From: an uncultured Acetobacteraceae bacterium
GTDB lineage: Bacteria; Pseudomonadota; Alphaproteobacteria; Acetobacterales; Acetobacteraceae
Direction of reading: 5' to 3'
DNA length: 40,392 nt
NCBI GenBank assembly: GCA_937873095.1
Contig: CALMVI010000142.1
Coordinates: forward strand, 1-40,392
Below are positions 1 through 40,392 of this stretch, piece by piece. Position numbers and translations under genes: made by a program. Every line of letters starts with the position of its first letter. Position 1 is the stretch's first letter. The notes under the pieces were generated by a model that worked only from the letters and a program-made list of their open reading frames with translations, was not told where the DNA came from and made no database searches.

Positions 1-1754
1 GCCCACACCCATCCCCTGTGATCGACCATCACGGCGACGATGCTGTTCGACCGTGTGTCGGACGTCGCGACCGACAGGGTGGAGGTGACATGGTCGCCCG
101 ACAGGGACAGCCGGAACAGCCCGCCCGCGCCGCCGACCCACACATTGCCGCTGTGATCGACGGCGAGCGACACCGGTTCGAACCCGTTCACCGGCCACGT
201 CTGCAGTATTGCCGCGTCGGCGCCGTCGTGTCGGTGGTGGCGCAGGCGGCCGCTCGACAGGTAGTAGACGCCGCCGGAAGTGTCCTCGGCGACGTCGGTC
301 ACCTGGGTCCGCGCCGACGCGGCGAGCCTGGCATGCGGCGGCTCGCCCGCGCGCCTGTCGACTTCGAACAGCCCGGACCGCGTGCCGACCCAGACGTCGT
401 CGCCCAGGCCCGCCACGATGGTGTTCACCGCCGGCATCCTGATCCTGGCCAGGGCGCCGGTGTCAGGATCGATCACGCCCAGGCCTTCGTTGCCGTCCCC
501 TGCCCACAACGCTCCGTGCGGACCCGCGGCCAGGGCGTAGGACGAACCGGCAAACACGTGGGACACGGTGAGCGAGCCGCCCTGGCGCCGCACCTGGTCG
601 ACGCCGGTATCGGTGGAAATCCATAGCGGCCCGCCCGGCGCGCGCGCCGTCCGCCAGGCGATGCCGTCGGAAAGCCCGTCGGATTTCTGCAGCGTCTCCC
701 AGCGCCCATAGCCGACCCATCGCTTGAGGCCCATGCCGAACATCTTGAACCAGAGCTGCCCGGTGGCGTCCGTCATGGCGCTCACCATGGTTCCCGACGG
801 CGCGCCCTCGCTGACGGACATCGTGCGCCAATGCGCGCTGCCCCGCGGCAGGATCGCCAGGCCATGATCGGCCTGGGTGACCAGCCCGCCATCGGGCGTC
901 CTGAACAGGCCGAGGCTCCAGGCGTAGCCGCGATATCGGCCGCCCTGGTCCGGCAGGGGCGCAACCGTCCACCTGCCCCTGTCGGGATCGAACGTCGCGA
1001 CCGAATTCGCCGAGCGGGCCAGGACGGCATCGCCGTCGCCAGCGACCACGTCGGTCAGACGCTCGCCGTTCAGGCCATCGGCCGCGCCGTAGCATTTCAC
1101 CCGGCCAGGATCTGCCGCACACAGCCGGCCGTCCTCGGAGGCAAGCCACAGGTGGCCGTGCACGGAGAACACCTGCGCCGCGCCGGCAAGCTGCGCGCGC
1201 TCCACCGGGTCGTAGCCCATCACCTCGACCCTGGGCGGCTCGGCGCCGGGCAGGACGATCTTTTCCAGTGTGCCGCCGGTGAGCAGGGCGAACCCGTCCT
1301 GCCAGGCGACCAGATGGTGCTTCTGGTCCTCGAAGAACGTCAGGCCCGGATGCTGGACCGTGCGGAACGTGAGCGACAGGGGGGAATGGGTGTCGTCGGT
1401 GACCCGGTCGGCCACCAGCACCTCGTCGGTGAAGCGGACGGCGATGCGTCCGGACGCGGCGACTGCGATGTCGTAGACGTAGCCACCCTGACGCAGGCCC
1501 TGGTCTGGCCCGAGGGCGTCGAACTTGCGTCCGTTATAGGAGAAGACCCCGTCTTCGGTGCACACCAGAACGAAACCGCCACGGTCCTGCACCAGGCAGT
1601 CGCCGCCCAGGCTTGTCAGCCCCTGATCAGCGTTATAGGAGCGAAACGTCGGGCCGCCCGCACGGGCCTGCCCGATGCATACCGCGGCGGCAACGAGCGC
1701 CGCACCAAGCACCGCCGCCTGCCGCAGGTGTGCGCGAACTAGACCGAACGACAT
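1..1754 (-). CDS. Exported two-component-regulator propeller (Reg_prop) sensor, N-terminal part, partial
   Basis: The frame is open without a stop from ATG 1754 to the left edge (584 codons), so this is the 5' part of a larger gene. Residues 1-32 form a signal peptide: charged MSFGLVRAHLR, a hydrophobic Ala/Leu/Val stretch, and AxA cleavage near GQARA. The mature start FRSYNADQGL resembles the first blade of Reg_prop proteins. Repeats of the type G.VWVGT..GLF, GNVWVGGAGGLFRL and HRGWVWA follow, as in periplasmic propeller sensors. In that family the propeller precedes a Y_Y_Y domain, a membrane helix and a histidine kinase or GGDEF output module. The output module lies outside the window, so the signalling type is unknown. 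A sensory role is inferred from family. The fold and reading frame are well supported; the specific ligand is not. Confidence 0.8.
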   Translation of the reverse strand, partial: MSFGLVRAHLRQAAVLGAALVAAAVCIGQARAGGPTFRSYNADQGLTSLGGDCLVQDRGGFVLVCTEDGVFSYNGRKFDALGPDQGLRQGGYVYDIAVAASGRIAVRFTDEVLVADRVTDDTHSPLSLTFRTVQHPGLTFFEDQKHHLVAWQDGFALLTGGTLEKIVLPGAEPPRVEVMGYDPVERAQLAGAAQVFSVHGHLWLASEDGRLCAADPGRVKCYGAADGLNGERLTDVVAGDGDAVLARSANSVATFDPDRGRWTVAPLPDQGGRYRGYAWSLGLFRTPDGGLVTQADHGLAILPRGSAHWRTMSVSEGAPSGTMVSAMTDATGQLWFKMFGMGLKRWVGYGRWETLQKSDGLSDGIAWRTARAPGGPLWISTDTGVDQVRRQGGSLTVSHVFAGSSYALAAGPHGALWAGDGNEGLGVIDPDTGALARIRMPAVNTIVAGLGDDVWVGTRSGLFEVDRRAGEPPHARLAASARTQVTDVAEDTSGGVYYLSSGRLRHHRHDGADAAILQTWPVNGFEPVSLAVDHSGNVWVGGAGGLFRLSLSGDHVTSTLSVATSDTRSNSIVAVMVDHRGWVW

Positions 1755-1944
1755 CAATCCGGTTCCATCTGCCCGTTCGCGGCATCAACGCATAGCGGCC
1801 CTGCCTACGTCAATCAGTACTCTATCGTTTGATCATAACAACCGGAGCGGGCGAGGCGGTTTGCCTCATCCCGCAGCCAGTCAAGATGCACGCGTTCGGA
1901 GAGACGACCGCAGGATGCAAGCCCGAGACGTCGGGGCCGTGCGC

Positions 1945-2235
1945 TCAGGACCCGCGACGCATCAGTTCCGACGAGCCGGAGTCCGACAGGTCGGGCCAAC
2001 GGTGGCGCACGCTCGGGTCGATCGGGTCGATATCGATATGGACTCGACCGGCCCGGGGCAAAGCCGTTACGGTCGCAGCCGGAACCAGCCGCGACGCCTC
2101 GGCTGCGCTGCGCGGGCTGACCGACTGCGTCGACACAGGCGCCGCCTGAGCGGAAACGCCGACGGCCGTCAAAGCGATGACTCCAAGAGCCAGGCCGTGT
2201 CCCCGGCCAACGAAACGACGCGAACGATCAGTCAT
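1945..2235 (-). CDS. Small exported protein of unknown function
   Basis: A 96-residue frame starts at ATG 2235, with GGAGGAG five bases upstream. An in-frame ATG further upstream has no such site. Residues 1-32 look like a Sec signal peptide: MTDRSRRFVGRGHG, then a hydrophobic Leu/Val/Ala core and a VSAQA-A cleavage site. The mature part is about 65 residues, Ser/Pro/Ala rich, with an acidic stretch HIDIDPIDPS, and shows no domain I recognise. It lies upstream of the propeller sensor on the same strand, but a 190-base gap separates them, so co-transcription is uncertain. The region upstream is markedly AT-rich and would suit a promoter. I assign no function. Confidence 0.55.
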   Translation of the reverse strand: MTDRSRRFVGRGHGLALGVIALTAVGVSAQAAPVSTQSVSPRSAAEASRLVPAATVTALPRAGRVHIDIDPIDPSVRHRWPDLSDSGSSELMRRGS

Positions 2236-2699
2236 GGCTGCTCCTCCGATGGAAACTTTCGGACCCATTATCCGAACAACGCAGACCGTGTCAGATGTAT
2301 AACTCAAGCTCAACCGGAACAAAACAAGTATGAACAAAATATTTCTTCCGAACCGCCAAACTTACGTGCGAGGCGGATCAATATAGTTGTCTATGAGTAA
2401 TTTTTTGTCCTGTGTCTCGACTTTCGTTTTCATTCGAGAGCAAATTTGTGCAACGACTGTACTAAGCGGTCCAGACATTACTTACCTCGCGTATAAGCCG
2501 ATACATGCCAAACGTAAAGCGATCCGAGCGTGCGCTGAACGCCTGTCAGCTTGCCCGATTTGCGAGATTGGTGTGCGTCCGCGTTCGGGGAGAGGCAGAC
2601 CGTTGCGGCCGCAATCCGCCCGCATGCGGACGCGTTCTCCCGACATCGGCGGCGCAGGCATGAGCGAGTAAGGACCGGCCCAGGATCGTCGCGGGATCG
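2236..2699. other. AT-rich intergenic stretch, no gene seen
   Basis: This 464-base stretch separates the small exported protein (minus) from the 3' end of the HAD hydrolase gene (minus). About 2260-2540 is clearly less GC-rich than its surroundings, with A/T runs such as AAAACAAGTATGAACAAAAT. A 94-codon plus-strand frame crosses it, but it lacks a ribosome binding site and any recognisable protein pattern. On the minus strand TATACA (2301-2296) could be a -10 element for the downstream small gene; the best -35 match, TTGTTC at 2322-2317, is only 15 bases away, so this is weak. I see no RNA gene here. Confidence 0.4.
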
Positions 2700-3545
2700 C
2701 TACCAGGCGAAATGGTCGAGCATCATCGAGGGCACCGCACCCCTTGCCGCGGCCAGATCCGCCGCGGCCTGGCCGTCGCCCAGCAGGTCGCTGTGGATGC
2801 CGCCCAGCACCCAGACGGAGGCGAGCCCCGCCGCGGCCGCGCCTGCGATGTCGGTGTGCAACGAATCACCGACCGCAAGCACGCGTGCGCCCGGCACGCC
2901 CAGCATGCCGAGCGCCATGGCGTAGATGGCCGGTTCCGGCTTGCCGAGCGACATCACGTCGCCCCCCGCCTGTGCGTAGTACGCCGCCAGCGACCCGGCG
3001 CAGAGCAGCCGGACGCCGTCGCGCATCACCACCAGGTCGGGATTGGCGCAGATCATCGGCAGCCCGGCGCCCAGGCAGGCCTGCAGCTCGGGCACGAAGA
3101 CGTCGAGCGTGGCCGCATCGGCCACGTCGTCGTCGGGCCCGGTGTTGAGGACGAAGTCGGCACCGTCCGGGCGGTCGGCGCGCCGCAGGCCGAGCCCGTC
3201 GAGGATGCCGCGGTCCCGCTGCGGGCCGAGATGGTAGACCCTGCTTCCCAGCCGCGCGAACCAGGGGTCGGCGCGGTCGTGCAGCGCCAGCCAGACCGCT
3301 TCGCCACTGGTCAGGATGCCGGTGTAGAGCTCGTCGGCCAGGCCCATGCGATGCAGCATGCGGCGGGTCGAACTCGCCCGTCGCGGCGCGTTGGACAGCA
3401 GCAGCACGCGCGAGCCTGCGAGCCGGCGCAGGCACTCCAGCGCCGCGGGATAGGGGGCGACCCCGTTATGGACGACGCCCCACAGGTCGACGATGAAGCC
3501 GTCATAGTCGCGCGCGACCTCGCCCAGGCCGCCGATCCTGCGCAT
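2700..3545 (-). CDS. HAD-superfamily hydrolase, class IIA (TIGR01459-like)
   Basis: This 281-residue cytoplasmic HAD phosphatase-like protein carries the expected motifs in order. They are VDLWGVVHNG (nucleophile D20, with Trp where many HADs have the second Asp, as is usual in this subfamily), LLLSN (S51), GKPEPAIYAMAL (K202) and VGDSLHTDIAGA (D227, D232). The cap between motifs I and III is of class IIA type, as in NagD-like enzymes. Members are usually annotated as sugar or nucleotide phosphatases; the true substrate is unknown. The start ATG 3545 shares one base with the pyrD stop (TGATG), so translation is probably coupled to pyrD. That pairing makes a housekeeping or nucleotide-linked job plausible but not shown. 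Confidence 0.88.
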   Translation of the reverse strand: MRRIGGLGEVARDYDGFIVDLWGVVHNGVAPYPAALECLRRLAGSRVLLLSNAPRRASSTRRMLHRMGLADELYTGILTSGEAVWLALHDRADPWFARLGSRVYHLGPQRDRGILDGLGLRRADRPDGADFVLNTGPDDDVADAATLDVFVPELQACLGAGLPMICANPDLVVMRDGVRLLCAGSLAAYYAQAGGDVMSLGKPEPAIYAMALGMLGVPGARVLAVGDSLHTDIAGAAAAGLASVWVLGGIHSDLLGDGQAAADLAAARGAVPSMMLDHFAW

Positions 3546-4597
3546 CAGGCAGAGACGCCCACGGCGTCCCCCACGACAGCGAACCCGCCCGCATCGAGCG
3601 CTTCGGCCAGCTCGGCCTTCAGCCGGCCGACAAGCGCCGGGCCGGCATAGGCGAACTCGGTATAGAGCTGGACCAGGCTGGCGCCCGCCTGGATCTTCGC
3701 CAGCACGTCGGCACCCGTCCTGATCCCGCCGCAGCCGATCAGCACCAGCCTCTCGCCCGCGATCCGTCGTGCCCGGCGCAGCATCTCGGTCGACCGGGCG
3801 AACAGCGGCGCGCCGGACAGCCCGCCCACCTGCAGCGCGTTGAGCCCGCCCAGCTCGGGCGGGCGCGCGATGGTCGTGTTGCTGATGATGAGCCCTGCCG
3901 CGCCCTCCGCGCCCGCGGCGTCCACGACGGCCGCCAGCCCGTCATCGGACAGGTCGGGGGCGATCTTGACCACCACGGGCGGGCGGACCGGCACCTCGCG
4001 GGCGATGGCGCGCAGGATGCCGCGCAGGCGCGCCTCGCCCTGCAGGTCGCGAAGTCCTGGGGTGTTGGGCGAGGAGACGTTGATGGTGACGTAATCGGCA
4101 TACGGCGTCACGGCGGCAACCAGTGCCGGGTAGTCGCGCTCGGGGTCGGCACCCTGCTTGTTGATGCCCACATTGGCGCCGAAGCATGCCGGCCGCGGTC
4201 CGGCGTCCTTCAACCGGGCCAGGTAGCGGTCCAGACCCTCGTTGTTGAACCCCAGCCGGTTGATCACCGCACGGTGCTGGGGCAGGCGGAACAGGCGGGG
4301 CCGCGGGTTGCCGGGCTGCGGACGCAGGGTGACGGTGCCGGCTTCCACGCAGCCGAAGCCCAGGCGCAGTAGCGGCAGCACCGCGCGCGCGTCCTTGTCG
4401 AAGCCGGCCGCCAGCCCGATCGGGTTGGGAAAGGACAGACCCATGGCGCGCACGGCGAGCCGTGGCGGGTCGGGGGTTCTCTGCCGCCCCGCCAGCCCGG
4501 CCTGCAGGGCGCGCAGCGAGAGTGCGTGTGCGGCTTCCTCGTCCATCAGCCGCAGCAGGGGCGTGAGCCGGGAGGCGAGCGCACCAAGGGTCATCAT
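3545..4597 (-). CDS. pyrD: Dihydroorotate dehydrogenase (quinone), class 2
   Basis: This FMN enzyme of pyrimidine synthesis oxidises dihydroorotate to orotate and reduces membrane quinone. At 350 residues it fits class 2. The N-terminus LLRLMDEEAAHALSLRALQ is the amphipathic membrane-associating segment. Further motifs are FPNPIGLAAGFDKDA, GFGCVEAGTVTLRPQPGNP, NRLGFNNEGLD, NVSSPNTPGLRDLQG (the catalytic-base Ser of class 2) and LIGCGGIRTGADVLAKI (FMN phosphate). The start was set at ATG 4597, with GAGGAT nine bases upstream. An in-frame ATG at 4723 is open but would only translate a dispersed repeat that occupies 4598-4693. The gene is coupled to the downstream HAD hydrolase. Confidence 0.95.
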   Translation of the reverse strand: MMTLGALASRLTPLLRLMDEEAAHALSLRALQAGLAGRQRTPDPPRLAVRAMGLSFPNPIGLAAGFDKDARAVLPLLRLGFGCVEAGTVTLRPQPGNPRPRLFRLPQHRAVINRLGFNNEGLDRYLARLKDAGPRPACFGANVGINKQGADPERDYPALVAAVTPYADYVTINVSSPNTPGLRDLQGEARLRGILRAIAREVPVRPPVVVKIAPDLSDDGLAAVVDAAGAEGAAGLIISNTTIARPPELGGLNALQVGGLSGAPLFARSTEMLRRARRIAGERLVLIGCGGIRTGADVLAKIQAGASLVQLYTEFAYAGPALVGRLKAELAEALDAGGFAVVGDAVGVSA

Positions 4598-4693
4598 CTG
4601 GTGCAGATCCTCATCGGACGGGATCGTCTGATCGGGTGAGGATGCTCGTAGACAACACGCTGGAGCCTGTTGAGTGAACGGAACATGCTCAAG
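4598..4693 (-). repeat. Dispersed palindromic repeat, copy 1 (carries the pyrD ribosome binding site)
   Basis: Read on the minus strand this stretch begins GAGCATGTTCCGTTCACT and ends GAGGATCTGCACCAG directly before the pyrD ATG. It aligns end to end with 26260-26366: by eye about 78 of 93 aligned bases agree. The main difference is a gap of about 10 bases that falls between two GTTCACT direct repeats in the other copy. The inner segment around ACCCGATCAG is the arm of a hairpin in the second copy and is partly decayed here. Confidence 0.75.
4607..4612 (-). promoter_or_regulatory. Ribosome binding site of pyrD inside a repeat element
   Basis: GAGGAT (minus strand) lies nine bases before ATG 4597. 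It sits at the distal end of the dispersed repeat. The second copy has CGGGAT at the same place, so a few substitutions gave or kept a purine-rich site here. Confidence 0.5.
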
Positions 4694-4762
4694 GGTCCTG
4701 CCCCTGTTTGACGGCCGCATCAAGCCTTGCGGCGCGCCCGCTCCGGCACGAGTCTCAGGGCC

Positions 4763-4996
4763 ATGTGGGACCAGCCCTACCTAGAGACCTGCTGCAGGGC
4801 CGCGCTGCACCGCCTGGTGCTGGCCGGCGGCATCGGCCGGCCGCCTGCGCTGAAGGACGGCCCTTGCCTGCAGCGCCTCACCGCGGACGGGTTCGCCCGC
4901 CGGCGCCCCGATGGCCGCTACGAACTGACCGAGGCGGGTGCCGCGCGTCACCGGCTGGAGATCGAGCCCGCCGGCGGGGCAGGGCCGGCCGGCTGA
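4763..4996 (+). CDS. Small winged-helix-like protein of unknown function
   Basis: This 77-residue protein runs from ATG 4763, beginning MWDQPYLETCCRAALHRLVL. Its second half, LQRLTADGFARRRPDGRYELTEAGAARH, looks like the recognition helix and wing of MarR/PadR-type helix-turn-helix proteins: a Leu-rich helix, then a G-R/Y-L-T turn. The domain is short and lacks a full three-helix bundle, so DNA binding is only suggested. No strong Shine-Dalgarno precedes the ATG. A start 36 bases upstream (residues MRRARSGTSLRA) is possible but less natural. The gene is divergent from pyrD and convergent with yqgE, which ends two bases after it. The amino-acid pattern and tight packing argue that it is real. 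Confidence 0.6.
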   Translation: MWDQPYLETCCRAALHRLVLAGGIGRPPALKDGPCLQRLTADGFARRRPDGRYELTEAGAARHRLEIEPAGGAGPAG

Positions 4997-4998
4997 CC

Positions 4999-5625
4999 TC
5001 AGGCATGGCCGGCCGTGCCGGACAGCAGGATCGGGTCCACCTTCAGTATGGCCATCGCACGGCGCCATTTCGTCTCGTGGTCGGTGTCGAACATCAGCTC
5101 GAGGCTGGCTGGCGCGGACAGCCACGCGTTTTCGGTCAGTTCGCGATCGAGCTGGCCGGGACCCCAGCCCGCGTAGCCCAGCGCCAGAAAGCCCTGCCGC
5201 GGCCCGCCGCCGTCTGCGATCGCCTTGAGGACGTCCAGGCTGGCTGTCAGCGCGACCTGGGGATCGACCATCAGGCTGCCGTCCCCGGTCCAGTCGGCGG
5301 TGTGCAGGACGAAGCCGCGCGCGCTGTCCACCGGGCCGCCGCGGAACAGGTCGATCTGCCGGGCGGGCGGCACCGGCGTCACGTCGAGCTGCTCGAGCAG
5401 GTCGCCGAAGCTGGGGCTGGCCAGGGGACGGTTGAGCACGATGCCCATGGCGCCGTCCGGCGTGTGCGCGCAGACATAGATGACCGCCTGGCTGAAATGG
5501 GGCGTGTTCATGCTCGGCATCGCGATCAGGAACTGCCCGGTGAGCAGCCCCTCGGTCGCCGGTTCCGCCGCCTTGCGGCCGCGAAGCTTCGCGGCAGGTG
5601 GCGCTCCAGTCTTCGGCTTGGCCAT
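4999..5625 (-). CDS. YqgE/AlgH family protein (UPF0301)
   Basis: This 208-residue protein shows the family signature: LLTGQFLIAMPSMNTPHF near residue 27, then AVIYVCAHTPDGAMGIVLNRPL, LFRGGPVD and FLALGYAGWGPGQLDREL toward the C-terminus. The first 25 residues (MAKPKTGAPPAAKLRGRK) are a basic extension of the usual 185-residue core. Homologues are conserved across proteobacteria. AlgH was linked to alginate regulation in Pseudomonas, but the molecular role is not settled. It is divergent from the peroxiredoxin gene, with about 155 bases between the starts. Confidence 0.93.
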   Translation of the reverse strand: MAKPKTGAPPAAKLRGRKAAEPATEGLLTGQFLIAMPSMNTPHFSQAVIYVCAHTPDGAMGIVLNRPLASPSFGDLLEQLDVTPVPPARQIDLFRGGPVDSARGFVLHTADWTGDGSLMVDPQVALTASLDVLKAIADGGGPRQGFLALGYAGWGPGQLDRELTENAWLSAPASLELMFDTDHETKWRRAMAILKVDPILLSGTAGHA

Positions 5626-5780
5626 CGCCCGTGTCTCGTCTTCCGTATCAAGGCCGCTGATCCGGCCCGACCCCGTTCAGATAAGTCTGCCCCGCCCCGA
5701 CGCCATCCCCGCCGGGTCCCGCCGTGACACCCTTGGCCAAACTGGCTACAGCCCGGCGAAGCCTGAGGAGCCTGGACCAG

Positions 5781-6260
5781 ATGATCAAGCAAGGTGACCT
5801 GATACCGTCGGTGAAGCTGATGGCCGCGAACGAGGAAGGGCCGCGCGAACTCTCCACCGACGACGTGTTCCGCGGCAAGCGCGTCGTGCTGTTCGGGGTG
5901 CCGGGGGCGTTCACGCCGACCTGCTCGGCGCAGCATCTGCCCGGCTACAACCACAACCTCGACGCCATCAAGGCGCGCGGCATCGACACGGTGGCGTGCA
6001 TGGCGGTCAACGACGTGTTCGTGATGACGGCCTGGGCGAAGAACGAACAGGTCAGTCCGGAGATCCTGATGCTGGCCGACGGATCGGCGCAGCTGACTCA
6101 GGCGCTCGGGTTGCAGCTCGACCTGACGCAGAGGGGCCTCGGCATACGCTGCCAGCGCTTCGCGCTGGTGGCCGACGACATGCGGGTCACCCACCTGGCC
6201 GTCGAACAGCCTGGCGATTTCGACGTCAGCAGGGCGGAGGCGGTGCTGGCGCGGCTCTGA
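5781..6260 (+). CDS. Peroxiredoxin, Prx5/redoxin type
   Basis: This 159-residue thiol peroxidase reduces H2O2 or organic hydroperoxides with glutathione, glutaredoxin or thioredoxin as donor. The peroxidatic site is PGAFTPTCS with Cys48. Other Prx5 signatures are IDTVACMAVNDVFVMTAW and ILMLADGSAQLTQALGL. Cys73 and Cys124 are further cysteines; Cys124 lies in GLGIRCQRFAL, where most relatives I know have Ser, so it might serve as a resolving Cys (inference). The start is ATG 5781, with GAGGAG ten bases before it. An upstream in-frame ATG at 5724 would add 19 residues without a good site. The protein is cytoplasmic, with no signal peptide. Confidence 0.93.
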   Translation: MIKQGDLIPSVKLMAANEEGPRELSTDDVFRGKRVVLFGVPGAFTPTCSAQHLPGYNHNLDAIKARGIDTVACMAVNDVFVMTAWAKNEQVSPEILMLADGSAQLTQALGLQLDLTQRGLGIRCQRFALVADDMRVTHLAVEQPGDFDVSRAEAVLARL

Positions 6261-6427
6261 TCCATGTATCGCTACGGGCTGTCCCAACTTTGAGTTGAAA
6301 AACGTTAATCCGTTCCGCTTCCGTTGCCTTTTCAAGTTAATATACCCGCACCACAATGATCTGAAGCTGTAACGACTGCCCTCAATGCGCGCAGGGGTTG
6401 ACAGCACGGCAGAGACGGAGCGCGGCG

Positions 6428-7480
6428 GTGGAACAAGGCTGGATTTACGTGCTGGTGAACTCTTCGATGCCTGGCCTGGCCAAGGTGGGCCGGACGACCA
6501 AGCCGCCCCAGGACAGGGCGGCCGAACTTTCCGGAGCGACCGGGGTTGCGACCCCGTTCGTGCTGGCGTTCGACCAGGCCTTCGCCGATTGCTGTGCCGC
6601 CGAAAGGGCGATCCATGCCGAGCTGGAGCGTCGCGGCCTTCGCGTCTCGGCCAACCGCGAGTTCTTCCGCGGGTCGGTGTCCGAGGTGGTCCGCGTCGTA
6701 CTCGACGCCGCCGATGCGCCCGGCCAGCCGGCGCCGCGCAGCCATGCCGCCCCGTCCGGACGGTCGCTGCTTGCGGCGGGCGACTGCTACCTGTTCGGAA
6801 CCGGAGACACGCTGCAGGACACGGGCGAGGCGGTGCGCTGCTACAAGCTGGCGGCGTCGCGCGGCTCCCTGATCGCCTACGACCGGCTCGGCCGCATCTT
6901 CTCCGAACTCTATGCCAGCCGCTGCGAACCCTCCTCCAGCCGTTCGGACAGGGTGGGCAGGCGGCGCGCTCTGGCGCCGCTGAAGGAGGGCGCGCGAAGG
7001 GGCAACTACTACTGCTACGCCGAGATGGCGACGCTGTTTGCCGGCGAGGGCCACCTGGCCAACGTGCGCAAGGCGTGGGAGCTGTTCTTCACCCGCAGGG
7101 CGGCCGGTCCGATCGAAGAGGTTGAGGCCGGCGCCGAGCGCTACGCCGCCGCGTGCTGCCGCTACATCGGCGTGTGCCTGGCGCTGGCCGTGCCGGTCGG
7201 GCACCGGGACGAGCTGCTGGTGGCGGCGCACGACATGCGGACGGCGCTGCTGGCCGAGCTCGACAGCGTCGGGGACGACGAGGCGGCACGCCGGCGCGTG
7301 ACCGGCGTGCTGCGCTGGGTCTGCCAGGAATTGCTGCCGGACACGGCGCCGCGCACGGCGCGTCCGCCCAGGCGGTTCGCGCTGCCGCTGCGCCCCGCCT
7401 GGCTTGCGGCCTCGCATGGGCTGCGAGCCGCCCGGCTTGCTGCCTCGCATGGGCTGCGGGCCGAAGGCGTTCGGGCCTGA
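6428..7480 (+). CDS. GIY-YIG/T5orf172-domain protein with Sel1-like repeats
   Basis: The protein has 350 residues. Residues 1-95 form a GIY-YIG-type domain of the T5orf172/MUG113 group: GWIYVLVNSSMPGLAKVGRT, then DRAAELSGATGVATPF, AAERAIHAELERRGL and NREFFRG. The Tyr, Arg and Glu expected in the active site are present. Residues about 115-235 contain two or three Sel1-type helical repeats (EAVRCYKLAASRGSLIAY, ALAPLKEGARRGNYYCYAEM), which usually bind proteins. The tail (residues 324-345) is an exact-length duplicated 11-residue unit, LAASHGLRA. The start GTG 6428 has GGAG seven bases upstream; TTG 6398 is an alternative. Nuclease activity is inferred from the fold and the substrate is unknown. 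It stands alone between peroxiredoxin and the xdhC operon. Confidence 0.8.
   Translation: MEQGWIYVLVNSSMPGLAKVGRTTKPPQDRAAELSGATGVATPFVLAFDQAFADCCAAERAIHAELERRGLRVSANREFFRGSVSEVVRVVLDAADAPGQPAPRSHAAPSGRSLLAAGDCYLFGTGDTLQDTGEAVRCYKLAASRGSLIAYDRLGRIFSELYASRCEPSSSRSDRVGRRRALAPLKEGARRGNYYCYAEMATLFAGEGHLANVRKAWELFFTRRAAGPIEEVEAGAERYAAACCRYIGVCLALAVPVGHRDELLVAAHDMRTALLAELDSVGDDEAARRRVTGVLRWVCQELLPDTAPRTARPPRRFALPLRPAWLAASHGLRAARLAASHGLRAEGVRA
7398..7463 (+). repeat. Two tandem 33-base units inside the GIY-YIG/Sel1 gene
   Basis: The units 7398-7430 and 7431-7463 each contain GGCTTGC.GCCTCGCATGGG and differ at only a few bases. They encode AWLAASHGLRA and ARLAASHGLRA in frame. This is a recent duplication in the C-terminal tail. 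Confidence 0.85.
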
Positions 7481-7568
7481 GCGCTCCGCCACGCTTGCAA
7501 GCACGCAAGCCCTGTCCGATCTGATACCCGGACCACGCCCGTCCGGGCGGGCGGATGCAGGAGCGTGA

Positions 7569-7943
7569 GTGACCGATACCGAAGACATGTTGACGACCGC
7601 CTCCGACTGGTTCGAGCAGGAGGGCGCGGTCGCCCTGGCGACCGTGGTCAGGACCTGGGGCAGCTCGCCGCGCCAGCCTGGCAGCCAGCTGGTGGTGGCG
7701 CCGTCCGGCCGGATGGCGGGGTCGGTCAGCGGCGGCTGCATCGAGGTCGCGGTCGCCGAAGCCGCGTCCGGCGTGCTGCGGGACGGCGAGGCTCAGCTGC
7801 TGTCCTTCGGCGTCACGGACGAACGGGCGTGGGAGCTCGGCCTGGCCTGCGGCGGAAGGCTGCAGGTCTTCGTCGAGCGCATCGCGCCCCAAGTAGCGCC
7901 CCCGACAGCGCCCCCGATAGCGCCCCAGATAGCGCCGGAGTGA
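7569..7943 (+). CDS. XdhC/CoxI family protein, N-terminal domain only
   Basis: This 124-residue protein matches the N-terminal XdhC_CoxI domain: residues 16-35 with GAVALATVVRTWGSSPRQPG, then SGRMAGSVSGGCIEVAV and LACGGRLQVFVE. XdhC-type factors protect and insert the (usually sulfurated) molybdenum cofactor into xanthine dehydrogenase or CO-dehydrogenase-like hydroxylases. The start GTG 7569 has AGGAG five bases upstream. The last 20 residues (IAPQVAPPTAPPIAPQIAPE) come from a 12-base tandem repeat. The stop overlaps the GTG start of the Rossmann-domain gene by four bases, so the two halves are made in step. Split XdhC pairs exist in other alphaproteobacteria as far as I recall, so this is probably natural rather than a frameshift. 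Confidence 0.88.
   Translation: MTDTEDMLTTASDWFEQEGAVALATVVRTWGSSPRQPGSQLVVAPSGRMAGSVSGGCIEVAVAEAASGVLRDGEAQLLSFGVTDERAWELGLACGGRLQVFVERIAPQVAPPTAPPIAPQIAPE
7880..7939 (+). repeat. Five 12-base tandem units at the seam of the two xdhC genes
   Basis: The units have the form GATAGCGCCCCC with one to four changes each. They encode the repeat (I/V/T)AP(P/Q) in the 3' end of the first xdhC gene and stop exactly at the GTG of the second. The repeat could change length by slippage. Confidence 0.8.
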
Positions 7944-8632
7944 CTCCCGCCACGCTGCATGCGCTGCGGGCGGCGAGGGACGCCGAACGTCCGGTGGCAC
8001 TCGCGACCCGGCTGGCGGACGGCGCGCAGGTCCTGCTGCCCGGCGGGACGGCTCCGCCAGGGGTCGCGGACGCCGCCGCCGACGCGATCGACCGCGACGA
8101 GAGCGCGGTCGTGGAGCTGGACGGGCAATCCTGGTTCATCCACGTCCACGCGCCGGCCTACCGGCTGGTCATCGTGGGCGCGGTGCACATCGCCCAGGCG
8201 CTCGCCGGCCTGGCGGGCGCGCTCGGCTACCGGATCGTCGTGGTCGACCCGCGCCGCCCGTTCAACAGCGCCGAACGCTTCCCAGGCGTGGAGCGCATGC
8301 AGGACTGGCCCGACCAGGCGCTCGAGGCGCTGGGCCCTGACCGGCGCACGGCCGTGGTGGCGCTGACGCACGACCCCAAGCTGGACGACCCGGCACTCGA
8401 CCGCGCTCTGCGCAGCCCGGCCGCGTTCATCGGCGCGCTCGGGTCGCGCCGCAGCCAGGCGGCCCGGCTCGCCCGGCTGGCCGAGCTCGGCCACGATGCC
8501 GCCGCCCTGGCCAGGGTTCGCGGGCCGGTCGGCCTGCCGATCGGCGCGGTCTCCGCCCCGGAAATCGCGCTGAGCATCATGGCGGAGATCGTCGCCGTGC
8601 GCCGCCACTCGGCGCTGGGCGTGCGCGGGTGA
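7940..8632 (+). CDS. XdhC family protein, Rossmann domain (XdhC_C)
   Basis: This 230-residue protein starts at GTG 7940, overlapping the preceding stop by four bases (GTGA). After about 75 residues of linker and strand region, AYRLVIVGAVHIAQALAGLA gives the nucleotide-binding turn of the XdhC C-terminal Rossmann domain. In this glycine-rich loop Val and His stand where relatives often have Gly-Gly-His, e.g. GAGHVA. VVVDPRRPFNSAERFPG, VALTHDPKLDDPAL and FIGALGSRRSQAARLARL follow, then GLPIGAVSAPEIALSIMAEIVA at the end, all typical. With its partner it forms a complete XdhC. No molybdenum enzyme gene is in the window, so the client lies elsewhere. Confidence 0.9.
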   Translation: MTPATLHALRAARDAERPVALATRLADGAQVLLPGGTAPPGVADAAADAIDRDESAVVELDGQSWFIHVHAPAYRLVIVGAVHIAQALAGLAGALGYRIVVVDPRRPFNSAERFPGVERMQDWPDQALEALGPDRRTAVVALTHDPKLDDPALDRALRSPAAFIGALGSRRSQAARLARLAELGHDAAALARVRGPVGLPIGAVSAPEIALSIMAEIVAVRRHSALGVRG

Positions 8633-9276
8633 CGCGGCAGGCGGCGCAGGCGGCCCCGCCGCGCGTGGCCGCCCTGGTGCTTGCGGCCGGCCGGTCCACC
8701 CGCATGGCCCCGCACAACAAGCTGCTGCTGCGCGACGGAGGCGGGCGCCCGATGGTGGCGCACGTGGCCGCTTCCTGTCTGGCGAGCAGCACCGCCTGCA
8801 CCGTGGTCGTGACCGGCCACCAGGCGGCCGAGGTGCGCCAGGCGGTGCGGGACTGGGCCGGCGAGGCGGCCGGGTTTGCGCACGCGCCCGATTACGCCGC
8901 CGGGCTGTCGGCCAGCCTGCGCGCCGGCATCGAGGCGCTGCCGCCCTGGGTGGACGGCGTCATCGTCTGCCTGGGCGACATGCCGCTGGTCGGGCCCGGC
9001 ATGATCGACCGGCTCATCGCGGCGTTCGCTCCCGAACAGGGCGGCATCGTCGTCCCCGTCTGGCAAGGCAGGCGCGGCAACCCTGTGCTGTGGGGCCGCG
9101 CCCTGTTCGGGGCGCTCTGCTCCCTGCACGGAGATGCCGGAGGGCGAGGCCTGCTCGCTTCCCATGGCGACCGAGTGGCGGCGGTCGAGGCCGACGGGCC
9201 GGGCGTGCTGACCGACTACGACGCGCCGGCCTGCCTGCCCGCGTGCTGGCAGGCCGCGGCAGGGGCGGAGGCCTGA
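8629..9276 (+). CDS. MocA/MobA-like nucleotidyltransferase (molybdenum cofactor cytidylyltransferase)
   Basis: This 215-residue GT-A fold nucleotidyltransferase shows LAAGRSTRM (18-26), Lys31 in HNKLLL, GDMPLVGP (116-123) and RRGNPVLWG (about 148). These are the nucleotide and metal sites of the MobA/MocA group. Next to XdhC genes this family usually attaches CMP to molybdopterin to make the MCD cofactor of xanthine-oxidase-type hydroxylases; GMP addition (MobA) is the alternative. It starts at GTG 8629, overlapping the XdhC stop by four bases. It is therefore the third gene of a maturation operon for an unlinked molybdenum hydroxylase. Confidence 0.88.
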   Translation: MTRQAAQAAPPRVAALVLAAGRSTRMAPHNKLLLRDGGGRPMVAHVAASCLASSTACTVVVTGHQAAEVRQAVRDWAGEAAGFAHAPDYAAGLSASLRAGIEALPPWVDGVIVCLGDMPLVGPGMIDRLIAAFAPEQGGIVVPVWQGRRGNPVLWGRALFGALCSLHGDAGGRGLLASHGDRVAAVEADGPGVLTDYDAPACLPACWQAAAGAEA

Positions 9277-9280
9277 GGCG

Positions 9281-9790
9281 ATGGCGGCCATCCGTCTCGG
9301 CGCGTCTCCCGACGGCACGCTGACCTACCAGGTCGACCACGCGGCGTCCGAGCTGCCCCCGGTGCGCGGACGGGACATCCTGGCCGCCTGGGGTCTGGCG
9401 CGCGAGGCCGCCAGCAGCGCCGCCTGGGACAGCGCACGCGCGTTCCGGTTTCGCAACAGGGAGAGCGGCTGGACCGACCTCAGGCTCGACGACCGCGACG
9501 CGCAATGCTGGGCCGGCGCGGTCGACAGGGCGCTCGGCCTGCAGACGCAGTATGGGCTGTCGGTCTGCCTGCGTCTGCTGGCGCTGATCGACCTGCTCGC
9601 AAGCCTGCCATGGCTGGCGCGGCGGGCGGCGCTCGGGCGGTGCGGCGGCGAGCCGCACTCGGCGCTGCTCAGGCTGGCCGCCGAGTCCGCGCTGACCGAC
9701 GATGCCCGCTTCGATGCGGCGCGGTTCCATGCCTGCCTCGAAAGCCTGCCGGCGCCTGCCGGCCTGAAGGGAGTCTCCGATGATCGCTGA
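9281..9790 (+). CDS. Conserved hypothetical protein
   Basis: This 169-residue soluble protein starts at ATG 9281, preceded by GAGGCG. It has no signal peptide. The N-terminal third has beta-strand character (IRLGASPDGTLTYQVDH). The rest is helical and rich in Ala, Leu and Arg, with LRLLALIDLLASLPWLARRAAL near residues 105-126. I do not recognise the family. It begins four bases after the MocA-like gene and overlaps the lipoprotein gene by 11 bases, so it is probably the fourth gene of that transcription unit. Whether it serves molybdenum enzyme maturation is open. Codon use matches the neighbours. Confidence 0.75.
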   Translation: MAAIRLGASPDGTLTYQVDHAASELPPVRGRDILAAWGLAREAASSAAWDSARAFRFRNRESGWTDLRLDDRDAQCWAGAVDRALGLQTQYGLSVCLRLLALIDLLASLPWLARRAALGRCGGEPHSALLRLAAESALTDDARFDAARFHACLESLPAPAGLKGVSDDR

Positions 9791-10088
9791 GGGTGCATGT
9801 CTGCGCCTGGCGCTGCTGGCAGCGGCGCTGGGCTTGTCGGGCTGCGGGTTCTCGCCGCCGATGTCGCCGGCCGATCGGGAGACGCTGCAGGCGTGCCGAA
9901 GCGAGGCGGACCGCCTGTACAACGTGCAGAACCGCGCCCAGATCTCGGAGCGCGACGGCGAGGACAGCCCGTTCTCCGGGCAGGCGCAGCGCGGCCTGCC
10001 CTCGGACGGGCTGGCCGACCGCTACAGCCACGAGCGTCTGGTCGACGATTGCGTCCGCCACGGAACGGGCACCCAGCCGACACCTTAG
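9780..10088 (+). CDS. Small lipoprotein of unknown function
   Basis: This 102-residue protein has a lipoprotein signal peptide: MIAEGACLRLALLAAALGLS followed by Gly-Cys, with lipobox LSGC and Cys22 as the lipidation site. The mature part is about 80 residues. It is charged, with LQACRSEADRLYNVQNRAQI and a run ending YSHERLVDDCVRHG, and includes two further cysteines that could form a disulfide. It overlaps the end of the preceding hypothetical gene by 11 bases in another frame. Both membranes are possible; Gly follows the Cys, so there is no inner-membrane retention Asp. No function is assigned. Confidence 0.78.
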   Translation: MIAEGACLRLALLAAALGLSGCGFSPPMSPADRETLQACRSEADRLYNVQNRAQISERDGEDSPFSGQAQRGLPSDGLADRYSHERLVDDCVRHGTGTQPTP

Positions 10089-10142
10089 AGACCGAGAGCT
10101 AAAGCGGGACCACTGAACCGGTCCGCAGCCGGGAGACAGATC

Positions 10143-10493
10143 ATGAGCCGCATCATCCGCACCGAACCGGGCGCGCATTTCTCAAGCGCAGTCGAGCATC
10201 ACGGCTTCGTCTACACCAGGGGCTTCGTGACCGGGGATGCCTCCCTGGACATGGCCGGGCAGACCAGGGACGTGCTGGCGCAGCTTGACGCCGTGCTGGA
10301 ACGGCACGGCACCGACAACACCCGCCTGCTGCAGGCCCAGATCTGGCTCAAGCACATCGCCGACCGCCACGTCCTGAACGACATCTGGAGCGCCTGGCTG
10401 CCGGAGGGCGCCGCACCCGCCCGCGCCGTCGTTCAGGCCGAGCTCGGGCAACCGGAATGGCTGGTTGAGATAATGGTTACGTCTTGCAAGTGA
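10143..10493 (+). CDS. RidA family (YjgF) protein, cytoplasmic
   Basis: This 116-residue protein starts at ATG 10143, with GGGAG eight bases upstream. Family features are FVYTRGFVTGDASLDMAGQT, VLAQLDAVLERHGTDNTRLLQAQIWL and APARAVVQAEL. Arg94 and Glu109 correspond to the Arg105 and Glu120 used by RidA enzymes to hydrolyse 2-imino acids. The subfamily is one of the Rid groups with shortened N-terminus, so imine deaminase activity is likely but the substrate is not known. It lies 54 bases after the lipoprotein gene and may be transcribed with it. It has no signal peptide, in contrast to the second RidA protein at 30703. Confidence 0.88.
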   Translation: MSRIIRTEPGAHFSSAVEHHGFVYTRGFVTGDASLDMAGQTRDVLAQLDAVLERHGTDNTRLLQAQIWLKHIADRHVLNDIWSAWLPEGAAPARAVVQAELGQPEWLVEIMVTSCK

Positions 10494-10578
10494 ATTGGTG
10501 CAAGAACAGCGCATAGTTGCTCAAACTACACATTATAAAACCACACATAAAACCTTGATGTTTGGCGTCACAGGCGAG

Positions 10579-10587
10579 TTATTCACA
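10579..10587 (+). promoter_or_regulatory. DnaA-box-like 9-mer upstream of the CHAP gene
   Basis: TTATTCACA matches the consensus TTWTNCACA. It lies in a 204-base AT-rich gap (10494-10697), followed by the near match TTTCTCACA at 10590. A single box could occur by chance, but it is conspicuous in such GC-rich DNA. Confidence 0.3.
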
Positions 10588-10697
10588 GATTTCTCACATA
10601 AACACCGATTTTAGTCGCCAAACCGTGATCCTGCCCATTGCAACTTGTGGTCACGGCTTGTTACCGAGTTTGTCAGTCATGGCAGCTCGGAGTACGC

Positions 10698-11405
10698 ATG
10701 TTTCGTGTCGGGACGAGAAATTGGGTGGTCGGCGCTGTTTTGGGTGCGCTGAGCGTAACCGTCGCAACACAGGCCGGGGCGCATGCCCGCCATCACCACA
10801 TGATCCGGCGCTTTGTACACTTCGCCGAAGCGCGGGTTTCCGGGGTCGCGCACGTCATCCAGTGCGTCGCCTTTGCCAAGCAGGACGCGGGCATACAGAT
10901 CAGCGGCAACGCGCGTGACTGGTGGACCAATGCGGCCGGCATCTACGAGCGTGGCAGCCGGCCCGAGGCTGGCAGCGTGCTGAGCTTCACGGAGAACGGC
11001 CGCATGCCGCTCGGCCACGTGGCGGTGGTTTCGGCGGTCGAGGACAGCCGCACCATCGCCATCGACCAGTCGCACTGGAACGGACCCGGCATCACCCGCG
11101 ACCTCGAAGTCAAGGACGTGTCCGAGAACAACGACTGGAGTGCAGTGCGCGTGCAGCTCGGGCATGGCGGCGGGTTCGGCAGCATCTATCCGACGCACGG
11201 CTTCATCTATCCTCGGCCCGACCAGGGCGTGCTGGTCGCCAACGTGACGCGAGCCGCGATGCCCGCCCTGGACCGCGCGCCCGCCGACCTGCGTCGCGGA
11301 CGGCACGTGATGGAGACGGAGGTGGCCGAGGCGCCCGAGACCGGCCGCGGGCTGGACCTGACGGTGCCCGTATCGTTCGACGCGCCCAATCGCGGGCTTC
11401 GCTAG
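10698..11405 (+). CDS. Secreted CHAP-domain amidase/peptidase
   Basis: This 235-residue protein starts at ATG 10698, with GGAG five bases upstream. Residues 1-28 are a signal peptide (NWVVGAVLGALSVTVATQAGA). The CHAP domain spans about residues 45-180: VIQCVAFAKQDAGI holds the catalytic Cys56 and PLGHVAVVSAV the catalytic His107, with an acidic or polar third residue near IAIDQSHWN. CHAP enzymes cleave peptidoglycan amide or peptide links, so a role in wall remodelling in the periplasm is expected. The C-terminal 60 residues are low-complexity and may be a disordered tail. The upstream gap is AT-rich and carries a DnaA-like box. Confidence 0.88.
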   Translation: MFRVGTRNWVVGAVLGALSVTVATQAGAHARHHHMIRRFVHFAEARVSGVAHVIQCVAFAKQDAGIQISGNARDWWTNAAGIYERGSRPEAGSVLSFTENGRMPLGHVAVVSAVEDSRTIAIDQSHWNGPGITRDLEVKDVSENNDWSAVRVQLGHGGGFGSIYPTHGFIYPRPDQGVLVANVTRAAMPALDRAPADLRRGRHVMETEVAEAPETGRGLDLTVPVSFDAPNRGLR

Positions 11406-11458
11406 ACCATTGGCTTTGAGCCTGTGAATTTATTGGCGCCGAAGGCGCAACAGGCAAA

Positions 11459-11475
11459 GCGGGGCTCTGCCCCGC
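11459..11475 (+). terminator. Hairpin after the CHAP gene
   Basis: GCGGGGC-TCT-GCCCCGC is a perfect 7-bp stem with a three-base loop, about 50 bases after the CHAP stop. No U-run follows, so it is terminator-like rather than a classic intrinsic terminator. Its core GGGGCTCTGCCCC recurs in the window. Confidence 0.45.
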
Positions 11476-11519
11476 ACCCCGCCAAACGCCGGGCGTTTGG
11501 ATCCCAGTAATCTATAATT

Positions 11520-11574
11520 GCGGGTCCGGGAGCGCCCGCCCCCGGCGGGGTTTGGGGCAGAGCCCCAAGCTCAC
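11520..11574. repeat. 55-base dispersed repeat, copy 1, between convergent genes
   Basis: This stretch begins GCGGGTCCGGG and contains GGCGGGGTTTGGGGC and GAGCCCCAAG. It matches 25720-25774 at 52 of 55 positions. It lies between the CHAP gene (plus) and the esterase stop at 11579 (minus), and holds inverted arms suited to a bidirectional terminator. Confidence 0.85.
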
Positions 11575-11578
11575 AGCC

Positions 11579-12481
11579 TCAGAACCCCTGGCGCACCTCG
11601 ACGTGCTGCCGCAAGAACGCCGAGGCTAAATCGAGCGAGCGGCGCGCCTCCGGCACGAAACGGGCGAGCTGCCAGACATGCGGCACCACCGGCCACACAT
11701 GCAGGTCGACCGGCACCTCCGCCGACCGGGCGTTCTCCGCCAGCCTCACGCTGTCGTCGCGCAGGATCTCGCGCTCTCCCACATGCACCAGCATCGGCGG
11801 CAGGCGGCGAAGGTCGGCATAGTGCGGCGAGGCCAGGGGATCGGTCGGCGGCGCGCCGCCGAGGTACAGCGCGCCGGCCTTGACCAGACCCGGCGCCCAG
11901 AACATGGCGTCGCGCTCGGCGTTGCTGACGACCGATCCGCCCGTGCCGGCAAGGTCGGTCCAGGGGGAGAACAGGGCGGCGGCGGCGGGAAGTGCTGCGT
12001 CCTTGTCCCGCAGCGACAGCATCAGCGCGAGGCAGAGCCCGCCGCCGGCGGAATCGCCCGAGACCCCGATCGATCGCGGGGCGTGGCCGTCGGCGACCAG
12101 GCCGTGCCAGGCTGCCTCCGCATCCTCGACCGCCGCGGGAAACGGGTGCTCGGGCGCCAGCCGGTAATCCGGCACGAACACGGCAAAGCCGCTTCGTGCA
12201 TAGGCGCCGGTGATCGGGCGGTGCGTCTTGGGGGAACACGCGAAATAGCCGCCGCCGTGCAGATAGAGCAGCGTCGATGACGCAGCCCCCCGGGACGGGC
12301 GCACCCACTCGCCTGGGATGCCGCCCACGGTCGCTGGCGTGAAGGTGACGCCGGACGGGGCGGGAAGCGTACTCCTCTGCATGGACTGGCGCACGCTTGC
12401 CAGGTCGGTTTTGCCGCTCATCCTGCGCTTGACCTGCTGGCGGATGACGAAATCCAGGAAATGGGCTTGCAGGCTGGCCAT
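11579..12481 (-). CDS. Alpha/beta hydrolase (HSL-type esterase/lipase, fold-3)
   Basis: This 300-residue protein of the hormone-sensitive-lipase group has the oxyanion-hole motif HGGGYF at 75-80 and the nucleophile elbow GDSAG at 142-146 (Ser144). The family signature YRLAPEHPFPAAVEDA spans 106-121. His268 (VVPHVWQLA) completes the triad, with an Asp near 242 or 259. It should hydrolyse short-chain carboxyl esters in the cytoplasm; there is no signal peptide. The start ATG 12481 has GGAG five bases upstream. The frame is open further upstream through the ccrM region, but that part is out-of-frame ccrM and not coding. A hairpin pair separates it from ccrM. Confidence 0.92.
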   Translation of the reverse strand: MASLQAHFLDFVIRQQVKRRMSGKTDLASVRQSMQRSTLPAPSGVTFTPATVGGIPGEWVRPSRGAASSTLLYLHGGGYFACSPKTHRPITGAYARSGFAVFVPDYRLAPEHPFPAAVEDAEAAWHGLVADGHAPRSIGVSGDSAGGGLCLALMLSLRDKDAALPAAAALFSPWTDLAGTGGSVVSNAERDAMFWAPGLVKAGALYLGGAPPTDPLASPHYADLRRLPPMLVHVGEREILRDDSVRLAENARSAEVPVDLHVWPVVPHVWQLARFVPEARRSLDLASAFLRQHVEVRQGF

Positions 12482-12506
12482 CAGGGCTCCGGAGGCAAGG
12501 CAAAGG

Positions 12507-12548
12507 CAAGGGCTTTGCCCCTTGGCTCCATCAAAGGCAAGCCTTTGA
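12507..12548 (-). terminator. Two hairpins downstream of ccrM
   Basis: TCAAAGGC-AA-GCCTTTGA (12531-12548) is a perfect 8-bp stem ten bases after the ccrM stop. CAAGGG with CCCTTG (12507-12524) forms a second stem. Together they fill the gap before the esterase start and could end ccrM transcription. Confidence 0.5.
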
Positions 12549-12558
12549 AATCCTCTGC

Positions 12559-13581
12559 TTATGGGGTGGGTGGCCCGTTTCTCAGCACGTCGATGGCGAC
12601 GAACGCGCCGGCGCGGTCGATGTGCCAGAAGGTCCAGCCGTTGCAGCTCGGCACGTGCTGGACGGCGGCGCCCACCTGGTGGATCGACCCCCTGTGCGGG
12701 CCGCACACCAGCGTTCCGTCCGCCATCACGGTCGCCGCCACACGACGCTGCTTGTCGGTCAGGGTGGCGCCGGGGATGACCAGGTTGCGTTCCACCAGGC
12801 TGCCGAACGAGACGCGCGGCATGTCGCGGCGCGAGACCGTGGCCTCCATCGCCGCCAGGGGCGCCTGTTTCTGCCGCCGGATGCGGCCCCACGCGGCCTC
12901 GACATAGGCCGGGTGCCGTTCGATGCCGACGAAATGCCGGTGCAGGCGGCGGGCCACCGCCGCCGACGTGCCGGTGCCCAGAAACGGATCCAGCACCACG
13001 TCGCCCGCCATGGTGCTGGCCAGCAGGATGCGGTGCAGCAGCGCCTCCGGCTTCTGCGTGGGGTGCAGTTTGAGGCCGTGCTCGTTGCGCAGCCGCTCCT
13101 CGCCGGTGCAGAGCGGGATCAGCCAGTCGCTGCGCATCTGCAGGTCGTCGTTCAGCGCCTTCATCGCCGCGTAGTTGAAGCGGTAGCGGCTGTCCTGCCC
13201 GCGTGCCGCCCAGATCAGCGTCTCGTGCGCGTTGGTGAACCGCCGGCCGCGGAAGTTCGGCATCGGGTTCGACTTGCGCCAGATCACGTCGTTGAGGATC
13301 CAGAAGCCGAGATCCTGCAGGATCGCGCCGATCCGGAAGATGTTGTGGTAGCTGCCGATGACCCAGAGCGTCCCGTCCTTGCGCAGCACGCGTCGCGCCT
13401 CGGCCAGCCAGTTGCGCGTGAACGCGTCGTAGGCGGCAAAATCGGTGAACTGGTCCCATTCGGCGGTCACGCCGTCGACCAGGCTGTCGTCGGGGCGGCG
13501 AAGCTCGCCCTGCAGCTGCAGGTTGTACGGAGGGTCGGCGAAGACGCAGTCGACCGACATGGCGGGCAGCATGCGCATCAT
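12559..13581 (-). CDS. ccrM: CcrM-type adenine-N6 DNA methyltransferase (GANTC)
   Basis: This is a beta-class methyltransferase: [10 protein letters not shown] (catalytic DPPY) near the start, then [19 protein letters not shown] and [52 protein letters not shown] and the AdoMet loop [13 protein letters not shown] follow. The C-terminal 80 residues ([17 protein letters not shown]...SCNGWTFWH) are the RAMA-like domain of CcrM. Caulobacter CcrM methylates GANTC late in the cell cycle. The first ATG is 13581, but conserved N-terminal sequence continues upstream: [13 protein letters not shown] matches the usual start region. No ATG, GTG or TTG exists between 13582 and the stop at 13696-13698. An ATC at 13632, eight bases after AGGA, is the best candidate for the true start. 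Confidence 0.92.
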
Positions 13582-13764
13582 CTCGACGCAGTCGCCCCGC
13601 AGGATCTGGTCGAGTGGCAGGTCGCGGGTGATGGGTCGGGTCCTAAGCTGAACGCCGGTTTGAAGCCGTACCCTGGAGATCGTCCCGCATCCGCGTCAAC
13701 TGCCCGCGATTAGGCAGGCCTGCCCCGGCGCTGTATGAGGGGCGGCAGACAGCAGGGACGCAGC

Positions 13765-14268
13765 ATGCCGCTTTCGATGTATCAGGCCTCGGTTCCCGTC
13801 TTCACCAAAGGTTTGCGGAACCTCTCGGGCGTCCTCGCCCGTGGCCGTTCGGACGCCGAGGCGCGCAAGATCGACCTGGCCGTGCTCGTCGGCGCAAGGC
13901 TGGCGCCAGACATGCACCCGCTCTCCCGGCAGGTGCAGATCACGTCCGACATCGTCAAGAACGCCGGCGCCCGCCTGGCGGGCATCGAGGCGCCGAGCTT
14001 TCCGGACACCGAAACGACGTTCGACGAGCTGCACGCCCGGATCGAGAAGACGGTCGGCTTCCTGGGCGGGATAGGCGAGGCTCAGCTGGAGGGCAGCGAG
14101 GCCAGGCAGATCGTGCTGAAGTTTCCCGGCCGGGAGATGCAGTTTACCGGCGCCGACTACCTGACGATGTTCGTGCTGCCCAACTTCTATTTCCACCTCA
14201 CCGCGGCCTACGCCATCCTGCGCCACAACGGCGTGCCGCTCGGCAAGATCGACTTCATCGGCGGCTGA
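13765..14268 (+). CDS. DUF1993 family protein
   Basis: This 167-residue protein of the DUF1993 family has MYQASVPVFTKGLRNLSGVLARG at the N-terminus, LAPDMHPLSRQVQITSDIVKN, FDELHARIEKTVGFL and GADYLTMFVLPNFYFHLTAAYAILRHNGVPLGKIDFIG at the end. The fold is a DinB-like four-helix bundle, in which the two His residues may bind metal. The function is not known. The start ATG 13765 has AGGGA upstream; an in-frame ATG at 13735 is a less likely start. It is divergent from ccrM and convergent with yggT. Confidence 0.9.
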   Translation: MPLSMYQASVPVFTKGLRNLSGVLARGRSDAEARKIDLAVLVGARLAPDMHPLSRQVQITSDIVKNAGARLAGIEAPSFPDTETTFDELHARIEKTVGFLGGIGEAQLEGSEARQIVLKFPGREMQFTGADYLTMFVLPNFYFHLTAAYAILRHNGVPLGKIDFIGG

Positions 14269-14292
14269 CGCGGCCGCCCGCTGCGTGCGGGC

Positions 14293-14610
14293 TCAGGCGC
14301 CCTGCATGCCGCCCAGCACACCGGCCTCGATCTGCGCCAGCACCGGCTCGACGACGTACTGGATCAGCAGCAGCGCGATCAGCGGGCTGAGGTCGATGCC
14401 GCTGAAGCTCGGCAGCACCGCCCGGATCGGCCGCAGCGCAGGCTCGCTGACCCGATAGAGGAAGTCGGCGATGGTCCACACCGCCCGGTTGCGCGTGTCC
14501 AGCACGCCGAAGGAGATCAGCGTGCTCACGATGGCGGACAGGATGAGGGCCCATTTGAACAGGTTGAGCAGCACGAAAAGCAGGGCGAACAGGTTTTGTA
14601 CGATGATCAA
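14293..14610 (-). CDS. YggT family membrane protein
   Basis: This 105-residue protein has two membrane segments, about residues 5-35 (LFALLFVLLNLFKWALILSA) and 75-95. Between them is the family signature FLYRVSEPALRPIRAVLPSFSGIDLSPLIALLLIQYV. YggT proteins are inner-membrane proteins linked to osmotic tolerance and cell division in some bacteria; the mechanism is unclear. The gene is convergent with DUF1993. A long gap with a tandem hairpin array lies directly upstream, so its own promoter must lie in or beyond the array. Confidence 0.92.
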   Translation of the reverse strand: MIIVQNLFALLFVLLNLFKWALILSAIVSTLISFGVLDTRNRAVWTIADFLYRVSEPALRPIRAVLPSFSGIDLSPLIALLLIQYVVEPVLAQIEAGVLGGMQGA

Positions 14611-14702
14611 GCCGGCCTCCGAGCACGCGGCGGGAAGCTAGTCGGCGTGCCTGGGGCAGGCAAGCCGAACGCCGGCGGACGCGGCTGCTGGAGCCCGAGG
14701 GT

Positions 14703-14721
14703 CTGGGGTTTCAAACCCCAG
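14703..14721. repeat. 19-base perfect palindrome upstream of yggT
   Basis: The stem CTGGGGTTT pairs with AAACCCCAG around one C. A related sequence, GGGGTCTGAAACCCCAG, occurs at 30401-30417, so it belongs to a dispersed family of hairpins. Confidence 0.55.
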
Positions 14722-14734
14722 CTTGGTCCAGGGG

Positions 14735-14854
14735 TGTCGTGCGAAGCACGCTGGCGCGTGTCGTGCGACGCACGCTGGCGCATGACGTGCGACGCACGCT
14801 GGCGCATGACGTGCGAAGCACGCTGGCGCATGACGTGCGAAGCACGCTGGCGCA
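14735..14854. repeat. Five tandem 24-base hairpin units
   Basis: The units start at 14735, 14759, 14783, 14807 and 14831. Each contains CGTGCGAAGCACG or CGTGCGACGCACG, a 5-bp stem with a GAA or GAC loop, followed by CTGGCGC. The unit length is a multiple of three, so long repetitive open frames appear on both strands, but none looks like a gene. The array fills the gap between fdsD and yggT. Confidence 0.9.
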
Positions 14855-14879
14855 TGACGCCCCTGGCCTTGCCGGTTCT

Positions 14880-15155
14880 CTAGGCTTCGAGCGGCCCGCG
14901 CAGCAGCGCCTTGTCCCTAGGCTCGAACGGCACACGCCCCAAGTCGCGCTCACGCATCAGCACCAGCGCGTCGCGGGCGTTGTCCTCCAGCCCCTCGCCG
15001 CCCGCGTCCAGATGCGCGTAGATCGCCTGGCGCATGCGGAATTCCCAGAACTTCTCCACGTGCAGAGCGATCTCGCTGGCCGCCTGCTCGGGCGGCCGGC
15101 GGCGATAGAAGGTGGCGATCTGGTTCAGCATCGACACCAGCTTGGTTTGGTCCAT
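14880..15155 (-). CDS. fdsD: Formate dehydrogenase delta subunit (FdsD-like), orphan
   Basis: This 91-residue protein has the delta-subunit pattern: KLVSMLNQIATFYRRRPPEQAASEIALHVEKFWEFRMRQAIYAHL followed by AGGEGL and an acidic helical tail. FdsD is the small accessory subunit of soluble NAD-dependent molybdenum formate dehydrogenase (FdsGBACD), needed for full activity or cofactor handling. The start ATG 15155 has GGGGGG six bases upstream; the frame is open further upstream but without homology. No fdsA/B/G or fdhD is adjacent. The neighbours are yggT and a divergent GST gene, so this copy is detached from its operon. Confidence 0.82.
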   Translation of the reverse strand: MDQTKLVSMLNQIATFYRRRPPEQAASEIALHVEKFWEFRMRQAIYAHLDAGGEGLEDNARDALVLMRERDLGRVPFEPRDKALLRGPLEA

Positions 15156-15210
15156 TCGTAACCCCCCGAAGCGTTGGCGCGGTCTGCCGGCGATGCCATA
15201 AGCCCGGCCC

Positions 15211-15879
15211 ATGCGCGTGTTGTACCATCTTCCGCTTTCCCCTTTCTCAAGGAAAGTCCGCCTGGTCCTGGCCGAGCGCCGGCTGCCGTTCGAGCTGAAG
15301 GTCGAGCGGGTGTGGGAGCGCAGGCCCGAATACCTCGCCATGCATGCCGCCGGCACCGTGCCGGTGCTGGTCGAGGATAACGGCCTGGTCATCCCCGACA
15401 GCGGGGTGATCTGCGAATACCTGGAGGAAGCCTATCCCGACACCGCACTGCTCGGACGCACGCTGGGCGAGAGCGTGGAGATACGCCGGCTGGTGGCCTG
15501 GTTCGACGGCAAGTTCGCCAGCGAAGTCACCCGCAACCTGATCGGCGAGAAGATCATGAAGCGCCTGTTCGGCCGCAGCCAGCCGGACGTGGGATTGATC
15601 CGCGCCGGCTACGCCAATTTGCGCAGCCACCTCGAATACATCGGCTGGCTGGCCGAACAGCGCCGCTGGCTGGCCGGCAACGAGCTGAGCCTGGCCGATT
15701 TCGCCGCCGCCGGCCATCTCAGCGCGCTGGATTTCACCGGCGAGGTGGACTGGTCGATCTCCGCGCCCGCCCGCGACTGGTATTCGAGGATGAAGTCCCG
15801 CCCCTCGTTCCGCCCGCTGCTGACCGATCGGGTCGCCGGCGTCGATCCGCCCGCCCACTACCCCGACCTCGATTTCTGA
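15211..15879 (+). CDS. Glutathione S-transferase family protein
   Basis: This 222-residue protein has an N-terminal thioredoxin-like domain (residues 1-80): LYHLPLSPFSRKVRLVLAER with the Ser/Cys-type catalytic region, then AAGTVPVLVEDNGLVIPDSGVICEYLEEAYP containing the cis-Pro and the glutathione gamma-Glu binding Asp-Ser. The all-helical C-terminal domain ends with the N-capping motif region ELSLADFAAAGHLSALDF. The substrate is not predictable. It is divergent from fdsD with 55 bases between starts, so the two promoters are back to back. Confidence 0.92.
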   Translation: MRVLYHLPLSPFSRKVRLVLAERRLPFELKVERVWERRPEYLAMHAAGTVPVLVEDNGLVIPDSGVICEYLEEAYPDTALLGRTLGESVEIRRLVAWFDGKFASEVTRNLIGEKIMKRLFGRSQPDVGLIRAGYANLRSHLEYIGWLAEQRRWLAGNELSLADFAAAGHLSALDFTGEVDWSISAPARDWYSRMKSRPSFRPLLTDRVAGVDPPAHYPDLDF

Positions 15880-15961
15880 TCCACTGACCATTGGCTGCCG
15901 GCGGCAGACCTGCGGTTCATGACCCCGGCTTCCTTTCCGCGCCCGTTCAGGCTACCCAGGC

Positions 15962-16204
15962 GTGATGTCGGAACCGATCTCCGGCCTCTCCTTCGAGGAC
16001 GCCCTCGCCGAATTGGAGCGCATCGTGCGCGGCCTGGAGGGCGGCCAGCAGAAGCTTGAGGACGCCATCACCTGCTACGAACGCGGCACCGCCCTTCGCC
16101 GCCATTGCGAATCCAAGCTGGCGGAGGCTGAATCGCGCGTTCAGGCGATCGTGGAGCGGGCGGATGGTTCGTTGTCGCTGAAACCGGTGGAACAGGCCGG
16201 ATGA
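15962..16204 (+). CDS. xseB: Exodeoxyribonuclease VII small subunit
   Basis: This 80-residue protein is the small subunit of exonuclease VII. The signature is LSFEDALAELERIVRGLEGGQQKLEDAITCYERGTALRRHCESKLAEAE. It is an all-helical coiled-coil protein that binds XseA. The start is GTG 15962 or the adjacent ATG 15965. The stop overlaps the ispA ATG by four bases (ATGA). xseB-ispA-dxs is a common gene order in proteobacteria and marks the start of the isoprenoid/hopanoid transcription unit. Confidence 0.95.
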   Translation: MMSEPISGLSFEDALAELERIVRGLEGGQQKLEDAITCYERGTALRRHCESKLAEAESRVQAIVERADGSLSLKPVEQAG

Positions 16205-17130
16205 CCGTCGACAGCATGGAGATCGGCCTGCAGGGCACGCCGCAGGCAGCCCTGATGACCGCGCTGACCGAGCGCGCGGCAGAGCTCGAGGCCTGCCTGG
16301 ACGGGCTGCTGCCGCTGCAGGCGGGGCTGGAGGCGCGGCTGATCGAGGCGATGCGCTACGCGGCGCTGGGCGGCGGCAAGCGGCTGCGCGGCTTCCTTGT
16401 CATGGAAGTGGCGAGCCTGTTCCGCGTGGCGCCGGCCTGCGCCGCCCGGGTGGCCGCGTCGGTGGAAATGCTGCACGCCTACTCGCTCGTCCATGACGAC
16501 CTGCCGGCGATGGACGACGACGACCTCCGCCGCGGCAGGCCCAGCACCCACCGCGCCTTCGACGAAGCGACCGCCATCCTGGCAGGCGACGCGCTGCAGG
16601 CCCGCGCCTTCGAGGTGCTGGCCGAGGAGGACACCCATTCGGACCCGCAGGCGCGGTGCGAGCTGGTCTGTGCGCTGGGCCTGGCGGCCGGCGCCCGGGG
16701 CATGGCGGGCGGCCAGATGATCGACATGGAGGCAGAGGGCAAGACACTGGACCTGGGCGAGGTTGCCCGGCTGCAGGCGCTCAAGACCGGCCGGCTGATC
16801 CAGTATTCGGCAGAGGCCGGGGCGATACTGGGCCGCGCCCCCTGGCAGGTGCGCACGCAGATCGCCGCCTACGGCCGCGACCTCGGTGCAGCGTTCCAGA
16901 TCGCCGACGACGTGCTGGACGCGGTCGGCACGGCCGAACAGATCGGCAAGACGGCGGGCAAGGACCAGGCTGCCGGAAAAGCCACAGTGGTATCAATTCT
17001 GGGGGTCGACCGCGCCGAAGCGCAGGCTCGGATGTTGTGTGAGCAGTCGAAAGCCCATCTGGAACATTTCGGGCCGGAGGCGGACAGGCTGCGCGCGCTC
17101 GCATCCTGGGTTGTCGCGCGCCGGAACTGA
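16201..17130 (+). CDS. ispA: Farnesyl diphosphate synthase (polyprenyl synthetase)
   Basis: This 309-residue enzyme condenses IPP with DMAPP/GPP to farnesyl diphosphate, the precursor of squalene and hopanoids. Motifs are [13 protein letters not shown] (IPP binding) and the first Asp-rich motif [10 protein letters not shown] at 99-108. [29 protein letters not shown] and the second Asp-rich motif IADDVLD at 234-240 follow, with [17 protein letters not shown] after it. Chain length fits the short-chain class. It overlaps xseB by four bases and is followed by dxs after a 28-base gap. Confidence 0.96.
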
Positions 17131-17158
17131 GCCGGTTGGTGTAGGGAGCAATCCGATC

Positions 17159-19105
17159 ATGACCTCTGAAACCCGCATCACTCCGGCCGGCCGGCCCGCG
17201 ACCCCTCTGCTGGACCGCGTGGACACGCCATCCGACCTGCGCAACCTGTCCAACGAGCAGCTGCGCCAGTTGGCCGACGAGCTGCGCGCCGAGACGGTGG
17301 ACGCGGTGTCGACGACCGGCGGCCATCTTGGCGCCTCGCTCGGCGTGGTCGAGCTGACGGTGGCGCTGCACGCCGTGTTCGACACGCCGGAAGACAAGCT
17401 GATCTGGGACGTCGGACACCAGGCCTATCCGCACAAGATACTCACCGGCCGACGCTCCCGCATACGCACCCTGCGCCAGGCAAACGGCCTGTCCGGCTTC
17501 ACCCGCCGCAGCGAGAGCGAGTACGACCCGTTCGGCGCCGCCCACAGCTCCACCTCGATCTCGGCGGGGCTCGGGTTCGCGGTCGCCAACGAGTTGCAAG
17601 GGCATCCCGAGCGGCACGTGATCGCGGTCATCGGCGACGGGGCGATGAGCGCCGGCATGGCCTACGAGGCGATGAACAACGCGGGCGCGCGCCACTCGCG
17701 CCTGATCGTGGTGCTGAACGACAACGAGATGTCGATCGCGGCGCCGGTCGGCGCGATGAGCGCCTACCTCTCCCGCCTGATGAGCAGCCGCAGCTTCCTG
17801 AGCCTGCGCGACGTGGCCGGCCGGATCAGCAAGCATTTCCCGTGGGGCTTGGACAAGACGGTCAAGCGTGCCGAGGAATATGCGCGCGGCCTGCTGACCG
17901 GGGGCACGCTGTTCGAGGAGCTGGGCTTCTACTACGTGGGCCCGATCGACGGCCACAACATGGACCACCTGCTGCCGGTGCTGCGCAACCTGCGCGACGC
18001 GGAGACGCGCGGCCCGATCCTGCTGCACGTGATCACCAAGAAGGGGTACGGCTACCCGCCGGCCGAGGCGACGGCGGACAAGCTGCACGCGGTGGCGAAG
18101 TTCAACGTGGTGACCGGCGAGCAGGTCAAGGCGCCGAAGGGTCCCGCCACCTACACCAGCGTGTTCGCCGACGCGCTGGTTGCCGAGGCCGAGCGCGACG
18201 AGGGGATCGTCGCGATCACCGCGGCGATGCCGTCCGGCACCGGCCTGGACCGCTTCGAGAAGCGGTTTCCGGAGCGGTTCTTCGACGTGGGCATCGCCGA
18301 ACAGCACGCGGTCACCTTCGCCGCGGCGCTCGCGGCCGAGGGCATGAAGCCGTTCGCCACCATCTACTCGACCTTCCTGCAGCGCGCCTACGACCAGGTG
18401 GTGCACGACGTGGTGCTGCAGAACCTGCCGGTGCGCTTCGCCATCGACCGCGCCGGCCTGGTCGGCAATGACGGCGCCACCCATGCCGGCAGCTTCGACC
18501 TGTCCTATCTCGGCTGCCTGCCCGGCATCGTGCTGATGGCGCCGGCAGACGAGTCCGAGCTGGTGCACATGGTCGCGACCTCGGTTTCGATCGGCGACCG
18601 GCCGAGCGCCTTCCGCTACCCGCGCGGCGAGGGCACCGGCGCGGCGCTGCCGTCGCGCGGCGAGATCCTGCCCATCGGCCGCGGCCGGGTGCTGCGCGAG
18701 GGCGGCAGGGTGGCCATCCTCAGCCTGGGCACCAGGCTCGCCGAGGCGATGCGCGCCGCCGACGAACTGGCGGCGCGAGGGCTGCCCACCACGGTTGCCG
18801 ACGCGCGCTTCGCCAAGCCCATCGACACGGCGCTGCTCGAGCAGCTGGCGCGCCACCACGAAGTGCTGATCACCGTCGAGGAAGCCTCCGCCGGCGGCTT
18901 CTCGGCCTTCGTGGCCCAGCATCTGGCGGGCAGCGGGCTGCTCGATGGCGGGCTTCGCTTCCGCCCGATGGTGCTGCCGGACCGCTTCATCGACCACATG
19001 ACCCCCGCGGCGCAGATCGTCGAGGCTGGGCTGGACGCCAAGTCGATCGTGAGGACCGTGCTGGGCGCGCTCGGACGCGACGTTCGCGAGGCGGTGAATC
19101 TGTGA
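17159..19105 (+). CDS. dxs: 1-Deoxy-D-xylulose-5-phosphate synthase
   Basis: This 648-residue thiamine-diphosphate enzyme condenses pyruvate and glyceraldehyde 3-phosphate, the first step of the MEP pathway. The TPP motif runs from GDG at 159-161 to Asn187 ([15 protein letters not shown]...VLND). The early motif [19 protein letters not shown] and the catalytic Glu381 in [17 protein letters not shown] are present. [10 protein letters not shown] and the C-terminal [12 protein letters not shown] fit the family. Length is normal. The start ATG 17159 is preceded by AGGGAG. The stop overlaps the GTG of hpnM (GTGA), tying precursor supply to hopanoid genes in one operon. Confidence 0.97.
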
Positions 19106-19701
19106 GGCTGGCACCCGCCCTTGCCGTCCTCGCCTGGATCGGACCGGCCGCGGCCCAGGGTGCTGATCCCGCCGCCCCGATCAGGGCGCTGGACAACGCG
19201 CTGATCAGCGCGATGAAGACGGGCCACGCGCCGTTCGCCACCCGCTACCAGGCGCTGGCGCCCGCGGTGGACGGTGCGTTCGACCTGCCGCAGGTGCTCA
19301 AGACGGTGGTCGGCCTGCGCTGGGCGTCCATCCCGCAGGACGCGCAAACGCGGCTTCTGGCGACGTTCCGGGCCTACACGATTGCCAACTACGCGGCCAA
19401 CTTCAACAGCTGGTCCGGCGACCGGATCGACGTGCTGCCCCAGACCAGGACCGTGGGCGCCGACCGCGTCGTCGAGACGCAGATCGAGCCGAAATCCGGC
19501 GAGCCGACGCGTCTGGACTACGTGATGCGCCAGGGTCCGCAAGGCTGGCGCGCGGTCGACGTTCTGGAGCAGAGCACGATCAGCCAGGCGGCGGTGCAGC
19601 GGTCCGATTTCCGCAGCCTGCTTGCGGGCGGCCCGGACAAGCTGGTCGGCAGCCTGCAGCAGAAGATCGACACCATGTCCGGCGGCACCATCAAACCGTG
19701 A
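19102..19701 (+). CDS. hpnM: Hopanoid-associated MlaC/Ttg2D-like periplasmic lipid carrier
   Basis: This 199-residue exported protein has a short signal peptide ([19 protein letters not shown]). The MlaC-like domain includes [69 protein letters not shown] and the C-terminal WRAVDVL...[11 protein letters not shown]. HpnM is the MlaC-like member of hopanoid loci and is thought to take part in moving hopanoids between membranes with HpnN. No hpnN gene is in the window. It starts at GTG 19102 with a four-base overlap to dxs, and its stop overlaps the hpnI start in the same way. Confidence 0.88.
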
Positions 19702-20864
19702 CCCTGGACACCCCCTGCGTTCCGGTGCTGCTGACGGTCGCGCTGACGCTGGCGGGGTTTGTTCAGGCGGCGGCGGGCTGGCTGGCCGTTCGCCGGTTCA
19801 GCCGGACGGTGCCGCTGCCTGGCGCGCACCCGGCCATCACCGTGCTCAAGCCCCTGCACGGCGACGAACCGCTGCTCGAAGAGGCGCTGGCCAGCTTCTG
19901 CGCGCAATCCTACCCGCATTTCCAGATCGTCTTCGGCGTCCAGGACGCCAAGGATACGGCGGCAGCCGTGGTCGGACGCCTGCGCGCGCGCTTTCCCCTG
20001 GTGGACATGGAGCTCGTCGTCGACCCGACGACGCACGGCTCCAACCGCAAGATCGCCAACCTGATCAACATGTTCCCTTCGGCCAGGCATAATCTTCTGG
20101 TCATCTCCGACAGCGACATGCATGCGCCCCCCAACTACCTGTCCAGCGTGGCCGATGCGCTCTCGACGCCGGGAACCGGGCTGGTAACCACGCTGTACAC
20201 CGGCCTGCCTGCACGGCTCGGCCTGTCCGGCCTGCTTGGCGCGTCCTACATCACCCAGAGCTTTGCCGCAGGCGCCCTGATGGCGCGCGCGCTCGGCCGG
20301 CAGGACTGCATGGGTGCGACCATGGCGCTGACGCGCGAGACGCTGATGCGGGTGGGCGGGCTGCCGGCGCTCTCCCCTTATGTCGCCGACGATGCCGTGC
20401 TGGGGGCGAAAGTCCGCGCGCTGGGCAAGAACGTCGTGCTCGCCAAATGCGTGCCCGCAACCACGGTGGGCGAGGTGTCGCTTGCCAGCCTGTTTGCGCA
20501 CGAGCTGCGCTGGGCGCGGACGATACGCGCGGTCGAGCCGCTCGGGTTTGCGGTCTCGGTCATCCAGTTTCCCGCGTTCTGGGCCCTGCTGAGTTTCGCC
20601 ATGTCCGGCGGCGCGGCCTGGGCCGCCGTGCTGTGGGCTGTGGCGGTGGGGGTGCGCGGCGGCTTCGGACTGGCGGTCGAGCGCGCCATGGGTGCGGTGC
20701 GCACGCCGTTCTGGATGCCTGCCCTGCGCGACGTCCTCTCGATGGCGGTGCTGCTGACCTCCTATATGGGGCAGGACGTCGCCTGGCGCGGCCATGTGCT
20801 GAGCACCGGCGAGGACACGCATTATAGCGCCGAACGCGTGCTTCTGGCCACGCGTAGGGGATAG
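19698..20864 (+). CDS. hpnI: Hopanoid glycosyltransferase HpnI
   Basis: This 388-residue membrane glycosyltransferase of the GT2/ceramide-glucosyltransferase type has an N-terminal membrane segment (PVLLTVALTLAGFVQAAAGWL). The catalytic domain carries ITVLKPLHGDEPLLEE and DSD at 138-140 (nucleotide-sugar and metal site). D231-D232 in YVADDAVLGAKVR and RW at 271-272 act as the RXXRW-like acceptor site. C-terminal membrane segments follow (about 285-330). HpnI is known to add N-acetylglucosamine to bacteriohopanetetrol. It starts at GTG 19698, overlapping hpnM by four bases, and stands directly before hpnJ. Confidence 0.93.
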   Translation: MTLDTPCVPVLLTVALTLAGFVQAAAGWLAVRRFSRTVPLPGAHPAITVLKPLHGDEPLLEEALASFCAQSYPHFQIVFGVQDAKDTAAAVVGRLRARFPLVDMELVVDPTTHGSNRKIANLINMFPSARHNLLVISDSDMHAPPNYLSSVADALSTPGTGLVTTLYTGLPARLGLSGLLGASYITQSFAAGALMARALGRQDCMGATMALTRETLMRVGGLPALSPYVADDAVLGAKVRALGKNVVLAKCVPATTVGEVSLASLFAHELRWARTIRAVEPLGFAVSVIQFPAFWALLSFAMSGGAAWAAVLWAVAVGVRGGFGLAVERAMGAVRTPFWMPALRDVLSMAVLLTSYMGQDVAWRGHVLSTGEDTHYSAERVLLATRRG

Positions 20865-20871
20865 ATTGGCG

Positions 20872-22302
20872 ATGATGAAGACCCTGTTCCTGCAACCGCC
20901 CTCGTTCGACGGCTTCGACGGAGGTGCCGGCTCGCGCTACCAGGCCAGGCGCGAGATCAAGAGCTTCTGGTATCCGACCTGGCTCGCGCAGCCCGCCGCC
21001 CTGGTGGAGGGCAGCAGGCTGATCGACAGCCCGCCCGCGAAGACCTCGCTGGAGACGGTGACCCGGGCCGCGAGCGAGCACGATTTGGTGGTCATGCACA
21101 CCTCGACCCCGTCCTTTGCCTCGGACCTGAAGGTCGCCCGCGCGCTGAAGGAGGCCAAGCCGTCGCTGAAGATCGGCATGGTCGGCGCCAAGGTGGCGGT
21201 GCAGCCGCGCGAGAGCATGGAGGCGGGCGCAGGGGCGATCGACTTCGTGGCCCGCAACGAGTTCGACTTCACCATCAGGGAGGTGGCCGAGGACCGCCCC
21301 TGGGCAGGCATCGACGGCATCACCTGGCGCGATCCGAACGGTGCGCTGGTCCACAACCGCGAACGCGCGACGCTCGAGGACATGGATTCCCTGCCGTTCG
21401 TCACGGAAATCTACAAGCGCGACCTTCGCATTGAAGACTACTTCATCGGCTACCTGCTGCACCCCTACATATCCTTCTACACCGGCCGCGGCTGCAAGTC
21501 GCACTGCACGTTCTGCCTGTGGCCGCAGACCGTCGGCGGACATCGCTACCGCGTGCGCAGCCCCGCCAACGTCGCCGAGGAAATCCGCCGCTGCATGACG
21601 ATGTTTCCGCAGGTGCGCGAGTACTTCTTCGACGACGACACCTTCACCGACGACCTGCCGCGCGCCGAGGCGATCGCGCGCGAGCTTGGCCGTCTCGGCG
21701 TCACCTGGTCGTGCAACGCAAAGGCCAACGTGCCGCGCGACACGCTGAAGATCCTCAAGGATAACGGCCTGCGCCTGCTGCTGGTCGGCTACGAAAGCGG
21801 CAACCAGCAGATCCTGCACAACATCAAGAAGGGCATGCGGGTCGAGGTCGCGCGCCGCTTCACCAAGGACTGCCACGAGCTGGGGATCAAGATCCACGGC
21901 ACCTTCATCCTGGGCCTGCCCGGCGAGACGCAGGAGACGATCCGCGAAACCATCGACTTCGCCAAGGACATCAACCCGCACACCATCCAGGTGTCGCTGG
22001 CCGCCCCCTATCCCGGCACGTTCCTCTACAAGCAGGCGCTGGAGAACGGCTGGCTGGACGTGAACAACGCCGAGCTGATCGACGACCACGGCGTGCAGAT
22101 CGCCCCGCTGACGTATCCGCATCTGGCGCACACCGAGATTTTCGACAACGTGGAGACGTTCTACAAGAAGTTCTATTTCCGCGCGCCGAAGATCGCGTCC
22201 ATCGTCGGCGAGATGGTCACCAGCCGCCAGATGATGGTGCGCCGCCTGCGCGAGGGCGTCGAGTTCTTCCAGTTTCTCAGGGACAGGCACAAGGCCGCCT
22301 GA
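20872..22302 (+). CDS. hpnJ: Hopanoid biosynthesis radical SAM protein HpnJ
   Basis: This 476-residue B12-binding-type radical SAM enzyme opens with the family sequence KTLFLQPPSFDGFDGGAG. An N-terminal cobalamin-binding-like domain spans about residues 5-150. The radical SAM cluster motif C208-x3-C212-x2-C215 (CKSHCTFC) follows, then FFDDDTFTDD, LLVGYESGNQQIL and GTFILGLPGETQETI. HpnJ converts bacteriohopanetetrol glucosamine to the cyclitol ether. ATG 20872 or 20875 is the start; TTG 20866 is also in frame. A purine run AGGGGATAG lies upstream, near the end of hpnI. Confidence 0.95.
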   Translation: MMKTLFLQPPSFDGFDGGAGSRYQARREIKSFWYPTWLAQPAALVEGSRLIDSPPAKTSLETVTRAASEHDLVVMHTSTPSFASDLKVARALKEAKPSLKIGMVGAKVAVQPRESMEAGAGAIDFVARNEFDFTIREVAEDRPWAGIDGITWRDPNGALVHNRERATLEDMDSLPFVTEIYKRDLRIEDYFIGYLLHPYISFYTGRGCKSHCTFCLWPQTVGGHRYRVRSPANVAEEIRRCMTMFPQVREYFFDDDTFTDDLPRAEAIARELGRLGVTWSCNAKANVPRDTLKILKDNGLRLLLVGYESGNQQILHNIKKGMRVEVARRFTKDCHELGIKIHGTFILGLPGETQETIRETIDFAKDINPHTIQVSLAAPYPGTFLYKQALENGWLDVNNAELIDDHGVQIAPLTYPHLAHTEIFDNVETFYKKFYFRAPKIASIVGEMVTSRQMMVRRLREGVEFFQFLRDRHKAA

Positions 22303-22329
22303 GGGGCGCGCTTCGGCGGCCCGTCGCTC

Positions 22330-23151
22330 GTGCGGCGCATTCGGTTGATCACCACGGCCGATGATTTCGGCCTGTCGGTCGGCGTAAACGAGGCGGTGCA
22401 GCAGGCGGCGACGCAGGGCATCCTGACCAGCGCCAGCCTGATGGTCGCGGGCCCCGAGGCAGCAGACGCCGTCGCGCGCGCGCGCGACACGCCAGGCCTC
22501 GCTGTCGGCCTTCATGTCGTCGTGATCGAGGGCACGCCCGTTCTGCCGCCAGAGCAGATACCCGACCTGGTCGACGAGCATGGCCAGTTCCCTTCCGGCC
22601 AGCTCAGCCTGGGGCTGAATTATTGTTTCCTGCCCAAGGTGCGCCGCCAGCTTGCCACCGAAATACGTGCCCAGTTCGCGGCGTTCTGCGCCACCGGCCT
22701 AACCCTCGACCACGCCAACGCGCACAAGCACATGCACCTGCACCCCGTGGTCGGCCGCATGATGATCGACATCGGCAGGGCGTTCGGCTTGCGCGCGATA
22801 CGCATACCCGCCGAACCGCGGTCGGGCGCCGACACGCTCGGCGCCAAGGCCCTGCGAAGCTGGTGCGCGGTGCTGCGCCGCCAGGCGCGCCGCGCCGGTC
22901 TGCTGACCAACGACCATGTATTCGGCTTGCGCGATACCGGCCATATGACGCCCAAGCGCGTTAACACCCTGCTCCGTCACCTGCCGCCGGGTTTGACCGA
23001 GCTTTACTTCCACCCCGCATCGCATCGCGACACCACGATAGCTACTTTGATGCCGAATTATGAGCACATCGCTGAGCTGGAATCCCTGCTCGGAACCGTT
23101 CTGGCGCAGGACATCGTCCTGACAACGTACAGCAAGCAAGTAGCCAAGTGA
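22330..23151 (+). CDS. hpnK: Hopanoid biosynthesis deacetylase HpnK (YdjC/ChbG fold)
   Basis: This 273-residue protein has the carbohydrate deacetylase metal site: D11-D12 in TTADDFGLSVGV, His62 (VGLHVVV), and the His cluster AHKHMHLHP with H134, H136 and H138. HpnK removes the acetyl group from bacteriohopanetetrol N-acetylglucosamine, giving the glucosamine form that HpnJ uses. The start is GTG 22330, 27 bases after hpnJ. It is the last gene of the hopanoid unit; the sequence right after it turns AT-rich and leads into a foreign-looking gene. Confidence 0.92.
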   Translation: MRRIRLITTADDFGLSVGVNEAVQQAATQGILTSASLMVAGPEAADAVARARDTPGLAVGLHVVVIEGTPVLPPEQIPDLVDEHGQFPSGQLSLGLNYCFLPKVRRQLATEIRAQFAAFCATGLTLDHANAHKHMHLHPVVGRMMIDIGRAFGLRAIRIPAEPRSGADTLGAKALRSWCAVLRRQARRAGLLTNDHVFGLRDTGHMTPKRVNTLLRHLPPGLTELYFHPASHRDTTIATLMPNYEHIAELESLLGTVLAQDIVLTTYSKQVAK

Positions 23152-23246
23152 CTAGTGCTTCCGGTAATCGAGCGTGATTTGCCTCGACTCCAAGCTGTAG
23201 AAAGTTTAACAGATTTAGAGTGGTTTAAGAATCTTAGGAGACTTAT

Positions 23247-24290
23247 GTGGAGCCTGGCAGGAATCCTTATGCCCCAGGTGCGGGGACGCCGCCGCCGACG
23301 CTTGCGGGCAGAGACGCTCTGCTAGCTGCGGCAAAGCTTGCGCTGGAACGCGTGCATAATGGCCGTTCCGCAAAAAGCTTCATCGCCGTTGGTCTTCGTG
23401 GTGTCGGTAAAACCGTCATCATGAACCAGATACAGCAATTAGCTGATGAGGAAGACTTCCGCAGCATCTACATCGAGGCGTTTGATGAAATCCGCCTTGC
23501 GGACGCCCTCACGAAGTCATTGCGGCCGGTTCTGCTGAAACTCTCGAAGAAGGCGAACGCACACGATCTGGCTATTCGTGCGCTGGCCGGTTTGCGCAGT
23601 TTCGCGAGCGCTTTCAATGTCTCCTATCAAGGTGTCGAAATGACCGTAAAACCTGAGGAGGGTCTTGCTGACACCGGCGACATGCTAGCCGACCTTCCTG
23701 ACCTTCTGCTGGCAATCGGCGAAGCTGCGAGAATAAGCGGAGGTGCGTTGGCAATCATCATTGACGAGATTCAATACTTATCCGAGATGGACATGTCCGC
23801 GTTAATTATGGCGATCCATCGATGTAATCAAAAATCTCTTCCGGTCGTAATGTTCGGCGCAGGTCTTCCGCAGCTCCGAGGCAAGATGGGTGATGCTAAG
23901 TCTTACGTCGAAAGACTTTTGGACTTTCCGCATGTTGACGCCTTGTCTTTGGAAGATGCTCGGTTGGCCATAGAGAAGCCGGCGAATGATGAAGGCGTGA
24001 GCTACACCTCGGACGCCCTTGATGAAATTCTGCGAGTCACGTCGTGCTACCCGTATTTCTTGCGCTTCATCCAGGCCGGCCGTGCCCACCTCCGCCAGGC
24101 CCTCTACATGCCAGCGCTGGCCGCCATCCGCTTCAACGCAGACATGAAAGCCAAATATCAGGCGTTGATTGCCGTAGGAAAGCCGCCAAAGGTCGCCATC
24201 ACAGCCATCATGCGAAAGCTCGCCATCCTAGCCAGCGTGCTGCTCCGGGAGGGCAGGCCATGGCACGACAGGTCCGCAGTCAACGCCTGA
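23247..24290 (+). CDS. AAA/P-loop ATPase with C-terminus replaced by an IS110 transposase tail
   Basis: The frame has 347 residues from GTG 23247, with AGGAG six bases upstream. Residues 1-275 are an ORC/STAND-like P-loop ATPase: NPYAPGAGTPPPTLAGRD, Walker A GLRGVGKTV (49-57), Walker B AIIIDEIQYL (169-178, D173/E174), a sensor-like VVMFGAGLPQL and the YPYFLRF helix. Residues from about 277 switch to AGRAHLRQALYMPALAAIRF...AITAIMRKLAIL..LLREGRPW, the C-terminal part of IS110-family transposases. Relatives of the ATPase normally continue past YPYFL, so the native C-terminus is probably lost. The ATPase part is less GC-rich than its neighbours and uses different codons, suggesting transfer. ATP binding is likely; the biological role is unknown. 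Confidence 0.8.
   Translation: MEPGRNPYAPGAGTPPPTLAGRDALLAAAKLALERVHNGRSAKSFIAVGLRGVGKTVIMNQIQQLADEEDFRSIYIEAFDEIRLADALTKSLRPVLLKLSKKANAHDLAIRALAGLRSFASAFNVSYQGVEMTVKPEEGLADTGDMLADLPDLLLAIGEAARISGGALAIIIDEIQYLSEMDMSALIMAIHRCNQKSLPVVMFGAGLPQLRGKMGDAKSYVERLLDFPHVDALSLEDARLAIEKPANDEGVSYTSDALDEILRVTSCYPYFLRFIQAGRAHLRQALYMPALAAIRFNADMKAKYQALIAVGKPPKVAITAIMRKLAILASVLLREGRPWHDRSAVNA
24075..24290 (+). mobile_element. IS110-family transposase C-terminal remnant
   Basis: About 71 codons match the Transposase_20 end region: RAHLRQALYMPAL, FNADMKAKYQALIAVGKPPK and ITAIMRKL. The N-terminal DEDD catalytic domain is absent, so the element cannot move by itself. GC content rises abruptly at the junction. 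I cannot place the downstream end of the element. Confidence 0.75.
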
Positions 24291-24567
24291 CCCCGCCGCA
24301 CCCAAGCCAACACAACGCTTCTTGGTTCGGCTGGCGCCGCTTCTTCGTCCCGGCCTGCACAAACGACGACGCGGCACGCAGCCTCGGTCAAGCCTGGCCA
24401 AAGGCCACCGCAGAGCGGCGCGAAGCGGGCTTGAGGGAGGCAGCGCGCCGCGTCACACTTCATCAAGCCCAGCAAATCAGAGCTTGATCAACACGGATAC
24501 TCTATGCCGGGCCGCAGGAATTGGCCAGACTGGCCCGACCACCACGCCCTGAAAGGTGCGGACGACC

Positions 24568-25695
24568 ATGCAAGGCTTTCCGGTGACGCGTGCGGCGCAG
24601 CGCAAGACGCGGCCGTCCGATGACGGGTTGCGCTTCGGCGAGGTGTTCACCGACCACATGTTCACGATGGTGTACGAGGACGGCCTCGGCTGGCACAGCC
24701 CGCGCATCGTGCCCTACGGCCCGTTCGAGATCGATCCTGCCTGCTGCGTGCTGCACTACGCCCAGGCCGTGTTCGACGGGCTGAAGGCGTTCCGCGGCGC
24801 CGACGGGCAGGTCCGCCTGTTCCGCGGCGACAGGCACGCGGCCCGGCTGAACCGGTCCTGCGACATGCTGTGCATCCCGCCGCTCGACCCCCGGCTGGTC
24901 GAGGACTCGTTCGCGGCGCTGGTCGCCGTCGACCAGGATTGGGTGCCCTCCAAGCGCAGCACCGCGCTCTACATCCGCCCGACCGTCATCGCGACGGAGA
25001 ATTTCCTGGGCGTCCGCCCGTCGCGCAAATACCTGTACTACGTGATCCTCACGCCCGTCGGGCCGTATTACCGGGAGGGGCTGAACCCGGTCAGGATCCT
25101 CGCCACCGACCAGCACGTGCGCGCCGTGCCGGGCGGGCTGGGTGCTGCCAAGACCGCCGGCAACTATGCGGCCAGCCTGTATGCCGCGCGCGAGGCCGAA
25201 CAGCAGGGCTACACCCAGGTGCTGTGGCTTGACGGGCAGCACCGCGAGTTCCTCGACGAGGTCGGCACGATGAACATCATGCTGCGCATCGGCGACACGG
25301 TGGTGACGCCGCCGCTGTCGAACGGGACCATACTGGACGGCGTCACGCGCGATTCCGCGCTCCAGCTGCTGCGGGACTGGGGGATCGCCACCGAGGAGCG
25401 TCCGGTGTCCATCCACGAGGTGGAGGAGGCGCACAGGGCGGGGCGGCTGACAGAAATGTGGGGCACCGGCACGGCCGCTGTGATCTCGCCGGTGGGCGAG
25501 CTGGGTTTCGGGTCTGCCAGGATGACGATCAACGGCGGCCGGACCGGCGAACTGACGCAGCGGCTCTACGACGCCATCACCTCCATACAGTACGGAGCGA
25601 CCAACGACGCGCATGGCTGGACGCGGCTGGTGCGCGCGCCGGACCGGGCGCTGACGGACCCGCTGCCCGAAGCCGCTTCCGTGCCCGCGATGTAG
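24568..25695 (+). CDS. ilvE: Branched-chain amino acid aminotransferase (class IV, BCAT beta type)
   Basis: This 375-residue PLP enzyme transfers amino groups between glutamate and branched-chain 2-oxo acids, the last step of Ile, Leu and Val synthesis and the first of their breakdown. Signatures are VLHYAQAVFDGLKAFRG, RLFRGDRHAARLNRS, the PLP Lys195 in GGLGAAKTAGNYAAS, EFLDEVGTMNIM and the C-terminal EMWGTGTAAVISPVG. It belongs to the longer, eukaryote-like group. The start is ATG 24568, with GAAAGG 11 bases before; GTG 24556 is in frame but has no site. It lies just after the IS110 scar and appears intact. Confidence 0.95.
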   Translation: MQGFPVTRAAQRKTRPSDDGLRFGEVFTDHMFTMVYEDGLGWHSPRIVPYGPFEIDPACCVLHYAQAVFDGLKAFRGADGQVRLFRGDRHAARLNRSCDMLCIPPLDPRLVEDSFAALVAVDQDWVPSKRSTALYIRPTVIATENFLGVRPSRKYLYYVILTPVGPYYREGLNPVRILATDQHVRAVPGGLGAAKTAGNYAASLYAAREAEQQGYTQVLWLDGQHREFLDEVGTMNIMLRIGDTVVTPPLSNGTILDGVTRDSALQLLRDWGIATEERPVSIHEVEEAHRAGRLTEMWGTGTAAVISPVGELGFGSARMTINGGRTGELTQRLYDAITSIQYGATNDAHGWTRLVRAPDRALTDPLPEAASVPAM

Positions 25696-25719
25696 GGCGC
25701 CCAGTACCACCAATGATTT

Positions 25720-25774
25720 GCGGGTCCGGGGGCGCCCGCCCCCGGCGGGGTTTGGGGCGGAGCCCCAAGTTCAC
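25720..25774. repeat. 55-base dispersed repeat, copy 2, between convergent genes
   Basis: It matches 11520-11574 at 52 of 55 positions in the same orientation. It lies between the ilvE stop (25695, plus) and the stop of the hypothetical gene at 25794 (minus), which is the same convergent setting as copy 1. Confidence 0.85.
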
Positions 25775-25793
25775 TTCCTGGCCTTTCGGGGCG

Positions 25794-26183
25794 TCACGCG
25801 CGCCAGTCCATCGCGTTGGGCGGCAGGGGGGACGTCCTGGTGAACGCGGCTGAAGGCGGGTTCATCACGAATTCGAACACGATGGTCACGCCCTGCTCGG
25901 TCACGCTGATCGATTTGGTTGCCTGCTTCGGCACGGGGACGCGCACCGCGATGAGGTAGGCGACCGCCAGCGCCCCGAGGGCGGCGGCGGGGAGCACGAC
26001 CGGCGTCGTCCCAGCCTCGGTCGACAGGGTGAACTCCACTTCGTTGGCTGCCGCGCGCAGCGTCACGCTCCTGACGGAGCCTTCGGGAACGCCGAGCGAG
26101 GTGGCGACCTTGCGGCAGCGGCCTATCGCGTCGGTCAGGCCGGCGCGGTCGATCTCGATCGAGCGGACGTCACGGATGGTCAA
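25794..26183 (-). CDS. Hypothetical protein
   Basis: This 129-residue protein starts at TTG 26183, with GGGGA seven bases upstream; there is no ATG or GTG near. The sequence begins TIRDVRSIEIDRAGLTDAIGRCRKVATSLGV. It has a weakly hydrophobic segment AAALGALAVAYLIAVRVPV (about 66-84) and ends with two beta-like strands (SISVTEQGVTIVFEFVMN). The hydrophobic segment is too mixed to call a membrane helix firmly. I do not recognise a family. The gene is convergent with ilvE, and its upstream gap holds a copy of the dispersed palindromic repeat. Confidence 0.65.
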   Translation of the reverse strand: MTIRDVRSIEIDRAGLTDAIGRCRKVATSLGVPEGSVRSVTLRAAANEVEFTLSTEAGTTPVVLPAAALGALAVAYLIAVRVPVPKQATKSISVTEQGVTIVFEFVMNPPSAAFTRTSPLPPNAMDWRA

Positions 26184-26259
26184 ACTTCTGTCCCCGGCAC
26201 CGCACCGCCGAAAGGTAGGGCAGAGATGTTAACGGCCGGTTAGAGCAGCATCACCCAGA

Positions 26260-26366
26260 CTAGAGCATGTTCCGTTCACTTGCGTTCACTCCACAGGCTC
26301 TAGCTCTTTGTTTTGCGAGCATCTTCACCCGATCAGTCGATTCCGTCTGATCGGGATCTGCTCTAG
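26260..26366. repeat. Dispersed palindromic repeat, copy 2, with terminal inverted repeats
   Basis: The element is bounded by CTAGAGCA (26260-26267) and its reverse complement TGCTCTAG (26359-26366). It contains an internal hairpin, CCCGATCAG (26328-26336) with CTGATCGGG (26347-26355). It aligns with the reverse strand of 4598-4693. It lies in the gap between two minus-strand genes. Confidence 0.8.
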
Positions 26367-26444
26367 AGCCGGGCTGGGCGACAGAGCTCGGCAGGACCGA
26401 GCCGCAGGGCAGCGCGAGCGGCTGCGCCAGCGTGTCCGCGGCAC

Positions 26445-28148
26445 TCACAGCGCCGGCCCGTCATGGCCGGTCATCTCGCGCCGGATGACGGCGACCGGCA
26501 CAAGACCCGCCGCGAGGAAGCGGTCGTGGAAGCGGGCCAGGGAGAACGCGCCGCCCTCTGCCGCCTGCACGTCGCGCCGCAGCTTGAGGATTTCCAGCTT
26601 GCCCAGCGTGTATGAGAAATAGCCGGGGTCGCTGGTGCCGCGGCGCGCCTCCTTGTAGGCGACGCTGGCGGGCTGGAAGCACTGCCTGGCCATCATCTCG
26701 GCGGCGGCCGGCAGCGTCATCGCGCCGGTGTGCATGCTGATCGACGCGACCAGCCGGCAGTCGCGCAGCAGCGCGTCCTGCAGCTGCGCCAGGCGGAGTT
26801 TCGCGCCGCCGCCGCCGAGCCCCTCGTCGAGCATCATCTGCTCGCTGTAATGCGCCCAGCCCTCGGTGACGGTGTAGGAGTGCGCGGTCTTGCGGATGTC
26901 GGACCATTCCGGGTGTGCCTGGCTGAACAGGAACTGGGTGAAATGCCCCGGCAGCGCCTCGTGCACGGACAGGTTCTGCAGCAGCGGCCGGTTGAAATAG
27001 GCGAGGTAGCGGTCCTGCTTGGCGGGCGGGTCGGCCGCGTCAGGCGGCGTGATGTAGTAGTAGGCGGTCACCGCCCTGGTCTCGAACGGTCCCGGCGGAT
27101 CCAGCTCGCCGAACACCAGCGCGCGCGAGAAGGGCGGCGTCTCGCCCACCACCGGCAGCGTCTGCGCGGGCAGGTCGACGATGTGGCGCTCGGCGATGAA
27201 GCGCTGCAGCGCCGCCAGGCCGTCCCGCGCGGTCGTGATCAGCTGGGCGGCGCCCGGGTGGTCGGCCTCGATCTCGGCCAGCGCGCCGTCCGGGTCCTTG
27301 GGGTCGACCGCCCTGGCGGCCGTGCGGAACGCGTCCTGGTCGCGGGCGAGCTGGGCCCGGCCGGCGGCGAGCACTTCGGCCGGCGAGGCCTTCACCATGT
27401 CGGCGGCAAGCAGGCGCGCCAGCCCGTCCGTGCCGATCTCGAAGCGGCCATGGGCGAGCGGCTTCTGGCCGGTCAGCCAGGCCTTGTAGGCCGCCAGCGC
27501 CGCCAGCGCCTGCTGCCCGGCGCGGGCGAGCTCGGATTGCAGGCGGGCATCCCTGACGGCGGCGAAGGCCGCTGGCACGTCCTGGCGCAGGAAACCTTCG
27601 GTGCCGTCGATCTCCTCGAGCGCGATCTCGATGTAGACCGGAGGCATGTCGGTCAGGTTGCGCCGGGCCTCGGCGAACATCGCCGGTATCTGCCGCTCGC
27701 GCGAGACAGCGCTGGCCAGCCGGGCGGGCAGCGGGGCGAAATCGCGCTCGATGATCTGGTACACGCCGCTGGTCGCCAGGTCGACATAGGTGGCCGGGTT
27801 GTGCCGCCACTGCTGCACCGTCTCCAGCTCCAGCAGCTGGCCGCCGATCTCGGCCGCGAGCACGTCCCTGTCGTCGTGTTCGATGGGCGACAGGGTGCCG
27901 GCCGGCAGCGCCTGCAGCCCCGCCAGCGTGGCGTGCAGGCGGGCCGCGTCCCTGGTGTGGGCGGCCGCCGACACGTCGTCCAGCAGGGCGTCGCCGGCAT
28001 GCAGGCCCGAAGCGGTCGCTTCGGTCGGGTGTGCCGCGTATTCCTCGGCGAAATAGGCCTTGCTCAGCGAGGCGAAGCTGACCGGGCTGGCGGCGGCAGG
28101 GGCGCCGAGCGCGATGGTCAACGCCAGGGAGGAAAGATGCGCGCGCAT
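26445..28148 (-). CDS. DUF885 family exported protein (metallopeptidase-like)
   Basis: This 567-residue protein starts at ATG 28148, with GGAG nine bases upstream. The signal peptide is MRAHLSSLALTIALGAPAAAS. DUF885 proteins resemble M32/gluzincin peptidases. The HExxxxH-like motif HEALPGH lies at 396-402 and the third ligand region TEGWAHY at 428-434, with PLLQNLSV just before. The C-terminus MTLPAAAEMM...AYKEARRGTSDPGYFSYTLGKLEI is typical and the length is normal. A periplasmic zinc-dependent peptidase is the likely activity; the substrate is unknown. A longer in-frame start at 28277 would bury the signal peptide. The gene is divergent from the FAD oxidase gene. Confidence 0.9.
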   Translation of the reverse strand: MRAHLSSLALTIALGAPAAASPVSFASLSKAYFAEEYAAHPTEATASGLHAGDALLDDVSAAAHTRDAARLHATLAGLQALPAGTLSPIEHDDRDVLAAEIGGQLLELETVQQWRHNPATYVDLATSGVYQIIERDFAPLPARLASAVSRERQIPAMFAEARRNLTDMPPVYIEIALEEIDGTEGFLRQDVPAAFAAVRDARLQSELARAGQQALAALAAYKAWLTGQKPLAHGRFEIGTDGLARLLAADMVKASPAEVLAAGRAQLARDQDAFRTAARAVDPKDPDGALAEIEADHPGAAQLITTARDGLAALQRFIAERHIVDLPAQTLPVVGETPPFSRALVFGELDPPGPFETRAVTAYYYITPPDAADPPAKQDRYLAYFNRPLLQNLSVHEALPGHFTQFLFSQAHPEWSDIRKTAHSYTVTEGWAHYSEQMMLDEGLGGGGAKLRLAQLQDALLRDCRLVASISMHTGAMTLPAAAEMMARQCFQPASVAYKEARRGTSDPGYFSYTLGKLEILKLRRDVQAAEGGAFSLARFHDRFLAAGLVPVAVIRREMTGHDGPAL

Positions 28149-28305
28149 GGCCGGCCGCTCCAGGGATGCAGGTCCTACCCACGCGCCGGACCGTGGCCGA
28201 TCAACGCGCGCCACGTGCATGGGCCTCGCCGCCGCGACAGGACGCTTCGATGCGCAGAAAGGGCATGGTTTTTGCAAAGCACCGAGCCTAAACTAAGCCT
28301 ACACG

Positions 28306-28320
28306 AAGCTACACTAGCTT
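28306..28320. promoter_or_regulatory. Palindrome in the divergent promoter region of the FAD oxidase operon
   Basis: AAGCTA-CAC-TAGCTT is a perfect 6-3-6 inverted repeat 35 bases before the oxidase ATG. It is flanked by direct TAAACT repeats (28289-28294 and 28320-28325). The spot between divergent genes suits an operator. No regulator gene is adjacent. Confidence 0.35.
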
Positions 28321-28354
28321 AAACTCGCACCGCACAGCTAAGGCAACCGACGAC

Positions 28355-29926
28355 ATGGCGCAGACACGCAGGCAGTTGCTGACACGGATCGGGGCCGCGG
28401 CGGGCGGTGCCGCGATGTACCAGGCGATGACGCAGCTTGGGCACGCCACGGCCACCGATTTCGCGGGGCCGCCGACGCTGAGCGGCAGCCGCGCCGGCAC
28501 CAGCGTGCTCGTCCTGGGCGCCGGGCTGTCCGGCATGCTCGCCGCCTACGAACTTCGGCGTGCGGGCTACACGGTGCGGGTGCTGGAGTACCAGGACCGC
28601 TCCGGCGGGCGCAACTTCACCCTGCGCGGCGGCGACACGCTGACCGAGCTGGGCGGCGCCACGCAGCACGTGGACTTCGCGCCGGGCAACTACATCAACC
28701 CCGGTCCGTGGCGCATTCCGTATCACCACAACGCCATCCTGCATTATTGTCGGGCATTCGGCGTGGCGCTGGAGCCGTTCATCGAGGTGAACCACAACGC
28801 CTACCTGCACGACAGCAAGAGCTTCGGCGGGCAGCCGCAGCGCTACCGCGAGGTGCTGGCCGACTTCAACGGCTACACCGCGGAGCTGCTGGCCAAGGCG
28901 ATCGACCAGAAATCGCTCGACCTGCCGGTCAGCGACGACGAGCGTCACGACGTGAAAAAGGCGATGAAGGGGTGGGGGCTGCTGGACGCCGGCTACGCCT
29001 ATACCGGCAAGTCGGCCTCCGACCGCCGCGGCTGGGCCAAGCCGCCCGGCGCCGGGCCGGACGGCGCGCCGGTGCCGTCCGAGCCGCTGCCGCGCGCGGC
29101 GGTGATGAAGTCCGGGCTGTGGCAGTACCTGGCGTTCAACATGTCGGGCGACGTGCAGACCACCATGTTCCAGCCGGTGGGCGGCATGGACATGATCGGC
29201 CGCGCCTTCGCCAGGCAGGTCAACGACCTGGTCACCCACAACGTGCGCGTGTCGTCGATCGCCCAGAACGACGACGGAGTGACGGTGACGTATGCCGACC
29301 ATAATTTCGGCGGCGCGGAAACGCAGGTGCACGCCGATTACTGCGTGTGCACCATTCCGCTCTCCGTCCTGAGCCAGCTCGACGTGCAGGTGAGCGGGCC
29401 GATGAAGGCGGCGATCTCCTCCGTGCCCTATCATTCCTCGGTCAAGATCGGCCTGGAGTTCAAGCGGCGGTTCTGGGAGCAGGACGAGCAGATCTACGGC
29501 GGCATCAGCTTCACCGACCAGCCGATCAGCGTGATGTCCTACCCGAGCCATGGCTACTTCTCCGACGGGCCGGCGGTGATGCTGGGCGGCTACATGTTCG
29601 GCGCCGCCGCCTACGATTTCGCCGGCATGACGCCGCAGGAGCGGGTGCAGGCGGCGCTGGAGCAGGGCTCGAGAATCCATCGGCAGTATCGCACGGAGTT
29701 CGCGTCCGGGGTCGGCGTGTCCTGGAGCCGCATGCCGTGGACGCTGGGCTGCTGCGGCATGTGGAGCGAGGACGCCCGGCGCACGCATTACAAGACGCTG
29801 ACCACGATGGACGGCCGGATCGTGCTCGCGGGCGAGCATGCGTCCCATGTCGGCTGCTGGCAGGAGGGCGCGCTGCTCTCGGCACTCAGCGCCATCACCC
29901 AGCTGCACCAGCGGGCGGTCGGCTGA
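28355..29926 (+). CDS. Tat-exported flavin amine oxidase family protein
   Basis: This 523-residue FAD enzyme of the monoamine/L-amino-acid oxidase family has an N-terminal twin-arginine signal TRRQLLTRIGAAAGG (residues 4-18), so it should be exported folded with FAD. The dinucleotide site is VLVLGAGLSGMLAAYEL with GxGxxG at 55-60, then RSGGR at 82-86. ELGGATQHVDF is the region after the second Gly-rich motif, and the C-terminal FAD motif is GRIVLAGEHASHVGCWQEGALLS. The cytochrome c gene starts on its stop codon (TGATG), which suggests that electrons go to a cytochrome rather than directly to oxygen (inference). The substrate, an amine or an amino acid, is not predictable from sequence alone. 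Confidence 0.9.
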   Translation: MAQTRRQLLTRIGAAAGGAAMYQAMTQLGHATATDFAGPPTLSGSRAGTSVLVLGAGLSGMLAAYELRRAGYTVRVLEYQDRSGGRNFTLRGGDTLTELGGATQHVDFAPGNYINPGPWRIPYHHNAILHYCRAFGVALEPFIEVNHNAYLHDSKSFGGQPQRYREVLADFNGYTAELLAKAIDQKSLDLPVSDDERHDVKKAMKGWGLLDAGYAYTGKSASDRRGWAKPPGAGPDGAPVPSEPLPRAAVMKSGLWQYLAFNMSGDVQTTMFQPVGGMDMIGRAFARQVNDLVTHNVRVSSIAQNDDGVTVTYADHNFGGAETQVHADYCVCTIPLSVLSQLDVQVSGPMKAAISSVPYHSSVKIGLEFKRRFWEQDEQIYGGISFTDQPISVMSYPSHGYFSDGPAVMLGGYMFGAAAYDFAGMTPQERVQAALEQGSRIHRQYRTEFASGVGVSWSRMPWTLGCCGMWSEDARRTHYKTLTTMDGRIVLAGEHASHVGCWQEGALLSALSAITQLHQRAVG

Positions 29927-30351
29927 TGCGCCCGGTCGCCGCGGCGGCCCTGGGCGCGGCTTTGGGCGCGGCGTTCGTTCTGGCCCCTCTGCTGGCCGCC
30001 GCCGACACGGCCACCACGCTCGGCAGGGCGACGATACCGGAGCAGAGCGGCGCCGCGCTCTACCAGCACATCTGCCAAGGCTGCCACCAGGCGGGCGCCC
30101 GCGGCGCGGTGGGCGCAGGCGCGTTCCCCGCCTTGGCGGGAAACCCGAAACTGGCGGTGTCCGGCTATCCGGTCAGCATGGTGCTGAACGGCAATGGCGG
30201 CATGCCCTGGTTCAACGGACAGCTGAGCGACGCCCAGGTGGCGGACGTGGTGAACTACGTGCGCACGCATTTCGGTAACGCCTACACCGATGCCGTGACG
30301 CCGGCCGACGTTGCCGCGGCCCGCGGGCCGGTGCCGGTGATGGAGCGCTGA
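29926..30351 (+). CDS. Periplasmic c-type cytochrome
   Basis: This 141-residue monohaem cytochrome c has a signal peptide (VAAAALGAALGAAFVLAPLLAAA) and the haem site C50-Q-G-C53-H54. The probable distal ligand is Met93 in NGNGGMPWFNGQLSD, and the terminal helix is VADVVNYVRTHFGN. Class I fold. The ATG overlaps the oxidase TGA by one base, so the two proteins are translationally coupled and very likely form an electron-transfer pair, with the cytochrome passing electrons to a terminal oxidase. It is followed by a 351-base gap with hairpins. Confidence 0.93.
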   Translation: MRPVAAAALGAALGAAFVLAPLLAAADTATTLGRATIPEQSGAALYQHICQGCHQAGARGAVGAGAFPALAGNPKLAVSGYPVSMVLNGNGGMPWFNGQLSDAQVADVVNYVRTHFGNAYTDAVTPADVAAARGPVPVMER

Positions 30352-30702
30352 GCGCAGCGGCTGCGTAGACAGGCCAGGGGCGCTGCTCCTGGACCTAGCC
30401 GGGGTCTGAAACCCCAGATCCCCATTTCAGATTGCGCGTGAACTGCCTCACCTGCGGGTGAACGGTGCGATTCTGCCTGTGCGATAGGCAGTGTCGTGCT
30501 CGGCGAAAAGCGCAGCCCCGCCAAGTTCCGTGTTGCGTAATGTTCGCGCCAGGTCGATGTCTCGGCGCACCGATCCTTAAGACCGTCCGTGCACTCGTTT
30601 CCAGAGCGTGACGCCGGCGCGGCATCGAACTTGCAGGAACGTTGCCCAGTCGTGACGCGGCCGTGATCCCGGCCGGACGTCCGATGACTGGGGAGTGCCA
30701 CG
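30352..30702. other. Intergenic region with hairpins between cytochrome c and exported RidA
   Basis: This 351-base gap has no gene that I can support. It holds a stem CCAGG/CCTGG (30374-30392), GGGGT-CTGAA-ACCCC (30401-30415, related to the palindrome at 14703) and CTGCCT/AGGCAG (30473-30491). The first two could end transcription of the oxidase-cytochrome pair. A promoter for ridA probably lies in the second half, but I see no convincing -35/-10 pair. Confidence 0.45.
30401..30415 (+). terminator. Hairpin after the cytochrome c gene
   Basis: GGGGT-CTGAA-ACCCC is a 5-bp stem 50 bases after the stop, preceded by a weaker stem at 30374-30392. No U-run follows, so terminator activity is only possible. 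Confidence 0.3.
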
Positions 30703-31254
30703 ATGATTCCGACGGGTACAGTATCGAGACAACGGGCGCCGCGCGCGGGAGTTCCGGCCACTCGTCGCATTGCCGGTGCGGTTGCCGCATCGGCCCTCAT
30801 CATGGGCGCGGCCCGGGCGCAGAACGTCGTGCGGCTGCCCGTGCCCAACAGCGACTTTCCGATTTCGGCCGCAGTCACCGTCAAGTCCGGCACCGACCTC
30901 GTCTTCCTCAGCGGCGCGCTGGCGCCGGTGATCGATGCGAACGCGCCCAAGGGCAGCCAGGCGGCCTATGGCGACACAGCGACCCAGACCGCCGGCGCCC
31001 TGGAAAGAATCAAGGAGACGCTCGGCCGGATGGGGCTCGGCATGGGCGACGTGATCAAGATGACCGTTTTCCTGGCGGGCGACGCCAGCAAGGGCGGCAA
31101 GATGGATTTCGCCGGCCTGATGACCGGCTACACCAAGTATTTCGGCACCAAGGACCAGTCCAACAAGCCGGCGCGCAGCGCCGTGCAGGTGGCCGCCCTG
31201 GCCGCCCCCGGCGCCCTGGTGGAGATCGAAGTGATCGCCGCCAAGCCGCACTGA
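30703..31254 (+). CDS. Exported RidA family protein
   Basis: This 183-residue protein starts at ATG 30703, with GGGAG seven bases upstream. Residues 1-39 form an export signal, with Arg-rich start, ATRRIAGAVAASALIMGAARA and cleavage after ARA; the RR pair could make it a Tat substrate. The RidA domain follows: TDLVFLSGALAPVID, TQTAGALERIKETLGRMGLGMGDVIKMTVFL and NKPARSAVQVAALAAPGALVEIEVIAA. Arg158 and Glu174 match the catalytic Arg105/Glu120 of imine deaminases. Most RidA proteins are cytoplasmic; export next to an exported amine oxidase suggests hydrolysis of the imine product in the periplasm. The TonB receptor gene follows after 47 bases. Confidence 0.9.
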   Translation: MIPTGTVSRQRAPRAGVPATRRIAGAVAASALIMGAARAQNVVRLPVPNSDFPISAAVTVKSGTDLVFLSGALAPVIDANAPKGSQAAYGDTATQTAGALERIKETLGRMGLGMGDVIKMTVFLAGDASKGGKMDFAGLMTGYTKYFGTKDQSNKPARSAVQVAALAAPGALVEIEVIAAKPH

Positions 31255-31301
31255 ACGTCTCCACGGACCGGCGAACAGGACCGGCAACGAACAGGATCGA
31301 C

Positions 31302-34253
31302 ATGACAAAACGATACATGCTGGCCTCCGCTGCCACAGCCGCCGCCCTGGCCCTCTGCCATCCCGCGGCGATGGCGCAGACGGCGCCCACGCAGCCGCAG
31401 GCAGCGTCCGTCCCGCCGCCCACGGCCGCCGGGGGAGAGCAGTTGGCGCAGGCAGCAGCTCCGGGCAATCCGGATACGGGCAGCGACGCCAACCAGTTGT
31501 CCGGCGAGCACGCCGACGACGTGATCGTAACCGGCACACGCCAGTCCGGACGCACCCGGCAGTCGAGCCCCGCCCCGGTCGACGTGATCAGCGCGGCCGA
31601 GCTGACGCGCACCGGGCAGCAGAACGTGTTCGACGCGCTGAACGTGCTGCTGCCGAGCTTCGACCTTCCGCCGATCGGCTTCGACACCGCGGGCCTGGTG
31701 CGATCGGCCCGACTGCGCGGCCTGAGCCCCGACGACGTGCTGGTGCTGGTCGACGGCAAGCGGCGTCACGTCAGCGCCAACATCAACGCCGATATCGGCC
31801 CGGTCGGCGGTTCGGACCCCGTCGATTTTGACATGATCCCGATCAGCCTGATCGACCACATCGAAGTGCTGCGCGACGGTGCGGCCGCCCAGTACGGCTC
31901 GGACGCGATCGCGGGCGTGATCAACATCATCCTCAAGCACAACGATTACGGCACCACCGCCTACGCGCAGGAGGGTGCGACCTACGTCCAGGACGGGTTC
32001 ACCAACAACGTGGGCGCCAGCCACGGCTTTTCGCTGGGCGGCAACGGCTATTTCGACGTGGCCGGCGACTACCGCTACCACGACCACACCAACCGAGACG
32101 GCATCTATCCGTCAGACACGGTCGTGGGGTCGCAGCTGAACCCGCCGTTCAACGTGCCGAACAAGAACAACATCAGCCAGATCGAGGGCGACCCGCGCTA
32201 CAACCTGGCCAATCTGGGCTACAACGCGGCCTACACCTTCGCGCCGGAAGCGACCGTGTATTCGTTCGCCACCTGGGGCTACCGGCATTCCGAAGCGTTC
32301 GAGAACTATCGTGATCCCAACACGAGCGGAACCTACAGCCCGACCGCGATCACGCCGACGACGCCGTTCGGCAACCTGACCGCCGCCGGCCAGTACCCGA
32401 ACGGCTTCGAGCCGCTGGAGGCGATCAACGAGAACGATTATTCCGGCACCGTCGGCCTGAAGGGCGACGTGCTCGATGGCTGGCACTACGATGTCAGCGC
32501 GACCTATGGCGGCGACGTCGACAACATCTCCACCCTCGCCTCGATCAACACCGATTACCTGCACGCGTTCGGCGTCTCGCCCACGCATTTCCATGCCGGC
32601 GAGTACAACGACACCGAACTGACCACCAACCTCGACATCAACCGGCCGTTCGAGACCGGCATCTTCGCGGCCCCGCTCAGCGTCGCGTTCGGCGGCGAGT
32701 TCCGCCACGACACCTACCAGCTGGAGCCGGGCGACGCGCCGTCGCAGTACGGCGGCGGCTCGCAGGCCTATCCCGGCTTCACCAACGTCGACGCCGGCTA
32801 TTATCACCGCAGCAACGGCGCGGGCTACATCGACCTCGCGACCTCGCCGGTGCCGCATTGGCAGGTCGACGTCGCCGGCCGCTTCGAGCACTACACCGAT
32901 GTCGGCGACACCGAGACCGGCAAGTTCACCAGCCGCTACGACATCACGCCGACGCTTGCCGTGCGCGCGACGATCAGCAACGGCTTCCGGGCGCCGACGC
33001 TGGCGCAGGAAGGGTTCGCCGCCGTCAACGTGGGCCCGGTCACCGCGGGCGGCCAGTTCCCGGTCAACTCGCCCGCCGCCCGTGCGCTCGGCTCGGTGCC
33101 GCTGAAGCCGGAGCGGACCAACAACTACGAGTTCGGCATCGTGGCGACCCCGGTGGAACGCCTGCACGTGGCGCTCGACCTGTACCAGATCGACATACGC
33201 GACAGGATCGTCGATTCCGGCCTGATCGGCGGCGCCAACGCCTTCGAGGCGTTTGCGCTGAGCGGCGCCCTGCCGCCCACCTGCTCGCCCGGCAGCGGCT
33301 GCAACCTGTACGCGCAGTATTACACCAACGGCGTCGACACCCAGACCAGGGGTGCCGACCTGACCGTCGACTACGTCTCGCTGCTCGGCGATTACGGCAA
33401 GATCAACTGGTTCTTCGGCGCCAACTTCAACGACACCGAGCTGACCCGCGTTGCGCAGCAGGCGCAGTTCACGCCGGACGTGCTGTCCGAAATCACCACC
33501 GACACGCCGAAGAGCAAGCTGATCCTGCAGGGCACCTACACCTACGGCCCATGGACGGCGCTGCTGCGCGGCACGCGTTACGGCACCTCCGTCGAGGTGC
33601 TGGCGGACGGCAACACCGGTGCCGCGCCGTTCACCGCGAACCGCAACAGGCCCGCCTATATCGGCGACGTCGAGTTCGGCTACAGGATCACGAAGGAAAT
33701 CACGGTGACGGTCGGCGCCAACAACTTCACCGACAAATACGCCGCACATACGACTGCCGCCTCGCGCTACCACAACGCGGTCGAATACATCCCCTCCTCG
33801 CCCTACGGCATCGATGGCGGGTTCTATTACGGCCGGGTGAACGTGGCGTTCGGCACGCCGCCCGAGCCGACGCCCGCCTCGCCAGGCGTCGTCAACGCGC
33901 CGCCGCCGGCCCCGGCCGTGCCGGTGCGCACCTACCTCGTGTTCTTCGACTGGGACCGCGCCGACCTGACCGACCGCGCACGGCAGATCGTCAGCACCGC
34001 GGCACAGGCTTCGAGCCATGTGCAGACGACGCGCATCGAGGTGAACGGCTATACCGACCTGTCTGGCACCGCTTCCTACAACCAGCGGCTGTCGATCCGC
34101 CGGGCGCAGAGCGTGGAGAGCGAGCTGGTGCGCGACGGGGTGGCGCGCAGCGAGATCGCCATCCACGGCTACGGCGAGACCAACCCGCTGGTGCCGACCG
34201 CCAAGGGCGTGCGCGAGCCGCAGAACCGGAGGGTCGAGATCATCCTGAAATAG
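31302..34253 (+). CDS. TonB-dependent receptor with C-terminal OmpA-like domain
   Basis: This 983-residue outer-membrane protein starts at ATG 31302, with AGGA five bases upstream. The signal peptide is MTKRYMLASAATAAALALCH, cleaved after PAAMA. The TonB box/plug begins DDVIVTGTRQ near residue 70. LRGLSPDDVLVLVDGKRRH and IEVLRDGAAAQYGSDAIAGVINIILK are classic plug motifs. The barrel extends to GGFYYGRVNVAFG near residue 850. A Pro-rich linker then leads to an OmpA peptidoglycan-binding domain (880-983): VFFDWDRADLTDRARQIV, VNGYTDLSGTASYNQRLSIRRA and GETNPL...QNRRVEI. The fusion is unusual but topologically sensible, because the C-terminus of the barrel faces the periplasm. The ligand is unknown. 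Confidence 0.93.
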   Translation: MTKRYMLASAATAAALALCHPAAMAQTAPTQPQAASVPPPTAAGGEQLAQAAAPGNPDTGSDANQLSGEHADDVIVTGTRQSGRTRQSSPAPVDVISAAELTRTGQQNVFDALNVLLPSFDLPPIGFDTAGLVRSARLRGLSPDDVLVLVDGKRRHVSANINADIGPVGGSDPVDFDMIPISLIDHIEVLRDGAAAQYGSDAIAGVINIILKHNDYGTTAYAQEGATYVQDGFTNNVGASHGFSLGGNGYFDVAGDYRYHDHTNRDGIYPSDTVVGSQLNPPFNVPNKNNISQIEGDPRYNLANLGYNAAYTFAPEATVYSFATWGYRHSEAFENYRDPNTSGTYSPTAITPTTPFGNLTAAGQYPNGFEPLEAINENDYSGTVGLKGDVLDGWHYDVSATYGGDVDNISTLASINTDYLHAFGVSPTHFHAGEYNDTELTTNLDINRPFETGIFAAPLSVAFGGEFRHDTYQLEPGDAPSQYGGGSQAYPGFTNVDAGYYHRSNGAGYIDLATSPVPHWQVDVAGRFEHYTDVGDTETGKFTSRYDITPTLAVRATISNGFRAPTLAQEGFAAVNVGPVTAGGQFPVNSPAARALGSVPLKPERTNNYEFGIVATPVERLHVALDLYQIDIRDRIVDSGLIGGANAFEAFALSGALPPTCSPGSGCNLYAQYYTNGVDTQTRGADLTVDYVSLLGDYGKINWFFGANFNDTELTRVAQQAQFTPDVLSEITTDTPKSKLILQGTYTYGPWTALLRGTRYGTSVEVLADGNTGAAPFTANRNRPAYIGDVEFGYRITKEITVTVGANNFTDKYAAHTTAASRYHNAVEYIPSSPYGIDGGFYYGRVNVAFGTPPEPTPASPGVVNAPPPAPAVPVRTYLVFFDWDRADLTDRARQIVSTAAQASSHVQTTRIEVNGYTDLSGTASYNQRLSIRRAQSVESELVRDGVARSEIAIHGYGETNPLVPTAKGVREPQNRRVEIILK

Positions 34254-34259
34254 ACGAGT

Positions 34260-34294
34260 GCCGCCCGCAGCCGCAACGGCCGGTTGCGGGCGGC
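34260..34294 (+). terminator. Strong hairpin after the TonB receptor gene
   Basis: GCCGCCCGCA (34260-34269) pairs perfectly with TGCGGGCGGC (34285-34294), seven bases after the receptor stop. There is no U-run. It argues that the GNAT gene starts after it, at GTG 34300, not at GTG 34258. Confidence 0.55.
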
Positions 34295-34299
34295 ACGGC

Positions 34300-34836
34300 G
34301 TGACGGACGTGTTTGCTCCCCGCCCGGCGACGCGGGACGACCTGCCCGCCCTGCGCGCGCTGATGGCCGACGCGATCGGCACGCTGCAGCGCGGCTTCCT
34401 CGACGCGGAGCAGATCGAGGCGAGCCGGCAGGTGATGGGGCTGGACACCCAGCTCGTCGATGACGGCACCTACGTCGTCGTCGAGGCGGCAGGCGTGATT
34501 GCCGGCTGCGGCGGCTGGAGCTGGCGCGCCACGCTGTTCGGCGGCGACCACACTGCCGGGCGTTCGGCCGCCGCCCTCGACCCCGCGCAGGACGCGGCGA
34601 GGATACGGGCGATGTACACCGCCCCGGCCTTCGCGCGGCGGGGGGTCGGGCGGCTGGTGCTGGCGCTGTGCGAGGACGCCGCCCGCAACGCGGGTTTCCG
34701 CCGTGCCGAACTCGCGTCCACGCGCGCTGGGCTGCCGCTCTACGCCGCATGCGGCTACGCCGTCCTCGAGCATTTCGAGGCCGTGCATGGCGGCCAGCGC
34801 ATTCCGCTGGCCAGGATGGAGAAGCGGCTCGCCTGA
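34300..34836 (+). CDS. GNAT family N-acetyltransferase
   Basis: This 178-residue protein starts at GTG 34300 (MTDVFAPRPATRDDLPALRALM). The GNAT core includes VVVEAAGVIAGCGGWSW, then RIRAMYTAPAFARRGVGRLVLALCEDAARNAG with the acetyl-CoA loop RRGVGR, and AELASTRAGLPLYAACGYAVLEHFE. The acceptor is unknown. An earlier GTG at 34258 is in frame but would place the hairpin that closes the receptor gene within the coding sequence. The GH1-like gene follows 120 bases later. Confidence 0.88.
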   Translation: MTDVFAPRPATRDDLPALRALMADAIGTLQRGFLDAEQIEASRQVMGLDTQLVDDGTYVVVEAAGVIAGCGGWSWRATLFGGDHTAGRSAAALDPAQDAARIRAMYTAPAFARRGVGRLVLALCEDAARNAGFRRAELASTRAGLPLYAACGYAVLEHFEAVHGGQRIPLARMEKRLA

Positions 34837-34956
34837 GCCGGGTGCGCGGTCACGCCCGGTCGGCGCAGTTTGCCTGGCAACCCGGCCGGTGGTCGCGGGT
34901 TGCACGACGGTCAACCCGGATGTCTCCGTCGTCCGCACGCCAGGGGAGTGCCCACG

Positions 34957-36303
34957 TTGAGTCCGCATCGAGATGGCGCGGTTCCGGCCCAGCCGGAGCC
35001 GGACCCGCCGCTGGCCCTGTGGGGCGGGGTCGAGTGCAGCGTGGTCAGGGTCGGCGACGTCTGGCGCGACCAGCTGCGCGACACCGGCCACCACGACAGG
35101 GGGGCCGAGGATGTGGCCCGGCTGGCAGGGCTCGGGCTGCGCACGCTGCGCTACCCGCTGCTCTGGGAACGGCACGGTGCGATGGATGCGGACGCGTCGG
35201 CCTGGCACACGAGGCAGCTGGCCAGCCTGGAGGCGCATGGCATCGAGGTGATCGCCGGGCTGGTGCATCACGGCTCGGGTCCCGCCGGGACCGACCTGCT
35301 GGACCCGCTGTTCCCCGAGCGCCTGGCCGAGCACGCGTCCGCGATGGCACGGCTGCATCCCGGGGTGCGGCGCTGGATACCGGTTAACGAGCCGCTGACG
35401 ACCGCCCGCTTCGCCTGCCTGTACGGCCACTGGTACCCGCATCTGCAGGACGAGGGCGCGTTCCTGCGCGCGACGGCCAACCAGTGCCGCGCCACCCTGC
35501 TGGCGATGCGGGCGATCCGCGCCCATGACCGGAACGCGGCGTTCGTCAGCACGGAGGATATCGGCCGGGTGTTTTCGACCGAGACGCTGGCTGGGCAGGC
35601 CGGCTACGAGAACGACCGCCGCTGGCTGAGCCTGGACCTGCTGTGCGGCCGCGTCGGCGCGCACCACCCCTGGCGCGGCTACCTGGAGGGGCATGGCGTG
35701 CCCGCATCCCACCTGGACGAGCTGGCCACCGGGGAAGCGGCCCCGGACGTGATCGGGGTCAACCACTACGCGACCAGCGACCGCTTCCTGGACCACCGGG
35801 TGCAGCTGTACCCGCGGCAGCTGCGCGGCGGCAACGGCCGCATGGAGTACGTGGACACCGAGGCGGTGCGCGCCGGCGTGGCCTCCAGCCGCGTCGGCTG
35901 GCTGCCGCGGCTGCGGGAGGTGTGGTCGCGCTACGGCCGGACCATGGCGCTGACCGAGGTGCATCTGGGCTGCGACGACCCTGCCGAATCGGTGCGCTGG
36001 CTGATGGAGGCGTGGCGCGCGGCCGAGGCAATGCGGGCGGAGGGCGCGCGCTGCGTGGGCGTGACCGCCTGGGCGCTGTTCGGCCTGGTGGACTGGGACA
36101 GCCTGCTGCGCGAGAGGCGCGGCCGGGTGGAGCCGGGCGCGTTCGACACGCGCGCCGAGCCGCCCAGGCCGACGCTGATCGCCGAGGCGGTCCGTGCGCT
36201 GGCGCAGGACGGCAGGTTCGTCCATCCGTCGCTGAACCGGCCAGGCTGGTGGCGCCGGGCAGACCGCGTGCATGAGGGCCTGCGCACGCCCGAAGCGGCG
36301 TGA
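34957..36303 (+). CDS. Family 1 glycoside hydrolase-like protein
   Basis: This 448-residue (beta/alpha)8 protein is distantly GH1-like: LALWGGVECSVVRVGD near residue 19, then GLRTLRYPLLWERHG, the acid/base motif PVNEP with Glu145, DVIGVNHYATSDRF and the nucleophile region ALTEVHLGCD with Glu334. Both catalytic glutamates are kept, so glycosidase activity is possible. Relatives also occur fused to dTDP-rhamnose reductase-like domains, which are absent here. The start TTG 34957 has GGGGAG eight bases before it; GTG 34948 lies too close to that site. No signal peptide is present. The stop overlaps the ABC exporter start by four bases. Confidence 0.85.
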   Translation: MSPHRDGAVPAQPEPDPPLALWGGVECSVVRVGDVWRDQLRDTGHHDRGAEDVARLAGLGLRTLRYPLLWERHGAMDADASAWHTRQLASLEAHGIEVIAGLVHHGSGPAGTDLLDPLFPERLAEHASAMARLHPGVRRWIPVNEPLTTARFACLYGHWYPHLQDEGAFLRATANQCRATLLAMRAIRAHDRNAAFVSTEDIGRVFSTETLAGQAGYENDRRWLSLDLLCGRVGAHHPWRGYLEGHGVPASHLDELATGEAAPDVIGVNHYATSDRFLDHRVQLYPRQLRGGNGRMEYVDTEAVRAGVASSRVGWLPRLREVWSRYGRTMALTEVHLGCDDPAESVRWLMEAWRAAEAMRAEGARCVGVTAWALFGLVDWDSLLRERRGRVEPGAFDTRAEPPRPTLIAEAVRALAQDGRFVHPSLNRPGWWRRADRVHEGLRTPEAA

Positions 36304-38066
36304 CGGGGGTGCGGCCGGTTGTGCCGGAATCGGCGCTCGCCTTCGTCATGCGCCACGTGCGCGGCCGGCCGGGGCAGTCGGCCGGGCTGTTCGGCGTGGT
36401 CGCCGGGGCGGCGCTGTGCGCGGTGGGGGCGCAGTACGCGCTGAAGCTGCTGGTCGACAGCATGACCGCGGGCGGGCGGCACGATGGCGTTTCGACGGCA
36501 CTGGCCCTGTTCCTGGCGCTGCTGGCGGCCGAATGCGTGTGCTGGCGCCTGGGCGGCTTCGTGGGCTCGCGCCTGGTGATCCAGGCAGGCGAGGACATCC
36601 GCGCCGACCTGTTCGAGGCGGTGAGCGCGCAGCCCTGGCGCTTCTACACCGACCAGGCCAGCGGCGCCCTGACCAGCCGCATCACGGCTGCCTCCGGCGC
36701 CGCCGCGGGCGTGATGCGCACCGGCGTGTGGAACCTGTTGCCGCCGGTGGCCGACCTGGCAGGCTCGGTGGTCGTGCTGGTCAGCATAGACTGGCGCATC
36801 GGGCTCGGCCTGTTGCTGGTGGCGGGGCTGGCGACGCTGGTGCTGCACCGGATTGGCCTGCGCGGCTTTCCGCTGCACCTGGCCTATCATCGTGAGGCGG
36901 CCGAGGTGGCAGGCAGCTTCGCCGACGTGCTCGGCAACATGAGCCTGGTGCGCGCCTACGGCGCCCGGCTGCGAGAGAGCCGGATGCTGCGCCACCGGAT
37001 GCAGGCGGAGGGCCGCACGCACGCCGCAAGCTGGCGCTTCCTGGAACGCCTGCGCTCGTGGCACGACGTGGCGTTCTGGCTGGCCAACGCGGTGGTGCTG
37101 AGCATTGCCGTGCGGCAATGGCAGCATGGCGCGATCAGCACCGGCAGCGTGGTGGTCGTCTGCACGCTGACGCTGCGCGTGCTGACGGGATCGCGGGAGG
37201 CGGCGTTGTCGCTGCTCGGCATCGCCAACCAGCTGGGCGCGGTGTCGGAGGCGCTCTCGGTGCTGCGCATGGCGCCCGAGCCGCGAGGCGCATGGCAGAC
37301 GCGCCAGCCTGGCCATGGCTGCATCGAGTTGCGCCGGGTCAGCCACGCGCCCGCCGGCGGCCGGCTGCTGTTCAGGGATCTCGACCTGCGTATCGAGGCG
37401 GGCCAGAGGGTCGGCATCGTCGGCCCGTCGGGCGCCGGCAAGTCGACGCTGCTGCGGCTGGTCCAGGGCATCGTGGCGCCGGAGGACGGCTGCGTGCTGG
37501 TGGACGGGCAGGACGCCGCCCGGCTGGCGCCCGACAGCCTGGCCCAGGCGTTCTGCGTGGTGACCCAGGAAGTGGCCCTGTTCCAGAGGAGTTTTGCCGA
37601 GAACCTGTGCTACGGCCGGCCAGGGGCGTCGTGGGACGAGGTGCTGGCAGTGTCGCGCGCCACCGGCTGCGACGCGTTCATCGAGGCGATGCCGGAGGGC
37701 TACGACACCCTGGTGGGCGAGCGCGGCATCCGGCTGTCCGGCGGACAGCGGCAACGGCTGGCGGTGGCGCGCGCGCTGCTTCGGCATGCGCCGGTGCTGA
37801 TCCTGGACGAGGCCACCAGTGCGATGGACAGCAGCGCCGAGCTGCAGGTGCAGCGCGCCATCCTGGCGCTGGCCGGCACGCGCACGGTGGTGGCGGTGGC
37901 GCACCGCCTGTCGACGCTGATGGATTTCGACCGGATCGTCGTCGTGCGGGACGGGTGCATCGTGGAGGATGGCGAACCGTCCGCGCTGTGCCGCGGCCAG
38001 GGCTACTTCGCCGCCATGTGGCGGCTGCAGCAGCACGCCGGGCTGGTGCCGGCGGACAGGGTGTAA
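36300..38066 (+). CDS. ABC exporter, fused membrane and ATPase domains (half-transporter)
   Basis: This 588-residue type IV ABC half-transporter has a transmembrane domain over about residues 25-310 with six helices (AGLFGVVAGAALCAVGAQYAL, DLAGSVVVLVSIDWRIGLGLLLVAGLATLVL and others). The ATPase domain has Walker A GPSGAGKST (375-383), Q-loop VVTQEVALFQ, signature LSGGQ (479-483), Walker B LILDEATS with D503/E504, and H-loop VAVAHRL. It should work as a homodimer. Exporters of lipids, sugars-lipids or drugs share this build; the cargo cannot be read from sequence. It starts at GTG 36300, overlapping the GH1-like gene, so a glycan or glycolipid link is an inference from coupling. Confidence 0.93.
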   Translation: MTGVRPVVPESALAFVMRHVRGRPGQSAGLFGVVAGAALCAVGAQYALKLLVDSMTAGGRHDGVSTALALFLALLAAECVCWRLGGFVGSRLVIQAGEDIRADLFEAVSAQPWRFYTDQASGALTSRITAASGAAAGVMRTGVWNLLPPVADLAGSVVVLVSIDWRIGLGLLLVAGLATLVLHRIGLRGFPLHLAYHREAAEVAGSFADVLGNMSLVRAYGARLRESRMLRHRMQAEGRTHAASWRFLERLRSWHDVAFWLANAVVLSIAVRQWQHGAISTGSVVVVCTLTLRVLTGSREAALSLLGIANQLGAVSEALSVLRMAPEPRGAWQTRQPGHGCIELRRVSHAPAGGRLLFRDLDLRIEAGQRVGIVGPSGAGKSTLLRLVQGIVAPEDGCVLVDGQDAARLAPDSLAQAFCVVTQEVALFQRSFAENLCYGRPGASWDEVLAVSRATGCDAFIEAMPEGYDTLVGERGIRLSGGQRQRLAVARALLRHAPVLILDEATSAMDSSAELQVQRAILALAGTRTVVAVAHRLSTLMDFDRIVVVRDGCIVEDGEPSALCRGQGYFAAMWRLQQHAGLVPADRV

Positions 38067-38118
38067 GCCGGCCCGGAATCAACGCCGCAGAGGAGCGGCA
38101 AGCAGAGGGAGTGTCGCG

Positions 38119-39660
38119 ATGACTGGAACAGACGATCGGTTGCAGCCCGCCGACGGCCCGGCCGGAGCCGAGGCAGGCGCCGCGCCGGCGCCCGCCTGCA
38201 CGCTGGTGATCTTCGGCGCCGGCGGCGACCTGACCAAGCGGCTGCTGATGCCCGCGCTCTACAACCTGTCCACCAGCAAGCTGCTGGACGACAAGTTCCG
38301 GGTGATCGGGGTGGATCGGGGCCAGGCCGACACCGGCGCGTGGACGCACGCGCTGACCGAAACGATGCAGAGCTTCACCAAGGACAAGACGTCGGAGTTC
38401 CACACGCCCAAGATCGACGAGGCCGCGTGGACGTGGGTGACCGACCGGCTGCAGTACCAGCAGGGCGATTTCAGCCAGCAGGAGGTGTTCGCCGAGATCG
38501 GCCGAGCCGTGGGCGGCGGCAGTGCCATCTTCTACCTGGCCGTGGGCGCGCGCTTCTTCGGCACGGTGGTCGACGGGCTGGGCAAGGCGGGCCTGCTGAA
38601 GCAGGACGACGGAGTGTTCCGGCGCGTGATCATCGAGAAGCCGTTCGGCGCCGACCTGCCATCCGCGCAGGCGCTGAACGCGCAGATCCTGACCCAGGCC
38701 GACGAGAGCCAGTACTACCGGATCGACCATTTCCTCGGCAAGGAGACGGTGCAGAGCATCATGGCGGTGCGCTTTGCTAACGGCATGTTCGAGCCGACCT
38801 GGCGACGCGAGTATATCGACCATGTGCAGATCACCGCCGCGGAGACCGTGGGGGTGGAGGCGCGCGGCAGCTTCTACGAGCCGACGGGCGCGTTGCGCGA
38901 CATGGTGCCGAACCATCTCTTCACCCTGCTGAGCATGGTCGCGATGGAGCCGCCGAACTCGTTCGATGCCGAGGACGTGCGCGAGGAAAAGGCCAAGCTG
39001 GTGGAGGCGATCCGCCCGATGGCGCCCGACGACGCGGTGCGCGGCCAGTACGGCGCCGGGCAGGAGGCAGGTCACGACGTTCCTGGCTACCGGCAAGAAC
39101 CAGGGGTGGCGCCGGACAGCCACACCGAAACCTACGTCGCGCTGAAAGTCTCGATCGAAAACTGGCGCTGGGCCGGCGTGCCGTTCTACCTGCGCACCGG
39201 CAAGCGCTTGCGCGGGCGGCAGACGGAGATTTCGATCCACTACAAATCCGCGCCGTACCGCATGTTCCGGGACACGCCCGTCGACAAGACGACGCCCAAC
39301 GTCGTGCGCCTGCTGATGGATCCGGACCAGGGACTGGAAACGCAGTTCGACGCGAAGGTGCCGGGGCCGCAGATGCGGCTCGGCCGCGTCGCCACCTCCA
39401 TGCGCTACAAGGATTACTTCGAGGAAAGGCCCAATGTCGGCTACGAGACCCTGCTCTACGACTGCATGATCGGCGATACGACGCTGTTCCAGCGGGCCGA
39501 CGCCATCGAGGCGAGCTGGCGCGTGGTGCAGCCCGTGCTGGAAAGCTGGGGACGCGGCGAGGGCAGCGTGGAGCCGTATGCGGCCGGCAGCCAAGGACCG
39601 GCCGGGGCCGATGCGCTGCTCGAACGCGATGGACGAAGCTGGCTCGCGCTGCCCGAGTAG
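38119..39660 (+). CDS. zwf: Glucose-6-phosphate 1-dehydrogenase
   Basis: This 513-residue enzyme oxidises glucose 6-phosphate to 6-phosphogluconolactone with NAD(P)+, feeding the pentose phosphate and Entner-Doudoroff routes. The nucleotide motif is GAGGDLTKR (33-41). FYLAVGARFFGTVV and VIIEKPFGADL follow, then the substrate site RIDHFLGKE (201-209). FANGMFEPTWRREYIDHVQI, GALRDMVPNHLFTLLSMVAMEPP and FYLRTGKRL complete the set. The first 25 residues are a Gly/Ala-rich extension. The start ATG 38119 has GGGAG seven bases upstream. pgl, edd and gnd are not in the window. It lies 52 bases after the ABC gene, so co-transcription is possible. Confidence 0.96.
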   Translation: MTGTDDRLQPADGPAGAEAGAAPAPACTLVIFGAGGDLTKRLLMPALYNLSTSKLLDDKFRVIGVDRGQADTGAWTHALTETMQSFTKDKTSEFHTPKIDEAAWTWVTDRLQYQQGDFSQQEVFAEIGRAVGGGSAIFYLAVGARFFGTVVDGLGKAGLLKQDDGVFRRVIIEKPFGADLPSAQALNAQILTQADESQYYRIDHFLGKETVQSIMAVRFANGMFEPTWRREYIDHVQITAAETVGVEARGSFYEPTGALRDMVPNHLFTLLSMVAMEPPNSFDAEDVREEKAKLVEAIRPMAPDDAVRGQYGAGQEAGHDVPGYRQEPGVAPDSHTETYVALKVSIENWRWAGVPFYLRTGKRLRGRQTEISIHYKSAPYRMFRDTPVDKTTPNVVRLLMDPDQGLETQFDAKVPGPQMRLGRVATSMRYKDYFEERPNVGYETLLYDCMIGDTTLFQRADAIEASWRVVQPVLESWGRGEGSVEPYAAGSQGPAGADALLERDGRSWLALPE

Positions 39661-40009
39661 CGGCTGCCGCTCCCGCACTCCCTGTTTGCCTAGCTGGGCC
39701 GTTCCGTCCCATTTTCGCGCGTGCCGCCTGCGCCTGTGCGTAGGCTGCCATGTGTAAACCTCAACGCCGGCGGGCCGGAGGCGTCGCTCGACCGAATCGT
39801 GCAGCAATGCGGAACCGGCCGACATTTCGCGCCAGTCTAGGCGGTGTTTAGAGACCTTAGTGCCAAATACTGAGTGTTGAGTGTGCTTGGCGGCGCCTGG
39901 TGGCGCTTGTCGTGTTATTTACCATATGGGTGCTACTGTCTGATCGCTTCGACGCGGGGGAGTGCTCCCGCTTCTGCTCCATGACAGTGCCGTTACGAAA
40001 GAAGTCGAC
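39661..40009. other. Intergenic region after zwf
   Basis: This 349-base stretch shows no gene. It contains an AT-richer segment at 39840-39945 (TGTCGTGTTATTTACCATAT) that may hold a promoter for the small downstream gene, but no clear -35/-10 pair. A 7-bp hairpin, GCGGG...CCCGC with loop AGTG (39954-39971), lies in the presumed leader. Confidence 0.4.
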
Positions 40010-40216
40010 ATGTCCTACATTTCCGATATCTCGCCAGAATCCCTGGTGGGCTCAAACACGTCCTATGCAGGCGATCCTGCAGGCCGCGCTGCGAACGCCG
40101 ATGCGCCTGCGTCATCGTCCGTCAGGCTTGCCGCAGGACTTGAGGTGACGATCCTGCTGGCAATGCTTTCGGGGTTGAGCCTGGCTTTCTGCACGATTGC
40201 CGCGGGCGCGTTTTAG
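40010..40216 (+). CDS. Small single-span membrane protein, hypothetical
   Basis: This 68-residue frame begins MSYISDISPESLVGSNTSYA. The first 38 residues are polar, and residues about 40-66 (AAGLEVTILLAMLSGLSLAFCTIAAGAF) form one likely membrane helix reaching the C-terminus. A purine-rich GAAAGAAG lies just upstream of ATG 40010. I know no family. The composition break between polar N-terminus and hydrophobic C-terminus favours a real gene, but its shortness and lack of homology keep confidence low. A palindromic repeat follows its stop by two bases. Confidence 0.45.
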   Translation: MSYISDISPESLVGSNTSYAGDPAGRAANADAPASSSVRLAAGLEVTILLAMLSGLSLAFCTIAAGAF

Positions 40217-40217
40217 G

Positions 40218-40260
40218 GCAGATCGCGTTCAGGTGGACTCACCTGAACGCGTCAATCTGC
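40218..40260. repeat. Long interrupted palindrome at the right end
   Basis: GCAGAT-CGCGTTCAGGTG, loop GACT, CACCTGAACGCG, TCA bulge, ATCTGC: a 12-bp perfect stem extended by 6 bp after a bulge. It starts two bases after the small membrane gene and could end its transcription. It has the look of an intergenic palindromic repeat. Confidence 0.7.
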
Positions 40261-40337
40261 TCGCGAGAGCGAGAGCTGGAGCGGGTCGGGCTGCACAGTC
40301 AGCCAGAAGCGTTCTGGCCAGTTGCTGAGAAAGGCCA

Positions 40338-40350
40338 GGGGCTCTGCCCC
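40338..40350. repeat. GGGGCTCTGCCCC hairpin core
   Basis: The 13-mer GGGGC-TCT-GCCCC is also present at 11461-11473. Its reverse complement occurs at 11554-11566 and a one-base variant at 25754-25766. It is a recurrent core of intergenic hairpins in this genome. Confidence 0.6.
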
Positions 40351-40392
40351 ATGCGCGCTAGTTTTCGCTTGTATCGGCTCGGATCGGGGTGA

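Follow-up and report, generated by a model that had tools for sequence, protein, structure and literature searches.

A predicted periplasmic L-amino acid oxidation cluster of the lao-cccA-ridA kind beside an OmpA-tailed TonB receptor gene in an uncultured Acetobacteraceae bacterium

The window analysed here, a stretch of 40,392 nucleotides from an uncultured Acetobacteraceae bacterium, carries four co-directional genes for a flavoprotein, a cytochrome c, a RidA-family protein and a TonB receptor, raising the question of whether these genes act together and on what substrate. An original prediction made from the DNA letters had described them as a periplasmic module for amine or amino acid oxidation, and ORF and Pfam analysis bears out the position and strand of all four genes (28355-34253, forward strand; Table 1). 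The cluster is real and sensible; its core is already known, and the pairing with cytochrome c, the recurrent receptor and the OmpA-tailed form of that receptor are extensions of it. The reading favoured here, with a probability of roughly 0.72, is a unit of the lao-cccA-ridA kind that breaks down L-amino acids in the periplasm, with the receptor probably importing the substrate.

Table 1. Features of the cluster and of other parts of the window (E-values are given with the matched family or structure).
Feature	Position	Strand	Evidence
Flavoprotein, L-amino acid oxidase (LAAO) type, Tat-type leader	28355..29926	+	523 aa; Amino_oxidase 2.8e-55; best solved structure 2JAE, E 2.8e-84
Monohaem cytochrome c (cccA type), predicted exported by motif	29926..30351	+	141 aa; Cytochrome_CBB3 4.2e-13; CQGCH and Met-Pro motif
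RidA-family protein, N-terminal leader, Rid3 signature	30703..31254	+	183 aa; Ribonuc_L-PSP 1.6e-19
TonB receptor, whole gene	31302..34253	+	983 aa
TonB receptor, plug and barrel part (residues 1-850)	31302..33851	+	Plug 1.7e-20 (86-206), barrel 6.1e-32 (335-808)
Pro-rich linker and OmpA-type domain, fused after the barrel	33852..34253	+	PF00691 1.9e-17, residues 881-976
GNAT acetyltransferase, 3' of the receptor	34258..34836	+	PF00583 5e-10
Second RidA-family gene	10143..10493	+	116 aa
Stretch of low G+C	23001..24000		G+C 0.53
ATPase-like ORF	23247..24290		by eye
DUF885 peptidase gene	26445..28184	-	Pfam 5.4e-88; HExxH by eye
Dyad AAGCTA-CAC-TAGCTT	28306..28320		perfect
GH1-like ORF	34870..36303		
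tRNA-Ser (aga), probably a false call	36078..36161		ARAGORN

The stop codon of the flavoprotein gene, lao (TGA, 29924-29926), and the ATG of the cytochrome gene at 29926 have one base in common, in agreement with the overlap originally described. A gap of 351 bp separates the cytochrome gene from ridA, and 47 bp lie between ridA and the receptor gene. In relatives with a downstream RidA, the RidA frame begins near or overlapping the end of the cytochrome gene, the exact gaps being uncertain because the earliest start was taken. Scanning 28100-34900 for promoters and terminators returned no promoters and three terminator-like sites, against 3.8 in shuffles. A GNAT gene also lies 3' of the receptor in G049 and G128 (L080, L157), two genomes of the window's genus, with an extra ORF intervening in G128. 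On the other side, an exported-looking DUF885 gene is divergent from lao; considered as a fifth member, this peptidase was rejected, with no match above 35 bits near lao in 76 relative loci.

The flavoprotein N-terminus starts MAQTRRQLLTRIG, a twin-arginine motif recognised by eye, and R5 and R6 are unchanged in 23/23 aligned sequences, consistent with the Tat-type export that had been predicted. Among solved structures the top match is 2JAE, the Rhodococcus L-amino acid oxidase, over residues 47-521; the 25 NCBIfam families listed against the flavoprotein all stay below their cut-offs. In the alignment of 23 sequences R120 and K364 are invariant and Y413 is nearly so. R120 and Y413 align with Arg84 and Tyr371 of the Rhodococcus enzyme, which we take to be its alpha-carboxylate binders, and K364 aligns with what is presumably the flavin-side lysine, near flavin N5. 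Retention of the carboxylate-binding Arg and Tyr positions makes an L-amino acid a likelier substrate than a simple amine; of the two classes first put forward, amino acids gain and amines become less likely. The window protein thus resembles the Rhodococcus opacus LAAO in its best structure match and its carboxylate-binding positions, and differs from it by the Tat leader and a dedicated cytochrome c.

The first three genes have a published counterpart in lao-cccA-ridA of Gluconacetobacter diazotrophicus PAL5 (GDI2456-2455-2454; PMC5053998), with the same order and strand. Orthology is supported by the primers of that study, 6/6 of which match G246 (L087) with amplicons of 152, 220 and 214 as published, and 5/6 of which match G214 (L086); the lao of G246 is 71% identical to that of the window. 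The original remark that no described pathway with this exact set was known is not supported: three of the four genes are those of the published cluster. According to the available text of PMC5053998, two G. diazotrophicus lao Tn5 mutants lose tryptophan-derived IAA, transcript levels of lao, cccA and ridA drop together, and a Tat-dependent periplasmic location is suggested. Electron transfer from LAAO to the cytochrome was already proposed by those authors, and older work that they cite reports 5% of the IAA in ccm (cytochrome c maturation) mutants. Unlike that cluster, the window has ridA at a distance of 351 bp from the cytochrome gene and, following ridA, the gene for an OmpA-bearing TonB receptor. 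TonB does not occur in the main text of PMC5053998, and the receptor beside lao is the newer part relative to the published three-gene cluster.

Relatives were gathered within the family and beyond it. A lao orthologue was defined as a full-length match of at least 53% identity, giving 47 places in 41 of 299 family genomes, window included; 241/299 genomes match the flavoprotein, many through the FAD-binding stretch alone. The wider named set, the best 80 of 573 confirmed stretches, includes Acetobacter, Gluconacetobacter, Komagataeibacter, Lichenicoccus, Caulobacter, Phenylobacterium, Sphingobium, Novosphingobium, Mesorhizobium and others. Pooling gave 126 loci, or 117 after removal of nine with identical lao DNA, window excluded; these loci have 53-78% identity and are not independent, several coming from one genus.

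Judging from their names, the genera among the best 80 of 573 presumably fall in Caulobacterales, Sphingomonadales, Hyphomicrobiales and other orders, and so wide a distribution of lao weighs against the view that the cluster serves physiologically to make auxin (IAA, by way of indole-3-pyruvate) for plant contact, and not for catabolism. Broad deamination of amino acids may instead yield auxin as a by-product. In favour of the auxin view stand the loss of IAA in G. diazotrophicus lao mutants and the smaller roots of rice inoculated with one of them (PMC5053998, available text), together with Chlamydomonas, where periplasmic LAO1 with its RidA-type partner LAO2 yields IAA from tryptophan outside the cell (PMC10805672). 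The Chlamydomonas pair is alike in joining an extracytoplasmic LAAO to a RidA partner, and differs in being eukaryotic and reportedly peroxide-producing, the available text of PMC10805672 naming neither a cytochrome c nor a receptor. On balance we regard auxin as an improbable primary role.

The cytochrome c gene is the most constant companion of lao. A cytochrome c match lies directly downstream in 46/46 family orthologues outside the window, and lao/cytochrome start overlaps of 1 or 4 bases are common among relatives. For the pooled loci, which include the best 80 of 573, those with less than 700 bp downstream were dropped, leaving 112 of 117; tblastn finds the cytochrome c gene directly downstream in 101/112. 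The other 11 (L199, L209, L211, L214, L221, L226, L229, L234, L235, L236 and L245) have a CXXCH protein of 145-203 aa immediately upstream of lao, which in L199 and L214 sits between two lao copies. An adjoining cytochrome c gene is accordingly present in 112/112 evaluable distinct loci. As a control, 30 distant homologues of 35-43% identity gave a cytochrome match in 4/30, a few contigs ending nearby, and the same four alone have a CXXCH frame of at least 85 aa within 900 bp on the lao strand. This contrast between the clade and its distant homologues identifies cytochrome pairing as a mark of this lao clade. In the cytochrome itself, the Cys, Cys-His and Met-Pro positions are conserved in more than 90% of 51 aligned sequences.

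The well-known LAAOs are oxidases, and the window enzyme could likewise be an exported true oxidase that passes electrons to oxygen and makes hydrogen peroxide, with the cytochrome c serving something else. The complete pairing and the frequent 1- and 4-base overlaps, set against 4/30 in distant homologues, argue otherwise, as does the loss of IAA in G. diazotrophicus ccm mutants cited in PMC5053998. The available text of PMC12224317, a survey seeded with NicA2, bears on both sides: a Tat signal with an adjacent cytochrome c gene predicted cytochrome c use, which stopped flow confirmed in other clades (clade 1 was slow with cytochrome c), and Tat-exported FAOs without a nearby cytochrome gene are fast with oxygen. 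The window has this combination of Tat leader, by eye, and adjacent cytochrome gene, which it shares with flavoprotein amine dehydrogenases that use cytochrome c, such as NicA2 and Pnao. It differs from them in its LAAO-type flavoprotein, its expected amino acid substrate and its RidA partner. Chiefly because of the complete pairing, and following PMC12224317, the evidence supports the reading of the flavoprotein as a cytochrome c-linked dehydrogenase, as originally proposed; the acceptor is assigned by linkage and by analogy with those enzymes. A true oxidase appears unlikely. As far as its text is available, the open-licence PMC literature yielded no report of cytochrome c use by a lao-clade enzyme.

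The RidA-family protein, encoded like the receptor on the same strand, has an N-terminal leader, in line with the export originally described. Its closest solved structures are PSPTO3006 and PFL1385, both Rid3 members with demonstrated imine deaminase activity (PMC5619798, available text). The Rid3 rule, in which Arg and Glu are retained and Tyr becomes Ile (PMC4433059, available text), applies in the alignment to the window RidA, to three lao-linked Acetobacteraceae RidAs and to three Sphingobium RidAs. By this signature the window RidA is of the Rid3 type, and it differs from PSPTO3006 and PFL1385 by its predicted export leader and its exported flavoprotein neighbour. A clustering of RidA genes, sometimes Rid3, with FAD amine oxidase genes is described in PMC4433059.

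Linkage of RidA to lao is less constant than that of the cytochrome. RidA lies immediately behind the cytochrome on the same strand in 30/46 family orthologues and is absent there in 16/46. The co-occurrence anticipated by the original prediction is therefore complete for the cytochrome in the family orthologues, only partial for RidA, and weaker for the receptor in the pooled loci. In the pool, which includes the best 80 of 573, 96 loci have 3 kb on both sides of lao, and of these 86 have a downstream cytochrome, 53 a RidA within 3 kb, 28 a receptor and 14 the full set. Caulobacter and Phenylobacterium loci, some on short contigs, have no RidA or receptor nearby, bar one weak reverse-strand RidA match in L217; PMC5053998, in its available text, cites conservation in Caulobacter from OperonDB, unlike the loci examined here. 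The window also holds a second RidA-family gene, without leader and without Rid3 signature (Table 1).

Whether the TonB receptor belongs to the unit is the more delicate matter. A receptor lies within 3 kb of lao in 31/117 pooled loci (best 80 of 573 included). Measured from the lao edge, receptors number 0.096 per kb within the first kb, 0.023 and then 0.019 per kb over the second and third, and 0.005-0.010 per kb between 3 and 8 kb, an enrichment beside lao of about tenfold over distant flanks. The linkage is recurrent but optional. The periplasmic module first envisaged is upheld in its linked set of flavoprotein, cytochrome c and RidA with export motifs, and loosened in its receptor.

Gene order elsewhere is informative. 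Sphingobium L225 and L237 carry, on a single strand and in this sequence, receptor, RidA, lao and cytochrome c, and Sphingobium L214 and Sphingomonas L199 have receptor, RidA, lao, cytochrome and lao on one strand; the Sphingobium loci indicate that all four genes also occur together in a different bacterial order, arranged differently. In L237 the run continues with an aminotransferase-family protein bearing a twin-arginine leader, and then a second exported RidA. Such twin-arginine-like aminotransferase-family proteins stand by lao at L225:9970-11106 and L237:9976-11244 (Pfam-checked in L237), each followed by a second RidA-like gene with leader, and perhaps serve periplasmic transamination. 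A gene for a TonB protein (TonB_C 5.7e-15) lies directly 3' of receptor and RidA at L194:13938-14588, in a cluster where lao is present twice.

Within the window's genus the ridA-receptor pair is retained in 3/3 sampled genomes, the RidA of G128 being partial because a contig end leaves its last 55 residues. In G049 the block of ridA, receptor and GNAT genes faces the opposite way to lao-cccA, and in G128 it stands on a separate contig, so that lao-cccA and ridA-receptor need not share a transcript.

These data leave considerable room, short of an even chance, for a lao-cccA-ridA core that works as proposed beside an unrelated TonB receptor, for instance one for iron or another nutrient that happens to adjoin ridA. 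Consistent with such an accidental neighbour are the receptor's presence in just 31/117 loci, the inverted block in G049 and the many-copy nature of its subfamily, which has members at E<=1e-60 in 28/41 lao genomes, from 1 to 8 per genome. Neighbours of the receptor paralogues away from lao likewise have no common theme among the 25 commonest families of 20 regions (85/104 ORFs; the other 19, mostly very long or doubtful, were omitted). An unrelated receptor is, however, harder to reconcile with the steep drop in density away from lao, with the one-strand four-gene sets in L225, L237, L214 and L199, whose order is unlike that of the window, and with the pair kept in every sampled genome of the genus.

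The receptor also carries an OmpA domain that the original prediction did not mention. The window barrel ends ...GGFYYGRVNVAF at residue 850 and passes through the Pro-rich linker into this domain, whereas the Sphingobium receptors stop at a similar barrel end, ...GGYYYARIDFKF or the like, without extension. Among the matches listed, the whole barrel-OmpA junction is matched at 58% or above in 4/298 family genomes: the window, G049 and G128 from one genus and G080 from another. The other matches listed cover mostly the OmpA part, and the few longer ones lie in frames that, at about 400-520 aa, are too small to encode a receptor; the three long OmpA-containing frames examined (L158, L159, L160) have no match to the receptor barrel. 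With 77-81% identity to the OmpA-domain frames C98, C27, C39 and C93 of the same genome, the tail was probably copied from one of them. No description of a TonB barrel with an OmpA tail was found in the open-licence PMC literature. From its domain content, the receptor in the window's clade may be tethered to the cell wall through the OmpA domain. In G080, the OmpA-tailed receptor is preceded by a RidA-like stretch (L156:220-456, 37% over 88 aa) that lacks an intact frame and is probably a decayed gene.

Upstream regions of lao were compared, 51 in number and reduced to 35 once near-duplicates were removed. No shared operator emerged, as no word or dyad is common to most of the 35; a few words, such as AAACAGGC in 6/35, lie at or just above the maximum of single-base shuffles. 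The window itself has a perfect dyad 34 bp before lao, a possible operator (Table 1), which is not shared among the upstream regions listed. A palindromic element built on a CTTTTTTT-NN-AAAAAG core recurs among relatives, in L080, L075, L078, L156, L157 and L160; a 20-base form of it, allowing up to 2 mismatches, is absent from the window. In L080 copies of the element separate lao from the haem-encoding part of the cytochrome gene, which makes the cytochrome frame start there uncertain.

Keto acids from amino acid deaminases have been reported as siderophores in Proteus and relatives, and periplasmic keto acids could in the same way serve here as iron chelators imported by the neighbouring TonB receptor. 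In G. diazotrophicus a Fur box predicted ahead of nuoA-N and lao fits this idea (PMC9368920, available text), but that box precedes the whole nuo operon. Upstream regions of lao offer no motif common to most of the 35, and the 25 commonest neighbour families of the receptor paralogues show no iron theme, with an Rrf2-type regulator met twice. An iron-chelating purpose is accordingly very improbable.

Elsewhere in the window, G+C falls to 0.53 in one stretch, against mostly 0.62-0.77 in the rest; an ATPase-like ORF sits there, and this stretch is maybe foreign DNA. The tRNA-Ser call lies within the GH1-like ORF (Table 1).

What the sequences themselves show is the content, order, motifs and linkage of the genes. 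Taken as a periplasmic L-amino acid catabolic unit, the cluster would work as follows. The Tat-exported flavoprotein would take two electrons from an L-alpha-amino acid, presumably by hydride transfer to FAD, and release an imino acid. FAD would be reoxidised by the dedicated cytochrome c and not by oxygen, so that the electrons would enter the respiratory chain. The exported Rid3 protein would speed the hydrolysis of the imine to keto acid and ammonia. Entry through the TonB receptor of a substrate bearing an amino acid (free amino acid, peptide or chelate) is probable and is the weakest step, and the OmpA domain may tether the receptor to the wall in this clade. The complete version, in which dedicated receptor import feeds an L-amino acid dehydrogenase that is exported by Tat, depends on cytochrome c and is served by an imine deaminase of its own, all periplasmic and without cytoplasmic uptake, behind a wall-tethered TonB-OmpA receptor in the clade, is a tentative and rather doubtful proposal.

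The analysis yields a testable claim, namely that the LAAO of a widespread, mainly alphaproteobacterial clade, the enzyme behind G. diazotrophicus auxin, is a cytochrome c-linked dehydrogenase and not an oxidase. If true, this reading would unite two older observations, the loss of IAA in both lao and ccm mutants, and would extend the amine oxidoreductase superfamily, itself recently revised, by a further branch. As the recurrence of the TonB receptor suggests, the substrate may enter by active transport across the outer membrane.
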